From assembly GCA_029560585.1 (NCBI GenBank), contig JAKQKQ010000068.1:1-64000 (forward strand): a stretch of 64,000 nt of DNA. Reading direction: 5' to 3'. The first letter of the stretch is position 1, and each line of letters opens with the position of its first letter. The position numbers were made by a program, and so were the translations under genes. The notes under the pieces are model-generated. The model was not told the origin of the DNA. It saw nothing but the letters and a program-made list of their open reading frames with translations, and searched no databases. This document shows positions 1-64,000 of the stretch, in pieces. This DNA comes from Verrucomicrobiota bacterium (GTDB lineage: Bacteria; Verrucomicrobiota; Verrucomicrobiia; JADLBR01).

Positions 1-210
1 CCCCGGACCCCGCGCCACGCTGGCCGTCGGCACCCAGATGTCTTCCTGAAGTTCACCTCGCTCGCCCAGCGCCATATCACTTTGACCCGCGCATGCCCCA
101 GCGGTTCATTCGGATCGACCGTTTTTCAACGGGCTGCTAGCCCCGGCGAGGAGGCCGGAGCGCAGCGCAGGCCGACGAGGCGGGGCCAAGCGTTCTGGGG
201 CCGGGGTGGT

Positions 211-1381
211 TCATGCCGCGATCCTGGTCTGGCGGTTGGGGCTCCATCCCAGGATGGCCTTGAGCCACGACTGGATCTGGGCCTTCAATTCGAAGGGATC
301 GAGCCGGTCCATCCGGTGCTGGAGTTCGGGGATCTTGGCCGGCTCGATTTTGCCGTTGGCCTTGAGCCGATCGAAGGGGGTCTGCGGCCTGTCGTAGCGG
401 TGCAGTATCTTGCTGCCCTCGCGGCGCTTCTCGATGAGCCTCATTGCCGGGCAGAAGAAGTTCCGCCGCGGGTTCCAGAGTTGCCGGTAGAGGGCGTCGA
501 GCATCTCGGCCTGGCGCGGATCGCCCAGCCGCCCGTAGCCGACGAGCCCGCGCACGTGGGTCTCGTTCTTTTGCTCGACCCGGGCGTTGTCGTTCTTGCG
601 GTAGGGCCGGGAGTGGGTGAAGGCCGCTTTGCGCCCCGCCGGTGGAAGTTGGACACCAGATGATGGTTGAGAAACTCGCTGCCGTTGTCGCAGTCAAAGC
701 CCAGAATCGGGAAATGCAGATCGGCCTCCACCGCCGCCACCCTCTCGCAGACGGCGTGCCCGCCCTTGTTGCAATAGGCGAGGTTCTCTGTCCACCGGGT
801 GAGCACGTCGGTGAAGGTCAGCCGCCAGACGTGGTCCCCGGCGCTGCTATCGCCGCAGTGGGCCACCGAGTCCGCCTCGATCCAGCCGGGGGCCCCGACG
901 TCGCGGTGCTCCACCTGCACTGGGATCCCGGAGCGCAAGAGCGTGCCGGGCCGGGTCCCGCACCGGGCCCGTTTGCCCAGCGCGGCGCGACGGGGCCTCA
1001 GGAGCCGGTCGATGCTCGCCGGGCTCATGGCCAAGAGCCGACCCCGGAACCCGGCATCGAGCCCGGCCGTGGCGGACCTCGTAACGGGCCAGCCACAGCG
1101 GGAGCGCCACCGCCAGCCGCTTGCCGCAGGGCTGCTCGGCGGCAGACCATCAGTTTGAGCGCCCCGGCTTCCTCCGGCCCGTACCTCTTGCGTGGACCGC
1201 CCCGCCGCGAGCCCGGCGCCCCCATGCCCATCCGACCCCCCATCAGCTCGATGGCGTGCTTGCGGCTCACACCACAGATCGCGCAGACCTCGTCCAACAG
1301 CCGACCCCGGCCCTGCCGGCCACGGCCCGCGTACCGCCACCGCACCACCAAAAGGAACTCGTATCGACTCTCTTGACTCAT
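211..1381 (-). pseudogene. Frameshifted DDE integrase-type transposase
   Basis: This is the remnant of an insertion-sequence transposase with an rve/integrase core. Read on the minus strand, the protein jumps between frames at least three times. The N-terminal helix-turn-helix part (MSQESRYEFLL onward) runs from 1381 to about 1150. A short stretch with ALPLWLARYE follows in a second frame. The core from about 1030 to 640 is in a third frame, and the C-terminal part (GYGRLGDPRQ, RYDRPQTPFDRL) is back in the second frame. All three catalytic acidic residues can still be read: D in IEADS, D in DCDNGSEF, and E in NARVEQKN. The gene should therefore be inactive unless the shifts are sequencing errors. 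I could not find terminal inverted repeats or a target duplication, so the element boundaries are unknown. The family is that of stand-alone integrase-core transposases; the exact IS family is not assigned. Confidence 0.8.
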
Positions 1382-1656
1382 CTCGCAGCCCATCCCTCCG
1401 GTGTCGGCAGCTGTGAGGCAACGCTCCAGAAAGACTGGCCTCCCGGTTGCCTGCCCCGGTGCCGTTTCATTTGAGCCAATTCACTATACCGAATGCGATT
1501 GACGCCGATGTCGCATGTTGCTTGACTGAAATTATGCTTGGATATGGCGTTTTCTGGGTGAAGATCAGCGTTCGGGTGGAAAGAAATTCAAGACTTGGAC
1601 AACTGATCCGTACAGGATTCTCTCGTAAAACCGCGTTTGCCAAACTTGATTGATTC

Positions 1657-2949
1657 ATGAAACATCCGCCGCCAATACCCGGTTCGTCCGATCCAGTAGA
1701 CCGCTCAATCTTCACACGGCTTCTCGCCGCCGATGAGCGAAAACTGCCCGGAACATTTATCGGGGGCCTTGTCCTGGTTGGGTTGACCGCGTGGCTTCTC
1801 AATCTGACCATTGCCAAGGATACATGGACACACGCCTTCTTCTTTGGACGCAGCTTCGTGCAATGGGTCTTGCTGTGTGCGTTCTTCGTGGGATTTGTCC
1901 ATCTGGTCCGGAGAATACCCGAATGGCTCCGTGAGAAGGCGGCGCTGCGCGCAATCCAGCGTGGAGGTGCCCTGCCGAAACATCAGACCCTGGTCCACAG
2001 GCGCTGGCTGAAGTGCCGCGAGGAATTGGAGGCTTCGCTCAAGAGCGGTACGCGCATTTCAGCGAAAGCCATCGCTGAGCACGACGAAGCGGAAGTCGAT
2101 GCGGCGTACCGGATGTCCGGCGATATTGTGCAGGTCTTGCCGCTGATAGGATTCTTCGGGACAGTCTTCGGACTCAGCCACGGACTATACCAGAGTTTTT
2201 TGGCTACAGGTGGCGCCACGACAAAGGATTTCGCGAAAGCCATTGCCGTCGCCTTCGACAACACCTTGCTTGGGTTGGCGCTGACCATTTTGCTGTTCAT
2301 ATTCCACAGCCTTCTGCGCAAACGCGAAGAGGCCCTCCTGTTGCAGCTGAATCTTGCCGCTGAAGAATGGCTGGAGCCGGGTCGCCAGTCGCGTGGCGAG
2401 AGAGGGGGAGCAGTCCATGTCGAAGACCAGATCAAGGCGGGCGAGGCTGTAAGGGACATGTGCGTCGCCGCGGGCGAAATGTGCACCTACATGGCGGAGA
2501 TTGCGCAGAGGCAACGAGCCGCGATCGAAGACGGGGCGCAACTGGGCAATGCGGTGCACGAGATGTGCCTTTCGGCGAAAGGCATGTGTGCGGAGATCGC
2601 GGAGGTGGTTCGTAATGCCACCGCCGACCAGCTCCTCCCATCCCTGCGGGCACTGGAGACCAAACTGAACGAATACTCCTCTGTCATTAACCAGGCATTA
2701 AATTGGTTTGCATCGCGCCAGGAGGCTCAAGAAGCCTCCATGGCATCCATTCGTGCTGTGGCGGAACAGATCCCAGGCTTCACGCAACAATTGGCACAGA
2801 ACCTCGTCGAGCGCGATGCGTCGCAACTCCGGGCTCTCTCCGACGTGGTCGCCGTTCAATCCATGAAGATACGGGAGGAAATGCGGCGGCCACGAAAGAT
2901 CCGCTTCATCGAGGAGCCTGGTGGGCCCGATGGAAATCAGGGGTTTTGA
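1657..2949 (+). CDS. MotA/TolQ/ExbB-family proton-channel protein with coiled-coil tail
   Basis: This is a 430-residue inner-membrane protein. Hydrophobic segments lie near residues 33-52, 66-85, 156-180 and 194-220. The last two form the family signature: PLIGFFGTVFGL followed by AFDNTLLGLALT. Thr169 and Thr203 sit where TolQ/ExbB proteins have the threonines of the ion path. From about residue 225 to the end the protein is charged, cytoplasmic and probably coiled-coil, a tail that TolQ and ExbB lack. Known members form pentameric channels around two single-span partners and turn ion flow into movement or force. The gene opens a tight operon: the next three genes follow with a 12-nt gap and then two 4-nt overlaps. 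No good ribosome-binding site precedes this ATG, so the start is less certain than the function. The 275 bp before it are relatively A+T-rich and may carry the promoter. Confidence 0.82.
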   Translation: MKHPPPIPGSSDPVDRSIFTRLLAADERKLPGTFIGGLVLVGLTAWLLNLTIAKDTWTHAFFFGRSFVQWVLLCAFFVGFVHLVRRIPEWLREKAALRAIQRGGALPKHQTLVHRRWLKCREELEASLKSGTRISAKAIAEHDEAEVDAAYRMSGDIVQVLPLIGFFGTVFGLSHGLYQSFLATGGATTKDFAKAIAVAFDNTLLGLALTILLFIFHSLLRKREEALLLQLNLAAEEWLEPGRQSRGERGGAVHVEDQIKAGEAVRDMCVAAGEMCTYMAEIAQRQRAAIEDGAQLGNAVHEMCLSAKGMCAEIAEVVRNATADQLLPSLRALETKLNEYSSVINQALNWFASRQEAQEASMASIRAVAEQIPGFTQQLAQNLVERDASQLRALSDVVAVQSMKIREEMRRPRKIRFIEEPGGPDGNQGF

Positions 2950-2961
2950 GTTGGATTGAGG

Positions 2962-3672
2962 ATGCACGGCGACGAAAAGACCTTCTCCGTCGATGTCCTG
3001 GCACTCGCGCTGCTGACGTGCCTGCTCGCAAGCGTGGTGGGCATCATGGTTCTGGCGGGGGATGGAAAGATCTTGAAACAGCGCAAGGAGTTTGCACAGA
3101 AGATCTCACAACTGTCCCGCCGGGTCACGGGAGAGGAAACAAGACTTAAAGAGATTCTGCAAAAGACGAATCTCGCAAAACTCGAGCACGATAAGGAGAT
3201 CCTCAATCGTAAGATTGTGGAACTGCGAAAGCTGATTGAGGTGCGCCAGGGAATCGCGAAGGCGACGTTCGAGCGGGATCGCACAAAGACGGAGTTGGAT
3301 GGGATTCAGAAGGAACTTGACGCGAGTCCCGGCCGACGAGAGATCGTGGGGAATTATCGCGGCCCCTATGTTTTGATCGAATGCCGGCAGGGGGAGGCGA
3401 TGGTATATCCGGGTAAAACCCGTATTGAATCCAAACCCGGGCCGGCGGCCTTCGGCGCGCTGATTTCGCAGATCGTCAAGGCGGGTTTCGTGGTCATCGT
3501 CGTGCGCCCCAATGGCTGGTTCAACGACTCCTATGATGCACTCCGGCCGAAGATTTACGAGGCGCTGGCGGAAAAGGAGAGAGAAATCGGTCGGAGCATA
3601 AATCGCTGTGTTTTTCCGCTTGGGGGAAAGGACCCCATAGAACCATATCTTCCACCGGAGGGAGGCCCATGA
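2962..3672 (+). CDS. ExbD/MotB-like single-span membrane protein with coiled coil (candidate stator subunit)
   Basis: This 236-residue protein has one N-terminal membrane span (about residues 11-32). Asp11 lies at its start in the context SVDVLALALL, which resembles the FIDVMLVLL segment holding the essential Asp of ExbD. Residues about 35-125 are a long charged coiled coil, followed by a small alpha/beta domain (PYVLIECRQG near 130, then FVVIVVRPNGWF near 180) that would lie in the periplasm. It ends in a Pro/Gly-rich tail. I place the start at the ATG at 2962 rather than the TTG two codons earlier. The role as partner of the upstream channel protein is inferred from gene order, topology and the Asp. 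It is not a canonical ExbD, because the coiled coil is far longer, and no OmpA-like peptidoglycan-binding domain is visible. Confidence 0.6.
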   Translation: MHGDEKTFSVDVLALALLTCLLASVVGIMVLAGDGKILKQRKEFAQKISQLSRRVTGEETRLKEILQKTNLAKLEHDKEILNRKIVELRKLIEVRQGIAKATFERDRTKTELDGIQKELDASPGRREIVGNYRGPYVLIECRQGEAMVYPGKTRIESKPGPAAFGALISQIVKAGFVVIVVRPNGWFNDSYDALRPKIYEALAEKEREIGRSINRCVFPLGGKDPIEPYLPPEGGP

Positions 3673-3929
3673 AGCGCCGTTCACGGGGGTTTGGATTTCT
3701 TGGTTTTGTTGCGCTTGCGGACATGATTTTCGCCGTCAGCGCGGGGTTGTTGTTGCTCAATCCCATCAGACCTGACGAAATGGAGGAGGACGAGGCCGAG
3801 AAGGTCCCCGACCTTTCTGCGTTACACCGAATGATCAATGCGGCCGAGCAGCAGGTTTCGGAAGTAGAATCGCTGGCCAAGACGACAAAGGAGGCGGTGC
3901 AAAATACTCTATCCGAGACGAAGCAATGA
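3669..3929 (+). CDS. Small single-span membrane protein with Asp in the span (second ExbD-like candidate)
   Basis: This 86-residue protein has a basic N-terminus, one span (about residues 9-31), an acidic linker, and a short predicted coiled coil to the end. The span contains Asp18 in FVALADMIFAV, again in the N-terminal half of the only membrane helix, as in ExbD and TolR. Its start overlaps the stop of the gene before it in an ATGA, and its own stop overlaps the next start in the same way, so all three are probably translated together. I recognise no named family. A heterodimer with the preceding protein in a 5:2 channel-stator complex would explain two different Asp-bearing spans, but this is inference. 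Confidence 0.55.
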   Translation: MKRRSRGFGFLGFVALADMIFAVSAGLLLLNPIRPDEMEEDEAEKVPDLSALHRMINAAEQQVSEVESLAKTTKEAVQNTLSETKQ

Positions 3930-4855
3930 GCGGGATGATGGTTCCTTCAAGGCGAAAGGGCGGGAGTGCGGGACGGCTGCTATGCACGGCATGCCTTTGG
4001 GGCATGTTGGCCGGGGGCGCGTCCCACGGTGTTGAGTTTTCCGACGAGGCTGTGGCCGCCATCAACGAAAGGCTCGTGCGGCTAAGTGAACGCCTCGCGA
4101 CCTTGAAGACAACCATAACTGAGGTGGCCGCCACCGCCAGCACGCTCTCGACAATTCACGGGTCGGGGGAGGTTCTGAGTACCAACGCCGAACCCATGCC
4201 CGATATGGGGGTGCTGCAAGCGAACCACGAAGCCCTTGAAAGACAATATAAGGAGATTGTAAAGGATGCGCCGGCCGATCTTCCTGCCACAATGTCTCTC
4301 GAGGACTTGGAGAAACGGAGGGAGGGAGTGGAAAAGGAACGGAGGGCGCTTGCCGAGAAGCTGGATGACCTGAATTCTTCAGGGGCGGATGGCAGTGGAA
4401 AGCTCGTGCTGAAGGCGGAATCCCAGTCGAACGCCGGGCAGAAATTCATCGCGTTACTCCTGACGAACGGACGTGTTGTCCCGCAACGAGAACCCTATTT
4501 TGCAGGGCAATTCATGCTTGGCCGGAACAACAATACTGGGCAGCTCGTTCCGTGCGTCTCGTTCAAACGCCAGACAGATGGCATTCTCGCGGAGGAAGCC
4601 GTCTCGCAAGGAGGGATTCTCGACAACATCATCAGGCAGGATGCAGCAAGTCCCACAAGCCATGTATTCCTCCTGCGCGTGTGTTCGGATTCGGTATCGG
4701 CGTTTCACACGGTGAGGAGGGCCGTGGCGGCGCGCGGCTTTGGCTTCTCTTGGGACACCGCGGAAGACTCGAGCGTGCTGATCCCTTTGAATTCGCAGGC
4801 GGGCGGCAGTTCGCGCGGTCCGGGCCTGGGTGTCTACAGACCCGGAATGAATTAG
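3926..4855 (+). CDS. Exported coiled-coil protein of the ExbB-like cassette
   Basis: This 309-residue protein has a probable signal peptide (residues about 17-38, ending near ASHG). A helical, charged region rich in Glu, Leu and Lys follows to about residue 155 (LEDLEKRREGVEKERR). The C-terminal domain begins FIALLLTNGRVV and contains HVFLLRVCSD...VRRAVAARGFGF. The layout of this last domain resembles the C-terminal domain of the protein encoded at 2962-3672: a strand, a link, a second hydrophobic strand, then a helix with spaced Arg. It is probably periplasmic and could contact the two stator candidates. It is the last gene of the operon, and its start overlaps the previous stop by 4 nt. I recognise no named family. 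Confidence 0.55.
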   Translation: MSGMMVPSRRKGGSAGRLLCTACLWGMLAGGASHGVEFSDEAVAAINERLVRLSERLATLKTTITEVAATASTLSTIHGSGEVLSTNAEPMPDMGVLQANHEALERQYKEIVKDAPADLPATMSLEDLEKRREGVEKERRALAEKLDDLNSSGADGSGKLVLKAESQSNAGQKFIALLLTNGRVVPQREPYFAGQFMLGRNNNTGQLVPCVSFKRQTDGILAEEAVSQGGILDNIIRQDAASPTSHVFLLRVCSDSVSAFHTVRRAVAARGFGFSWDTAEDSSVLIPLNSQAGGSSRGPGLGVYRPGMN

Positions 4856-4883
4856 CGACGGGATTGGGCGAGGACGGGATCAG

Positions 4884-4923
4884 CACCGCGTGGAGCGGTG
4901 AGATCCTAGCGGTGGTGCCGCTA
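4884..4923. terminator. Two adjacent short hairpins between convergent genes
   Basis: Two perfect 6-bp stems follow the stop at 4855: CACCGC/GCGGTG (4884-4900) and TAGCGG/CCGCTA (4907-4923), each with a 5-nt loop. They lie between convergent genes (the cassette and the FHA-cyclase gene). There is no U-run, so intrinsic termination is only a possibility. Confidence 0.35.
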
Positions 4924-5007
4924 CCCCACGACCATAACGCCTCGACCCCTGCCGCCTAGAGGCACTGACGCGTGCAAAGTGCGGAATCCCGAGGCCTCTT
5001 GCAGGTC

Positions 5008-5874
5008 TCACCCAAAGGTAAAGAATTGGAATTCGCCCTTGAACCCAGGAAGACATCTGCTGGCCAGAGGGCGGGAGGCAAGTTGCTTGCCGAGTCCGGT
5101 GTTAGAGGCGGCGCTCAGGAGCCTCAATACGCCCAAGGTCTTGGCAAGTTTCTCCATACGAAACACAAACGTAGTGTCCGGACTCATGATTAGTTCTTCA
5201 CCGCTGAGGCAGCCAGAAAAAACTGCCTCGCCCTTGTGAACCACGAACCGAAACGGTGGATTGGCCCGGCATTGGAGGGTGCAGAGAGCATGTACGGCGT
5301 TGGACAAACCGACGCGCGCCCGCTTCGAATGCCTCCAGTAGGCGAAGAAGCCATCGCCCAGGAACTTGTTTACGATCCCTTCGTGCCGTTCGATCACGCG
5401 CCAACACTCGTCGACCCAGCTGCCGACCAGACGTGCTACAGCCTCAGCGCCCATTTGCTGGCTCAATACCGAATAACCCACGATGTCAGCGACGAGAAAC
5501 CAGCACGCATGCCGATCAATTTCGGGACGAGTGCCCCGAGTGCCCGTCGTTTCTTCGGAGCAGTCCAGCTTTTTACCACCCCTGTGACGGAAGACATGGG
5601 TATGTCCACCGAACAAGACACGGTCGCCGTCGTGCAACCGCTGCGGGCGCATCAGCAGGCGCCCGTTAACGTAGGTGCCGTTGCGACTGCCGAGATCCGC
5701 GAGCCAGAACTGACCTTCCTGCCGCAGGATTACCGCATGCCGACGCGACATCATCTCGGAAGCGAGCATGTGATCGTTGCCACGCTGGCGACCAATCGTG
5801 AGACGTTCGCCGACTACGATCTGGGTGCCCGCTTCGGTTTCCAGCCAAGCTTCGGATTGGGGTCTCTCACTCAT
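5008..5874 (-). CDS. FHA domain-class III nucleotide cyclase-like protein
   Basis: This 288-residue cytoplasmic protein has two parts. The N-terminal FHA domain (about residues 15-95) has the phosphothreonine-reading motifs GR, SRRH and NGTYVNG. The second part (about 115-280) resembles class III adenylate/guanylate cyclases. It has the first metal Asp in VADIVGYS and the second in KFLGDGFFAYW. The region that normally reads VNxAARL, with the transition-state Asn and Arg, here reads TFVFRMEKLA: the Arg may be kept but the Asn is missing, so activity is doubtful. I chose the ATG at 5874 over a TTG two codons earlier. A kinase fragment lies just upstream, and FHA proteins often read kinase-made phosphothreonine. 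The gene is convergent with the ExbB-like cassette. Confidence 0.82.
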   Translation of the reverse strand: MSERPQSEAWLETEAGTQIVVGERLTIGRQRGNDHMLASEMMSRRHAVILRQEGQFWLADLGSRNGTYVNGRLLMRPQRLHDGDRVLFGGHTHVFRHRGGKKLDCSEETTGTRGTRPEIDRHACWFLVADIVGYSVLSQQMGAEAVARLVGSWVDECWRVIERHEGIVNKFLGDGFFAYWRHSKRARVGLSNAVHALCTLQCRANPPFRFVVHKGEAVFSGCLSGEELIMSPDTTFVFRMEKLAKTLGVLRLLSAASNTGLGKQLASRPLASRCLPGFKGEFQFFTFG

Positions 5875-5999
5875 TACCAAATCGAAACCGTGCCGTCCCA
5901 GAATGAACGACCAACTGCAGAGTTATATTGCCTCGGCGGGCGCAACTCGGCAACAGCAAGATTTCGCCGGTGTGGTCTGTTGGGCGAGCGACGCCAAAG

Positions 6000-6170
6000 C
6001 TACCATGGCATCACCTTGATGGCCACCTCCCGGTTCAGGCTGATCTGCCGGGCGCGGTACACCTTGCCCATCGCCCCCCTGCCCAATAGACCCTCGATCA
6101 CGAAATCGCCCAGCCGGGTGCCGGCCAGCGGGTCGATGCGCGCTTCACCTCCTCCCGGTGCCTCGGCCAT
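6000..6170 (-). pseudogene. N-terminal fragment of a Ser/Thr protein kinase
   Basis: On the minus strand an ATG at 6168-6170 opens a 56-codon frame that ends at TAG (6000-6002). The translation contains the kinase glycine loop LLGRGAMGKVYRA and the catalytic-lysine strand REVAIKVM, then stops two residues later. The first tenth of a Hanks-type kinase is present and the rest of the catalytic domain is absent. The C-terminal part of a kinase of the same general type starts on the opposite strand directly beside it. The fragment is too short to be a working kinase. Confidence 0.8.
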
Positions 6171-7738
6171 CGTCAGCCGCCCTCGGGATCCTCGCCGCGG
6201 TCTCCGCCCTCTTCACCGCCAGCGTCGTCGCCCAGCGAAACCTCGCCGTCGCGAACGAGAGGCGCGCGGTGGAGAGCGCGGGCCGCGCGGAACGCGCGCT
6301 AGAGGACCTGAAGAGGAGCGAGACACTCGCCCTAGAGAACGCGCGGCGCGCGGAGCTGGCGCTGGCCGATTTGAAAGCGACCGCCCCGACATTTGAGGCG
6401 CAGGCCAGATCCCTGCTTGAGGACGGAAACTTCGACGGCGCCGTGGAGAAAATCGGCTTCGCGATTCAGCTCGATAGCTCAAATCCCGGTTACCGCCTGG
6501 TCCGCGCCAACCTCCTGGAGGCCACGCAGCGCCTCGGCGATGCCGCGGAGGAATACCGCCGCATCCTAGCGCTACGCCCAGGCGACGCGGTGGCCAAGGC
6601 GAATCTCGAGCTCTGCGAGCGGCTGCTGACCGAAAACGGCGGCGCGCCCGCGCTGCGAAAGGATCTCCAGAAGCGCCTCCTGGATTCCCTGCGGGAGCAG
6701 GACCGGCTGATTGAGGCGGGGCAGTTGAACGCGCTGTTCGAGCCCGACTTTGCCATCGCGCGCGCGACCCTCGACGCGCGCCTCAAGGAATACAGCACGC
6801 AGGCCGGATGGAAGGACATGGGGCGCGTCACCCGGCTTCCGAACAACAGTTTCCGCCTCAATCTCACCCATCTCAAGCTCGGCGATCTCTCCATCCTCAG
6901 GGGCATCCCCATCTCCGAGCTAAACCTCTTCGGGCCGGCAGAAGGGCGGGATGCCGACGCGCTGCCGCCCCTGCTAAAGGGCCTAGCCGGCCTGCCCCTG
7001 AAGAGCCTGGACATCTCCGGGTGGGTGGCCCTGAAAGACCTTTCTCCCCTGCGGGGCCTCCCGCTGGAGTCGCTCAAGCTGGCCAATACGAAGGTGGCCG
7101 ACCTCGCCCCCTTGGCCGGGATGAGGCTTCGCGTTCTCGATATCGGCCACACGCCCATATCCGATCTCGCGCCGCTGGCCGGGATGCCGCTGGAGCATCT
7201 CGACATCCGCTACACCCGGGTCGCCGACCTGATCCCCCTGAGGGGCGCGCCGCTGAAGGGGCTTAATATCTGGCAATCCCACGTCGTCGATATCTCACCA
7301 TTGGCCGGCGCCCCACTTGAAGAACTTGCCCTGCTGCAGACGGACGTCGCCGATATTGCGCCACTGGCGAATTGCCCCACGCTGAAGGTCCTGAGCATCT
7401 ATGGCACCAAGGTCAGCGACCTGACTCCACTGGGGAAACTCAAGCTCGTTGACCTCGCTTGCCATTGGTGCAAGGTCACAAACATTGAACCTCTCCGCGG
7501 CCAACCGTTGCGGAGCATTAATCTAGGTGGCCTGCGCGTCACCGACGTGAGTCCATTGGCCGATTGCCCCACCCTTGAGTCAGTCGCACTGAACACCGCC
7601 GCCAAAAACGTGGAGGTTCTCCGAAAACTGACTAGGCTTAAGTTGATTTCCACACGTCTGTCTGGATGGGGGCCCGCGCAAACGGCCGCTGAATTCTGGA
7701 AGGAGTACGACGCCAAGAGGGCCGGCGGGACAAAATAG
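6158..7738 (+). pseudogene. C-terminal part of a receptor-like kinase: membrane span, TPR and leucine-rich repeats, kinase domain lost
   Basis: The frame runs 526 codons from a GTG. After about five arbitrary residues it reads as a membrane span (ALGILAAVSALFTASVVAQ), then a coiled coil with repeated ERA/ENARRAE units. TPR-like helices follow (about residues 85-160), then at least nine leucine-rich repeats with the consensus LxxLDIxxTxVxDLxPLxG (about 225-500). This is the usual C-terminal half of planctomycete and verrucomicrobial Ser/Thr kinases, but no catalytic domain precedes it. Homology begins at about 6171, exactly where the inverted kinase N-terminus begins on the other strand. The frame is long and clean, so the break is recent or the truncated protein is still made. 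The repeats near 7030-7580 are all intact. Confidence 0.75.
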
Positions 7739-7741
7739 GCG

Positions 7742-8206
7742 GCGCAATCTCCTCATCTGCAAGACGTACCGCAGCGCTGCCCCGAATGCCATCCAGCCCT
7801 CGCATAGGTCGATCGAGCTGTTCGAGCACACGAACTCCCGGGTCTGCTCAGGCGACGCCGAGTGCGCCCGGAACCCGTGGAACGGATCGCCCACGTCGCC
7901 CGCGGTCTCATCAAAGAACGTGCGCGAATCCTGGACCTGCCCATACACCGTCAGCCATGAAGTCGGCCGCATCGTCAACCCGAACCGCAGCCGCCGGAAC
8001 GGGCCAACGTCGTTCCGCATGTCGTAGCCGTCATTGTAGTCCAGCCAGTTCTCGCGGCACTCGAAACGCTCATTGACGCTGATGTCCGCGCGCAGGGCGC
8101 CGCCGAACCAATGCATCGGCTCGCCCGGCTGCCACGCCTTCGCGTCGGTCGGCAGGTCCACTAAGACGATCGATTGCTGCAATCCGGCGTTACCTGCCTC
8201 CATCAT
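7742..8206 (-). pseudogene. Fragment of an alginate-export family outer-membrane porin
   Basis: The minus-strand frame includes ADISVNERFECRENWL, FRRLRFGLTMRPTSW and LTVYGQVQDSRTFFDE. This is the N-terminal barrel pattern of alginate_exp (Pfam PF13372-type) porins, which are normally several hundred residues long. The similarity fades at about 7745, where the oppositely oriented kinase remnant ends. The barrel is therefore cut after about 150 residues and no signal peptide is visible. It is a remnant, not a working porin. Confidence 0.6.
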
Positions 8207-8281
8207 ACTGGTTCCCCCCCGCGGTGGCCGAACTCATACGACAGGCCGAGACGCACACCACCGCCCCCAGCCCCGCCCCGA

Positions 8282-8599
8282 TCAGCGGGTCGATATATAT
8301 CCCGCCTGCTTTACGTCGACGTAGCTGCCCTTGTCTTCCCACTTGTCCGCGGGGAAAGTCCGCGGAGGATCGACAAAGATGTGGCCCCCGTCTCCCTCGG
8401 CGACATATGCCAACCCGGCGACGACGACCACATCGCCTGCCCACCCGAGCGCGCCGCAGGACCCCAGAGTCCTCGGATCGCCAGGATCGGAGAGATCCAC
8501 CACATGGAACCCTTCGTCCCCGCACGCCGCGACCGCCGCGCACGGCAATCCACTCACCCTCCCGGCCCCCAAGGACACCGCCCGAGCCGCGCCGACCAT
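8282..8599 (-). pseudogene. Fragment of an LVIVD-repeat protein joined to a Rieske-like tail
   Basis: The frame contains one clear LVIVD-type repeat (GFHVVDLSDPGDPRTLGS... DVVVVAGLAYVAEGDGG). These repeats form beta-propellers in exported proteins. It continues into VDPPRTFPADKWEDKGSY, which resembles the C-terminus of the Rieske protein encoded at 11807-12247 (VDPTIEFPPHQWTDKAGY). No start, signal peptide or further repeats are present. It looks like two gene ends fused during decay. The LVIVD call is fair and the Rieske link is weak. From here to 8889 I see no other gene I can support. Confidence 0.45.
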
Positions 8600-8889
8600 A
8601 TCCCGAAGAGTACCGCCTCATAAAACCATACTCCAGCGCAATTGCCGCCGCGCATGCCCCATCCCACAGGTTGAGCAGCGCCAGCGGGCAATAGACCCCG
8701 AAGGCGATCTGGCACACGCCCCTTATCATGGGCACCGGGGTGTGCCATCTGACGCAACACCGGCAGTAACATTCTGTTCGCCAGGCGCGCCCGTCAGGGC
8801 GTCAAGGGCGAATCAAAAATACCATATATAATCGATGCAGGATCACGCTCGCTGGCTACGGCCACAATGGGCGTTCGTCTCAGTAACCT

Positions 8890-8932
8890 AGCCCGGATAT
8901 TTCGCAGCCTGCCGGCTGTGAAATTCCGGGCT
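8890..8932. repeat. REP-like palindrome (copy 1)
   Basis: A 43-bp imperfect palindrome begins AGCCCGGATATTTC and ends GAAATTCCGGGCT. Its centre, CAGCCTGCCGGCTG, is itself palindromic. The outer arms match copies near 9075, 12854 and 29066 to varying degrees. It lies in non-coding DNA. Confidence 0.6.
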
Positions 8933-9074
8933 CTGAGAAAACCGCGCCATGAAAGCCGTTCATTTGGAAAGGTCAGGCAAAGACTGGGCTTTTTCGCGAT
9001 TGCGGAGTGTGTTTCGCGAACCGGTGGCCCCAGACCCTTCAAAGTCGCGTTCTTCGGAGCGCGGTTTTCCTTTG

Positions 9075-9114
9075 AGCCTGCATATTTCACGCGGAAGCGT
9101 GAAATATGCAGGCT
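9075..9114. repeat. Perfect 18-bp hairpin with GGAA loop after katG (REP-like copy 2, possible terminator)
   Basis: The arms AGCCTGCATATTTCACGC (9075-9092) and their exact complement (9097-9114) flank GGAA. It lies 40 bp beyond the katG stop. The first 14 bases share the AGCC-G-ATATTTC pattern with the palindrome at 8890. There is no T-run, so it may stabilise or end the transcript without being a classical terminator. Confidence 0.7.
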
Positions 9115-9153
9115 AGGCGCTTACTGAAGTGTTTGGTAAATGACGGCAGGCGG

Positions 9154-11806
<2,653 letters not shown>

Positions 11807-12247
11807 CTACAGTGCGATGTAGCCCGCCTTGTCGGTCCACTGGTGCGGGGGAAATTCGATGGTGGGATCGACGATGGCATGGCCAACCTTGTTGGCGGAA
11901 ATGCCCAGGTGCGGGAGCCCCTTGCTCACGGGACCCCTGACGGGCATACCCTCCGCCGTGAATATCGCGGTGTGGGTGAGGCAAAGGATCTGATTCGGAT
12001 TGTGCGGATCCGCAAACAGAGGGTTTCCCTGATGGGGGCAAACCGCGATGACAGCAAAAAGTCGGTTCTTGTGTCGGACGACGAGGAAGTCGTGCCCGAC
12101 GAATTTTTCCGATACTTGATTTTTTGTGTAGGCGGCAATCGGCCCGATATCGACGGGCTTGTCCCCAAGTGCCAGGGCCCGCGAGGCACCGCAGGCCGCA
12201 CCCAGAAAGCAGCCTGAGGCCAGCGCGCAGAAACGCCTTCGGCGCAT
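11807..12247 (-). CDS. Exported Rieske [2Fe-2S] protein
   Basis: This 146-residue protein begins MRRRRFCALASG, a Tat-like signal with adjacent arginines and a hydrophobic stretch ending near GASRALA. The Rieske cluster motifs are present: CPHQG (first Cys-x-His) and CLTH (second Cys-x-x-His), about 20 residues apart, in a short globular domain. No oxygenase or cytochrome partner lies next to it, so the electron partner is unknown. The frame stays open upstream to 12376, but only the start at 12247 gives a signal peptide at the N-terminus. It could be an arsenite-oxidase-like or bc1-like small subunit, or a free-standing ferredoxin. The fold call is safe and the role is open. Confidence 0.75.
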   Translation of the reverse strand: MRRRRFCALASGCFLGAACGASRALALGDKPVDIGPIAAYTKNQVSEKFVGHDFLVVRHKNRLFAVIAVCPHQGNPLFADPHNPNQILCLTHTAIFTAEGMPVRGPVSKGLPHLGISANKVGHAIVDPTIEFPPHQWTDKAGYIAL

Positions 12248-12495
12248 CAGGGACGAAGCCCCATGCTCTTCGTGGGAACAGTCAGCCACAAATTCACTTC
12301 CAGCGATCCCCTGGGCCGAACTCGTCCCCGCCTGCTTCCCGGCCTCCCGTGGTCCAATCTCAGCCTCTCCCAGCATGGAGGCACTTTAGCAGGGAACCCG
12401 CATGAGGTCGAGTGGGGCCCAGGGGTCCGAAAACGCGTTGGGAAACCCTTTCCACAATTGCCTTCGGCAGGGGCGAGACGCCCAAACCGACGGGC

Positions 12496-12587
12496 CTAAC
12501 CGACGGGGTCACCTAACCGACGCGGTCACCTAACCGACGGGGTCACATCTCAACATTACTAACCGACGGGGTCACATCTCAACATTA
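12496..12587. repeat. Short tandem direct repeats, 17-bp core and 29-bp extended units
   Basis: Two 17-bp units, CTAACCGACGGGGTCAC (12496-12512) and a copy with one change (12513-12529), are followed by two identical 29-bp units (12530-12558 and 12559-12587). The 29-bp units add ATCTCAACATTA to the core. A partial copy precedes them at 12485. There are no spacers, so this is not a CRISPR array. The extension resembles the kind of sequence seen at transposon ends, but no transposase lies beside it. Confidence 0.85.
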
Positions 12588-12608
12588 GACATTTTGTCCA
12601 CGCGGTGC

Positions 12609-12740
12609 GCGGGCAGGGCCGTCGATTGGGTGTTCAACCGCTTCACGAGCGTGCTGAAGATCGTGAACCCCCACACCGCCCTGCGCCGTGGCGAGGCCCC
12701 GCATGGCCTCTTCGGCGCCGTCGTCGGGATGTCATGGTAG
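12609..12740 (+). pseudogene. C-terminal coding fragment, family not recognised
   Basis: The plus-strand frame before the TAG at 12738-12740 reads as plausible protein (VDWVFNRFTSVLKIVNP, then a basic stretch and LFGAVVGMSW). It has no start codon because it abuts the direct repeats. I think it is the end of a broken gene but cannot name the family. From 12741 to 13350 I see no gene I can support, only a palindrome and a tRNA-like end. Confidence 0.3.
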
Positions 12741-12853
12741 GGAGGGATGGCCGCATTCCCAACCGAGGAGCGGCGCTCTCTTTAAATGTCCGATTCACCC
12801 CCCCCTCGCGCCCGATCCGACGCCCGGATCACGGCGATCGAGGTGTGCCATCT

Positions 12854-12895
12854 AGCCCGGAATCTCAGAGCTGGCAGGCTATGAAACACCCGGGT
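12854..12895. repeat. REP-like palindrome (copy 3, degenerate)
   Basis: AGCCCGGAATCTCAGAG at the left and ATGAAACACCCGGGT at the right form an imperfect palindrome. It shares the AGCCCGGA arm with the copy at 8890. Confidence 0.45.
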
Positions 12896-12950
12896 CAGGC
12901 ACCCTGAGAGTCTTTATCTAACTCATGATAAGACTTTTACGCTATTCCCC

Positions 12951-12989
12951 GCCATGGACTTCAGGGTTCGATTTCCTCCGCTCGCACCA
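12951..12989 (+). other. tRNA/tmRNA 3'-end-like sequence (possible attachment-site remnant)
   Basis: The stretch contains GGGTTCGATTTCC, which resembles a T-arm, followed 6 nt later by CTCGCACCA, which resembles an acceptor strand with CCA. The T-stem pairs at only four of five positions, counting a G-T pair. I found no matching 5' acceptor strand or anticodon arm within 90 bp upstream. It may be the 3' end left by integration of an element into a tRNA or tmRNA gene, or chance. Confidence 0.25.
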
Positions 12990-13350
12990 GTCCTTCCTCT
13001 CAGTCGAATGGGCACCCGTGGGCACCGGGAAAGGTGCGCTGAGATTACGATTCACTCTGGATGCCGCGCACAACTCTTGCTCACGCGCACAGAGACCCGG
13101 CCCGGGTGCGGCGCCGCAGCCCCCCCGCTGCAGGCTTGGGCAACCGGAGGCTATGGTGAGGCGATTCCTGAGTTCGTGACCGACTCGCTGCGCCTCGTCC
13201 ATGTCCTCGGCCCGCTCGTCCGGTGTGCCCAGCCTGACCATCAAGACTCCCAACCGCCCCGCGAGGATCGCGCAGCGGGGGCATGACATGTGCCCCCTCC
13301 ACGCCGCAGGCACGTCGAGATCTTGAGCATTCTCAGTTGCCATGGGGCCT

Positions 13351-13704
13351 TCAACCGTTGAGTCCTTTGTCCAAAGTCAGCAGCGTGTTGGAAATCTCTC
13401 CGTACAGATTGTAGGCTCGGGCCAGTGCGGCGCTCGCCGCCGGACCGTCCCCCGTCCGGCGGGAGGCGATCGCCATCTCAGTGACCTTGTGGAATTCCTC
13501 GTGGACCGAGCGCAGTTTGGCAAATACACCGTCATTTTGGAGACGGGCATCGGCCGCACCATCGCCGTAAATCCACTTGCCCAGCTTGCAGTTATGGCAA
13601 TCGGTTGCCTGCGGGTCGTCGCGCTTTCCGTCTATGAAGTCGCTCACCCGCTGCAGGTAGTCCATGTGCGCGTTGAGCACAACGATAACATCCTCTGGTT
13701 TCAT
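13351..13704 (-). CDS. Stand-alone CZB (chemoreceptor zinc-binding) domain protein
   Basis: This 117-residue protein is one CZB domain. The zinc ligands can be seen: His in LNAHMDYLQRV, Cys in the CHNCKLGKWIYG block (the family's CxLGKW core), and His in LRSVHEEFHKV. The domain senses zinc or hypochlorous acid when attached to chemoreceptors and diguanylate cyclases; here it stands alone. GGGAGG lies 6 nt before the ATG. It is the last gene of an operon with a Roadblock protein (11-nt gap), a GTPase and a PATAN protein. It may therefore feed a metal or redox signal to the GTPase switch, which is inference. Confidence 0.85.
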   Translation of the reverse strand: MKPEDVIVVLNAHMDYLQRVSDFIDGKRDDPQATDCHNCKLGKWIYGDGAADARLQNDGVFAKLRSVHEEFHKVTEMAIASRRTGDGPAASAALARAYNLYGEISNTLLTLDKGLNG

Positions 13705-13715
13705 GCGCGCCCTCC

Positions 13716-14081
13716 CTATCCCAGCGACTCCGCAAGCCTGCGCGCGAGGCTGCGCGCCTGCATGTGCACCATGCCGACGCTCGCGCCGGGGCCGACCAAC
13801 ACCGCCAGTACGGCCGCGCGACCCGCGCCATAGATAAAGACTTGCCCGGCGTCGCCCCCGAAGCCGGACTCGACAAGATTCCCGATGCCCATGGTCTCGG
13901 TGATCCGGACGCCGAGACCCAGCGCCGTGGAAACCATCGCGGCCACGCGGTTGGGATCGATCCCGTGGAGCGCGTGGGCCACCGGCAGGCCATCCCGAGT
14001 GGCCAAAATAGTTCCCCGGCACTCCCCGATGCTCGATCGCAACTCGTCAAGCAGCGCGGTCAATTGTTCTGTCGTCGCCAT
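13716..14081 (-). CDS. Roadblock/LC7 domain protein (MglB-like)
   Basis: This 121-residue protein fills the size of a single Roadblock/LC7 domain: a helix (LTALLDELRSSIGE), strands with GTILATRDGLPVAHAL, a helix with VAAMVSTALGLG, then QVFIYGAGRAAVLAVLVG and a C-terminal helix. MglB of Myxococcus and Thermus has this fold and is the GTPase-activating partner of MglA. The start at 14081 has GGAG 6 nt upstream and overlaps the end of the GTPase gene by 22 nt, as expected for partner proteins translated together. Confidence 0.85.
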   Translation of the reverse strand: MATTEQLTALLDELRSSIGECRGTILATRDGLPVAHALHGIDPNRVAAMVSTALGLGVRITETMGIGNLVESGFGGDAGQVFIYGAGRAAVLAVLVGPGASVGMVHMQARSLARRLAESLG

Positions 14082-14683
14082 ATCTCCGTTTCTCCTTTTT
14101 TTGTGGTTTTCTGTTTCGCGCCCGTGGCCATCGGCCGGGCCCGGTCCCCTTCGGATACCGCACCCATCAGGCCGAAAAGCTTTACCAGCGCGCCAAACCC
14201 CTGAGATCGATCGCGCGCATCGACACCGAGGACCCCTGCCGGACCCACGCCGAAAAAGGCGGCGATCTCGTCCGGTTCCCACGCCCGGCCGAGATCCAGC
14301 TTGGTCACGCCAATGAGATACGGTAGTGCCACCTGTGTCGTGACAAACTCGAGGATATTTCGGGCCTTGGGGAAATCCCGCGGCGAATTGCCCGCGACCA
14401 GCATCAGCAGTCCGGCGGCGCCGTGGCACAGCACTTCCCACATGAAATCAAAACGCTCTTGACCGGGGGTTCCGTACAGGTGGATCTGCCAGCCGTCCAC
14501 TTCGATCATCCCGAAATCCAGGGCGACCGTGGTGGTCGCCTTGCCTATGCACTCGCTGGCGGGCGCATCGGTGTTGACCACTCCCACCTGTGAAAGGGCC
14601 CCGATTAGCGTCGTCTTTCCCGCCCCAACCGGTCCCGAGACCACGATCTTGATCGGTTCGCGACTCAAGCCGGCCTCCCCCAA
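14060..14683 (-). CDS. Small Ras-like GTPase (MglA/Arf-like)
   Basis: This 207-residue cytoplasmic GTPase has the P-loop GPVGAGKT (residues 17-24), the switch-II motif GTPGQERF (71-78) and the base-recognition motif TKLD (127-130). The switch-II motif starts with G rather than the usual D, a variation known in bacterial relatives of MglA. The tail after about residue 185 is short, basic and probably flexible. The start overlaps the upstream PATAN gene by 19 nt and the end overlaps the Roadblock gene by 22 nt. Such GTPase-Roadblock pairs set cell polarity and motility in myxobacteria. No motility gene is present in this window, so the output here is unknown. Confidence 0.88.
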   Translation of the reverse strand: MGEAGLSREPIKIVVSGPVGAGKTTLIGALSQVGVVNTDAPASECIGKATTTVALDFGMIEVDGWQIHLYGTPGQERFDFMWEVLCHGAAGLLMLVAGNSPRDFPKARNILEFVTTQVALPYLIGVTKLDLGRAWEPDEIAAFFGVGPAGVLGVDARDRSQGFGALVKLFGLMGAVSEGDRARPMATGAKQKTTKKGETEIWRRQNN

Positions 14684-15504
14684 AATACCGACGCCAACCG
14701 CCCCATTAGGGCGTTCAGGATGCCGACCGAAGGCCTCGCCACTCTAGCGCGCCGCAGGTCGATCCCGTCTCCGGAATATTGCGGGGGGAGGATCTCCCCC
14801 AGGGGATCGCGGTCCTCTGGAGCCGCACCATCGGGCGACCCCTCCCCCGCGAAAGCCCCTGCCAGCACGGGGGCCTGCGGCGCCGGTTGATTTATGACCG
14901 CCCCAGACCAGCACGCCTCGGTCGGCCATGGGGGCAAGGCGCGCGTCTCCCGGTGCATCGGCACGATCCATCCCGCCACCCTGAGTTTGTACAGATAGAG
15001 GCGCACCCGATCCACCGATATGCCGAGCGTGGTCGCCAGTGAGATCCCATTCGTTCCCGCCCGCAGTGCGGTCGACGCCGCCTCCCAAAACCCGGCCAGA
15101 TCAGCATCCAGCCACCCCACGTCTTGCTGAATCACTCGAAAATAGGTCTGCTCGTTCGGCAGGTCCGCATGAAACGAGTTGATCTCATCAACCGCCGCCA
15201 TGCTAGCCAAGAGCAAATGGTCGACGTGAAGCGAATACAGCACCCCGCAGGAGGGTTCCTCTCCCCGTTCGAAAGAAAACTCTCCCTCCTGACAGAGCAT
15301 CAGTTCGACGAGGCAATCCCGCACCTGAAGCACTTCGCCCACCCACGCGCCCCGGGCGCAAAGCGCCACCAAGTAACCATCGCAGAAGAACAGATCCGCC
15401 CTCTCGATCCCCGGATTCCCCCGGATTACAAACTGCCCCCTCTGGCGACCCACCAGGGCTAGAATGTCCGGCATCTGTATGTCCCGGAAGTTGCCAAAAA
15501 TCAT
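14665..15504 (-). CDS. PATAN/DUF4388 domain protein
   Basis: This 279-residue protein has an N-terminal DUF4388 (PATAN) domain (about residues 1-115): GNFRDIQMPDILALVG, FVIRG, ADLFFCDGYLVALCARG. Residues about 150-205 look like a winged helix (LATTLGISVDRVRLYLYKL). The rest is Pro/Ala-rich and probably disordered. PATAN domains occur in two-component and GTPase signalling, often as protein-binding parts. I start at 15504 because AAGGAT lies 6 nt upstream; the longer open frame to 15687 has no such site and would run across the sigma-54 promoter. It is the first gene of the four-gene operon. Confidence 0.8.
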   Translation of the reverse strand: MIFGNFRDIQMPDILALVGRQRGQFVIRGNPGIERADLFFCDGYLVALCARGAWVGEVLQVRDCLVELMLCQEGEFSFERGEEPSCGVLYSLHVDHLLLASMAAVDEINSFHADLPNEQTYFRVIQQDVGWLDADLAGFWEAASTALRAGTNGISLATTLGISVDRVRLYLYKLRVAGWIVPMHRETRALPPWPTEACWSGAVINQPAPQAPVLAGAFAGEGSPDGAAPEDRDPLGEILPPQYSGDGIDLRRARVARPSVGILNALMGRLASVFWGRPA

Positions 15505-15542
15505 CGGATTATCCTTCAACAGCTCTTGCTTAACAGACACCA

Positions 15543-15558
15543 AGCACGAATCGTGCCA
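15543..15558 (-). promoter_or_regulatory. Candidate sigma-54 promoter for the GTPase operon
   Basis: The minus strand reads TGGCACGATTCGTGCT. The -24 box TGGCACG is perfect and the -12 GC dinucleotide is exactly 12 bases from the -24 GG (consensus TGGCACG-N4-TTGC). Transcription would start near 15,531, about 27 nt before the ATG at 15504. The gene directly upstream encodes a sigma-54 activator. Confidence 0.65.
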
Positions 15559-15857
15559 ACTGACCAAAACCCCAAAAAATACCGCTAATTCAGTTAATTT
15601 ATTTGAATAAATGGTCGATTCTTCCGGGGCCAAGGTCCACCGCAGGCGGCAAACGGCTGACTTGAACAAGAGCAAGTTATTCTGCAAGTGCTGCTTGCGA
15701 ATACTAAAAACGCTTGACGTCGAGTGGAGCTCAACCTCTGTTGGCGCTACGACCCATGTAGAATGATCCCGCGTCGCAAAAGATTCGTTTTATCGTTCGT
15801 ACACCAATATTGCGAGATCCTGATGCCCAGAAAGATACGAGGATTTCGTCGTATAAC

Positions 15858-15883
15858 CCACGAACGTATCGTGGAAACCACGA
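15858..15883. promoter_or_regulatory. Candidate binding site for the sigma-54 activator
   Basis: CCACGA (15858-15863), TCGTGG (15869-15874) and CCACGA again (15878-15883) form overlapping perfect dyads. Another dyad, ATACGA/TCGTAT, lies just beside them at about 15,834-15,853. The block sits between the activator stop (15902) and the promoter at 15543, about 310 bp from it. That is farther than most upstream activator sites but within looping range. Confidence 0.4.
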
Positions 15884-15901
15884 CAATATGGAGGGTGGGT
15901 T

Positions 15902-17944
15902 CTACCCGCGGGTTGGGCGTTTGATGCCCATCTTCACCAAGCGCGATTCCAGCGTGGTCGGCTTAAGTCCGAGCAACGCCGCCGCACCACCTGGACCGCG
16001 GATGCGCCAACCCGTTTTCTCAAGAACCCTGAGGATGCGGCTGCGCTCGGCCTGCTCGGGCGATCCGTGGTTGGCTCCGGTCCCTTTCGCATCGGCGGAG
16101 TGCTGGACCGGCATGGCCGAGGGGATTGCCGACCGCCCCGCTTCCATCAATGGGTCCCATGCGAGAGGAGCCCCACCGCGGGCGAGGATGGAGGCGCGCT
16201 CGACCAGATTGCGCAATTCCCTGACGTTGCCCGGCCAATGATACCGCTGCAAATTGAGCTGCACCTCCTCGGGAATCTCGATGTCGACGGCCTCCGCGCC
16301 GCACAGCGTCTCGGCGAAGTACTTGAGCAGCAGCGGGACGTCGCTCGTTCTCTCCCGCAGGGGGGGCAAGTGGATCGGAAAGACGTTGAGCCTGTAAAAA
16401 AGATCCTCGCGCAAAGCCCCCACGCGGACCCTGTCGGCCAGATTCCTGTTCGATGCCGCTATGACGCGGACGTCAACGCGCAAAGTCTCGTTGCCACCAA
16501 GGCGTTCGAACTCCCCGCTCTCAAGCACGCGCAGCAGCTTCGCCTGAATCTCCGCCGAGAGCGAGTCCACCTCATCCAGAAAAAGGGTGGAGCCATCGGC
16601 TGTCTCGAAACGGCCGATCCGCCTTGCGACGGCACCCGTGTAGGCCCCTTTTTCCGAGCCAAATAGCTCAGCCTCGACCAGTGCAGAAGGCAGTGCGGCG
16701 CAATTCAGCACGACCATCCGCCGGCTCGATCGCGGGCTCGCGTCGTGTATGAGATGGGCGGCCACCTCCTTGCCCGTGCCCGTCTCCCCCAGCAGGAGCA
16801 CCGTCGAATCGGTGCACGCCACCTGCTCGATGGCGTCCAGGACCGCCTTGATGGCCGGGCTGTCACCGACGAGTTCTGCCTTCGGGGCGTATTGGTCGAT
16901 CTCCTGCCGCAAGATGACGTTCTCCCGCCTGACCCGCCTGCTCATCGCGCTTATTCGATCCATCGCCGTCCGCAGGTCCCCCTCGACCTTGCGCCGCAAC
17001 ACCACCTCGTTCTGAAGCTCGACCGTTCTGTGCCGCAGGCTCTCCTCCGCCCGCAGCTTCACGTACACGTTCCACGCCATGTCGGCCAACTGCGAGACCA
17101 TATCCATATCCCGGGGGTTATAGTCAGTGGGCTTATTGCCCACGCCCAAGACGGCTACGACCAGACCGCGACGGACGATGGGCACCACCAATTCTCGAAT
17201 AACGGGGGCGTGGCCCGCGGGCAACCCCCGGCGATGGGGCAGGCTTGCGTAATCATTGTGGGCCACCGCGCGGCGCTGCCGGACGGCGTCCACCCACACC
17301 CCGGCATCTTCGATGGGGTAGTGCATCCCCTGCCCCTCCATCTTGCACATGTCCCGCGTCGTGTTCGTCGACCACACCTGAAGCGAAAGCGAGCATTGGT
17401 CGGCCTCGACAAAGTGCAGGAAGCCGATCTTGCTCCCCGTCAATGCCTCCGCCAAATCCAGCGTCTCGCGCAAAACTTCAGTCGCAGACCCTTCCGGCAC
17501 AAAGTCCCACAGCTGCAGCCGGGCCTGGATCAGTTTCTCCCGACGCTTCTCCTCGCTGATGTCACGCGCCACGTGCACGGCACCGCAAACCCGACCGCTC
17601 GGGCACAGGATCGGTGAGACTGTGACCGCAATCCATGCGCCGAGAAGTCCGCCCTCAACCACCTTTGTCTGTGAGCCAGCGCCTTTAAGGACGTCGGTGT
17701 ATGGACACCCCCTGGGAGGGCAATCGCCGCCGTGGACGCAGCAGTGACAACGCTGGCCCCTCAGGGCCTCCGGCGATACGCCAAGACGCTCGGCCATCGC
17801 GCGGTTCGCCCTCAGTATTCGGTACTCGGTATCAAGGATACACACCAAGTCAGAAACGGCGTCAAACGCAAGCTCACAGACATGCTCCATCTGCCCGGCC
17901 GACCAATGCGCGGCATCCAAAAAATCCTGCTCGTTGAAAGACAT
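15902..17944 (-). CDS. Sigma-54-dependent transcriptional activator with PAS and GAF sensor domains
   Basis: The protein has 680 residues. A PAS domain (about 22-130) includes a Cys-rich segment, CHCCVHGGDCPPRGC (66-80). A GAF domain follows (about 150-300; WSTNTT, HNDYASLPHRRGLP, VLGVGNKPTDY). After a coiled linker comes the AAA+ domain (about 355-600) with Walker A GETGTGKE (386-393), Walker B FLDEVD (455-460) and the sigma-54 contact loop GAYTGA (433-438) instead of the common GAFTGA. The end (about 640-680) is a Fis-type helix-turn-helix (AAALLGLKPTTLESRLVKMG). It activates sigma-54 promoters by ATP hydrolysis in response to a small molecule or redox signal. It lies directly upstream of, and in the same direction as, the operon with the sigma-54-like promoter, so that operon is its likely target. 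Confidence 0.93.
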   Translation of the reverse strand: MSFNEQDFLDAAHWSAGQMEHVCELAFDAVSDLVCILDTEYRILRANRAMAERLGVSPEALRGQRCHCCVHGGDCPPRGCPYTDVLKGAGSQTKVVEGGLLGAWIAVTVSPILCPSGRVCGAVHVARDISEEKRREKLIQARLQLWDFVPEGSATEVLRETLDLAEALTGSKIGFLHFVEADQCSLSLQVWSTNTTRDMCKMEGQGMHYPIEDAGVWVDAVRQRRAVAHNDYASLPHRRGLPAGHAPVIRELVVPIVRRGLVVAVLGVGNKPTDYNPRDMDMVSQLADMAWNVYVKLRAEESLRHRTVELQNEVVLRRKVEGDLRTAMDRISAMSRRVRRENVILRQEIDQYAPKAELVGDSPAIKAVLDAIEQVACTDSTVLLLGETGTGKEVAAHLIHDASPRSSRRMVVLNCAALPSALVEAELFGSEKGAYTGAVARRIGRFETADGSTLFLDEVDSLSAEIQAKLLRVLESGEFERLGGNETLRVDVRVIAASNRNLADRVRVGALREDLFYRLNVFPIHLPPLRERTSDVPLLLKYFAETLCGAEAVDIEIPEEVQLNLQRYHWPGNVRELRNLVERASILARGGAPLAWDPLMEAGRSAIPSAMPVQHSADAKGTGANHGSPEQAERSRILRVLEKTGWRIRGPGGAAALLGLKPTTLESRLVKMGIKRPTRG

Positions 17945-18204
17945 TTAGATCAGACTGTGTTGTTCTTGTTCCGAATTCGGACCGGTATTCGCGCGCGCCC
18001 ACCAGTGGTGCATCCACCTAGTATATCGTTACATTCCTTCGATTCCGCCCGCAAACGGAAAAGAGGCATGGCGACTCTCTCTCGCCGATCCGCCGAAGGT
18101 TTCCTCTTCTCCCCCCGGACCTCATCCGCAGTGAATCAGTGTCACTCTCAGCACCATGCGCCGACGTCCCATCGCGACGACTCCTTCCAAGTCCCTGGCG
18201 CCCA

Positions 18205-18837
18205 TTACTTGCGTGGGCGACCCGATGATTTCTCGCGTGTGCTTTGCTTCGGCACAGTCCCTGGCTGGCGGGTGGTGGAACGACTGCCACCGACGGCCAT
18301 CGCCGAACTTGAGATTTTCTCGAAGACTGCCGCGCCATTAACCCCTAAAGCAGACCTGGAAGTCACGGCGGCGGATCTCCCATCGCTCGCGGGGGCTAAC
18401 GTCCACTGAATTTCATTCAGGAGGCCACTGCGAAACGTCAATCGTGTCCCGTCGAAAACCACGGGGTGAGTGCCGCGGCCGAGCCGTGATGATGACGTTA
18501 TGGTTCCCATGTCTGGGGAGACCACGAGCGTGACCTCGACATTGCCCCAAATGCCCTGGCTGATGGTCCCCCGCCAGGTCCCAACAGCCGGCGGCTGTGC
18601 GGGCGCCCGCTGCGCCTGGCGCGGCTCGTCCCGCGGTTTCTCCTTTCGGGGTTGTGATTTCGAGGGGGTCTCGCGGCTCCGGGACATCGGCTCGGCCGAG
18701 GGCCGCTTGGTCGGCGACTTGCCTCCCGCTGACGCCGGCCCAGTCGCCTCCGGGGCTGCCGAAACCGATGCCGAAATCCCGACGGCGCCCCATGCGAGCG
18801 ACAGCACGGCAAGGAGCATGCGCCTCGCAGCTTTCAT
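18205..18837 (-). CDS. Exported protein of unknown function, coupled to the kinase gene
   Basis: This 210-residue protein has a signal peptide (LLAVLSLAWGAVG...), a long Pro/Lys/Arg/Ser-rich linker (about residues 35-85), and a small beta domain beginning VGTWRGTISQGIWGNVEVTLVV that ends near residue 175. The beta domain looks like those that follow linkers in periplasmic or lipid-binding proteins, but I recognise no family. Its ATG overlaps the stop of the kinase gene (ATGA), so the two are co-translated and may work together. Confidence 0.6.
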   Translation of the reverse strand: MKAARRMLLAVLSLAWGAVGISASVSAAPEATGPASAGGKSPTKRPSAEPMSRSRETPSKSQPRKEKPRDEPRQAQRAPAQPPAVGTWRGTISQGIWGNVEVTLVVSPDMGTITSSSRLGRGTHPVVFDGTRLTFRSGLLNEIQWTLAPASDGRSAAVTSRSALGVNGAAVFEKISSSAMAVGGSRSTTRQPGTVPKQSTREKSSGRPRK

Positions 18838-21812
18838 CGTTGGCTTTCTAACTCCAGCACGCACCTGAATCCGTACGTCGTGAGGCGGGAACTAGGCAGA
18901 TCGAGGTTGCGGGCCGAAGAGTACAAGAACGCGGCATCATAGTTGAACCACGAACCTCCCCTCAAGACACGATAGACGTCCCCCTTGGCAATGTCCCTCT
19001 CCCATTCTGAGCCATCCCGGGACTTCTCTGAAAAATCCCAGCCTGTGCCATCCAGGTGCTTCCGATAGATCGCGTCCGTGTACCAATCCTCACACCACTC
19101 CCACACGTTGCCCCCCAGATCGTAGATGCCGCACTGATTGGCGGCGTAACTGCCCACCGGCGCCGTCCGCTCCGCGCCGTCATCCAGCCCTTCGACCACC
19201 TGCCACTCTTTTCCCGGCAGGCCCTGCGCCCCCCTCTTGTCCAAGTAATTCCCCGTCCCCTCGGGTGGCGGCCACCGGTTCCCCCAAGGGTATTTTTCCG
19301 TCCCCGCTGCGGCCGACCACTCCCCGTCGCTCGGCAGCCGATACTTCTGCCCTTCTTCCTCGGACAGCCAATGGCAGAACGCCTCGGCCTCCTCCCAGCT
19401 CACGCACACGACGGGATGGTCCGCCCCCTGCACGAAGCCCGGATTCTCCCAACCCGCAGACTGATCCAACTCCCAAGTCGTCACGTACCCGCCGTCTTCG
19501 TCACCCGTGACTTTCATCACATAGGACCCGCCCACCTGCTTGAAATTCGTTTCCCGCGCAAAACGCCGGAAATCCCTCACGCGCGTTTCTGTCCGGCACA
19601 CCAGAACATCGCCCATGCCCGGAACCGGCACGAACTCCATCCCAAGACTGTTCTTCCAAGGTTGCCCCGACTTGGGCCGGGGATACCTCTCCATCCGCCC
19701 CACCAGCACTGACTCCTTGCGGGCCTCCACGACCCCCGCAACCTCCGCCGACATGTATCCTTTCAATTTCAGCGCGTAGCGCACCGCGCCGGGCTTCAGC
19801 TCCGGCAGTCTCAGCGGCGTCGTCCCCAGTCTATTGGATCCCTCGGACACCTCGGCGCCGGAAGGCTCGCTCGTCAACAGGGCACTCCCAAAAGCAAACG
19901 AGATCGAAACGGATGCCTCCCTGCCTTTCTCCACCGTGGCGGTCCTCGTCTGTTCCGGCCAATCCTTGTACCGGAATACGAGCCCGTGGGTCCCGGTCGG
20001 CAAGTCCACACGAAACGGTGTCGAACCCAGGAGCTTGTCCCCCGAAAACACCTCGACGCCCGGCGGTTCACTGGTCACCGAAAGCCCGCCTTGGCCAAAC
20101 GTCCAGCTCAGTCCGGCCACTCGCCCTCGCTCGACCCGGGCCTCGCCGAGATAGTCCGGCCATCCCTCCCTCAACAGCCTCACCGCATACACGCCCGTGG
20201 GCAGGCCCGCGATCGTCGCCGGCGTCGTCCCCGACAACGGCACCCCAGCCGGCATCTCTGATTTCGCCCCGTCGCCCTCCGTGAGATTCACCTCGTAGCG
20301 CTGCCCAACAGGTTCCGTTGTGAGCTGAAGTGTCCCAACACTGCGCGTCAGCCGGATGATTCCAGGAGTGACAAACTGATTCTCGATAATGTCGATCTCC
20401 TTGTCCACAGGCTCATAGCCATTCATCCGGATCCGGAGCGGATACCTCCCCAGCCGCAAATCCCCCTCCCGAAATGGACTGTTCCCCTTGGCCACGCCGC
20501 CGACCGTAACCTCTGCCCCAGGCGGATCGGTGGCGATCTCGACACCGCCCCGCGCCGACGCCAAGCGCACAGCCTCCTCCTTCGCTGCCTGCAACTGGGC
20601 CAGCCCCTCCGCCGCCGCCGCATTGCCTGGATCAAGCTTCCTCACCTCCGCGTACACCATCTGACCCCTGACAAAATCCTTTGCCGCGAGCGCCACCGCG
20701 CCCTCTTTCAAAAGTCGGACCACCTCCTCCTGCTTGGCCTCGGCTTCGCGTTTGGGTGATTCGACCCCAAACCACCAACCGACGGCCGTCGCAAACACGA
20801 CGCATAGCGCCACCACCACGGCGAGCGGCCCCCACGCCCTCGCCTTCGGTCTCTTGCCCTGCGCCAACAGGCTGGTGGTGGTCGCACCCCCAAGGCGCGC
20901 GAAGACCTCACCGGCCGTCGCCGGTCGATTCGCAGCCTTCTTCTCAAGGCAGGCGGCGACCGTCTCCTCCCACTCCGGCAACACATCCCCCCCGAGCCCG
21001 AGCTCGATTCGTCGCTGGGCCATCGGAGGCGGCACCTTGTTCAGGATCAAATAGGATAAATCGCCCCCGAAAAAGGGCGGCCTTCCGGTGATGAGATCGT
21101 ACAGCGTCGATCCTAGGGCGTAGATATCGTCCGCCGCGCGCGGCGGCTCGTTCTCGAGCTGCTGCGGACTCATGTAGGCCAGGGTCCCGCTCACGCTGGT
21201 CCGCACCGACACGCGGCTGGCGGAATCCGAAAGGCTCCGCGCGATCCCAAAGTCGGTCACCTTCAAATCGCCGCGCGAATTGACCATCAGGTTGGAGGGC
21301 TTGAGATCGCGGTGCACCACCCTTGCCTTGCCGTGCGCATAATCCAGCGCATCGCAGAGCTGCCCAATCAGGCCGTAAAGCTCCAGGGGCTCGAAGCACC
21401 GCCGCGCCCGCTCATGTCGCATGGCCGAGAGCGTGGGACCGTCTATATACTCCATCGCGATGGCCGCCGACTCCGCGTCATCGGCCAGATCAAATACCTT
21501 CACGATATAGAGATGATTGAGCGCGCGGCTGCGCCTGGTCTCCCTCTTGAGGTCATCCAGGGCCACCACATCCATGCGCACCATCTCTGGCAGGAACTTC
21601 AGCGCCACATGCTCCTCGAGCTTCTCGTCCCGCGCCAGCCACACCACCGCCATGCCCCCGCGCCCCAGCATCCGCTCCAACCGATATCGGCCAAATACGA
21701 TCTGCCCCCCCGCCAGCCTTCGCACGGTCTGGCCAAAATCGATGTCCGGCGCCCCGCTTCCAGGCGTGTCGCTCGCCCGCTTCGCCCCTCCGCTCAAGGT
21801 CCGTTCGTCCAT
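18834..21812 (-). CDS. Ser/Thr protein kinase with PEGA repeats and FGE-sulfatase domain
   Basis: The protein has 992 residues. The cytoplasmic Hanks-type kinase domain (about 40-305) has the glycine loop LGRGGMAVVW, Lys72, HRDLKPSN (167-174) and DFG (187-189), so it should be active. One membrane span lies at about 327-348. Outside, a coiled region is followed by four PEGA repeats (about 425-700; motifs TDPPGAEV, TEPVGQRY, TSEPPGVEV, TSEPSGAEV). The C-terminal 265 residues form an FGE-sulfatase/SUMF1-type domain (NSLGMEFVPVPG, GNVWEWCEDW, RVLRGGSW). The two active-site cysteines of true formylglycine-generating enzyme are not seen after GGSW, so this domain probably binds rather than oxidises. 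GGAG precedes the ATG. An exported protein overlaps its end. The likely role is sensing an envelope signal. Confidence 0.93.
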   Translation of the reverse strand: MDERTLSGGAKRASDTPGSGAPDIDFGQTVRRLAGGQIVFGRYRLERMLGRGGMAVVWLARDEKLEEHVALKFLPEMVRMDVVALDDLKRETRRSRALNHLYIVKVFDLADDAESAAIAMEYIDGPTLSAMRHERARRCFEPLELYGLIGQLCDALDYAHGKARVVHRDLKPSNLMVNSRGDLKVTDFGIARSLSDSASRVSVRTSVSGTLAYMSPQQLENEPPRAADDIYALGSTLYDLITGRPPFFGGDLSYLILNKVPPPMAQRRIELGLGGDVLPEWEETVAACLEKKAANRPATAGEVFARLGGATTTSLLAQGKRPKARAWGPLAVVVALCVVFATAVGWWFGVESPKREAEAKQEEVVRLLKEGAVALAAKDFVRGQMVYAEVRKLDPGNAAAAEGLAQLQAAKEEAVRLASARGGVEIATDPPGAEVTVGGVAKGNSPFREGDLRLGRYPLRIRMNGYEPVDKEIDIIENQFVTPGIIRLTRSVGTLQLTTEPVGQRYEVNLTEGDGAKSEMPAGVPLSGTTPATIAGLPTGVYAVRLLREGWPDYLGEARVERGRVAGLSWTFGQGGLSVTSEPPGVEVFSGDKLLGSTPFRVDLPTGTHGLVFRYKDWPEQTRTATVEKGREASVSISFAFGSALLTSEPSGAEVSEGSNRLGTTPLRLPELKPGAVRYALKLKGYMSAEVAGVVEARKESVLVGRMERYPRPKSGQPWKNSLGMEFVPVPGMGDVLVCRTETRVRDFRRFARETNFKQVGGSYVMKVTGDEDGGYVTTWELDQSAGWENPGFVQGADHPVVCVSWEEAEAFCHWLSEEEGQKYRLPSDGEWSAAAGTEKYPWGNRWPPPEGTGNYLDKRGAQGLPGKEWQVVEGLDDGAERTAPVGSYAANQCGIYDLGGNVWEWCEDWYTDAIYRKHLDGTGWDFSEKSRDGSEWERDIAKGDVYRVLRGGSWFNYDAAFLYSSARNLDLPSSRLTTYGFRCVLELESQR

Positions 21813-22002
21813 CGCCGGGCTCCGTTAGCATTCTGCTGCCAGAGGAGCTCCACCCCATGGGCTCCAGGATATTCTAATGGTATTCGCCCTCGCTTGGCCA
21901 GCGCGGAAACCTGGAGGCGGGACGGCCCTCCCCATGGCGCCCTTTCGCTTGAGGCGATCCGCCCAAGCCCTTAGCATGCGGCCATCTGTCCGGAGCCCCT
22001 CC

Positions 22003-22869
22003 ATGAAGATCCGCAAAGCCGTCATCACCGCCGCCGCACCCTCGCAGCGCACCCTGCCCCTCCAGCGCCTGGTCGATCGCGACGGCCAGGAGAAGAGCGC
22101 TCTCCAGGTTCTCATCGAGGAGGTCGTTAGCGCCGGGGTCGAGGAGATCGCCATCGTCATCTGCCCCGGCGACGAGACCCCCTATCGCGAGGCGGCACAA
22201 GAGCACGCCCCTCGCCTCACCTTCACGCCGCAGGCGGATCCCCGCGGCTATGGGCACGCGCTCTGGTGCGCGTCGGAATTCACCGCCCGTGACCCCTTCC
22301 TCCACCTCGTCGGCGACCACCTCTACCTCAGCCGCGAAAAGCGCCGGTGCGCGCAGCAACTCATCGAGGTCGCCACCTCGCAGTCCTGCACCGTGTCGGC
22401 CGTCCAGGCAACACGCGAGAGCATGCTCCCATATTACGGGACCGTCGGAGGCCACCGCATCCCGCGCAGCCGCGACCTGTACCAGATCGAACGGGTCGCC
22501 GAAAAGCCGACCCCCACCGAAGCCGAGCAGACCCTGAACGTGCCCGGCCTCCGCGCCGGCCACTACCTGTGCCTGTTTGGCATGCACGTGCTCAACCCAG
22601 CCATCATGGACATCCTTCGCGATGCCGTCGCCCGCACCGCTGCCGACGAGAAGATCGGCCTGTCGCCCGCGCTCTCCGAACTCGCCCGGCGGGAGCGCTA
22701 CCTCGCGCTCGAGGTCCGCGGCGACCGCTATAACATCGGCGTCAAGTACGGCCTGCTCATGGCCCAACTTGCCCTCGCCCTGGCCGGGAACGACCGCGAC
22801 ATGGTCCTCGCCCAACTTGTCGAGCACCTCGCCTCCGGCCACATGCAGCCCATACCGCCAGGCACCTGA
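22003..22869 (+). CDS. Sugar-1-phosphate nucleotidyltransferase (GalU/RmlA-like)
   Basis: This 288-residue protein has the Rossmann-like nucleotidyltransferase fold. It opens [17 protein letters not shown] where the family has LAAGxGTRxxPxT, and continues with [22 protein letters not shown] (the G-D metal site), VAEKPTP and LFGMHVLNP. Such enzymes join a sugar-1-phosphate to UTP or dTTP. The signature loop is altered ([10 protein letters not shown]), so catalysis may differ or be lost. I chose the ATG at 22003, with GGAG 8 nt upstream, over longer open frames. The next gene, also a nucleotidyltransferase, starts 14 nt after its stop. It is divergent from the kinase gene across 190 bp. Confidence 0.78.
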
Positions 22870-22883
22870 ACCGCTTGCCCCAA

Positions 22884-25800
22884 ATGTCTGACCTTCTCCA
22901 GATCATCACGTCCGGCGACGCCGCGCGACGCAATCTCCCTCTCGAGGTGGCCTGCCGCGGCCTCGACGCCGCCGCCCTGCTGCGGGAATCCGCGAGCCTC
23001 GACGCCTTCCGCCGCTCCTGCGACAATCTCTACCATCGCGTCCGGGCCCTGCTCTTCCTCTACGCGATCCACCGGTTCCACCTCCCGGCCGCCCTGCGCC
23101 ACCAGAGACCCTCCCGCGTGCCCTTTGACGGCTACGGTCACCTCCTGCGCCGCCGATTCAAGGAGGCCATCGACATCTTCCTCTGCGCCATGCAGGAAGA
23201 GGGACCCAGCGACGGTCTCTCCAGCGCGCTCGCCCTCGCCTACCGCGACCTTGCGTTCGCCACCCTCGCCAACCAGGTCCGCCGCAGCGTCCGCTCCGTC
23301 CGCGGCAACCAGTGGATGTTCCGCATGGGACACCCCGACGACCAGCCCCTGCGCATCCGGCCCGAGTTGCTCCGTCGCTCTCCCGGCGGCCCCTATCCGA
23401 TACTCTCGGAACGCACGCCCGTCCGCATGGACCTTTCGCACTCGGCGTGGAGCGACATCTTCTTTCTGGGCATGGATTTTCCAGAGGGCGCCCGCGTCCT
23501 CAATGTCTCCATCGACCTCGCGGTCCATGGTCGCGATCCCTCACCCCGCCCCCCCATCGAAACATACCTCCGGGTCATCGATGAACCCGTGCTGCGCCTC
23601 GTCTCTGTCGACCTCGGCGCCTCGGCCACGATATCCGGCCTGTCCGATGTCTTCGACTTCGCGCGGGACTACCTTGGGCTGCTCAAGGCCGCGCTCATCG
23701 CCTCCGGCATCGTCCCCGCGGGCCTCGAGGGCTCGGAGGAAAGCCTCGCCGATTTGCTCGCCACGATGGTCGGACCAGGGCTCGGCCTGGAGGTTGTCTC
23801 CAGCGTCAATAACATCCCAAAGGGTTCGCGCCTCGCGGTCTCCACCAACCTCCTCGCCTCCCTCATCAGCCTTTGCATGCGCGCCACGGGCCAGGCCCGC
23901 GCCTTCGAGGGACAGCTCGCCGAGGACGAACGTCGCCTGGTCGCCGCCCGCGCGATCCTCGGCGAATGGCTCGGAGGTTCCGGAGGCGGCTGGCAGGACT
24001 CCGGCGGCATCTGGCCCGCCATGAAGTTGATCACCGGCAGCCTCGCCACCGAGGGCGACCCCGAATTCGGCATCTCGCGCGGACGCCTCCTCCCTAACCA
24101 CCGGATCCTGGATCACCGCGATGTCTCCGACGCAACCCGCCAGGCACTCCAAGACAGCCTCGTCCTCGTTCACGGCGGCATGGCCCAAAACGTCGGCCCC
24201 ATCCTGGAGATGGTCACCGAAAAGTACCTCCTGCGCACAGAGCGGGAATGGATCGCCCGCCAGGACGCCATGCGCGTGCTCGACGAAATCCTCGCGGCCC
24301 TCCGCGACGGCGACGTTCCCCTCATCGGCGCCGCCACGACCCGCAACTTCATGGGCCCCATCCAGGCCATCATCCCGGCCGCCAGCAATCTCTTCACCGA
24401 AACGGTCATCGCCCGCGCGAAGCAACAGCTCGGGACCGATTTCTGGGGCTTCTGGATGCTCGGTGGCATGTCGGGGGGCGGCATGGGCTTCATCGTCGCG
24501 CCCGCGCGTCGCACCGAGGCCCAGGATTTCCTCCAGGGCGCGATGTCGGCCACGAAGCGCGAGCTGGAGCACGCGCTGCCCTTTGCGATGGAACCTGTCG
24601 TGTACGACTTCGCAATCAACGCGCGGGGCACCGATGCCCGACTGCTCAACCACGACGGCGCCATGATGCCGCCCGGCTACTACGCCCTGATGGTGCCCAC
24701 GTGGCTCCGCGCCGGGGCGCATACCCTCAAGCCCGGCGCGCGCCTCGAACTGGAGCGGCTCGGCGCCGCATGCCGGAGCGGTCAATCCGCGAACGATCGC
24801 GCCTCCATGGGCAACATGGCCCAGACTCTCTTTGACCGCCTGATCCCGCGCGGCATCCGCGAGCAGGCCGGCGCCGAGAACCTCGCCGACCTCCTCGTCA
24901 CCCACGGCTTCGACCGCGAACAGCACGAGCAGATCCGCGCGGCCATGAAGGCGGGGCGCATCGGCCTGGCCCAGAACCGACTTCCGGCCAGCACCGCCAT
25001 CGACGATGTCTCGGCATCCGACGTGATCGAGGCGCGCGACGATGTGGGCGAGGATTGCATCCGGGCCGGCAGGGAAGCCCTGGCCTCCGGCTCTGTCGCC
25101 GTCGTCACTCTTGCCGCCGGCGCCGGCTCCCGCTGGACCCAGGGTGCCGGTGTCGTCAAGGCGCTGCACCCATTCTGCAAACTCGCCGGACGACACCGTA
25201 GCTTCCTTGAACTCCACCTCGCCAAGACCCGTCGCACCTCACGCCTCCACGGCGCAGATCTGCCCCACGTCGTCACGACCAGCTACCTCACCCACGGGCC
25301 CATCGCACGTTCCGTCGAGACCTTTCGGCGCGAGGGCCACCCGGGGCCCGTCCTTCTCTCCGAGGGCAAGAGCGTCGGCCTGCGCCTCATCCCCATGGTC
25401 CGCGACCTCCGTTTCGCCTGGGAGGAAATGCCCCAGCAACTCCTCGACGAGCAGGCCCAGAAAATGCGTGACAGCCTCCGGGCCGCCCTCGTCCAGTGGG
25501 CTGAATCCGCCATCCAGGGCTCCGACTACACCGACAATCTCCCCAGCCAGTGCCTCCACCCCGTCGGACACTGGTACGAGATCCCCAACCTCCTCCGCAA
25601 TGGCACCCTCGCCACCCTCCTCCGCCAGCGCCCCGGCCTCCGGTACCTCATGCTCCACAACATCGATACGCTGGGCGCCGATGTTGCCCCCGCTCTCCTC
25701 GGCCTCCATATCCAGCGCGGGGCATGCCTCACTTTCGAGGTCATCACGCGACGCATCGAGGATCGCGGCGGCGGTCTCGCGCGGGTCGATGGCCGCCCGC

Positions 25801-26219
25801 GCCTCCTCGAGGGCCTCGCCATGCCCCGCGAGGAAGATGAATTCCGCCTCTCCTACTACAACACCATGACCACCTGGATCGCCATCGATCCCCTCCTCGC
25901 CGCATTCGGCCTCGCCCGATCCGACCTCGCCGATGCCACCCGGGTCGCCACCGCCATCCGCGACCTCGCACTCCGCATCCCCACCTACATCACCCTCAAG
26001 GACGTCAAGAAACGCTGGGGCCATGGCCAGGAGGATGTTTTCCCCGTCGCGCAATTCGAAAAACTCTGGAGCGACATGACCGCCCTCCGCGAGATCGATT
26101 GCGCCTTCGCCGCGGTCCCCCGCCAGCGCGGCCAACAGCTCAAGGAACAGGCCCAGCTCGACGGCTGGCTACGCGACGGCTCCCGCGACCACGTCGAGTC
26201 CCTCTGCGAGTGGACCTGA
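22884..26219 (+). CDS. GHMP-kinase-like / UDP-sugar pyrophosphorylase-like fusion protein
   Basis: This is a 1,111-residue two-part protein. The first part (about residues 180-640) resembles the L-fucokinase branch of GHMP kinases: [20 protein letters not shown] takes the place of the ATP loop PxGSGLGSS, and [13 protein letters not shown] is the C-terminal GHMP motif. The second part (about 730-1110) begins [24 protein letters not shown], the nucleotide-binding loop of UDPGP-type pyrophosphorylases, and continues with [14 protein letters not shown]. Together they could phosphorylate a free sugar and activate it to a nucleotide sugar, as bacteroidal FKP does with fucose, but the domain order here is reversed. 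The sugar is unknown. I start at the ATG at 22884, three codons after a TTG. It is translated right after a second nucleotidyltransferase. Confidence 0.75.
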
Positions 26220-26261
26220 CGGTGCGCCCATCGCCGGATTCAGCCGCCACCACCCCGAGAA

Positions 26262-27566
26262 TCAGATCCTCCAAGGCGCCCGCATCGGCCGCGAAAGGAG
26301 ACGATTGGCGCCCTCGTCTCCGACGAATGTCTCCAGGGCAGGATCCCATTCCAGCGGACGGCCCAGGCGGGCGGAAATCGCGCCGAGGTGGCACAGCGAC
26401 GCATCGCGATGGCCGATCTCCGCGTGGGCCGCGGGCAGACGGCGATTCAGGACGCAATCGATGAAATCGGCATGGTGGCCAGGGCTCGGCCGCAGATGGA
26501 TCTCGTCGGGGCGAATGGGGGATGACAACAATTTCTCGGCGCTCGCGGTCACGGCGTCGCCGCTGAGGTGGATCCAGCCGTCGCTGCCCTCGAACCTCAC
26601 ACCGAACGCCTCGGAGCTGCCAAGGATCAAGCGCAGGCCGTCCGGGTACCGGTATGTGATATCAAATTCCGTGGGCGCGTCGTAGACGCCGCTCGCGGAG
26701 AAAATGGCCTTGCCATCGATGTGCGTTGGTCCCGTGTGGTCGGTAGCCGTGCCCCAGGTGGCGAGATTGACGAAATGCACGCCGTTGTCGCTGATGTACC
26801 CTTCCCCGTAATCGAGGATCCACCGGAAATTGAAGTGGCAGCGCGCCGGGGTGTACGGGACCCACGGAGCCGGCCCGAGCCACAGGTCATAATTGAAATC
26901 GGCGGGCACGGGCTGCGGCCGCTCATCGCCGGTGAAACCGCCCCGGATGGCGAAACCCTTCCCGGGGCCGATGCGCACGGTGCGCACCTTGCCGATGCGG
27001 CCATTCCGGACCAGCTCGCAGCCGAAACGAAATCTGCCGATCGACCGCCGCTGCGTCCCCGTCTGCAGCACGCGGCCGTAACGCTGGACCGTCCTCACGA
27101 TGGCGCGGCCCTCGGCAACGGAGTACGCCAACGGTTTCTCGCAATAGATGTCCTTGCCCCTCTTCGCGGCGGCGACCGCGATGACCGCATGCGTGTGATC
27201 GGGCGTCGCGATCATCACGGCGTCGATGTCGTCCCGCGCTATGATCTCGCGGAAATCCTGCGTGACGGCACAACCCCTGAATCGACCCGAGGCAGTCTGT
27301 TGACCGTAGTGGCGCTCGATCTGAGCCGCCATCGCGTTCGCGCGGGCGAGATCCACGTCGCAAGACGCGACGATCTGGACGCGCGGGTCGCCCAAGAACA
27401 TGCGCGTGTCAGTGCCGCCCTGATTGCCGACCCCGATGCACGCCAGCGTGATCCGCTCTCCCGGGGGCGCCGCGCCGGAACGCGACGCCTGAATGAAAAA
27501 CGGCGCGACCGCCGCGTGTCCGAATGCGCGCTTGAGGAACTCCCGTCGCGAACAAGGTGTTCTCAT
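26262..27566 (-). CDS. Tat-exported Gfo/Idh/MocA oxidoreductase
   Basis: This 434-residue protein begins with a Tat signal (SRREFLKRAFGHAAVAPFF). The NAD(P)-binding Rossmann part follows (ITLACIGVGNQGG, IVASCDV, DAVMIATPDHTH) with the family motif CEKPLA, whose Lys is catalytic or substrate-binding. The C-terminal alpha/beta domain (about residues 170-420) includes the WILDYGEGYISDNGVH region. These periplasmic oxidoreductases act on sugars or inositols in many PVC bacteria, usually with a tightly bound cofactor. The start at 27566 puts the twin Arg at residues 7-8. It is convergent with the fusion gene at 22884 (42-bp gap) and divergent from a RhaT-type permease. Confidence 0.88.
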   Translation of the reverse strand: MRTPCSRREFLKRAFGHAAVAPFFIQASRSGAAPPGERITLACIGVGNQGGTDTRMFLGDPRVQIVASCDVDLARANAMAAQIERHYGQQTASGRFRGCAVTQDFREIIARDDIDAVMIATPDHTHAVIAVAAAKRGKDIYCEKPLAYSVAEGRAIVRTVQRYGRVLQTGTQRRSIGRFRFGCELVRNGRIGKVRTVRIGPGKGFAIRGGFTGDERPQPVPADFNYDLWLGPAPWVPYTPARCHFNFRWILDYGEGYISDNGVHFVNLATWGTATDHTGPTHIDGKAIFSASGVYDAPTEFDITYRYPDGLRLILGSSEAFGVRFEGSDGWIHLSGDAVTASAEKLLSSPIRPDEIHLRPSPGHHADFIDCVLNRRLPAAHAEIGHRDASLCHLGAISARLGRPLEWDPALETFVGDEGANRLLSRPMRAPWRI

Positions 27567-27680
27567 AATTGCCGGGCGATGCCCGCCCACGACTTGTAAC
27601 AAGCCACCGCGCCCCGTGCAAGGAGTCCCTCGGCCCCGCACCCGTTTTGCTCAGGGCGTTTGGCTATTCGACAGCAACCT

Positions 27681-27739
27681 GTTGGAGTTCAGCCTTTAGG
27701 CTGATCGGGCACAAAGCAGGCCAAAGCCTGGACTCCAAC
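27681..27739. repeat. Inverted repeat in the 451-bp gap before the RhaT-type gene
   Basis: The arms GTTGGAGTTCAGCCTTT (27681-27697) and AAAGCCTGGACTCCAAC (27723-27739) pair at 15 of 17 positions, and CAGCCTTTAGGCTG inside can fold alone. The rest of 27,567-28,017 holds no gene I can support. Confidence 0.6.
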
Positions 27740-28017
27740 GACCTCGGTCGAGCGAACCCAAAGCCCTGCCGTTTTGCTCTGGCTGCGACCGCCGTGCCCC
27801 GCTATGCTGCCCGCCATGCATCGCGATGGGCGCGGCCGACCCCAATGGACCGCTGTTCCACCTGGAATGTCTCGGCCTTGACTGGTTCATCGACATCCGC
27901 GCCATGAGTACCGAGAAACACCCCTCGCGAGAAGCCATGGCCTTCGTGTTGGCCGTCGCCGGCATGAATCCGGCACATCCCTGCAAGAAAGTCAGCCCGC
28001 GGTAGAAAGGACCACAA

Positions 28018-29049
28018 ATGACTCCCGAATTCGCGATCGCGCTCGCCCTCACCCTCGTCGCCGGCCTGTGCCAGGGCACATTTGGCCTCGGCATGCGGCG
28101 ATTCGCGCCGCTGGCGTGGGAGGCGCTCTGGTTGATCTTTTCGATCGTCGGCATGCTTGTCCTTCCGATCACCGCGGCATCCTTCGCGGTGCCCGATCCG
28201 CTCGCCGCCATCGCCGCCGCGCCCCGTGACGCGGTCGCCAAATGCGCCGTCTTCGCCTTCATCTGGGGCGTCAGCTCGATCACCTTTGGCCTGGCGCTGA
28301 ACTACCTCGGGGTTTCGCTCGGCTACGGGATCGCCGTCGGGCTGGCCGCGGCCGTCGGGTCGCTCATACCCCTGTTCCAACTGCCAGATGCCTGGTCGCG
28401 ACCCGCCACCCCTTGGATCATCCTCGGGAACGCCATCATGGTCGGCGGCGTCGCGGTCGTCACCTGGGCCGGCATCGTCCGGGACGGCGAAATCGCCCGC
28501 GGCGGCCAGGACGTAGCAGGCATCCAGCGAGGCAGACTTTTCTGGATCGGGCTCGCCTTCTGCCTATTTTCCGCGTTCGGCGCCGCCATGCTCAATGTCG
28601 CGTTCGCCGCCGCCCAACCCATCGCCGAGGCCGCCATCAGACAGGGCGCCGCGCCACACAATGCCTCGTTGGCCTGCTGGGTGGCCGTCTTCGCCAGCGG
28701 CGTGATACCCAATGCCGGCTACGCCCTGTGGCTGCTCTGCACGAAAGGCACCTTCCGCACCTATGCCGCGCCCCGCGCGCTGAAAGGCTACGGCTGGGCC
28801 CTGTTCACCGCCGTCCTCTGGTTCGCCGCCCTCGCCCTCTACGGCCAGGGCGCCGCCATGATGGGCGACCTCGGCACGTCCCTGGCCTGGACGATGTTCC
28901 TCGCGATCTCGCTGGTCGTCAGTGGCGGCTGGGGCATCGGCACGGGCGAGTGGCGCGGCATGCCAAGCCCCCTCCGCATCCTGATCGCCGGGGATGCCGT
29001 CCTGCTTGTCTCGTGGATCGTCCTCGGATACGCGAACAGCCTCCGGTAA
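28018..29049 (+). CDS. RhaT-family (L-rhamnose/H+ symporter-like) permease
   Basis: This 343-residue membrane protein has about ten hydrophobic helices over its whole length, the size of the E. coli L-rhamnose-proton symporter RhaT. It starts FAIALALTLVAGLCQGTFGLGMRRFAPLAWEALW and includes LNYLGVSLGYGIAVGLAAAVGSLIPL, patterns typical of the RhaT branch of the drug/metabolite superfamily. AAAGGA lies 7 nt before the ATG. It would import L-rhamnose or a similar sugar. No rhamnose catabolic gene is adjacent, so the substrate is inferred from family only. It is divergent from a Gfo/Idh oxidoreductase. Confidence 0.82.
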   Translation: MTPEFAIALALTLVAGLCQGTFGLGMRRFAPLAWEALWLIFSIVGMLVLPITAASFAVPDPLAAIAAAPRDAVAKCAVFAFIWGVSSITFGLALNYLGVSLGYGIAVGLAAAVGSLIPLFQLPDAWSRPATPWIILGNAIMVGGVAVVTWAGIVRDGEIARGGQDVAGIQRGRLFWIGLAFCLFSAFGAAMLNVAFAAAQPIAEAAIRQGAAPHNASLACWVAVFASGVIPNAGYALWLLCTKGTFRTYAAPRALKGYGWALFTAVLWFAALALYGQGAAMMGDLGTSLAWTMFLAISLVVSGGWGIGTGEWRGMPSPLRILIAGDAVLLVSWIVLGYANSLR

Positions 29050-29065
29050 ATCCCATCCCTGCTTA

Positions 29066-29108
29066 GCCCAAGTATCGCGCAGCCTCCACGCTGTGAAATC
29101 CCGGACCC
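29066..29108. repeat. REP-like palindrome (copy 4, degenerate)
   Basis: AGCCCAAGTATCGCGCAGCC at the left and GCTGTGAAATCCCGGACC at the right resemble the copy at 8890 in order and spacing. It lies directly after the RhaT-type gene and before rpsA. Confidence 0.45.
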
Positions 29109-29265
29109 TGGGAATGTTCTAGGCGCCGACTCCCTGTCAAGGGAGGGCACAGCAACGTAATGCACTTTCCCATAGCACCTTATGCACACCAAAAACGTCG
29201 CCCGCAGTTCGAGGCCCTCGATTCGGCAATCCCAGCCCCGCCATTCCGGCGACCCATGATTCCCC

Positions 29266-29293
29266 TTGACCCAAATACATTCAGATACATACT
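29266..29293 (+). promoter_or_regulatory. Candidate housekeeping promoter for rpsA
   Basis: TTGACC (29266-29271) and CATACT (29288-29293) are 16 bp apart, a fair sigma-70 match. It would give an untranslated leader of about 145 nt before the rpsA start, long enough for regulation by S1 itself. No other clear element is visible in 29,110-29,445. Confidence 0.45.
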
Positions 29294-29445
29294 GGCATGT
29301 CCGCATCGTTGCGGAATGCGAATGGTTCCGGTACGCCGGGTCCGAGGAAGTCTGCCGGATGGTGGACCGGACCCAACTCAGTCGCACCCGACCCGCTAGC
29401 AAACCGCGAGGCATCGGCAGCCAACCGTGCGGAACACAATCCCCT

Positions 29446-31119
<1,674 letters not shown>

Positions 31120-31149
31120 CCCGCGACGAACAACCGATGGAAGGGTCGT

Positions 31150-31171
31150 GCCGGGGCCTCCAGGCCCCGGC
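31150..31171. terminator. Strong G+C hairpin between rpsA and tyrS
   Basis: GCCGGGGCCT and its exact complement AGGCCCCGGC flank CC: a perfect 10-bp stem. No T-run follows. It may end or attenuate transcription between the two genes. Confidence 0.5.
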
Positions 31172-31185
31172 TCGTCCAACGCAGC

Positions 31186-32334
31186 GTGTCCCCGGAACAG
31201 CAGCTTGAAACCCTTGCGGCGGGGGCCGAGCGCCTCGTCTCCCCCGAGGAACTCCTCCACAAGCTCCGCTCCAAACGGCCCCTCCGCGTCAAGCTCGGCT
31301 TCGACCCGTCATCTCCAGACCTCCACCTCGGCCATCTCGTCGTCCTCGACAAGGTCCGCGCCTTCCAAGATCTCGGCCACAAGGCCGTCATCATCATCGG
31401 TGACTATACGGCGCGGATCGGCGATCCCACTGGTCGCTCCAAGACTCGCCCGCCCCTGGATCCCGATCAGGTCAACGCAAATGCAAAGACCTATACGGAT
31501 CAGGTCTTCAAGGTCCTGCTGCCCGAGCAGACGGAAATCCGCCGCAATGGCGAGTGGTTTGACAGGTTCTCGTACGCCGATGTTCTCCGGCTCAATGCCG
31601 AGATGACCGTCGCACGACTCCTCGAGCGCGACGATTTCCGAAAGCGCTACTCCGAGGGGGCGCCCATCACGCTCACCGAGTTCCAGTATCCCCTCATGCA
31701 GGGCCACGACTCGGTTGTGGTCCATGCCGACATCGAGCTCGGTGGCAGCGACCAGCTCTTCAACAATCTCGTGGGCCGCGACCTCCAGCGGGCGGCGGGT
31801 CAAGAGCCCCAGATCGTCATGGTCCTGCCCATCCTCCCCGGCCTCGACGGGGTCCAAAAAATGTCCAAGTCGCTCGGCAACTACGTGGGTCTCGCGGAAG
31901 ACGCATCTCAGATCTTCGGAAAGACCATGAGCATCTCCGACGAGCTCATGACCCAGTGGTTCAGGATCCTGTTGCGGCGCGAATCCGACCCGTCCCAGCA
32001 CCCCATGGAGACAAAAAAGTCCCTCGCCCGCACCCTGGTGGCCAGATTCCATGGCGAGGCCGCAGCGGCCGATGCCCAGGGGGCATGGGAGCGACAATTC
32101 TCGCAGCGCAAGGCCCCCGACGAAATGCCCGAGCTGTCCCTCGGCCAAGGCAAGAAACTCTGGGAACTCCTCCGCGACTCGGGCCTCGCCGCCAGTGGCG
32201 CCGAGGCGCGGCGCCTCATCCAACAGGGCGCCGTCGCGCTCGATGGCCACCGCCTCACCGAAGAGAACCAGATCATACGAACTGCCGGCACGCTCAAGTG
32301 CGGCAAACGCAAGTTTCTCCGCCTCACCCCGTGA
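31186..32334 (+). CDS. tyrS: Tyrosyl-tRNA synthetase
   Basis: This 382-residue class I synthetase charges tRNA-Tyr. The HIGH motif is HLGH (residues 47-50) and KMSKS is perfect (225-229). The tyrosine pocket segments QYPLMQGHDSVVVHADIELGG and GSDQLFN fit bacterial TyrRS rather than TrpRS. The C-terminal part (about 330-380) is an S4-like RNA-binding domain (GAEARRLIQQGAVALDGH). The start is a GTG at 31186, 15 nt after a hairpin. The length is that of the shorter TyrZ-type branch. Confidence 0.95.
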   Translation: MSPEQQLETLAAGAERLVSPEELLHKLRSKRPLRVKLGFDPSSPDLHLGHLVVLDKVRAFQDLGHKAVIIIGDYTARIGDPTGRSKTRPPLDPDQVNANAKTYTDQVFKVLLPEQTEIRRNGEWFDRFSYADVLRLNAEMTVARLLERDDFRKRYSEGAPITLTEFQYPLMQGHDSVVVHADIELGGSDQLFNNLVGRDLQRAAGQEPQIVMVLPILPGLDGVQKMSKSLGNYVGLAEDASQIFGKTMSISDELMTQWFRILLRRESDPSQHPMETKKSLARTLVARFHGEAAAADAQGAWERQFSQRKAPDEMPELSLGQGKKLWELLRDSGLAASGAEARRLIQQGAVALDGHRLTEENQIIRTAGTLKCGKRKFLRLTP

Positions 32335-32489
32335 TTGCGGCACCGGCCACCGGCGCTCCGCCCGTCACCCACCGACGTTCCCGCGGACCTTTCTTGGCCG
32401 CTCCCGCGCTTCGCCCCCGCGCACCACACCCAAATAAAATCTTGCCGCGGACCTTTTTTTTATAGCGCGCCGTCCAAGCCGTACTATAA

Positions 32490-33650
32490 ATGCCGCCGAT
32501 GACCCCATCTGTCGTTGCCGGTACATCCGCGTGGCGAATCTCCTCCGACTGCGTGGAGCTCTGCACAACCGAGATCGGCGGGCACCTCGGCCCCGTCGCA
32601 TTCTTGCTGAAGAACCGGCGAATACAGCCTTTCGCCATGGCCCCATGGCAACGAGAGATCCTTCCGCGCGAAACGCCTCCCCTGCTCAGGGTCCTGCGGG
32701 GCGATTTCTTTTGCCTCCCATTCGGCGGCAACGGCACGCCCTTCCGCGGCGAGCGCCACCCCCCGCACGGCGAAACGGCCAATGAGCGCTGGCAGTTCCG
32801 CGACCTCATCGCCGAGGGCCCCGCGCGCACCCTGCACCTGTCCCTGGACACCGACGAGCGCCCCGGACGCGTCGACAAGCGCATCACGCTCATCAATGGC
32901 CAGACGGTCATCTACGCCCAGCACGTCGTCTCGGGCATGCGCGGCCCGATGTGTTTCGGCCACCACGCCATGATCCACTTTCCCGATAGGCCCAATTCGG
33001 GCCTCGTGTCCACCAGCCCATTCCAGTTCGGGCAGGTCCTGCCAGTCCCCTTCGAGGATCCCGCCCAGGGAGGCTACTCGGCCCTCAAGGCGGGCGCCGA
33101 ATTCCACTCTCTCGAGAAAGTGCGCACCGCGGACGGGGGAACCACCGACCTCTCCCGCTACCCCGCCCGCCGCGGCTTCGAGGATCTCGTGCTCGTCGCC
33201 TCCCGCCCACGTCGCCTCGCGTGGAATGCCGTCGTTTTCCCCCAGGACCGCTATGTCTATTTCGCACTCAGGGATCCTTCGATGCTCGCCTCCACGATAC
33301 TCTGGATCTCCAACGGCGGCCGACACTACCCGCCCTGGAATGGCCGACATGTCAATGTCATGGGCATCGAGGATGTCACGGCGTACTTCCACCTCGGCCT
33401 CGCCGAGTCAGCGGGCCGCAATCACCTCCAGCAGCGAGGTATCCCCACCTCGGTGGAGCTGAACCCCAGGCGCCCCCTGGAAATCAACTACATCATGGGC
33501 ATCGCGCCCATCCCCGCCGGATTCGACCACGTCGCCGACATCCGCCCCGCCAAGGCCGGCGTCATCGAAATACGCTCGCGATCTGGCGCCGCCATCCGGA
33601 CCCAGGTGGACCTCAAGTTCCTGCGCGGCGGCACGCCCTCCAAAGCCTGA
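32490..33650 (+). CDS. Galactose-mutarotase-like protein of unknown specificity
   Basis: This 386-residue protein has no signal peptide. It reads as an all-beta sugar-binding protein: ELCTTEIGGHLGPVAF near the start, FGHHAMIHFPD in the middle, and WISNGGRHYPPW and HLGLAESAGRNH later. The order and the His/Glu residues in these motifs resemble the aldose-1-epimerase superfamily, including its catabolic DUF relatives. It could convert sugar anomers or just bind them. It has its own gap of 155 bp from tyrS, with a TATAAA just before the start, and it is convergent with the glycan operon. I am sure of a beta-sandwich sugar protein only at a moderate level. Confidence 0.55.
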   Translation: MPPMTPSVVAGTSAWRISSDCVELCTTEIGGHLGPVAFLLKNRRIQPFAMAPWQREILPRETPPLLRVLRGDFFCLPFGGNGTPFRGERHPPHGETANERWQFRDLIAEGPARTLHLSLDTDERPGRVDKRITLINGQTVIYAQHVVSGMRGPMCFGHHAMIHFPDRPNSGLVSTSPFQFGQVLPVPFEDPAQGGYSALKAGAEFHSLEKVRTADGGTTDLSRYPARRGFEDLVLVASRPRRLAWNAVVFPQDRYVYFALRDPSMLASTILWISNGGRHYPPWNGRHVNVMGIEDVTAYFHLGLAESAGRNHLQQRGIPTSVELNPRRPLEINYIMGIAPIPAGFDHVADIRPAKAGVIEIRSRSGAAIRTQVDLKFLRGGTPSKA

Positions 33651-33673
33651 GCCAGATCCCACCCCGCAAGCAC

Positions 33674-35764
33674 CTATTCCACCGACACCAGCCGCATCCG
33701 CATCGGCGGCAATGGGACTGTCACCCGACCATCGGCACACCCCAGCGCCTCACCGCTCAATGCGTCCCTCGCGGCCTTCGGCTTCAAACCTAGCCGGGCG
33801 AGGTCCAGCCCCACCTGCGCCGTCGCCGGCTGGTCGGCACTGAGATTGGAAACCACCAGCAGCGCTCGCCCGCCCTTGCCCTTGGCGGCTGGCCGACGAT
33901 AGAGGCTCACCTTCACCGACTCCGGCTGCACCGTGGCAAGCGGGGATGCTTCCCAGTATGGATGCCATTCCGCAGCGCTCACGCCAAACCGCGTCATGGC
34001 ATTCCATATCGGCGACATCTTCTCCAACGATGCGAGACCGCAGGGCCGCACGCGCACATCGTGCAACATGGACACCGCCAGGGCGTGGTCGAACGTCCAC
34101 TGCGGCGGCCGCTCATAGGCCAGAAACTCGCACGGGATCCCGAGGTTTCGCCCCATGAACTCCGCCCGAAATGCATCGAGCGGTAGGTTCTTCAGCGGGT
34201 CGCCCGACAATTCGCCACTCGCGAACTGCTCCCCGTCCCAATATGAGTCCGCAAAAGCCAGTGTCGGCGTCGCACAGCACGTGCTCTGGTGCGCACTGAT
34301 GATGCCGCCAGTTGGGTGGAACATCCCATAGAGCCGTCGCATGAACTCCCGCACTCCAAAGATCGGGTAGGTCGGCCGCAGGGTGCCATCCGCCGCACGG
34401 TACCCACAGCCGTGCCGCTCATTGCAGCAGCCCCAAGGTTCCACCGTCCCGTCCAGATAGAGTCCGTCGTATCCGTAGCGCTTCCTCGCCTTCTCGATTC
34501 CATCCGCCAAACGATCTCGCCAGACACTGTTGTAACACACCTTGAAATCGCGCTGCTCCGGATGACGGTACCAGCCGGGCGTGATCTCTCCCTTGGCATT
34601 CTTCACCAGGACCTCGTCGTGCAGCTCGGCCCACTCCGGCGCCAGCGGGGAAAACTCGTAGCCGTGGTAGACAAGCACCTTCATCCCGCGCTCGTGGCAC
34701 GCGTCCACGATGCCCTTGAACTCCGATTCCGGCATCGTCATTGGATAGTTCTGGATCGGCGCCCAGTCCTCGTGAAATACCGCGATCTTGGCTCCCAGCT
34801 CCGCGCCGCGGTCGAGCGTGGGCAGAGGTTTTCTGTCGGGGAATGCCCGGTGGCAGAGCCACCACTCCTTCGGGATCGGAAGCGTCAGGCCCACGCCCAG
34901 TTGCGGCACGTGCCAGATCCGCCACTCATGGAAATCCTTCGGCCACGGCTTCACCGGCGTTGCCTGAAAACCAAATGTGTAGGTGAGAGGCAGCCGTGCG
35001 TTCGAATCCAGCAATCGCAACCGGAGCACCAGCTCCCCGTCTTGGGGAATGATCTCGATAGCGCGATCGGGTGCTTGCGGCTGCCAGCCCTTGTCCGATT
35101 CGGCAAACCACGCCAGCCCCCCATGTTCCCGACCTAACCATACGAATGGCTTGAAGGGCAGCGTCAGCCCACCCGCAGGCACTGCTCCGCTGTTCTTTGC
35201 GGTGCCCCACTTGCCCGGAAAATAGTGGAACAAGCCAGCCCTCCCGATCTTCAGGGGCACCTCCAGCCAAAGCCGCTCAAGCTTGGGCGTCGTTTTGCGC
35301 TGTGGCAGCACCACGAGGTCCACCCGCACCAGACCATCGAACTCTATCCGTGTCGTTGTGTTGATGATGAGTTCATCCCCCGCCTGCCACCCGGACACGG
35401 TGGCCTGCGCGTCCTCCGCGCAAAGGACCATGCTGCCACCCCGCTTCCACTCGATCTCCTTGCCGTCAACCTGCCCAACGAGCCTGACCGGCCCGGCCAG
35501 AATCTCTTCGCCGACCGTCACAATCGAGGCGGGCAACGCCCTGTCCGTGAAACCATGCGACCGACCCCAGACGCCTACGACGATCCCGGAGAGGTTCGTC
35601 TTCACCCCCACCGGCGTCCATGGCCCGATCAATTCGGGGCCGCCCGGGGCCGCAGCCCCCAGGCTCCCCATGCCATTTATGAGAATCACTGACGCGGCCA
35701 GCGCCCGCCACGCGGGTACTTCCTTCCACTGCATCCACCCACCATCTCTCAGTATCTTTATCAT
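33674..35764 (-). CDS. Exported glycosidase-like protein (DUF6067/GH123-like)
   Basis: This 696-residue protein has a signal-like N-terminus (ALAASVILINGMGSLGAAA). A beta-rich half (to about residue 280; LWLEVPLKIGRAGLFHYFPG, FVWLGREHGGLAWFAES) is followed by a TIM-barrel-like half (IAVFHEDW, GMKVLVYHGYEFSP, YGYDGLYLDGTVEPWGCC) and a C-terminal beta domain. YDGLYLDG has the strand-end Asp seen in retaining barrels. I believe it belongs to the DUF6067 group related to GH123-like enzymes, but this is from memory of motifs. GGAG lies 6 nt before the ATG. It is the last gene of the glycan operon, 14 nt after the DUF5107 gene. Confidence 0.65.
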   Translation of the reverse strand: MIKILRDGGWMQWKEVPAWRALAASVILINGMGSLGAAAPGGPELIGPWTPVGVKTNLSGIVVGVWGRSHGFTDRALPASIVTVGEEILAGPVRLVGQVDGKEIEWKRGGSMVLCAEDAQATVSGWQAGDELIINTTTRIEFDGLVRVDLVVLPQRKTTPKLERLWLEVPLKIGRAGLFHYFPGKWGTAKNSGAVPAGGLTLPFKPFVWLGREHGGLAWFAESDKGWQPQAPDRAIEIIPQDGELVLRLRLLDSNARLPLTYTFGFQATPVKPWPKDFHEWRIWHVPQLGVGLTLPIPKEWWLCHRAFPDRKPLPTLDRGAELGAKIAVFHEDWAPIQNYPMTMPESEFKGIVDACHERGMKVLVYHGYEFSPLAPEWAELHDEVLVKNAKGEITPGWYRHPEQRDFKVCYNSVWRDRLADGIEKARKRYGYDGLYLDGTVEPWGCCNERHGCGYRAADGTLRPTYPIFGVREFMRRLYGMFHPTGGIISAHQSTCCATPTLAFADSYWDGEQFASGELSGDPLKNLPLDAFRAEFMGRNLGIPCEFLAYERPPQWTFDHALAVSMLHDVRVRPCGLASLEKMSPIWNAMTRFGVSAAEWHPYWEASPLATVQPESVKVSLYRRPAAKGKGGRALLVVSNLSADQPATAQVGLDLARLGLKPKAARDALSGEALGCADGRVTVPLPPMRMRLVSVE

Positions 35765-35778
35765 GTTTTACTCCATGC

Positions 35779-37857
35779 CTATTTCATCCTGAAATCGATC
35801 TCTCGCGGCGGGGGATGTTGCTCCATGATCTGCCGGCTCTCGGCGTCGGACAGAACCCCGCCCTTTCGGGCCTCCGCTTCCTTCAAGTACGACGCAAACC
35901 ACAGATCGCTAAGGCTCACCTCGCCCTCCCGAATCGTGCAGAACTCACGCTGCAGCGCGCGGCGAACGGATGCGTAGTCGCCCTCTTCCAGGGCAATCTG
36001 CGCCCCCGCCAGCGCAATGCGCTCATGCCCGGCCACCGATGACGCCAAGGACTCAACGAACGTGTCAAATGCCTGGCGGCGTTCGTTGCGGGCGAAAAAC
36101 TCGCAGATCTCGATGGCCAGATTCGCGTCGTTCCCCACGAAGCGCCACGCCCGCTCGTACTCGACCTGCGCCCCATCGATGTTCCCGTCGCGCTCCTCCA
36201 ATAGGGCCAGACAGCGATGGGCCAACGCGCTCTCCTTTTGCGCCAAAGACGATCTGAACTCTTCGCGCGCCTCTTCGAACGCGCCCGCCTCCAGTCGCGC
36301 GACACCCAGATGCAGGTGATGCAACCACGTCGCGCCCCGTTCCTGCGCCGACTCGCGCAACACCCCGACCCAGCCCGCCGACACATTGAAACTGCGCGGC
36401 TCCCCGCCCAGTGTCTCGGTCGAGAATGTGCCCTTTGTCAGCAATTCCTCCCACGGCCGCGTCTCCTCGCCAACCCCGTGCTCAAAAAGAAGCCCGGGGC
36501 TGAGCCGTCTCCCGATGCGCTTCTCGTGTAGCCACCCCCACCCGGCGCCACGGTGCAGAACCCGCTCCACGGGCGCGCCCGCTTGCGCTCTAAAGAACGC
36601 ATCCTGTTCCTCCAGCACGGCGTCCCGCACCCGCTCATCCACCGCCTTGCCGGCCGCCGCGCACGCACCGCCATAGTCCCCGCCCCGCGCGGCATTGGCG
36701 TCCATCGCGAGGGCACCGATGCACTCGGTCCACTCGATGCTCCCGCCCGCCCTCAACGGCCGCGTCTGCAACTGCGTCGGCGTCACACCGCCCTGGATTT
36801 CGATGTAATCCCCCCTGCCGTTCTCCGACAGGAACTCCATCCATCGTTTCCCGCCACGGCCCGTTCCCCAGGTGAAAAACTTCCGGCCGAAAAGCGTCGG
36901 TGTCGACACGTGGAACACACCGCGGCCTTCGCCATCCACGCATACGGACCACGGCTTGCCACTGCCGGGCTTTCTAAAGAAGACCGACTTGAAATACGGA
37001 TATCTGGACGGGTAGCTGCCATCGAATCCGTCGAAAACCGGGAACGTCAGCCTCGAGTTGCCCGTGAAGTCATGCGAGAGAGCGTAATCCATCGGCGAAA
37101 GCACGCGCGTGTCCCTGGTCATCGGGACCGCGATGTTCGTCCACCAATAGAAATCGACGTCGCGCTCGTTCGGGTTGATCGCCTTCACGTGAATCCAGAG
37201 CCGGTCGTCGTCCCGTGGCAGAAACACATCCACCTGCCACGTTGTCTCGAGCGTCCGGTCAAACTCGTAGAGCCGCAGGATCGGCCCACGTGGCGTCGCG
37301 ACGGTCCCGGCGAATACCGGACTGCATGTCAGCAGGCTGTGGCCATAGAGCGGGCCATTCCACTCGACACCGCCAGAGAACCACGCATTGCGTATCGCCA
37401 GGTTCGCGAATCGGAGAACGGGGTTATCGAAAAGCAGCTCACGGGCGGCCCGCTTGTCGTAGAGCGAGATCATCCGGCCTCCAAGCGACGGGTAAGAGAC
37501 GGCCCTCAGCGACGCATTCTCGACCTGGATTACCGGCAGGCGACCGATGCGCCGATCTCGCGTGTAGTTGTCCTGCATGAGATACGGCAATGGGGGCACC
37601 GCCGCATTCGTGAACATCCCGGCCCGATCCTCTTCATTCAGATCGCCGGACACGCGTATAGGTTTCTCTGGGATCTGAAACCTGAACCGAGGCCAGATAT
37701 TCTCTGGCCCGAGTGGCGCCGATGGCAGTTCGCGGGAACTCTCCTTGATGGCCGTCTCATCGGCGATCGCCCGCGATCCGCCCCCGGCGGTTCCCCAAAA
37801 CCCAAATAGCAGGGCGAAGGCTAGGCCTGCGACTCTCAGGGATGTGTGGCGAATCAT
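35779..37857 (-). CDS. Exported DUF5107 protein with TPR repeats
   Basis: This 692-residue protein starts with a signal peptide (LRVAGLAFALLFGFWG). The N-terminal half (about 60-410) is a DUF5107 sugar-binding beta domain (RAVSYPSLGGRMISLYDK, GGVEWNGPLYGHS, DVDFYWWTNIAVPM). The C-terminal part (about 500-680) is helical and TPR-like (HHLHLGVARLEAGAFEEAREEF). DUF5107 proteins are galactose-mutarotase-like and occur in plant-polysaccharide clusters. I start at 37857 because a perfect AGGAGG lies 8 nt upstream; the open frame runs 90 codons further without support. The previous gene ends 47 nt away. Confidence 0.8.
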   Translation of the reverse strand: MIRHTSLRVAGLAFALLFGFWGTAGGGSRAIADETAIKESSRELPSAPLGPENIWPRFRFQIPEKPIRVSGDLNEEDRAGMFTNAAVPPLPYLMQDNYTRDRRIGRLPVIQVENASLRAVSYPSLGGRMISLYDKRAARELLFDNPVLRFANLAIRNAWFSGGVEWNGPLYGHSLLTCSPVFAGTVATPRGPILRLYEFDRTLETTWQVDVFLPRDDDRLWIHVKAINPNERDVDFYWWTNIAVPMTRDTRVLSPMDYALSHDFTGNSRLTFPVFDGFDGSYPSRYPYFKSVFFRKPGSGKPWSVCVDGEGRGVFHVSTPTLFGRKFFTWGTGRGGKRWMEFLSENGRGDYIEIQGGVTPTQLQTRPLRAGGSIEWTECIGALAMDANAARGGDYGGACAAAGKAVDERVRDAVLEEQDAFFRAQAGAPVERVLHRGAGWGWLHEKRIGRRLSPGLLFEHGVGEETRPWEELLTKGTFSTETLGGEPRSFNVSAGWVGVLRESAQERGATWLHHLHLGVARLEAGAFEEAREEFRSSLAQKESALAHRCLALLEERDGNIDGAQVEYERAWRFVGNDANLAIEICEFFARNERRQAFDTFVESLASSVAGHERIALAGAQIALEEGDYASVRRALQREFCTIREGEVSLSDLWFASYLKEAEARKGGVLSDAESRQIMEQHPPPREIDFRMK

Positions 37858-37904
37858 CGGACAACCTCCTCTTTGCGCTTGCTTCCTCTCACGATTGCCA
37901 TGGT

Positions 37905-40556
37905 TCACCGGATGCACGCATCCAATTGCGCGGGTGTCAGTCCGGGGGCTACAATAAACATTGGTTGACCGGGCCGCAGGATCCGCTCCTTCCGTTCGTT
38001 GCCCATGAGATCGAGCACCACCGTGCCTTCCGTCTGCAGCGTCCGCTCCTGGTCGCTCCATGCCACGGCGATCGCACCTGCATCGGGCCCTCTCGAGAAC
38101 AGGTGCACCGACATGCCGTCCCTCCATCGCCTGCCGGCGGGCACTGCCCCATCGAGCTGCCGCTCCAGCGCGCTATAGGCCATCATCGTCGGTTTCGGTC
38201 GCCCGTCGTAATCCATCAGAACGTAATACCCGTTGGCCATCGTGGAGAACCAGGGCATCGCGCCAAGCTCGCCGCCCGTGTAGTAGTAACAGATATTGGT
38301 CACGCCCGCCGACAGCATCTGCACCATGCCCCGCACCAGCCCACATGCAGCCTCAAGACCTGTCAACGGACGATGTTCCCCGCCCATGGAACCAAATGGC
38401 GCACCCCTGCTGAATCCCTGTGCGGGCAACCATGATGCGAAAGGCGGACACCGGATTCCGCCTTCGGTCATGTAAAGGGGTTTGACCGCGCCTCGCTCCC
38501 TCATCAGCTCGATAAAGTGGAGCGCGCCCATCTCGATGGTCGTCGGCTCGTCCCCCCCGGTCGACGTAGTCATCGGCGGACTCCAATAGACATGGTACGA
38601 GAGCGCATCCATCGAATCTAGACCGCCCTGCGCCAGCACCCGCCTTGTCCAATCGGATGCGTGGGTCGAGAAACATCCGCCGATGACAACCGCGCATGGG
38701 TCGGTCCGCTTGATCGCGCGATACGCCACCCTCAGCAACTCCGCGTATTCCTCCGGAGTGCCCGAGAAGAAGCCGCGACCGTACGGCTCGTTCCAGATCT
38801 CCCAGTGCCCGATACGATCACGAAAGTGCTCGACGGTCTTCGACACGTAACCCTCCCACTCGGCGATATCTCGCGGGGGCGCGCTGGTCCAGCTGCCGTG
38901 GTCTTGCTCCGCCGGATGCGGCCGGCCGGCCCAGATGGGCGGATGGCCAAGGTTTGCCATTATCTTGAACCCCCGTTTCGTCAGCTCGTCGATCTCTGCA
39001 TCCCGCCACACGAAATTCCCCTTTTCTGGCTCCACTACTCGCCAGTGGCAGAAATCACCAAAATCGTGCAGCCGCACCCAGCGAGCGCCCATGGCCTCCG
39101 AGGCCAGTAGGGTGTTCGTGGGTCTGGGCACCGTGGCGGTGACGTGTGTGCCAAACGGAGATGCGGGTCGCGCTTCCTGATCACGCTTTGGAAATGCTCC
39201 AAACCACACTTCCCCGACGGCGGGCGAGTCGGCGGCCCTCACCTGCACACGAAACATCCCCGCCCTGTCCGCGGTGAAACGCGCCCGATCAATCGCCGCC
39301 GATCTCACCGAATGGCAGACGGTGCGAAGCGGTCGGGCCCAAAGGTCCTCGAGGATATACGTCAGCGTGAGATCGCCGCCCCCCCCCGCGATCGCCACGT
39401 GGGCGGCAACCTCCACGTCCTCGCCCACTCGGCACCAGCGTGTCGCCGTCTCCGCCCCAACTTCGATTACCCCCGCTGGCCGATACTCGGTCGCCGCGCC
39501 CTCCTCTATCTGCACATCATCCAGCCAGATGGTGCCCCCCGGCACGATCCGAGCCACGTACGCCTCCCACATATTGGGCAAGGCAATCCCATCCACCTGA
39601 TAACGGGCCCACTCCGTTGTGACGGTCACATCGGCCCCGCGCTCATTGCGATTCGACGGCTGGTCGCCCCCGCCATCGGCCCACTCGAAGAACCTCAGCC
39701 TCACCCGCGTGTTCGCCTGCGCGGCCCGCATCCACGCGCTCAGCGTATACCGTTGGCACGCGCGCACCGAAAAAGGTCGGCATTCGATGCCCGGCGAAGC
39801 AATGCGCGGCCTCATCGTTGACGCGATCGGCCGATTGACTGGCAATGTGATGCTGGGCAGATCGACGGTGCCCAGCCGCGCGCAGCATCGGCCCGAATGC
39901 GCCCCCGTCTCCTCGACGGCAAACCCGCCGGTCGGAGTCCATCCCTCCGGCCCCGCCTCAAATCCGCTGTTGTAGATTCGGTTCCCCTTCTCGGGGGGCA
40001 TCTCCGACACCGGAATCTCCTCGCGGATACCATCCAGCAAAACGATGTCATCCAAAAGCAGCGTGCCGGTTCCCGCAAACATCAGGTAGATGCCACAGTG
40101 CGGATCGCCGTCACTGGCCTCGCCGCACAAGAGGTAGGGCCGCCACTCGTTCTTGACCAGCGCGTGGCGCTTCAAGTAGCCGGTGTAGGGCTCCCCGTGC
40201 TTTCGGATTCCAATGTACACGGGCGACTCCACGTCGCCCTTCATCCAGAGCCTCACCGTGAAGGACTTGCCCTTTTCCACGGCCACATCGGCACTGTGAA
40301 TCTGTACGCCGCCCGTGATGAACCGGGTGCACGTCACACGCTGCGCGGCCCTGCCCCCGTGAAAGTCGCGCGTTTCCTCCGCGAACACGACATCATTGGA
40401 CCCGTAGCAGTTCTTCACCCAACCTGCCGCCAGTCCCCCGACAAACGGCCCCTCCATGTCGCCGACGAAGGCCGGCTGCCCATCGCCGGCCGCAACGCCC
40501 CCTCCTGGGAACGCGGCGGCCAGAGTCAGCATTGCCAGCGATTGCCAGAGCCTCAT
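37905..40556 (-). CDS. Secreted clan GH-A glycoside hydrolase with two N-terminal carbohydrate-binding-like modules
   Basis: The protein has 883 residues and a signal peptide (LAMLTLAAAFPGGGVAAG). Two jelly-roll modules follow (about 30-190 and 195-365), each ending in a 'binding-site' strand (TLLLDDIVLLDG, TIWLDDVQIEEG) of the CBM4/9/22 type, then a linker beta domain. The barrel (about 475-790) has the clan GH-A acid/base in EIWNEPYG (Glu590) and the nucleophile in LYMTEGGI (Glu698). A short beta domain ends the protein. It should cleave glycosidic bonds with retention, outside the cytoplasm. Family choice (GH5, GH30, GH39 or a newer one) cannot be made by eye. It starts 3 nt after the DUF4838 gene. 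Confidence 0.82.
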   Translation of the reverse strand: MRLWQSLAMLTLAAAFPGGGVAAGDGQPAFVGDMEGPFVGGLAAGWVKNCYGSNDVVFAEETRDFHGGRAAQRVTCTRFITGGVQIHSADVAVEKGKSFTVRLWMKGDVESPVYIGIRKHGEPYTGYLKRHALVKNEWRPYLLCGEASDGDPHCGIYLMFAGTGTLLLDDIVLLDGIREEIPVSEMPPEKGNRIYNSGFEAGPEGWTPTGGFAVEETGAHSGRCCARLGTVDLPSITLPVNRPIASTMRPRIASPGIECRPFSVRACQRYTLSAWMRAAQANTRVRLRFFEWADGGGDQPSNRNERGADVTVTTEWARYQVDGIALPNMWEAYVARIVPGGTIWLDDVQIEEGAATEYRPAGVIEVGAETATRWCRVGEDVEVAAHVAIAGGGGDLTLTYILEDLWARPLRTVCHSVRSAAIDRARFTADRAGMFRVQVRAADSPAVGEVWFGAFPKRDQEARPASPFGTHVTATVPRPTNTLLASEAMGARWVRLHDFGDFCHWRVVEPEKGNFVWRDAEIDELTKRGFKIMANLGHPPIWAGRPHPAEQDHGSWTSAPPRDIAEWEGYVSKTVEHFRDRIGHWEIWNEPYGRGFFSGTPEEYAELLRVAYRAIKRTDPCAVVIGGCFSTHASDWTRRVLAQGGLDSMDALSYHVYWSPPMTTSTGGDEPTTIEMGALHFIELMRERGAVKPLYMTEGGIRCPPFASWLPAQGFSRGAPFGSMGGEHRPLTGLEAACGLVRGMVQMLSAGVTNICYYYTGGELGAMPWFSTMANGYYVLMDYDGRPKPTMMAYSALERQLDGAVPAGRRWRDGMSVHLFSRGPDAGAIAVAWSDQERTLQTEGTVVLDLMGNERKERILRPGQPMFIVAPGLTPAQLDACIR

Positions 40557-40559
40557 GCG

Positions 40560-42455
40560 TCACTCGATGCCCAGATCGGCCGCCAGTTTCGCGCGGTACT
40601 CCGCCTTGTCGAAATCCTTCCACTCGCGCAACCGCGTGAGTGCGCTCCCTGCCATGTTGCGCATGAACAGAGCAAACCGTTCCCTGCCCAAAGTCACGAG
40701 CGCCCGCTGCTCCGGGGTCCGGTCCTTCTCCGGCACCTTCATCAGAGCCCGGGCCATCTCGGCGATCGCGTAATCCACGCTCATGCGCGAGCGGCGCACG
40801 CGGTCTAGCACCAGCGCGGTGTCCCGGACGGAAGCCTCTGCCTCCTCCCAGAGGTCATTCGCCGCGGTCAATAGCTCCGGCGTCAGGTGCGGATGCGTTG
40901 GCGGCACATAGATCCCCACATGAATCGCGCGTCTCTCGACGTGGTCGTGGATCAGGTCGATGTAGCGGCGCATCGCCACGGCGGCAGCACCATAGTACGC
41001 ATCCAGGAATTCGCCCATCGCGCGATCCTCGTCGTATTCGGGATCCCAGAGATACTTGGCAATCAGGTAGGCTTTCAGCGCCACCAGCTCGCTGTCTGGG
41101 GTGTCGTAGGTGCCCTGCTCGAAAACGCCGCTGGCGTGGCTCGCCGCGAAGAGGCGGACGTTGTCATCCAGGAGCCGCTTGTTGGGCATCGGCAAGAGAT
41201 AATGGGAGTAGTTGGTCGTATAGTCCCAGATCCAAAGCCGGTCGCACACCTTGGCCCACGCCCGCAAATCCTTGACGAAGGCATCGTTCCGCCCATTGCA
41301 ACCGCTCGCCAGCGGGTGCGCGAAGCAGCATTCGATGTCGCACAGCCGGATGACAACGTTGCGCCGCGGGCGCATCGATGCGGGGGGCGTCCGGCCCCAT
41401 TGATACGCCAACGTTTCCACGATCTTGTCCGGAAACTCCTTCTCCACGGTTTCCGCCACGCGATTGACCAGATACAAGATCGGCGCCATCTGCGTCCCTT
41501 CTGACTTGGCGAGCGCCGAACAGCGATCGCACTGGCAGTGTTTCCTGTTGTCATTTTGGCTCAGCGAAAAAACGGTCGCCTCCGGCTGTTCCCGCATGCC
41601 AGTCAGAATTCCCGCGGTGCAAATGCGGATGACGTCTTCGTTGGTGCAGCAGACTTGCTCCGGATCGCGCTTGCCCTCCCACAGCGCGAAGTACTCCGGA
41701 TGTTCGGCGAAGTGCTGCACTGCGGGTATTATCTTTTCGATGGTGTGCACGAAGAAACCGAATCCGAACCGGATGCTCCCGCCATGCCGTGCCCCCAGCT
41801 CGGGCACGGGTGGCCGAATCCCCTGCCGCTCAAGAAGGCGCCCGCGGCCACCGGCTCCATTCAGGCGATTCCGGGCCATCCAATTGCCGTCATAGCTTTC
41901 CCACGTGTACGTCTCGCGATACTCGAACACCGGAATGCGGCGCTCGTCCAACTGCGGCAGCTCGAGCCGGTCCATTCTTGGTATCCGGTCAACTTCTGGC
42001 GTGAACCACCGGCAACCCAGATGCTCCTCGAGAAGCCCGTAGACCCCATAAAGCGTGCCGCGCGGCTCCCCGCCAGCGATCACCAGATGCGGGCCTACGG
42101 TGCGCATTACGTAGCCCTCGGTGCCGAGCGCCTCAAAATCCACCTTGATACCCAACGGGTCCAGCCGCTTCGATCGGCCCACCAAGATTTCATGCGGCGC
42201 CGCACCTTCCGTGTCCGCGACAATCGGGAGCCGTGCGCCGGTCATCCGCTCCAAGAAATGTTGGAGTTCCTCGGCCGCATAGCGGGTCGAAGGGCCTGCC
42301 GCCTGACCGATCACGATCCGATATGATGTCTGGCCCTCTGCCGCCAAGGGCGAGTCACGCCCATTTCGGTCGCGTTGCGCGAGAACCGCATCACAAAGGA
42401 TCAGGCCCAAAAACATGGCGCTGAATCCTCGACACATCATGAAGGGCTTTCGCAT
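40560..42455 (-). CDS. Exported DUF4838 protein (GH20-related N-terminal domain)
   Basis: This 631-residue protein has a signal peptide (FSAMFLGLILCDAVLA). Residues about 30-130 form the small alpha/beta domain that precedes GH20 and GH67 barrels (YAAEELQHFLERMTGARLPI). The DUF4838 region follows (about 180-500; FSLSQNDNRKHCQCDRC, FPDKIVETLAYQWG, VVIRLCDIECCF, LWIWDYTTNYSHYLLPMPN). A helical tail ends it. The Cys pairs in CQCDRC are typical. DUF4838 proteins are common in PVC glycan clusters and are probably glycosidases, but no reaction is proven to my knowledge. I start at 42455, with AAGGAG 10 nt upstream. It lies 41 nt after the SIS gene. Confidence 0.85.
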   Translation of the reverse strand: MRKPFMMCRGFSAMFLGLILCDAVLAQRDRNGRDSPLAAEGQTSYRIVIGQAAGPSTRYAAEELQHFLERMTGARLPIVADTEGAAPHEILVGRSKRLDPLGIKVDFEALGTEGYVMRTVGPHLVIAGGEPRGTLYGVYGLLEEHLGCRWFTPEVDRIPRMDRLELPQLDERRIPVFEYRETYTWESYDGNWMARNRLNGAGGRGRLLERQGIRPPVPELGARHGGSIRFGFGFFVHTIEKIIPAVQHFAEHPEYFALWEGKRDPEQVCCTNEDVIRICTAGILTGMREQPEATVFSLSQNDNRKHCQCDRCSALAKSEGTQMAPILYLVNRVAETVEKEFPDKIVETLAYQWGRTPPASMRPRRNVVIRLCDIECCFAHPLASGCNGRNDAFVKDLRAWAKVCDRLWIWDYTTNYSHYLLPMPNKRLLDDNVRLFAASHASGVFEQGTYDTPDSELVALKAYLIAKYLWDPEYDEDRAMGEFLDAYYGAAAVAMRRYIDLIHDHVERRAIHVGIYVPPTHPHLTPELLTAANDLWEEAEASVRDTALVLDRVRRSRMSVDYAIAEMARALMKVPEKDRTPEQRALVTLGRERFALFMRNMAGSALTRLREWKDFDKAEYRAKLAADLGIE

Positions 42456-42496
42456 ATCAGGACACTCCTTCTCGCCTCGTTCGATCCACAGCTCCC

Positions 42497-44302
42497 TCAG
42501 GCGCTCGCCTTCACCTTCCGTCTCCCGAGGCGCGCCAGGGTCGCCGCGACCGGCGAAAGGCGATCCTCTCCCGATACCGGCACCCGCGCCAATTCCGCCC
42601 GCGTCCGATATAACTCGATGCATGCCTCCGCATAACTCAACCCCGCGAGTTCTGCCACAAGACGCGTGCCCCGATCAATCAGCTTCTTGTTGGTCGTTTC
42701 CACATGCGCCATCCAGTTGCTCACGACTCGGCCCAGCCGCGCCGCCGTCGCGGTCGATATTGTGTTCAACACGAGTTTGATGGCCAGATGATCCCACAGC
42801 CGGATCGATGACCACGGCAATCTGCACCCCACATGGCGCACGATTCCGCCATGCCCCGCGATGGGCGCCACGGGGCCAACTGCCAGCACGCCGTGCGCCG
42901 GGAATCTTGCTGCACACGCCGCGAACGCATTCCCCAGGACGGCGTCAGGGCCGCAACCTGCCGCCTCCGCCCCGACGAGCACCAGCCCCGCGCTGTCACC
43001 GGGCGCTGAATAGCGCGACGGATCGTCTTCGTTTCCTACCAGGAATTTGAACAGCTCTCCCGGATGCAATGGCGGCGGATTCCGCCAGATCGCCTCGGCT
43101 GCCCCCAGCCTCTGGTAAGTCGCCCCGTCCCAACCCAGACAGCGCGGCTCGCGACCCAGCATCCGGTGCCAAGTCTCTGCCGTGGAGCACAGTGGGTTCT
43201 TCACGAAAGCCACCGGTCGGAGCGAGCGCCCGTCGTCGCACTTCCGGAACGGCGGGAACGAGAAGGTCGGGGCGCGCTCTGTTGTATCCGTGAAAACGTC
43301 GAGCAGGTATTCGCTTCCGAAATACGTCATCGCGCTCTTGTTGCGGAGGAGCGACTCCTCCATCTCCACCCACGCCGCCATCGCATCCACGGAGCGCGGC
43401 GCAGCCAGATCACCCAGCAACGACGAGAAGTGGGTCGCGTACTCCTCCGCGGATGTCTCCCTCCCCAAATCCAGCCGGTCACGGGCATGGGCGGGCAGCG
43501 CCGTCCTCAGGTGCCGCCAGAGCGCCATCTCCACCGCCCCGCCAATCACCAGCAATTCCATGGTGGTCGCCTGCATCCGTGTCGAACCCGCCACCGCCAT
43601 CGGGCCCGAGGAAAGGTCCAGTTTGACGATGTGCGGCTCGTCGATCACTCGCCGCGATCGCTCCACGTGTGCGGCCAGCACCTCGGGCGGGTTGTTGCAC
43701 GCAAAGAACACTTCCGCCCCGGACTCCAGCGCCTGCCAGACCGTGCCGATCACCGAAGAAGTCTCGCCGCCCTCCGTGATCGCCACCAGCACATCACCAC
43801 GCCCGAGTCCCGCTTCCGCCGCCTGCTGTCGGCCAAAAGACACATAGTCCTCAAAAGATTCCAACGAGCGCACCAGCGCGTAGTCGCCCCCAGTCATGAT
43901 GCTCACGACCGCATCCTCGGCCCGCAAGGCGACGTTCGCTTCAGGCGTATCGCCAAGCCTCGCCCTCGCATCCCGCCAAAATGTCCGATGGGCCGCCTCC
44001 AACAAGATGCTCAACCGTCCCGTTGCTCCGCACCCGCTGAAGCAGATCCGGCCGCTTCGCTCAAGCGCGCCACTCAGGGCATCGACCAAGCGCCGAAATT
44101 CTGGGGAACCAAACACGCGACGCGCCGCCACAACAACGTCATCATCGACGGCCTGGAGCATCCCGATGCCGGCGCGCGTATCCTGTGCGACCAGCTCGCC
44201 AAACCCCCGGCTCTTGGGGTGCGGTTGTTCGGTCGGGAGCATTCCGAGATGGAACTCCCTCTCAAAGTTGACGAAATGCTCGGCCTCGCCTCTCGCATCC
44301 AT
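42497..44302 (-). CDS. Tandem-SIS sugar-phosphate protein (glucokinase-regulator/MurQ relative)
   Basis: This 601-residue cytoplasmic protein has no signal. It resembles the MurQ / glucokinase regulatory protein group: NFEREFHLGMLPTEQPHPKS at the N-terminus, a first SIS domain with ICFSGCGATGRLSILLEA, AITEGGETSSVIGTV and AGSTRMQATTMELL, then a second, more divergent SIS-like half (about 330-560). MurQ (about 300 residues) opens the lactyl ether of MurNAc-6-phosphate; the longer tandem form is known as a fructose-phosphate-binding regulator in animals. Being in a sugar operon, it may cleave or sense a sugar phosphate. GGGAG lies 5 nt before the ATG at 44302. The MFS gene ends 43 nt upstream. 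Confidence 0.8.
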   Translation of the reverse strand: MDARGEAEHFVNFEREFHLGMLPTEQPHPKSRGFGELVAQDTRAGIGMLQAVDDDVVVAARRVFGSPEFRRLVDALSGALERSGRICFSGCGATGRLSILLEAAHRTFWRDARARLGDTPEANVALRAEDAVVSIMTGGDYALVRSLESFEDYVSFGRQQAAEAGLGRGDVLVAITEGGETSSVIGTVWQALESGAEVFFACNNPPEVLAAHVERSRRVIDEPHIVKLDLSSGPMAVAGSTRMQATTMELLVIGGAVEMALWRHLRTALPAHARDRLDLGRETSAEEYATHFSSLLGDLAAPRSVDAMAAWVEMEESLLRNKSAMTYFGSEYLLDVFTDTTERAPTFSFPPFRKCDDGRSLRPVAFVKNPLCSTAETWHRMLGREPRCLGWDGATYQRLGAAEAIWRNPPPLHPGELFKFLVGNEDDPSRYSAPGDSAGLVLVGAEAAGCGPDAVLGNAFAACAARFPAHGVLAVGPVAPIAGHGGIVRHVGCRLPWSSIRLWDHLAIKLVLNTISTATAARLGRVVSNWMAHVETTNKKLIDRGTRLVAELAGLSYAEACIELYRTRAELARVPVSGEDRLSPVAATLARLGRRKVKASA

Positions 44303-44345
44303 GCCTGCTCCCATTATCCAGTTAACTCGGACCCGTAATCTCCCG

Positions 44346-45707
44346 TCACTCCACCAATCGGTCCCGTCGAAAGAATGCGACTCGTGCCATCGCGACCGCC
44401 GCGGCGCCAACGCAATAGGCAAGTGACAGACCGGCAAAACCGTAGGAGAGCCCATGGCGTTCGCCGAACCACTGCCGGCACTGCCCCATCAACCACGGCG
44501 ATGTCGAACCGACGAGAAAGGCCATCATGACCATGATGGCCACCGCGGACGCACGGTGCCGCCGCCCGATCACGTCGAACAGAGCCGCGTGCGTGTTGGA
44601 TTCGTACAGGCCCCGGAACCAGCCAAACAGCGCCAAGCCGATGCAGGCGACCGTCAGATCCGGCGCCAGCGCCATCAGGATGATCGACGGTGCCCCAAGC
44701 GCCATCGCGAAGGCCTGGAGCTCCAGTCGCATCGTCGGCCGCCGGACCACCAGCCAATCGGAGAGCGGCCCACCGATGCTGATGCCGACGAGTGCTGGCA
44801 AATGATGCCAAAACATCGAATACCCACCCGCCAGGGCCAGGGAAAGGTCCGCCTGTTTCTCGCGCAGAAACTCGGGTGCCCACACGATGAATGCGTTGTT
44901 CACGAAAACGATGGCGGTCAAACCAACCGTCAACATCAATGCGGTCGGAATCCGAAATATGATGCCCATCGCTTCCATCAAACCTCGGACCCCGGACTTC
45001 TCTGCCGCGTCATCCGGCAGAGGGTCGGGCGGATCCTTGAGACGGAAGATGAAAACAAGCCCCAGCGCGATGCCGCAGCCTCCAAAGGCGAAAAATGCCG
45101 AGCGCCAGCCCCATCGCTCCGCTATCCAACCTCCGAGGAATCCGCTCGTCATCACGCCGAGATAGAGCGCCGCTTGATGCATCGACAGCGCCAGGGCCCG
45201 CGTGCGCCGGTGAAACTTCGCCATCAGCGGATAGGCCGCCGGAGCGTAAAACGCCTCACCGCCCGCCGTCGCGACACTGCGCAGGAGTATGAGACCCAGA
45301 ATTCCCCCAACGCACCCGGTGAACAGCGTCGCCGCACTCCAGAAAATCAGGCAACACGTGATGACCACGTTCTTCTTCACCCGGTCACCCAGGAAACCCG
45401 CAAATGGCATCATCAGCGCCAGGGTCAAAAACAGGATCGACCCAACCAGTCCCAGTTGCGCGTCCGTCAGACCGAGGTCGCTCCGGATACCCGAGATGAC
45501 CACGCCATAGATGGCCCGATCACCCTGATGGAAGAAGAACGCGAGGCAGAGCAACAGGAGCAGTTCCCACTTATAGTATCGATGGAGGGGTCCGCCGGGT
45601 GTGCGCACCCCCTCGGCGATGGCGGCTTCGCGCGCCGCTGCAATGGCATGCTTCGTCTGAGCGCCCCCAGGCGTGCCTTCGGATCGGCAACCGGGCCGGG
45701 TGGTCAT
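44346..45707 (-). CDS. MFS permease, probably for the cluster's sugar product
   Basis: This 453-residue protein has about 12 membrane helices and the MFS loop signature GFLGDRVKKNV after the second helix, plus FFFHQGDRAIYGVVISGI at the first. It begins with a cytoplasmic extension of about 45 residues. The helices and a long central loop (about 230-250) match organic-anion or hexuronate-type MFS carriers. Its ATG overlaps the stop of the DUF6259-like gene (ATGA). It probably imports the sugar or sugar acid that the exported enzymes release; the exact substrate cannot be read from the sequence. Confidence 0.85.
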   Translation of the reverse strand: MTTRPGCRSEGTPGGAQTKHAIAAAREAAIAEGVRTPGGPLHRYYKWELLLLLCLAFFFHQGDRAIYGVVISGIRSDLGLTDAQLGLVGSILFLTLALMMPFAGFLGDRVKKNVVITCCLIFWSAATLFTGCVGGILGLILLRSVATAGGEAFYAPAAYPLMAKFHRRTRALALSMHQAALYLGVMTSGFLGGWIAERWGWRSAFFAFGGCGIALGLVFIFRLKDPPDPLPDDAAEKSGVRGLMEAMGIIFRIPTALMLTVGLTAIVFVNNAFIVWAPEFLREKQADLSLALAGGYSMFWHHLPALVGISIGGPLSDWLVVRRPTMRLELQAFAMALGAPSIILMALAPDLTVACIGLALFGWFRGLYESNTHAALFDVIGRRHRASAVAIMVMMAFLVGSTSPWLMGQCRQWFGERHGLSYGFAGLSLAYCVGAAAVAMARVAFFRRDRLVE

Positions 45708-48016
45708 GGCGCGGGTGATCCGGTTGTGTCCGCGCGGCAGAACTCCAGCACACAGATCCCGCGCGGCGGCAATTCTACGCGCAAGATTGGGTCTTTGATA
45801 TCCAGGGCGCCGAGACGACGGCGCCCGGATTCATCGATCCGATACGTCGCACAACCATCCGCAAGTCCATAGGCGCTCGCGTCGATCGGCAACCGGAGGC
45901 CGAGCCTCTCGTCGTGGACGCTGGCCAGCGCGATGCCCACGTCGCCCTCTGGTGACCGCCACGCTCCCGCCAACGCTACGGGATACGTCCGTTTCGAAGC
46001 CTTCAGAGGCGTGTAGGTTCCGATTTTGGCAACATCAATTTCCACCCGCGGCACATCGAGCGGAGGCGGCCGCAACCATGTGCCATGCTGCAGGTACTTG
46101 AGCGACCTCATGCGTGTACGGACCAGCCGGGTCACGAAGTCCATTTCCTCGGGACACTCCTGCAAATGCGAGGGAAGGAAGTTCGCCAGCATCGGCTGCA
46201 TCCCCCATGCGAACGTCCTGGCCTGTTCCAGGCAGAACTGCTTTGCGAACCTCCGATCGAGCAGCGTCAGACGCCCCGGCGGGGCCAATTCCTGCGGCCA
46301 TTTTTCATCATAGGGGGGATGGGCGAGCCCGGCCATGTTGCCAAAGACCACCGTGCTAGGATGGTACACGGCCTGAAAGAATGGAATAGGCTCCCACTCC
46401 GGGCTGGAGCCGATGCGGTCATGGCTCACGCTCAGGGCCAATGTCAGATCGAGATTCCCGATCCAGGGTTCGCCGCAAAATTCGCCCCCAAGAGCAACGG
46501 GACCCCGCGGCGAACTCCGATCCCGGATCTCGCCGGTGAGCATCGCCAGACCGTCGGTCCAATATCGGCCCGGCCCCAGGATGTGGCCGTGGCGGGGGTC
46601 ATAGCAATTGGCCAGCACGCCCGCCTGATCCATGTAAACCCCGTCGGCTTTCAGGTCACCAAGGACCTCCTCGGCGAGACCGGCATACTTGTCCCGCCAG
46701 AATCGGGTGCCAATGCACATTGGGGCGCAAGGTGCCTTCGTGAAGGTGTTGAAAACTTCCGTCACGATCCTGCCGTCCTTGTCCTTGACCGCGCTGGCCC
46801 CCGCGCCCTCCTCGGCCCAGCTCACGGTGTTTGTGCCCCACAGACGCTGATTCATGTAGAGGATCGCACGAACGCCCCGCCCTTGCGCGCCCGCCAGCGC
46901 TGCCTTGAACACATCGGTGCCCTCGCGGGGCGGCAAGAACTCGGGAAAACCAGCATCGTAGGCGCAACCGTGCCACCAGTGCCACAACACGCTCACCGGG
47001 GTCCCAAGATGCTCACGCATCACCACCGCCGGATCCAGCACCTGCCCCGATCGCCCCCGGTTCCACAGCCACAGGCCCGTCTGCTGCAACCAATCGGGTG
47101 TGAGTTGCCGCCGGAGTCGCCCGCGTTCGGCAAAGGCCCTGGAGGAGGCGGATTCTCGATAGATCTCTGCCGCGGTCGTCCAGTCGCCACGGAATGCGCC
47201 CAACACGACCTCGAATAGCAGTCGAAATTCCACCATCTCGGCAGCTTCCTGCTCGGGCTCATGGAGGATCTCAAAGTGGATTCGGGCCTTCCCGTCGCCC
47301 CAGACTGCGAAATCCTTGCGGTGGCACCCAATGTCATCGCAGGCCGCGTAGAAACCGGGTCCATCCTCCCCATAATAGGCCAGGCACTGCATCGCCAATC
47401 CCCGCGGATAGCGCCACGAGAGACGAGCGCCCCTGTCGCCCTTGCCCCGCGCCAGTTTGCGCGGCTCACGGGTCATCATCCCCAGTTCCCTGGGGATGGC
47501 GAGGACCTCACCGGCTCTTTCCCGCAGGCTAGGCACCCGAGGGAATCGGACCTGACTCAGCCGAACTGTCTTCGGCTTTGATACCACCAGCTCCCACCGG
47601 CTCACCAGAGAGCCCTGCTGAGGGAACCGCACCACCACCTCCACGCGCAGCGGCTCCTGACCAACGGCCCCCACCCTATTCCAAACCAACCGTAAACCGC
47701 TCCCGTTACCGGTCAGGCGCTCAATCGCCGGAGTTCCCGCGCGGCAAGCCGTCAGTTCCTGCGGCACCCCCCCATCGCAAATCGACAGTTGCCACAGGTC
47801 AAAAGGACTCTCGCAATCGGCAAGTTGATTGTAGCCATCAGAAAGCTCGACCAACTCCCGGAGCGTCCCCGTCGCAACGTCAAACCCAAGCTGCAACCTG
47901 CCATCCGACGCGCGAACAACCCCAGCCGGCGCGGCATCCATGCCCCTGAGGACCGTTGCCTCTTCCTCCCCAGCGATGACCCACGCCCAACAAAACACCA
48001 AAGCCCATCGCCACAT
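45704..48016 (-). CDS. Exported glycosidase-like protein (DUF6259-like)
   Basis: This 770-residue protein has a signal peptide (WRWALVFCWAWVIAG). An N-terminal beta domain (to about 260) resembles the super-sandwich of sugar enzymes. A TIM-barrel-like region follows (about 300-640): SVLWHWWHGCAYDAGFP, VRAILYMNQRLWGTN, DGVYMDQAGVLANCYDPRHGH and GPVALGGEFCGEP. The Asp in DGVYMDQAG is the likely catalytic acid or nucleophile by analogy with alpha-galactosidase-like barrels. I believe it belongs to the DUF6259 group. GGAGGAG lies 5 nt before the ATG. It is the first structural gene after the XylR-like regulator and overlaps the permease gene. Confidence 0.7.
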   Translation of the reverse strand: MWRWALVFCWAWVIAGEEEATVLRGMDAAPAGVVRASDGRLQLGFDVATGTLRELVELSDGYNQLADCESPFDLWQLSICDGGVPQELTACRAGTPAIERLTGNGSGLRLVWNRVGAVGQEPLRVEVVVRFPQQGSLVSRWELVVSKPKTVRLSQVRFPRVPSLRERAGEVLAIPRELGMMTREPRKLARGKGDRGARLSWRYPRGLAMQCLAYYGEDGPGFYAACDDIGCHRKDFAVWGDGKARIHFEILHEPEQEAAEMVEFRLLFEVVLGAFRGDWTTAAEIYRESASSRAFAERGRLRRQLTPDWLQQTGLWLWNRGRSGQVLDPAVVMREHLGTPVSVLWHWWHGCAYDAGFPEFLPPREGTDVFKAALAGAQGRGVRAILYMNQRLWGTNTVSWAEEGAGASAVKDKDGRIVTEVFNTFTKAPCAPMCIGTRFWRDKYAGLAEEVLGDLKADGVYMDQAGVLANCYDPRHGHILGPGRYWTDGLAMLTGEIRDRSSPRGPVALGGEFCGEPWIGNLDLTLALSVSHDRIGSSPEWEPIPFFQAVYHPSTVVFGNMAGLAHPPYDEKWPQELAPPGRLTLLDRRFAKQFCLEQARTFAWGMQPMLANFLPSHLQECPEEMDFVTRLVRTRMRSLKYLQHGTWLRPPPLDVPRVEIDVAKIGTYTPLKASKRTYPVALAGAWRSPEGDVGIALASVHDERLGLRLPIDASAYGLADGCATYRIDESGRRRLGALDIKDPILRVELPPRGICVLEFCRADTTGSPAP

Positions 48017-48137
48017 GGTCTCCTCCGTTCCTGTCAAACGCCGCGCCTCTCGATCCCGAGGATCCAAATCAATCGATGCCTCGGGCAATCACGCCCCAAT
48101 TATGATGGGCCGCACACCAGAAACAATGACCTATGAT

Positions 48138-48152
48138 GTCAAATTTATTGAC
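48138..48152. promoter_or_regulatory. Candidate operator between the regulator and the first enzyme gene
   Basis: GTCAAATTTATTGAC is a dyad of 5-bp arms (GTCAA/TTGAC) in an A+T-rich part of the 192-bp gap between the XylR-like gene and the DUF6259-like gene. It could be bound by the regulator; no -35/-10 pair is clear. Confidence 0.35.
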
Positions 48153-48208
48153 TTTTTCGATCACAGCGAGCCCAGCCGCCGCGGTCCCACCCTCTTCGGT
48201 GGCTCCAG

Positions 48209-49414
48209 TTATGTCCGCGCCGGCGCGCGGGCGGCGAACTGGCGGCGCCGGCGCTCATTCCGATAGGTGCCGGCCGTTGTGCCCGTGTGCCGTTTGAAGA
48301 GTCGGCACATCGTCTCGAGATGGCCAAATCCTGCCATTTCGGCCACGCGCGCCAGCGGCAGGTCGGTGTCCGCCAGAAGTCCCTTGATCCGGTGCAATTG
48401 CTGGAGGTGAATCTCCCGCTGCGGCGTGTGTCCCAGTGCCCGTTGGAACCGCCGCTGAAGCGTGCTGCGCGAGAGGGCCACCCGCCGGACCACATCGTCG
48501 ACGGAAATCGGATCCCCGCAGTGATCACGGATGAATATCATTGCGGCCGCCACCCCGGGGTCCGCGGCGGCCACGGCATGGGTCGACTGACGGGTCACGA
48601 TACCCCGCGGGGCGACCTCGATGGGACCCGCGGGCGGACGACGACCCCGCATCATCCGATCCAGCAGCGCCGCAGCCTGATAGCCGATCTCCTCCGTGTT
48701 TAGATCGACACTGGTCAACTGCGGGTCACACAGTCGGTAGATCACCTGATCGTTGCCTACGCCCGCGACGGCCACCTCATCTGGAACGACGATCCCGCAT
48801 TCCCCGCAAGCGCTCAGGACCTGATGGGCACGGATGTCGGTGGCCGCCATCAGCGCCAATGGTTTGGGGAGCGAGCGCAACCACCGTCCGAGCTGCGGGG
48901 TCTCCATCAGCCCGGCCGCCTCTGTCGCCAGCACGCCCCGCTTTCGCCGCAAAGGCCGCCCCTCGTACACGCGGGTCGGGTAACCGCGCTCTCGCAGGCA
49001 CTCCACGAATCGGTCCCGGCGGATCTCCGAATAGTAGACACCGCGAAAGCCACAGTATGCAAATTGCTCGTAGCCGCGCTCGAGGAAATACTCCGCCACC
49101 AGACGCGCCACCGCACGGTGATCGGGCACCACGCAGGGGGTGCCGGGTGAGGGATGCAGGGCGAAAAGATCCACCGTGGGCAAAGCCAGCGCCCGAACCT
49201 GCCGTATCAGTGTCCGGCTCTCGAGCTGCGCCAGAACCGCGTCCGGTCGCCAAGCATGGAAATCCGGCGGCAGCCGGTCCATCAGCGGCCCGGCACGATG
49301 ATAGACCACCCAGCTGCCGTGTTCGGCAATGTACTGCCCAACACCCCGCAACAATTCACGCCCGTATTCCGTGCTCGACTGAATCAGGAGCCCCACTCGT
49401 GGCCGTCTGCGCAT
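48209..49414 (-). CDS. XylR-type AraC-family regulator with LacI-like sugar-binding domain
   Basis: This 401-residue protein has an N-terminal periplasmic-binding-protein-like sensor (about 1-275; RVGLLIQSSTEYGRELLRGV, PLALMAATDIRAHQVLSACGE, VAVAGVGNDQVIYRLCDPQLTSVDLN). A C-terminal AraC-type DNA-binding domain follows (about 290-390) with two helix-turn-helix motifs (VDDVVRRVALSRSTLQRRFQ, LARVAEMAGFGHLETMCRLF). This is the architecture of E. coli XylR. It should bind a sugar from the cluster and switch on the operon that starts 192 bp downstream on the same strand. I start at the ATG at 49414; five codons upstream are also open. Confidence 0.92.
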   Translation of the reverse strand: MRRRPRVGLLIQSSTEYGRELLRGVGQYIAEHGSWVVYHRAGPLMDRLPPDFHAWRPDAVLAQLESRTLIRQVRALALPTVDLFALHPSPGTPCVVPDHRAVARLVAEYFLERGYEQFAYCGFRGVYYSEIRRDRFVECLRERGYPTRVYEGRPLRRKRGVLATEAAGLMETPQLGRWLRSLPKPLALMAATDIRAHQVLSACGECGIVVPDEVAVAGVGNDQVIYRLCDPQLTSVDLNTEEIGYQAAALLDRMMRGRRPPAGPIEVAPRGIVTRQSTHAVAAADPGVAAAMIFIRDHCGDPISVDDVVRRVALSRSTLQRRFQRALGHTPQREIHLQQLHRIKGLLADTDLPLARVAEMAGFGHLETMCRLFKRHTGTTAGTYRNERRRRQFAARAPART

Positions 49415-49559
49415 GACCGCTCTCAACACTCCCGCCGACCATACCCCCCTTCCGCTGCGGTGGCGACCCCGGCCATCGGCTAACCCTGTCGGTGCTTCCG
49501 GCCGCGCGACGGCCCGGCATTCCGCATTTGGCCGCGGGCCGTGACGCGCGACCGCCCTC

Positions 49560-50111
49560 TCAAACCATCACCGGCACTTCCCCGGAGATGCTCTCCGCGA
49601 CCCGCGCACACAGCCAGAGGACGTCCGACAACCGATTCAGGTACCGGACCACACAGGGATTCTGCTGGCGAAAATCATCCCCGAGCCGCAGCACCTCCCG
49701 CTCCGCCCGCCGACAGATCGTCCGGGCCAGATGCAGACCCGCCGACATCGGCGTGGAGCCGGGAATGTCCCACCCATCAAATTTCACGCCCTTTGACTCC
49801 ATGGCACCCACCACGCCGTCCAGGCGCGCCACCATCCCATCGTCCACAAGCGAGAATCCTTTCTCCTGGTACCTGGCCCGATCCTCCATCCGCACGGCCA
49901 ATTCACCCATCACAATGACCAGTTCCTCCTGTATCCGCAGCAATTCCTCGGAAATCCAACGGTCCTCGCGATACGATCGGGCCAGTCCGATGGCAGCGTT
50001 CAACTCGTCAATCGCACCATAGGCCTCTATCCGCCTATCGGTTTTGGGCACCCTGTGCCCGAACATGATGCCCGTCGTCCCATCATCGCCAGTCCGTGTT
50101 GAAATAGACAT
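49560..50111 (-). CDS. ATP:cob(I)alamin adenosyltransferase, PduO type
   Basis: This 183-residue protein makes adenosylcobalamin from cob(I)alamin and ATP. The ATP-binding N-terminus TRTGDDGTTGIMFGHRVPKTD, the helix AYGAIDELNAAIGLAR, and the C-terminal signature RAEREVLRL...NRLSDVLWLCAR are all present. The family is a trimer of helix bundles, and the length is typical. The gene seems to stand alone: the regulator of the glycan cluster lies behind it, and no cobalamin biosynthesis gene is adjacent. GAGGTGAT lies about 10 nt before the ATG. It is divergent from the M24 peptidase gene. Confidence 0.95.
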   Translation of the reverse strand: MSISTRTGDDGTTGIMFGHRVPKTDRRIEAYGAIDELNAAIGLARSYREDRWISEELLRIQEELVIVMGELAVRMEDRARYQEKGFSLVDDGMVARLDGVVGAMESKGVKFDGWDIPGSTPMSAGLHLARTICRRAEREVLRLGDDFRQQNPCVVRYLNRLSDVLWLCARVAESISGEVPVMV

Positions 50112-50378
50112 GAGTTTAGCTTATCACCTCTTAGTCTTTTTGTCATGCATATCCGAGCGGTCGCAACCCGGCCCGACCCTGGCAGCCCCCACAAAACAGT
50201 CGCACGTTGGGCACGGGAGAGACGCCGCCGGCCCCGGCGTCCGCGTCCCACCGGGTAACGACAGGCACCTGGCATGCGCGGCCCGCGAGGACGCGGCCAT
50301 CCCGGCGGCTCCCATGACAACGATGAAATCCCGAACCGGGGCTTTGAGTAGTCTCCTGGATTCGCCTAACGTTCCTCC

Positions 50379-51509
50379 ATGGCCAACCGCCGACCCGCCC
50401 GAATCATGTATGCCGCCACCGACAATTGCGCGGACATGCTCTACGCGACTCGAATGCACGTGCCCGACCCGTTCCTCTGGGCGCGAATCCGCGGTCGCAC
50501 GTATGCCGTTCTCTCCGACCTCGAACTCGATCGCGGCCGCAGGGAAGCGCACGTCGACCGCGTGGTCCCTCTGTCCACGTTGGAGCGCAAGGCAAGACCG
50601 CTGCCAGGACGCCGACCACCCATCGCGGAGCTGATTGCCCGGTTCCTTCGAGATCACAAAACGGGCGGCGCGGAGGTTCCCCACGATTTCCCCGTCGGGG
50701 TCGCCGACGAGTTGCGAAGACTCGGGCTCTTGATCCGACCGGCCCGCGGACATTTCTTCCCCACCCGCATATCCAAAACGAACGAAGAGATCGTCGCGAT
50801 CCGTGCCGCCCAGCGATCGGCCGAGGCGGCCATGGCCCGGGCCGAGGAAATCCTGCGCGCCTGCCGACCCGACCGCCGCGGTCGCCTCTCTTACGCGGGC
50901 CGATGCCTCACATCCGAATTCCTCCAGGGCGAAATCAATTCCTGCCTCTCACGCCTCGGTGCGTCCGCCCAGCATACCATTGTTGCCGGCGGCAACCAGG
51001 CCTGCGACCCTCACGAGGCGGGCCATGGACCGCTGCCCGCGCATCACCCCATCATCGTGGACATCTTCCCCAGGGTCGCACGCACTGGCTACTGGGGGGA
51101 TATCACCCGAACCTTTGTGCGGGGCAACCCGTCCGAAGCCGCGCGCGAACTGTACGCCACGGTGCTCGAAGGCCAGCGCAAGGCCCTGCGCCAGATCCGC
51201 GCGGGCGCGGATGGCGCGCGCATCCAGCGGGACACCCGTGCGTTCTTCGACTCAAAAGGATACGCCACGGGTGAGAAGAACGGGCGCCGATCCGGATTCT
51301 TTCATGGCCTGGGGCACGGTGTCGGCCTGGAGATTCACGAGGCCCCCCGATTCGCCGACGGCCCCCTCCCGAGGAACGCCGTCGTCTCCGTGGAACCCGG
51401 CCTCTACTACCCGGGCATAGGCGGCATACGAATCGAGGATCTTGTCGTCGTGACCGATCGCGGATACGCCAATCTCACCACGTATCCAAAGCGATTTGTC
51501 CTCGGGTGA
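50379..51509 (+). CDS. M24-family metallopeptidase (Xaa-Pro aminopeptidase-like)
   Basis: This 376-residue cytoplasmic enzyme has an N-terminal creatinase-like domain (about 1-130) and a C-terminal pita-bread domain. The five metal ligands can be placed: Asp228 (IVDIFPR), Asp241 (GDITRT), His313 (LGHGVG), Glu339 (SVEPGLYY) and Glu353 (IEDLVVV). It should remove N-terminal residues, often before proline, with two metal ions. The N-terminal domain is shorter than in PepP. I start at the ATG at 50379. The 267 bp before it, shared with the adenosyltransferase gene, hold nothing I can name. Confidence 0.9.
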   Translation: MANRRPARIMYAATDNCADMLYATRMHVPDPFLWARIRGRTYAVLSDLELDRGRREAHVDRVVPLSTLERKARPLPGRRPPIAELIARFLRDHKTGGAEVPHDFPVGVADELRRLGLLIRPARGHFFPTRISKTNEEIVAIRAAQRSAEAAMARAEEILRACRPDRRGRLSYAGRCLTSEFLQGEINSCLSRLGASAQHTIVAGGNQACDPHEAGHGPLPAHHPIIVDIFPRVARTGYWGDITRTFVRGNPSEAARELYATVLEGQRKALRQIRAGADGARIQRDTRAFFDSKGYATGEKNGRRSGFFHGLGHGVGLEIHEAPRFADGPLPRNAVVSVEPGLYYPGIGGIRIEDLVVVTDRGYANLTTYPKRFVLG

Positions 51510-51681
51510 CGTTCGATGCCTTGAAACATCGAGCGCCAGGCGCCTTTGCCCGAACGCCATGGCGGGCCTTGCAACCCAGCCACCCCCGCGGCGTGTCACG
51601 CCCACGGGCTGGAAACACGCCAGCGACGCCGAAATACCTCCCCGCTTCGCTTTGATGCCCAAAGCGTGCGGTCCGGCGCGA

Positions 51682-51873
51682 TCAGTGAATCTGGGAACCG
51701 ATCAGCGCACCGGCACCTGCGGCACCGCCAATAAGGGCGCCAGTGCCACCACCTGCCGCCCCGCCAATCGCCGCGCCTCCCAGGGCACCGCCAACGGCGC
51801 CTTTCTCGGTGTTCGAGCATCCCACGATGCCCAGTCCTAGCGCGGCGATCAAAACGGCTACCAACTTTTTCAT
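51682..51873 (-). CDS. Glycine-zipper lipoprotein
   Basis: This 63-residue protein starts MKKLVAVLIAALGLGIVGC, a lipoprotein signal with a lipobox-like GIVGC, so Cys19 would be lipidated. Repeated GG and GAA units follow (about 30-60) with the spacing of glycine-zipper helices, which pack in membranes or oligomerise. AAAGGAGC lies 4 nt before the ATG. It is probably an envelope protein of the OsmB/SlyB type, with no partner in the neighbouring genes other than the next one on this strand. Confidence 0.75.
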   Translation of the reverse strand: MKKLVAVLIAALGLGIVGCSNTEKGAVGGALGGAAIGGAAGGGTGALIGGAAGAGALIGSQIH

Positions 51874-51968
51874 ATTAGCTCCTTTGGTGCCAAAACCTTG
51901 CCCCAGAGTCCAGCACACGCAACCGAAAAATCACGCACCCGCCCGGTGCCCTAGCACGTTGACCGCGC

Positions 51969-52301
51969 TTAATGGTGGCCGTGATGGTGGCCGCGGTGGT
52001 GGCTATAATGGTGATGAGACCCATGATGATGACCGTACGATCGATAGCCGAAGTTCAGCCCGTACGATGGCCAATAGCCGTAGCTATATGGCCGATAGCA
52101 GTAGCGCCGGTACAGGGGCCTATGACAATACGACCGATACGGATATACGACCACGGGGCTTCCGCAGTAACCGTAGTACGACGGCCGATAATACGAACGG
52201 CCGCAGTCGCTGTACCCGAATGAGATGCTGAAACCACCATGCGCCATCGCCGCCGCGCCCAAGGCACTGAACGCCAACACGATTGCTGCCAGCTTTTTCA
52301 T
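51969..52301 (-). CDS. Small exported Tyr/His-rich protein
   Basis: This 110-residue protein has a signal peptide (LAAIVLAFSALGAAAMA). It then has a Tyr/Arg/Ser/Pro-rich body with several Cys (RRYCYRPYSYGYWPSYG), and its last 20 residues are mostly His with Ser and Gly. The His tail could bind metals. It follows the same design as many small secreted proteins of PVC genomes but belongs to no family I can name. It is followed after about 95 bp by the glycine-zipper gene on the same strand. Confidence 0.6.
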   Translation of the reverse strand: MKKLAAIVLAFSALGAAAMAHGGFSISFGYSDCGRSYYRPSYYGYCGSPVVVYPYRSYCHRPLYRRYCYRPYSYGYWPSYGLNFGYRSYGHHHGSHHHYSHHRGHHHGHH

Positions 52302-52476
52302 CTCGTCTCTCGCTCTCTTTCTATATTTTGAGACGCAAAGGGGGGGTCCGGGATTCAATAAAACCCGCTGGCGCCATCCGATCCCCCAATGCCGCGCCGG
52401 GCCGCGCGGCCTACGGAACTACCTCTGATTCCATGCCCCGGGCGGCGGGGCACCACCGGGGCAGAAAATGGGATGC

Positions 52477-52522
52477 AGGGGCGCGCTTGCGCGCGATTCG
52501 AATCGCCTGCAAGCAGGCCCCT
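52477..52522. repeat. 46-bp imperfect palindrome after lpd
   Basis: AGGGGCGCGCTTGCGCGCG and CGCCTGCAAGCAGGCCCCT flank ATTCGAAT. The GCTTGC/GCAAGC and GGGGC/GCCCC parts pair perfectly. It begins 25 bp beyond the lpd stop and may act as a transcript end. The rest of 52,302-52,547 is non-coding. Confidence 0.6.
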
Positions 52523-52547
52523 ACTCCCCGGCACCTGAATTCTCGAG

Positions 52548-53972
52548 TCAGCCCTTCTTCTTGCGGAAGAGGTGCGTGGCCGTGCCGTGGAGCAATTCGG
52601 CGCTCTCCATGAGGGTCTCCGACAGCGTCGGGTGCGCGTGGATGGTGCCACCGAGGTCGCCCGCTACTGCCGCCATCTCCACCGCCAGGGTTCCCTCGGC
52701 AATCAGTTCCCCGGCGCCAACCCCCACGATGCCGACGCCCAGCACGCGTTCGGTCCCGGGGTCATAGATCACCTTCGTCAGGCCCTCGGTGCGACCGAGC
52801 GTCAGCGCGCGTCCCGACGCGCCCCAGGGGAACCTCGCCACTTCGACCTTGCGCCCTTGCGCGCTGGCCTCGTTTTCGGTCAAGCCGCACCACGCCACCT
52901 CCGGATCGGTGAACACGACCGCCGGGATCGCGATGTTGTCAAACTCCGCCGGTTCTCCCAGCAGCGCCTCGACCGCAACGCGCCCCTCGCGCGAGGCCTT
53001 GTGGGCGAGCATCGGTTCGCCCGCGACGTCCCCGATCGCCCAGATGCGAGGGTCGGCCGTCCGCTGCTTGCGATCGACCTCGATGAACCCCTTCGCGTTC
53101 ACCTTGACCCCCGTCTTCTCTAGACCCAGCCCTTCCGTGTTCGGCTTGCGGCCCACGGACACCAGCACCCTGTCAAACGTCAGCGTCTTCTGACCATCCG
53201 GGCCCTCCAAACCCACGTCGATCCCCTTCTTCTTGGTCTCGAGCGAGACAACCTTAGTCTTCAGCAGGATGGCCTCGAACTTCCCTTCCAATCGTTTCTG
53301 GAGCGGCCTGACGAGGTCGCGGTCCGCGCCCATGAGAATGCCGTCGAGAAGTTCCACGACCGTCACCTTGCTGCCCAGTGCGGCGTAAACCGTTCCCATT
53401 TCCAGCCCGATATAGCCACCACCGACCACGAGCAACCGCCCCGGGATCTCATCCAACTGCAGCGCGCCGGTCGAATTCATCACGCGCGGATCCTGGATGT
53501 TGAAAGCGGGCGGGACAGCCGGCCTCGAGCCGGTCGCCACGATTGCGTGATCGAATTCCACAGCGCCCTGATCCCCGCCATCGATGCGGAGCCGGGCCGA
53601 AGACTCGAAAACCGCCTTGCCCCGGACGAGTTGAACGCCCCGCGACTTGCAGAGGCCCGCGACGCCACCGGCCAACTGATCGACCACCTGACCCTTCCAT
53701 TTCCGTATGGTGGCCACGTCAATCTTCGGATCCGCGAACGAAAGACCCATCTCGCGGGCCTCGCGGGTCTCATTGATGAGCTTGGCAAGGTGCAGCAGCG
53801 CCTTCGACGGGATACACCCGCGGTTCAGGCACACGCCACCGAGGGCGGAGGAGTCTTCCACCAATGCGACTTTCTTGCCCTTGTCGGCCGCGAGAAACGC
53901 GGCGGCATAGCCCCCCGGCCCCGCCCCGATCACCACGATCTCTGCCCGTCTCACGTTCTCGCTTGCGGCCAT
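52548..53972 (-). CDS. lpd: Dihydrolipoyl dehydrogenase (E3)
   Basis: This 474-residue flavoprotein reoxidises the lipoyl arm of E2 and reduces NAD. The FAD-binding [11 protein letters not shown], the redox-active Cys48/Cys53 in [13 protein letters not shown], the NAD-binding [18 protein letters not shown], and the C-terminal base pair His447/Glu452 in HAHPTLSE are all present. I start at 53972 because GGGAGG lies 4 nt before that ATG; another start is six codons earlier. It is the third gene of the pyruvate dehydrogenase operon, 14 nt after aceF, and probably also serves other 2-oxoacid dehydrogenases of the cell. Confidence 0.97.
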
Positions 53973-53986
53973 GATTCCTCCCTCTT

Positions 53987-55666
53987 TCAAACATCCAAGA
54001 GCGCACCGGCGAACTCCTCGAACGCCCGTGCCACCCGCCTAGTGAAGCGGGCGCCGTCTGCGCCGTCGATCACGCGATGGTCATACGTTACCGAAAGCGG
54101 CATGATCAGGCGCGGCTCAAATCGACCGTCGCGCCAAACGGCCCTCAGCGAACCCCGGGCGAGGCCGAGTATCCCCACCTGGGGGGGATTCAGCAGGGGC
54201 GTAAAGCCCGTCCCCCCGATGCCGCCCAGGTTCGAGATCGTGAACGTCCCGCCCTGCAATTCCTCAACCGAGACCTTCCGGTCCCGCGCCCGCTGGGCCA
54301 ACCGGTTCAACTCGATGGCCAACTCGCGCAGGCTTTTCTTGTCCGCATCCCGGACCACGGGAACGATCAGCCCGGCCGGCGTATCCACGGCGACCGAGAT
54401 GTGGTAGTAGCCCTTGACGATCATCTCGCCACGCGCGGCATCGAAGCTCGAGTTCAACTGAGGGAACTCCTTGAGGCCTTCCACGACCGCCTTGATCGCG
54501 ATGGTCGTCATGGTCAGCGCCCCGCCCGCTTCCTTGACCCTCGGAGCAAACTGCTTCCGAAACGCCTCCAGTTCGGTGATGTCCGCCTCGTCAAAATGGG
54601 TCACCATCGGCGCCGACCACGCCACTGCCATCTGGTCCGCAATCTTCCGGCGGAGGGAGCTGACCGGCTTCCTTTCAATCGGCCCCCACTGCGAGAAATC
54701 TGGCAGCGGCTGCGCCGCCGGCACATGCCCGGCGCCGCCGCCGGCAGCAGCGGCCATCCCGCCAGATCGCACGAACGCCTTGACGTCATCGATCGTGATC
54801 CGGCCGCCCGTTGCCGAGCCCCGGACACGAGTGAGATCCACGCCCAGTTCTCGAGCCAGCCGGCGCGTCGCCGGCCCGGCGGGCACTTGTCGCCCGTCGG
54901 CCGCTGGAGGCTGTGGTCCCCCCGGGGCCCTCGGCGGCCCCGGCACCGCGGCCGGTTTCTCGGTTGCCGCGGCCGCGGGAATCGGACCGGGCGGTGCGGC
55001 CATCGGCGCCTCCGGCGCTGTTCCCGACGCCGCAGCGATGTCCACACACATCAGGTCGGCCCCCACCTTGATATGATCCCCCGCCTTGATCAAAAGCTCC
55101 GCCACGCGACCCGACACCGGCGATGGCACCTCGACGACCGCCTTGTCGGTCTCCACCTCCGCGATCGACTGATCCTTCGAAATCGCGTCTCCCGCCTTGA
55201 CTAGCACGTTGAGAACATCCCCACCCTCGATCCCCTCCCCGAGCTGCGGCAACCGCACAACCTCGGACGTGCCCCCCGCTGCGACGGGCGGTGGCGGTCC
55301 CTGTGCCGACCGCCCAGCCCCCACCGCCACCGAACCGGCGCGCTCGCGATCCGCGGCGACGGAAGCCGACGGGTTCTTCGCCGCCCTCTCCCCCTCGCGG
55401 ACACTTTCCGTCGGCTCCCTTTTCTCAGCCCCCGACTCCAACTCGAAAAGCAGGGCCCCGACTTTCACGTGGTCGCCCGCTTTCACCGAAACTTTGGTGA
55501 TGCGCCCGTCATCGGGCGACGGAAATTCGACGACCGCCTTGTCGGTTTCTATCTCGGCCAGCGCCTGATCCTTGCGCACGACATCGCCCGCCGACACCAG
55601 GACGTTCACGATGTCCCCCGCCTCGATCCCCTCGCCCAGTTGCGGCAGCGTGATTCGTGTCGCCAT
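53987..55666 (-). CDS. aceF: Pyruvate dehydrogenase E2, dihydrolipoamide acetyltransferase with two lipoyl domains
   Basis: This 559-residue protein transfers the acetyl group to CoA. Two lipoyl domains have the lipoylated Lys43 and Lys175 in ETDKAVVE. After Ala/Pro-rich linkers, a peripheral-subunit-binding domain is at about 264-300 ([19 protein letters not shown]). The catalytic domain (about 325-559) has the active-site DHRVIDG with His530 and Asp534. E. coli AceF has three lipoyl domains and many bacteria have one; two is intermediate. GAGGGAT precedes the ATG and overlaps the aceE stop, so the genes are coupled. Confidence 0.96.
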
Positions 55667-55677
55667 CGTAATATCCC

Positions 55678-58395
55678 TCAGATCAGCAATGAAAACGGTT
55701 TCTCGGGATCGATGCCCAACTCCCCGATCGCCTTCGCCGCGACCCGCGGCTCGACCTCGCCCCGCCGCGCCAACGCGTGGAGAGTGGCAACCGCGATCGA
55801 CTCCGCATCCACCTCGAAATGCCGCCGCAGGCCCTCGCGCGTCTCACTGCGGCCAAATCCGTCCGTCCCCAGCGAAGTGATCCCGCCGGGCACGAAGGGC
55901 GCCACCAGATCCGGCAGCGCTCGCATATAGTCCGTGGCCGCGATCACCGGCCCCTTCGCCCCCTCGAAAAGCTGAGTCACCCAGGGTTTTCTGGGTGGCT
56001 CCGCCGGATGCAGCATGTTCCAGCGCGTCGCCTCCAGCGCGTCCTGCCGCAATGCCTTATAGCTCGTCACGCTCCACACGTCGGCCGAAACCCCATATCG
56101 TTCCTCGAGGATCCCCTGCGCCTTGAGCGCGCAGTTCAGGATCGATCCGCTGCCCCACAGGTGCGCCTTGATCTTCTTCTTGGCCGGCCCGGGCCGAACC
56201 CGGTAGATGCCCCGCACGATGCCCTCCTCCGCCCCCACCGGCATCGCCAGGTGGTCGTAGTTCTCGTTCTCGACCGTCAGATAATAGAATAGGCCCTCCT
56301 GGGCCTCGTACATCACCCGCAGACCATCCTGAATGATCACCGCCAATTCGTAGCCAAAGGCGGCGTCGTAGGCCCGGCAGTTTGGCACGTTCATCGCCAT
56401 GAGCTGGCTGTGCCCATCCTCGTGCTGCAGCCCCTCGCCGTTGAGCGTCGTCCGGCCGGCCGTCCCGCCCATCAGAAAACCGCGGCAGCGCATGTCGCCC
56501 GCCGCCCATATGAGATCCCCAACCCTCTGGAATCCAAACATCGAATAGTAGATGTAGAATGGGATGGTGTTGACGCCGTGGACCGAGTACGCCGATCCGG
56601 CAGCCACGAACGAGGCCATGCCACCCGCCTCGTTGATGCCCTCCTGGAGGACCTGCCCGTTGCGCGCCTCCTTGTAATACTGGAGCTGGCCCGCGTCCAC
56701 GGGCGTGTAGAGCTGGCCAAGCGCCGCGTATATGCCAAACCGCGCGTAGAGCCCCTCCATGCCAAAGGTCCGTCCCTCGTCCGGCACAATCGGCACCACG
56801 AGCTTGCCGATCTCCTTGTGCCCCATCAGGCGGTTCAGGATCCGGACGAATGCCATCGTCGTCGACATCGGCTGGCCCTCGCGGCTGGCCCCAAAAAACT
56901 CCTTAAACTCCTCCAGGGCGGGCGCCTTGAAGTCGGGCCCGCGGGTCCGCCGCTGCGGCAACGGCCCCCCAAGCGCGGCGCGCCGCTCCGTGAGGTATTT
57001 GAACTCCGGGCTGTCTTCCTTGAACCGCACGAAAGGCAGTTTCACCGCCTCCTCGTCGTTCAGCGCGATCCCGAACCTGTCGCGGAACAGCAAGATCGCG
57101 CGCCGCCGCTGTGTCTCATCCTTGCCCAGCGATTTCTGGTTGTGCGCGACGTTCTGGCCCTCCCCGTATTCGCCGAGGCCAAAGCCCTTGATCGTCTTGG
57201 CCAAGATCACCGTGGGCCGCCCCCTGTGCCGCACCGCGTGCCAGAAGGCGGCATACACCTTGTCCGGATCATGCCCCCCGCGCTTGATGCTCTGGATCTC
57301 CTCGTCGGACATCCGCTCCACAAGCTTGGCCAGCTCCGGATACTTCCCGAAGAAATCCTGCCGCACGAAACTCCCGGGACTCACCGAGTACTTCTGGTAC
57401 TGGCCGTCGACCACCTCCATCATCCGCTGCAGCAGCAGCCCCGATTTGTCCTCCTGAAGCAGCACATCCCACTGCCCGCTCCAAACCACCTTGATCACAT
57501 TCCAGCCAGCGCCCCGGAAAATCCCCTCCAGTTCCTGGATGATCTTCCCGTTTCCGCGCACCGGTCCATCGAGCCGCTGCAGGTTGCAGTTGACCACCCA
57601 GGTCAGATTGTCCAGGCCTTCTCGCGCCGCCACCGTCAGGCAACCCAGCGCCTCGGGCTCGTCACATTCGCCATCGCCCAAGAATGCCCACACGCGACAG
57701 TCATCGGTGTCCTTGATCCCCCGATCCCTGAGATATCGGTTGAACCTGGCCTGAAAGATCGACATCACCGGCCCAAGGCCCATCGAGACCGTCGGAAATT
57801 GCCAGAAGTCCGGTTTCAGCCACGGATGGGGATACGAAGGAAGCCCTCCTCCCGCCCCCAGCTCGCGTCGAAAATTCTTCAGGTTCTGCTCGGTCAACCT
57901 CCCCTCGAGGAACGCGCGCCCATAGATGCCGGGCGACGCGTGCCCCTGAAAGAATATCTGATCCCCACCGCCGGGCGCATTCGGCCCCTTGAAGAAATGG
58001 TTGAAACCCACCTCGTACAAGGTCGCCGAAGACGCGTAGGTTGAGATGTGCCCGCCGATCCCGGGCGACTCCAGATTGGCGCGGACCACCATCGCCAGCG
58101 CATTCCACCGCACCATGCTCTTGATCCGCCGCTCCATCTCCCTGTCGCCCGGCCGCGGTGGCTGCTTCTCCGGCGGAATCGTGTTGCAGTACGGTGTCGT
58201 GTGACCCAGCGGAATGTCGAGGCCCCGCCGCCGCGCCCTGTCTTCGAGACGGTTGAGCAACCAGGACGCGCGCTCCGCCCCCTTCTCGTCAAAGATGTAC
58301 TCTAACGAGTCGAGCCACTCCCGCGTCTCCTGCGGGTCCGGATCCACATCCGCCCCAGGGCCCGGCACCGCACTACCGTCAAATCCTTCAGCCAT
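55678..58395 (-). CDS. aceE: Pyruvate dehydrogenase E1, homodimeric type
   Basis: This 905-residue enzyme decarboxylates pyruvate with thiamine diphosphate and acetylates E2. The cofactor motif is GDGECDEPE...NCNLQRLDGPVRGN, and long blocks match E. coli AceE (887 residues), for instance YPHPWLKPDFWQFPTVSMGLG, TAGRTTLNGEGLQHEDGHS and LGTDGFGRSETREGLR. It is the single-chain type, not the alpha/beta type of Gram-positives and mitochondria. A promoter with TATAAA lies about 70 bp upstream. It is the first gene of the aceE-aceF-lpd operon, divergent from sppA across 175 bp. Confidence 0.97.
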   Translation of the reverse strand: MAEGFDGSAVPGPGADVDPDPQETREWLDSLEYIFDEKGAERASWLLNRLEDRARRRGLDIPLGHTTPYCNTIPPEKQPPRPGDREMERRIKSMVRWNALAMVVRANLESPGIGGHISTYASSATLYEVGFNHFFKGPNAPGGGDQIFFQGHASPGIYGRAFLEGRLTEQNLKNFRRELGAGGGLPSYPHPWLKPDFWQFPTVSMGLGPVMSIFQARFNRYLRDRGIKDTDDCRVWAFLGDGECDEPEALGCLTVAAREGLDNLTWVVNCNLQRLDGPVRGNGKIIQELEGIFRGAGWNVIKVVWSGQWDVLLQEDKSGLLLQRMMEVVDGQYQKYSVSPGSFVRQDFFGKYPELAKLVERMSDEEIQSIKRGGHDPDKVYAAFWHAVRHRGRPTVILAKTIKGFGLGEYGEGQNVAHNQKSLGKDETQRRRAILLFRDRFGIALNDEEAVKLPFVRFKEDSPEFKYLTERRAALGGPLPQRRTRGPDFKAPALEEFKEFFGASREGQPMSTTMAFVRILNRLMGHKEIGKLVVPIVPDEGRTFGMEGLYARFGIYAALGQLYTPVDAGQLQYYKEARNGQVLQEGINEAGGMASFVAAGSAYSVHGVNTIPFYIYYSMFGFQRVGDLIWAAGDMRCRGFLMGGTAGRTTLNGEGLQHEDGHSQLMAMNVPNCRAYDAAFGYELAVIIQDGLRVMYEAQEGLFYYLTVENENYDHLAMPVGAEEGIVRGIYRVRPGPAKKKIKAHLWGSGSILNCALKAQGILEERYGVSADVWSVTSYKALRQDALEATRWNMLHPAEPPRKPWVTQLFEGAKGPVIAATDYMRALPDLVAPFVPGGITSLGTDGFGRSETREGLRRHFEVDAESIAVATLHALARRGEVEPRVAAKAIGELGIDPEKPFSLLI

Positions 58396-58464
58396 AAAAA
58401 ACCGCCCACCCGCGCCCAGGGATTGCGCACTGCGTCAACCGTCGGACGGCGGGCGAATTGTTAA

Positions 58465-58492
58465 TTTATACACGAATCCGCGCCAGAGCCAA
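58465..58492 (-). promoter_or_regulatory. Candidate promoter for aceE-aceF-lpd
   Basis: On the minus strand TTGGCT (58487-58492) and TATAAA (58465-58470) are 16 bp apart. This is the best sigma-70-like pair in the gap and gives a leader of about 60 nt. Confidence 0.5.
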
Positions 58493-58570
58493 TCCCGGGC
58501 GCCAAAATTTTCCACCGCTTGGAAAACCGCCCTTGCCTACCCTACCCCCCGGTGCAAATTGATCCTTTCC

Positions 58571-59593
58571 ATGAACAAAACGTCTCTCGTCGGATGCTCG
58601 GTGGCCGCCCTCCTCCTGGGTCTCGTTGCCAGCCTTGCGCTAAATGGCGCGCTCTACGTCGCCCTCAAATTGCACGAACCGCCGACTGTCACCCCGGCCG
58701 CGGACAACATCCAGGAATCCGAACTCGTCGCCAGTGAAACGCGGACCAAGAACAAGATCGCCGTCATCGACCTGCGCGGCGTCATAAGCTACGACGTCGA
58801 GGGTTATCTCGGCGAAACCATGGTGGACGATGTTCTCCTGCGCCTCCGTCAGGCGCGCGCCGACCAGAACGTCAAGGCCATCGTCCTCCGCGTCGATTCC
58901 CCCGGCGGCGAGGTCAACGCCAGCGATGTCCTCTACAACGAGCTGAAGCGGATCCGGGACGGCGACTCCAAGCGCAGCCCCATGCCGATCGTCTGCCACT
59001 TCATGTCGGTCGCCGCATCCGGCGCCTATTACGCCGCCATGGGATCCAGCTACATCGTCGCCAATGACATGACAATCACCGGCAGCGTCGGCGTCATCCT
59101 CCAGTCCCTGGAATATCGTGGCCTCTTCGACAAAATCGGCCTCCAGATGCACACGTTCAAGTCCGGCAAATTCAAGGACCTGCTTTCCGGCTCGCGCCCC
59201 ATGAGCCAGGAGGAGATGGACTATGTCCAGAAATTCATCATGGAGACTTACGACAAGTTCGCTGGAATCGTCGCCAGGGAGCGCAGCCTCGACCTCGATG
59301 CGCTGAAGAATGGTGCCGCGGATGGCCGCATCCTGTCCGGCCCGCAGGCCCTTAACCTCCGTTTCGTGGATCAGCTCGGGTACTTCGAGGACGCGCTCGA
59401 GAAGGCGAAGGACCTGGCCGGAATCAAACAGGCCAAGGTCATCCGTTACGATGCGCCCGTGAGCTTCGCCAGGCTCCTCCGCCTATTCGGTCGCGCGCCC
59501 GAGACCAAGGTGGATATCGGTGTGCTCCCACAGAATTTCCGCCTCCAGCCCGGCAAGGCATATTTTTTGTCTTCCCATCTCGTCAGCCCATGA
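58571..59593 (+). CDS. sppA: Signal peptide peptidase SppA, short form
   Basis: This 340-residue membrane protease has an N-terminal span (about 8-32) and an ATP-independent Ser/Lys protease domain. Ser150 in SVAASGAYYAA is the nucleophile and Lys202 in SGKFKD the base. Their 52-residue spacing is the same as in the Bacillus enzyme (Ser147/Lys199). The VDSPGGEVNAS motif is also present. It degrades signal peptides left in the membrane. The frame is open upstream to 58214, but the ATG at 58571 directly precedes the membrane anchor. It begins a plus-strand run with four more genes. Confidence 0.92.
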   Translation: MNKTSLVGCSVAALLLGLVASLALNGALYVALKLHEPPTVTPAADNIQESELVASETRTKNKIAVIDLRGVISYDVEGYLGETMVDDVLLRLRQARADQNVKAIVLRVDSPGGEVNASDVLYNELKRIRDGDSKRSPMPIVCHFMSVAASGAYYAAMGSSYIVANDMTITGSVGVILQSLEYRGLFDKIGLQMHTFKSGKFKDLLSGSRPMSQEEMDYVQKFIMETYDKFAGIVARERSLDLDALKNGAADGRILSGPQALNLRFVDQLGYFEDALEKAKDLAGIKQAKVIRYDAPVSFARLLRLFGRAPETKVDIGVLPQNFRLQPGKAYFLSSHLVSP

Positions 59594-59668
59594 GAGCCGC
59601 ATCGCCCGGCAACCTGCCGGCCAGCGCGTCCAGCGCCAACGACGCCCAGCCCCCGCGATCCTTCAACC

Positions 59669-60433
59669 ATGGATAACCGAGCCCTCGCCGCCGTCATCGC
59701 AGCCGCCCTCGCCGCCTGCACGGGCGTCTTGGTATGGCTCGGCGCCCGACAGCGCGCCCGGCTCGGCGCCGCGTGGGCCGACCGCGTGCCCTCCATCCGG
59801 CTCAACCGATTCGCCATCGGTGTTGGCGTGCTCGCGTTCAGCCTCATCGCACTCGTCAGCTACGGCACCATGATCGCCCTCGGCATGATCGCCGCCGCCC
59901 TGCTCGCTTGCCGCGCCGCGGAACTCAATCCATGGGACGCCCTCGGCCTCGCGGGTCTCCGGCCCGCCACCAGCCTGCTTCTCCCCCCCCTCGTCTACCT
60001 CGGCATCCTGATGCCCCTCTACCTCAGCGCCGTGGCCTCTTTCCTGCTCTGTGCGGCGCTCCACATCCCTTTCGAGCCGCAGCAACTCATCCGGCTGTTC
60101 CAGCGCCTGGACACCCCCGCTCAACTGGCGGGTTTCGCCGTGCTCGCGGTGGTGATCGCCCCGATCTCGGAGGAGATGTTCTTCCGCGGGCTGCTCCACG
60201 GGTGGTTCAAGTCGTTCATGCCGACCCGGCTTTCGATCGCAATAACGTCACTCCTCTTCGGGGCCGTTCACTGGCACGCGCCCGCGTTCCTCCCGCTGAC
60301 CCTCCTCGGATTCTCGCTCGCCATGATCTATGAGACCACCCGCTCGCTCTGGCCCGCGATCGCCCTCCACGCCATCTTCAATCTCGCCACCCTCGCCGCC
60401 ATGACCCTTTTCCCTCAGCTTGTCGGAAAATGA
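59669..60433 (+). CDS. CPBP-family intramembrane metalloprotease
   Basis: This 254-residue membrane protein has about seven hydrophobic helices. The family motifs are Glu168-Glu169 with Arg173 in SEEMFFRG, His201/His203 in FGAVHWHAP, and His234 with Asn238 in LHAIFNLA. Relatives include CAAX prenyl endopeptidase Rce1 and bacteriocin-immunity proteins. The substrate is unknown. Its stop overlaps the thiL start by 4 nt, and it lies 75 nt after sppA, another membrane protease. Confidence 0.9.
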   Translation: MDNRALAAVIAAALAACTGVLVWLGARQRARLGAAWADRVPSIRLNRFAIGVGVLAFSLIALVSYGTMIALGMIAAALLACRAAELNPWDALGLAGLRPATSLLLPPLVYLGILMPLYLSAVASFLLCAALHIPFEPQQLIRLFQRLDTPAQLAGFAVLAVVIAPISEEMFFRGLLHGWFKSFMPTRLSIAITSLLFGAVHWHAPAFLPLTLLGFSLAMIYETTRSLWPAIALHAIFNLATLAAMTLFPQLVGK

Positions 60434-61323
60434 CACCGACCTTGGCACAACTCGGGGAAGACCGCCTTATCGGCATGCTCACCCGCCGCTGGCCACGCTC
60501 GCATCGCACCTTGGCCGTCGGCGTCGGCGACGACTGCGCGGCCATCCGCACCAAGGGCTCCCGCCGCCTTCTGCTGCTGAAGACCGACGCGATCGTCGAG
60601 GGGGTCCACTTTCAACCGGGAGTGACGGCATGGAAAATTGGCTGGAAGGCATTGGCCCGTTGTCTCAGCGACATTGCCGCCATGGGGGGCGAACCCGACG
60701 CCGCGCTGGTGTGCCTCGCCGCGCCCGCGGGCACGCCTGCCGCACGGGTCCGGGGCGTCTACCGCGGCCTGGACCGATGCGCGGCGCGCTTCGGCGTGAC
60801 CATGGCCGGCGGTGAGACTGTTCGCGCCCAAGCGCTCTCGCTCACCGTGGCGGTGACCGGATGGGTCGCGGGCTCACGCATTCTGCTCCGTTCGGGCGCC
60901 CGTCCGGGCGATGCCCTCTGCGTCACCGGCCACCTCGGCGGTTCGGGCGGAGGCCATCACCTCACCTTCTGCCCCCGTCTCAAAGAGGCCCAGTGGCTCG
61001 CGCACCACACCCGGCCGTCCGCCATGATGGACCTCAGCGACGGTCTCGCGGCAGATCTGCCGCGCCTCTGCCGCGCGAGCGGCGTCGGTGCCTCCCTCGA
61101 CATCGCCAGCCTCCCCCTGCGCCGTGGCGCAACCCCGCGACAGGCGTTGGCCGATGGCGAAGATTTCGAATTGCTCTTCGCCACGCGACCCTCCCGCCTG
61201 CGCCAAATCTTGCACCGTTGGCCCTTTCCCACGCCGATCACGCGAATAGGCGAAATCACCGCGCGGCGCGGCATCCGCCCAAGTCTGGGATCCCATGGCT
61301 ACGACCACTTCCAACAGCCCTGA
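60430..61323 (+). CDS. thiL: Thiamine-monophosphate kinase
   Basis: This 297-residue enzyme makes thiamine diphosphate from thiamine monophosphate and ATP. The motifs are GEDRLIGML, VGDDCAAI, KTDAIVEGVHF, ALARCLSDIAAMGGEP, GGETV and the MMDLSDGLAADLPRL block with the metal Asp. The C-terminal ADGEDFELLF fits. It is slightly shorter than E. coli ThiL (325). It overlaps the CPBP gene by 4 nt at its start and tsaE by 29 nt at its end. Thiamine diphosphate is the cofactor of aceE nearby. Confidence 0.95.
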   Translation: MTPTLAQLGEDRLIGMLTRRWPRSHRTLAVGVGDDCAAIRTKGSRRLLLLKTDAIVEGVHFQPGVTAWKIGWKALARCLSDIAAMGGEPDAALVCLAAPAGTPAARVRGVYRGLDRCAARFGVTMAGGETVRAQALSLTVAVTGWVAGSRILLRSGARPGDALCVTGHLGGSGGGHHLTFCPRLKEAQWLAHHTRPSAMMDLSDGLAADLPRLCRASGVGASLDIASLPLRRGATPRQALADGEDFELLFATRPSRLRQILHRWPFPTPITRIGEITARRGIRPSLGSHGYDHFQQP

Positions 61324-61726
61324 ACAGACTCGCCAGATCGCCTCGCGCTTCGCCGCCTCACTGCCGCAGGGGAGCATCGTCGCGGTCGAGGGCGAACTCG
61401 GGGCCGGCAAAACCCATTTCATCCAGGGTGCCGCCCGCGGCCTCGGCTTCCACGGGGCAGTCACCAGCCCCACGTTCACCATCGTCCACGAGTACCCCAC
61501 CGGCCAGGGCCCCGTGTTCCACATCGACCTCTATCGCATCGCTTCCCCAAGAGACACCGCCGCCCTTGGACTCGAAGAAATATTTGCCGCCGGACGCGCC
61601 ACCTTCATCGAATGGCCCGAGAGGCTCGGCGCCGAACTCCCCCCCACGGCGTTTCGTGTCCGGATCGCAATCGCCCCCGACCCCCAGCGCCAAATCGAAC
61701 TCCCCGACTCATCGGACCCCACATGA
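61295..61726 (+). CDS. tsaE: tRNA threonylcarbamoyladenosine biosynthesis ATPase TsaE
   Basis: This 143-residue P-loop ATPase is needed with TsaB and TsaD for t6A at position 37 of tRNAs. The Walker A is GELGAGKT (residues 33-40), followed by SPTFTIVHEY, FHIDLYRI and the FIEWPERL block with the Walker-B-like acidic residue. It overlaps thiL by 29 nt and tsaB by the ATGA, so it is made together with its functional partner. Confidence 0.95.
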   Translation: MATTTSNSPEQTRQIASRFAASLPQGSIVAVEGELGAGKTHFIQGAARGLGFHGAVTSPTFTIVHEYPTGQGPVFHIDLYRIASPRDTAALGLEEIFAAGRATFIEWPERLGAELPPTAFRVRIAIAPDPQRQIELPDSSDPT

Positions 61727-62325
61727 TTCTCGCCATCGAGACATCCTCGCCGCACCACTCGCTCTGTCTCGCGCGCCTCGACTCCCCAGAGGACATCCTC
61801 GCCACCGCCAATTGGTCCGGTGACGCTCGCGCGGGACGCCTGCTCGTGGAGCTCGATGCCATCCGGCAATACCTGCCCCGCGTCCGCCTGATCGCCGTCG
61901 GCACCGGCCCCGGCAGCTTTTCGGGCATCAGGGCCGCCATCAGCGCCGCCAAGGGCCTCCGGGCCGTCCTCGGCTGTCCCCTCGTCGGTGCCTGCAGCGC
62001 GGACGCCCTCGCAAAGGACCTGGCCCGCGTCTCGCGCCTCGGGGTGTTCGCCGACGCGAAACGCAATGAACTCTACCTGACCGAATTTGCCCTCGGCCGC
62101 CGCATCCGCGGCCCCGTCACCATACCCACCCGATCCCTCGATGACTGTCTCGCAAAACTCACTCTCGCCGTCAGTGCCGAACCCATCCCCGGCATCCCCG
62201 AGCGCGCATGGCCCGTCGCCGCCACCCTCGCCCAGTTCGCCGTCGAATCGTGGCGGCGCAACCCCGCAGCCAACCACGATCCGGAGCCCATTTACTTGAG
62301 GGGCCCCACCCCCCGCGACGGATAA
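61723..62325 (+). CDS. tsaB: tRNA threonylcarbamoyladenosine biosynthesis protein TsaB
   Basis: This 200-residue ASKHA-fold protein begins MILAIETSSPHHSLCL and has the signature IAVGTGPGSFSGIRAAISAAKGL. It is the inactive paralogue that pairs with TsaD and recruits TsaE. I start at 61723 (ATGA with the tsaE stop); the frame is open upstream to 61612 but within tsaE. TsaD is not in the window. The stop is 46 bp from a convergent Gfo/Idh gene. Confidence 0.95.
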   Translation: MILAIETSSPHHSLCLARLDSPEDILATANWSGDARAGRLLVELDAIRQYLPRVRLIAVGTGPGSFSGIRAAISAAKGLRAVLGCPLVGACSADALAKDLARVSRLGVFADAKRNELYLTEFALGRRIRGPVTIPTRSLDDCLAKLTLAVSAEPIPGIPERAWPVAATLAQFAVESWRRNPAANHDPEPIYLRGPTPRDG

Positions 62326-62371
62326 CGCGCCGCGCGCTACAAGCGGACCGCCATCCCCCGCCCTGGCGATC

Positions 62372-63682
62372 TCAAGATTTCAGGCCCGCCAAATCGCCAT
62401 CGTACTTCTCCTCCGACTTGAGCACGTCATCCCAACTTATGGTGCGCCCGCTGTAGGCCGCCATACGTCCCATGATCGCGATGAGGTTGCTCTGCACGCC
62501 GTATTTCACGCTGCCATTGGAGGCGTCCTTTGCGCGGACCAGTTCGTGGAACTTTCGAATGTTGCCCTGGGCCCCCTCCTGATAGAGGGCATCGGTCCTG
62601 CCACCCCGATAGAATGCGTTCCCCGCACCGCGCACCATCACGATGCCGCCGTACTCCGTCATCAGCGCGCCCTTCGATCCGTACATCCGGACGATGTGCT
62701 CCGGGACCATGCTCGCCTCAAATTGACGCGAGCTGAATGTCACGCCCACCTTGTCCGGGTACTCGTAGACCAGCGTGTAGTAGTCCCAACAATCCCCATG
62801 TTTCCGGACTTTGCCCGAGCCCACGCCCGTGCAGCGCAGCGGCGGCACATTGTTCATCGCCCAGTTCATCACATCGATCATGTGGATCTTCTGCTCCACC
62901 AGCGTGTCGCCCGAGAGGGCCCGGTAGAAAAGCCAGTTCTTCAGACGAGCCTCCGGGGTGCCCGGTTCCGCCTTGAGCCCGCACGGACCGCAGTGGTGGC
63001 TGGCCTGCCCAAAGACCATCTCGCCAAGCGCCCCGTCGTGAACGCGCTTGATCGCCTCGATGTAGAACTCGTTCACCCGGGTCTGAAAATCGACCAGGAA
63101 CACCAGCCCTTTCTTTGTGGCAAGGGCGCCGGTCTCCTCGACGAACTTGCATCCCGGCACGTCCACCGACAGCGGTTTCGCAATGTAGACGTTCAGGCCG
63201 GCATCGACCGCCGCCCGCGCGTGCATCGGATGAAAGTACGGGGGGCTGATTATCGCCACCGCATCGAGGCCGCCATTCCCAATGAGCCGCTCGTAAGCCT
63301 TCAAACCCGTGAATGTCTGCTCGGGCTTGAGCTGGAACTTTGCGGCGGCGGCATCCACCTTCTCCTTGAAATAGTCGGCCACCCCGGCGATCTCATAGCC
63401 GCCGTGCTCCCGGAACATCTTCGCGAGCCACACCCCCCGTTCTCCGCATCCGATCAGGCCAAGCCTGATCCGCGCGCAGCCCCCCGCATCGGCGGCCCGG
63501 GCAACGCTGAAACTCGCCAGCCAGGCGCCCCCCCCTGCCATCGAGGATGTCTTCAAAAACTGGCGCCGCGTCGTCGGCGCCGAATCCAACACTCGGCCCA
63601 ACCCCGCGTCCGCGGGCCTCCCAACATGTCCATCGGCGCTAACGGCCGCGATGCTGATCTCTCTCGATTCTGATGGTGTCAT
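62372..63682 (-). CDS. Second Tat-exported Gfo/Idh/MocA oxidoreductase
   Basis: This 436-residue protein has a Tat signal set back from the N-terminus (TTRRQFLKTSSMAGGGAW, residues 37-54). The Rossmann part follows (LGLIGCGERG, IAGVADY, DAVAIISPPYFH) and then an alpha/beta domain (DVMNWAMNNVPP, NGSVKYGVQSNLIAIMGRMAAYSG). The family motif EKP reads AKP here (YIAKPLSV): the Lys is kept but the Glu is lost. The N-terminal extension before the twin Arg is unusually long; AAAGGAT lies close before the ATG at 63682, which supports it. Sequence and signal differ clearly from the first Gfo/Idh protein of this window, so they are not recent copies. Confidence 0.87.
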   Translation of the reverse strand: MTPSESREISIAAVSADGHVGRPADAGLGRVLDSAPTTRRQFLKTSSMAGGGAWLASFSVARAADAGGCARIRLGLIGCGERGVWLAKMFREHGGYEIAGVADYFKEKVDAAAAKFQLKPEQTFTGLKAYERLIGNGGLDAVAIISPPYFHPMHARAAVDAGLNVYIAKPLSVDVPGCKFVEETGALATKKGLVFLVDFQTRVNEFYIEAIKRVHDGALGEMVFGQASHHCGPCGLKAEPGTPEARLKNWLFYRALSGDTLVEQKIHMIDVMNWAMNNVPPLRCTGVGSGKVRKHGDCWDYYTLVYEYPDKVGVTFSSRQFEASMVPEHIVRMYGSKGALMTEYGGIVMVRGAGNAFYRGGRTDALYQEGAQGNIRKFHELVRAKDASNGSVKYGVQSNLIAIMGRMAAYSGRTISWDDVLKSEEKYDGDLAGLKS

Positions 63683-63723
63683 GGATCCTTTCGCTCTTGT
63701 GGGTTGAATTCGGATGAGTTCCC

Positions 63724-64000
63724 TTAGAAATCCGATTTGATGCCCTCTCGCCGGGGCACGCCGTCCTCAGCCCGCCGCTGCCCACCCTCTTGTCGGTCTC
63801 CCTCAGTCCCCACCACGCGGAAGCCCCGCCGCGCGAGTCGCCCGGCCAAAAACCTCGCGCTCTGGCGAATGGCGCTCGTAGTGGATGCGGCGAAGGCAGG
63901 GGGCCGGCCCAGTCGCTCCAGCTTGGCCGTCCCCAGCGGGTGATACGGCAGGATGCTGATGCCGTCCAAGTTTGGCATCGACTCCAAAAGCGCCTCGATC
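63724..64000 (-). CDS. C-terminal part of a glycyl-radical-enzyme activating protein (radical SAM), cut by the window edge
   Basis: The frame enters from the right edge (IEALLES...) and ends at 63724. The segment GISILPYHPLGTAKLERLG is the C-terminal strand of pyruvate formate-lyase-type activating enzymes, where it reads ILPYHxxGxxKYxxLG. The remaining 60 residues form a helix and a basic tail. The Cys motif for the iron-sulfur cluster lies outside the window. It precedes the Gfo/Idh gene on the same strand with a 41-bp gap, so the two may be one operon, possibly with a glycyl-radical enzyme further right. Confidence 0.7.
   Translation of the reverse strand, partial: IEALLESMPNLDGISILPYHPLGTAKLERLGRPPAFAASTTSAIRQSARFLAGRLARRGFRVVGTEGDRQEGGQRRAEDGVPRREGIKSDF

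Follow-up and report, generated by a model that had tools for sequence, protein, structure and literature searches.

A four-gene variant of an unnamed ExbB-B1-B2 class in Verrucomicrobiota and a possible split motor subunit

Described motors and the cassette

Proton-driven motors of the 5:2 type serve flagella, the upkeep of the outer membrane, the uptake of nutrients and defence against phages. In the well-studied 5:2 motors, two Asp-bearing subunits dimerise to form the axle (PMC9389320). How stepwise rotation arises from the two equivalent Asp residues of a symmetric axle is still under study. The cassette described here, encoding the proteins P1 to P4, occupies positions 1657-4855 of a 64,000-nucleotide stretch of Verrucomicrobiota DNA (the window). 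It shares with ExbB-ExbD, TolQ-TolR and MotA-MotB the channel fold, the pore threonines and a partner with one span whose membrane Asp is invariant. Unlike these systems, it has two dissimilar partners, one of which lacks the Asp in its homologues, it shows no PF02472 or OmpA-like match, its channel tail is long and cytoplasmic, and no TonB, TolA or Pal lies near it, judging from the right flank only.

The AglRQS gliding motor resembles the cassette in having one channel-type protein and two partner proteins. Both Agl partners are described as Asp-bearing and TolR-like, and AglRQS is not known to include an exported fourth protein of the P4 type. One MotA/TolQ-like and two MotB/TolR-like proteins make up this motor, and whether the partners heterodimerise is stated to be unknown (PMC9389320). 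Zorya ZorAB likewise has a channel with a long cytoplasmic tail, and P1 shows weak similarity to ZorA2. In contrast to the cassette, Zorya includes ZorB, a MotB-like OmpA protein, as well as effector genes, and neither was matched here.

TolQ-like motors with heterologous partner pairs and without canonical TolR/ExbD were described in 2025 (Mol Biol Evol, PMC12204202). Their Asp-bearing transpore helix is fused to a vWA domain, the partners are often unlike pairs, and they occur in Verrucomicrobia (PMC12204202). The cassette is similar in its TolQ-like channel, its lack of a canonical TolR/ExbD, its unlike partners and its occurrence in Verrucomicrobia. These motors differ, however, in carrying vWA on the pore-helix partner; no vWA match was found in P2-P4 or in the B1 and B2 proteins tested (see below). 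The same genome holds a better candidate for this vWA class at another locus (G000:C155, vWA E 1e-7). The first-pass annotation knew of no description of the four-gene set, and our literature search, made mainly in open-access papers, found none either; the related idea of TolQ-like channels with heterologous pairs had, however, already appeared in 2025 (PMC12204202).

Gene order and recurrence

The cassette consists of four + strand ORFs, namely gene 1 (1657..2949, 430 aa, P1), gene 2 (2962..3672, 236 aa from the ATG, P2), gene 3 (3669..3929, 86 aa, P3) and gene 4 (3926..4855, 309 aa, P4). Their coordinates bear out the co-directional arrangement noted at first pass, with a 12-nt gap followed by two ATGA overlaps. 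Gene 2 has an alternative upstream TTG start at 2956. The identical order and strand recur in four further genomes (Actomonas/Synoicihabitans, Opitutaceae), so that homologues of the four genes are indeed found together, at 18-30% identity to the window copy. The 4-nt P3/P4 overlap is kept at all five loci, and dN/dS is 0.33-0.39 for each of the four genes in the single pair measured (G084-G325). The cassette is therefore not a chance arrangement, since the gene order recurs, the overlap is kept and dN/dS is low. In the G558 copy gene 1 is frameshifted, and the same-genus genome G001 lacks the four-gene set.

Strong matches to the P2 profile and to the P4 profile came from the same 3 of 388 genomes. 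Weaker P2 and P4 matches elsewhere (E 1e-4 to 1e-2) aligned mostly coiled-coil columns and were discarded as noise. For P1, an alignment was needed to search genome contigs; a scan with the single protein gave no match. 

The contig ends 1.6 kb to the left of the cassette, with integrase-like fragments in this interval, and the genes immediately to the right of the cassette encode FHA and TPR/LRR proteins. The FHA gene (5008-5880) was rejected as a fifth member, as it does not adjoin the other cassette copies. Three Actomonas copies adjoin an Lnt-like gene, and two of those adjoin secA as well. No TonB, Tol or OmpA neighbour genes were seen on the right flank, the only one that could be judged; the earlier statement that these and Zorya effector genes are missing beside the cassette stands for this side, whereas the left flank ends at the contig edge. 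A phage, plasmid or viral origin was rejected, there being no matches in collections of such sequences.

The four proteins and the ExbB-B1-B2 class

P1 matches PF01618 (MotA_ExbB) with E 7e-13 and 48.8 bits (cut-off 22.9) over residues 140-230, a channel core encoded at 2074..2346 (+ strand), as expected from the MotA/TolQ/ExbB type first assigned to gene 1. Hydropathy indicates four TM-like windows (34-52, 66-84, 155-173 and 198-216). In alignments, Thr169 (GFFGTV) and Thr203 (FDNTLL) fall at the positions of both TolQ/ExbB pore threonines. The best PDB relative of the P1 profile is TolQ (8odt), a weak match (E 0.008). Judged by profile and phylogeny, P1 is a diverged ExbB/TolQ/MotA channel. 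Its coiled-coil tail, correctly noted at first pass, is cytoplasmic rather than periplasmic by predicted topology and therefore cannot span the envelope. This goes against the earlier proposal that force crosses the envelope through coiled coils as far as P1 is concerned, although the 86-residue helix of P2 and the coils of P4 are predicted to be periplasmic and may transfer force. The tip of the tail carries the motif RPRKIRFIEEPGG (2887..2925, + strand), which resembles RPKSFTVTE of Actomonas.

The cassette is not isolated; it is a four-gene variant of a common three-gene ExbB-B1-B2 class, which was defined in this analysis. This set, present in 43 of the 388 genomes sampled from the phylum, is not named by any Pfam, NCBIfam or PADLOC model. 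P1 and the class channels form one clade (100/100), apart from seven canonical ExbB/TolQ paralogues that the genome also encodes, and the cassette channels make up a clade of their own (97/99); several end branches of the tree are long. The class alignment retains both pore Thr columns, and part of the class has a C-terminal channel motif like that of P1, of the RPRxITxxEE type (RPRVITLREE). The cassette and the class also share the gene order with a B1 protein directly after the channel, the B2 periplasmic domain, and an Asp in the span of the second partner. B2 matches lie directly 3' of a P1-like channel in 56 of 69 cases. The Asp is present in 10 of 10 B2 spans, and most B1 members lack it. 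B1 and B2 are, by alignment, paralogues: their C-domains align with a score of 42.2 (shuffles 13.2) and their spans with 52.9 (shuffles 18.3), the significance for spans being overstated since column shuffles do not preserve helix periodicity.

In the AF2 model of P2 (pLDDT 73), a TM segment (10-31), the one N-terminal span found by hydropathy, is followed by an 86-residue helix (36-121) and a C-terminal alpha/beta domain. This domain (3349..3669, + strand; PYVLIEC..VRPNGW..FPLGG..I) aligns with the B1 C-domain at 39.2, a score reached by none of 150 column shuffles (maximum 21.3), and the P2 span scores 17.4 against the B1 span (shuffle maximum 17.0). The span lacks Asp in four homologues. 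P2 is thus assigned as a B1 protein on its profile matches. A Foldseek search with the model suggests a TolR-like domain, TolR 5by4 having the top probability of 0.90 at an E of 0.058 and a target TM-score of 0.49.

P3 has one N-terminal span by hydropathy, followed by a short periplasmic coil. Its Asp18 (codon 3720..3722, + strand) lies mid-membrane in the motif ADxxFAxSAxLxLL and is invariant in the five aligned relatives. In hhalign it is in register with the ExbD Asp, at a score of 13.4 that is below one TM control (15.2). P3 is probably the proton carrier.

P4 shows no span above the hydropathy threshold in the window copy, and the N-termini of its relatives are signal-peptide-like; together with the spans of P2 and P3, this fits the two single-span proteins and one exported protein recognised earlier. 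Its AF2 model has an overall pLDDT of 60, with 80-90 across much of 170-280, and a fold search with it gave no TolR match and none that was interpretable. The C-terminal domain (4433..4795, + strand; EPYF...VFLLRVCSDSVSAFHTVRRAVAARGFGFSW) aligns with the homologous B2 domain at 56.2, with 0 of 150 column shuffles as good (maximum 18.7), and it resembles B1 too (41.7 versus 43.5 with cropped domains). As an independent test, a B2 profile from which all cassette sequences had been left out matched the P4 gene of G325 in a genome-wide search (E 1.7e-7), over positions 51-204 and thus outside the span. P4 carries the periplasmic domain of B2. Whereas B2 in the class is one protein with span, linker and domain, the cassette has the Asp span (P3) and the exported domain (P4) in separate genes. 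The P3 span is not demonstrably like the B2 span (73 of 150 shuffles were equally good), and the case for P3 plus P4 as a split B2 is hence built on the order of the genes, on the Asp and on the domain of P4.

Genes 2-4 have no credible match among Pfam, NCBIfam and PADLOC models, TonB and TolA domains of Pfam included, and no close match to the ExbD, TolR, MotB or TolA family models. The cassette had been described as being without a known family; this is true of genes 2-4 as regards family models, but P1 falls into PF01618 and P2 and P4 are linked to B1/B2. A canonical ExbD/TolR identity was rejected, since PF02472 matched neither P2, P3 and P4 nor their relatives. Direct hhalign comparisons to ExbD were no better than shuffles for the domains of P2 (35/150) and P4 (24/150). 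A link to ExbD appears only via the B1/B2 class, B1 scoring 19.3 for the span (shuffles 16.5) and 18.9 for the domain (15.6). P2 and P4 would thus not be foreign to the ExbD/TolR periplasmic fold, being distantly related to it through this class.

A candidate mixed-axle motor and its alternatives

We consider it reasonably probable that the cassette codes for a 5:2-type motor driven by protons, with a mixed axle and with the Asp-bearing subunit divided between two proteins. In the complex that we infer, P1 would form the channel ring, presumably pentameric, around a central axle of P2 and P3. P2 would contribute a span without a conserved protonatable residue, the 86-residue periplasmic helix and the TolR-like end domain, and P3 a span with the proton-binding Asp. 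Exported P4 would bring the B2-type periplasmic domain, which relatives carry on the same protein as the Asp-bearing span, and the coiled coils of P4 could dock on P3 and P2. The passage of protons along Asp18 and the threonine ring of P1 would set the axle in motion and with it the periplasmic domains, whose target would most likely be peptidoglycan or the outer membrane; a regulator may dock on the cytoplasmic tail of P1. That the axle is truly asymmetric, with the Asp on one pore helix only and this helix a mini-protein apart from the exported domain that it drives, is a more tentative proposal, which we hold to be possible but rather doubtful.

An unlikely but serious alternative is a P1 pentamer around two copies of P3, MotB-like and each with its Asp, with P2 and P4 as lateral or periplasmic transducers comparable to TonB or TolA. 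P3 is the only partner with a conserved Asp, the P2 span has none in four homologues, and in the 5:2 motors that are well studied the axle consists of two Asp-bearing subunits (PMC9389320). However, the P2 span groups with the B1 spans (17.4 vs a shuffle maximum of 17.0). These are paralogues of the B2 spans that bear the Asp (52.9) and can be aligned to the pore helix of ExbD, and this suggests a location of the P2 span within the ring.

It is improbable that the cassette is no longer proton-coupled and serves in the periplasm as a structural scaffold or a sensor. P2 and P4 are mainly coiled coil, and the frameshifted gene 1 of G558 and the lack of the set in G001 would agree with such a role, but the P3 Asp and the pore threonines are retained despite the strong divergence of the copies, and dN/dS in the pair G084-G325 is 0.33-0.39 for every gene. 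A Zorya-like antiphage system, with the long-tailed channel switching an effector, is very improbable despite the weak ZorA2 similarity (P1 E 0.001, one class channel E 2e-6) and the cytoplasmic tail with its C-terminal motif, given that there is no ZorB-like OmpA protein, that genes 2-4 match no PADLOC ZorB/C/D/E model, that Actomonas copies adjoin the Lnt-like gene (three) and secA (two), and that collections of phage, plasmid and viral sequences gave no match to the cassette.

If the asymmetric axle is real, the cassette would be a natural split motor with one proton site and a branch of a wider, unnamed mixed-axle class. Unlike axle subunits, together with an Asp helix uncoupled from the periplasmic domain, would allow a direct test of the stepwise-rotation question. 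The ExbB-B1-B2 class itself, with members in 43 of the 388 genomes sampled, represents a common envelope machine that is uncharacterised and as yet without a name in family databases.

The four-gene cassette and its conservation

Reading of the ORFs confirmed the four plus-strand genes, with the coordinates, 12-nt gap and two ATGA overlaps described in the first-pass annotation: P1 (430 aa, 1657-2949), P2 (236 aa, 2962-3672), P3 (86 aa, 3669-3929) and P4 (309 aa, 3926-4855). P1 is the sole cassette protein that matches a known family (PF01618, E 7e-13). P2, P3 and P4 gave no credible match in Pfam, NCBIfam or PADLOC, their scattered weak matches being coiled-coil noise. P1 has four TM-like windows, two near the N-terminus and, after a cytoplasmic loop, the conserved channel pair; it retains the pore threonines T169 and T203. 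The coiled-coil tail of about 190 residues noticed earlier is present, but given the four-window topology it is cytoplasmic, so its placement had to be corrected. It ends in RPRKIRFIEEPGG (RPKSFTVTE in the Actomonas counterpart).

A P2 search of 93 relatives returned one strong homologue, in genome G084, whose locus holds all four genes in the order seen in the window. The same set is carried by G325, G558 (Candidatus Synoicihabitans palmerolidicus) and G514 (an Opitutaceae MAG, JABIRI010000340.1), so that the proposed check for these genes in order elsewhere succeeded in four genomes; in G498, gene 4 is present at least in part. These genomes all fall within a single genus, g54 (Actomonas/Synoicihabitans). 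Across the 388 genomes sampled from the phylum, searches with P2 and with P4 converged on the same three genomes as strong matches. Full-length identity of the relatives to the window cassette is 18-30%, the 4-nt P3/P4 overlap is kept in 5/5 loci, and each of the four genes has a dN/dS of 0.33-0.39 in the G084-G325 comparison. In G558, gene 1 (L042:5300-6650) is frameshifted at two places, which may reflect decay or an assembly error, and genes 2-4 are intact. The distribution in the window's own lineage is patchy, since the same-genus genome G001 lacks the cassette. No P2 relatives were found in phage, plasmid or viral collections.

Contig C2, part of a 7.1 Mb genome, begins with the window. 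Left of the cassette lie 1.6 kb of integrase-like fragments and then the contig end, and the neighbourhood is visible only that far. These broken ORFs (137-1421, minus strand) resemble an ORF on another contig of the genome (L033:3744-4820; rve domain, E 4.5e-4). To the right, an FHA-domain protein (5008-5880, minus strand; E 1e-20) is convergent with the cassette and does not adjoin its relatives; its cyclase-like C-terminal part had no Pfam cyclase match at 0.001. A TPR and leucine-rich-repeat protein follows (6158-7738, plus strand; LRR_4, E 6e-17). The cassettes of G084, G325 and G558 adjoin an apolipoprotein N-acyltransferase (Lnt)-like gene, and those of G325 and G558 likewise adjoin secA (gene names by eye, as for many neighbours here).

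A three-gene class with P1-like channels

A profile of the P1 channel domain (E at most 1e-9) detected P1-like channels in 69 of the 388 genomes. We fetched 20 neighbourhoods and found the channel ORF in 19, a first partner protein (B1) in 18 of these 19, and a second (B2) in 16. The B1 span reads like 'SLFPFLSILACLIG', and the motif 'VEC..LIRPDG' lies in the B1 C-terminal domain. In B2, an Asp-bearing span, 'LDSLMDALTNVVAVLILI', is joined by a linker to a C-terminal domain that contains 'PDSF..F..AR......GW'; the B2 span Asp is invariant (10/10). The B1 and B2 proteins tested had no credible Pfam, NCBIfam or PADLOC match. A B2 profile matched in 49 of 388 genomes; of its 69 matches, 56 shared the strand of a P1-like channel and lay no more than 5 kb downstream of it, and the channel-B2 pair was present in 43 genomes. 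In the channel-domain tree, P1 clusters with its three relatives (97/99), and this clade is nested in a group that also holds the class and the channel on contig C155 of the window's genome. A 100/100 split, with long branches flagged, separates the group from seven canonical ExbB/TolQ paralogues in that genome.

B1 carries an Asp at the position matching the ExbD Asp in loci L123, L126 and L129, and Ser, Ala or Cys in most others; single-Asp and double-Asp axles may coexist in the class. In L132:4501-6558 and L135:5786-7909 (channel orientation), a predicted exported protein directly follows the channel and may be a target-binding part of the machine; that of L132 precedes the B1 gene and matches NHL beta-propeller repeats (E 3e-8). 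Several of the class channels in L122, L124, L138, L134, L136 and L137 have N-terminal zinc-ribbon-like CPxC motifs. By eye, L122 and L138 also encode a second span protein and a PrsW-like membrane protein after the B2 gene.

Homology and anatomy of P2, P3 and P4

Profile-profile scores were compared with those of 144-150 column-shuffled versions of the query (shuffle maxima in brackets). The P2 domain scored 39.2 against B1 (21.3) and the P2 span 17.4 against the B1 span (17.0). The P4 domain scored 56.2 against B2 (18.7), 43.5 against cropped B2 (19.6) and 41.7 against cropped B1 (18.2). B1 and B2 resemble each other in their domains (42.2; 13.2) and spans (52.9; 18.3). Against ExbD, the B1 domain scored 18.9 (15.6) and the B2 domain 14.2 (13.4); the B1 span scored 19.3 against the ExbD span (16.5). 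In an independent genome-wide search, a B2 profile built without cassette sequences matched the G325 P4 gene (E 1.7e-7); the match was confined to positions 51-204 and left out the span. On these scores and this match, P2 is classed as B1-type and the P4 domain as B1/B2-class, best matched by B2.

The cassette alignments are shallow (five sequences). From such an alignment AF2 predicted for P2 (mean pLDDT 73) a single span (10-31), a helix of 86 residues (36-121) and, at the C-terminus, a domain of order E-E-E-H-E-H-E. In a Foldseek search of the entire PDB, the top probability among the matches listed went to the TolR periplasmic domain 5by4 (0.90; E 0.058; target TM-score 0.49), a result no more than suggestive of a TolR-like fold for the C-terminal domain. 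P4 has coiled coils, a signal-peptide-like N-terminus in relatives, and an alpha/beta domain at the C-terminus, for which pLDDT is 80-90 across much of residues 170-280; the P4 model had no clear PDB match. P3 is a single span and a short coil, with Asp18 invariant in five diverged copies. Compared with ExbD spans, its span scored 13.4, with the aspartates aligned (1/150 shuffles as good; a control membrane segment scored 15.2), and it was not significant against B2 spans in the column-shuffle comparison. The role of P3 as proton carrier is less secure than the P2 and P4 homologies; it is suggested by the invariant intramembrane Asp, the place in the operon, the invariant B2 Asp and the P2 span, which lacks any Asp in four homologues (Asp11 of the window P2 is at the span edge and not conserved).

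A candidate motor and its known counterparts

The MotAB, ExbBD and TolQR motors serve as the model for the mechanism (PMC9389320). P2 and P3 would form an axle inside a ring of P1; protons would bind P3 Asp18, the axle would turn against the ring, and the long P2 helix and P4 would move in the periplasm. P3 and P4, probably coupled by translation through the 4-nt overlap in five loci, would together replace one B2 chain. Alternatively, the ring may enclose two P3 copies and leave P2 and P4 outside. The cassette is not a member of ExbD/TolR by family model. Nor is it Zorya, as neither ZorB nor effectors were found, and it lacks the vWA domain of the vWA-partner class of PMC12204202. The nearest published idea is that of TolQ-like motors with unlike partner pairs and no canonical TolR (PMC12204202).

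Other ExbB-like systems occur in the window's genome. An operon on contig C155 (L028:4090-7719) encodes an FHA-like protein, an ExbB-like channel of the P1 class clade, a second FHA-like protein, a PP2C-like protein and a protein whose single span carries an Asp and which also has a vWA domain (E 1e-7); the operon resembles the transpore-helix vWA motors of PMC12204202, with phospho-signalling genes joined to it. Two clusters on contig C102 (L024, L025) pair an exported coiled-coil protein with an ExbB with a long N-terminal extension, L025 also having an ExbD, and by eye resemble the DUF3450/TtpC type.

As far as sequence can tell, the cassette and the class work like a 5:2 motor, and they appear to be a family unnamed in the sources available. 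The Lnt-like and secA neighbours in Actomonas, and the fabZ-like and lpxA-like genes next to L125, a member of the class, may be coincidence. Because of the TolR-like domain and, weakly, these neighbours, the most plausible guess for the target of the motor is peptidoglycan or outer-membrane upkeep.
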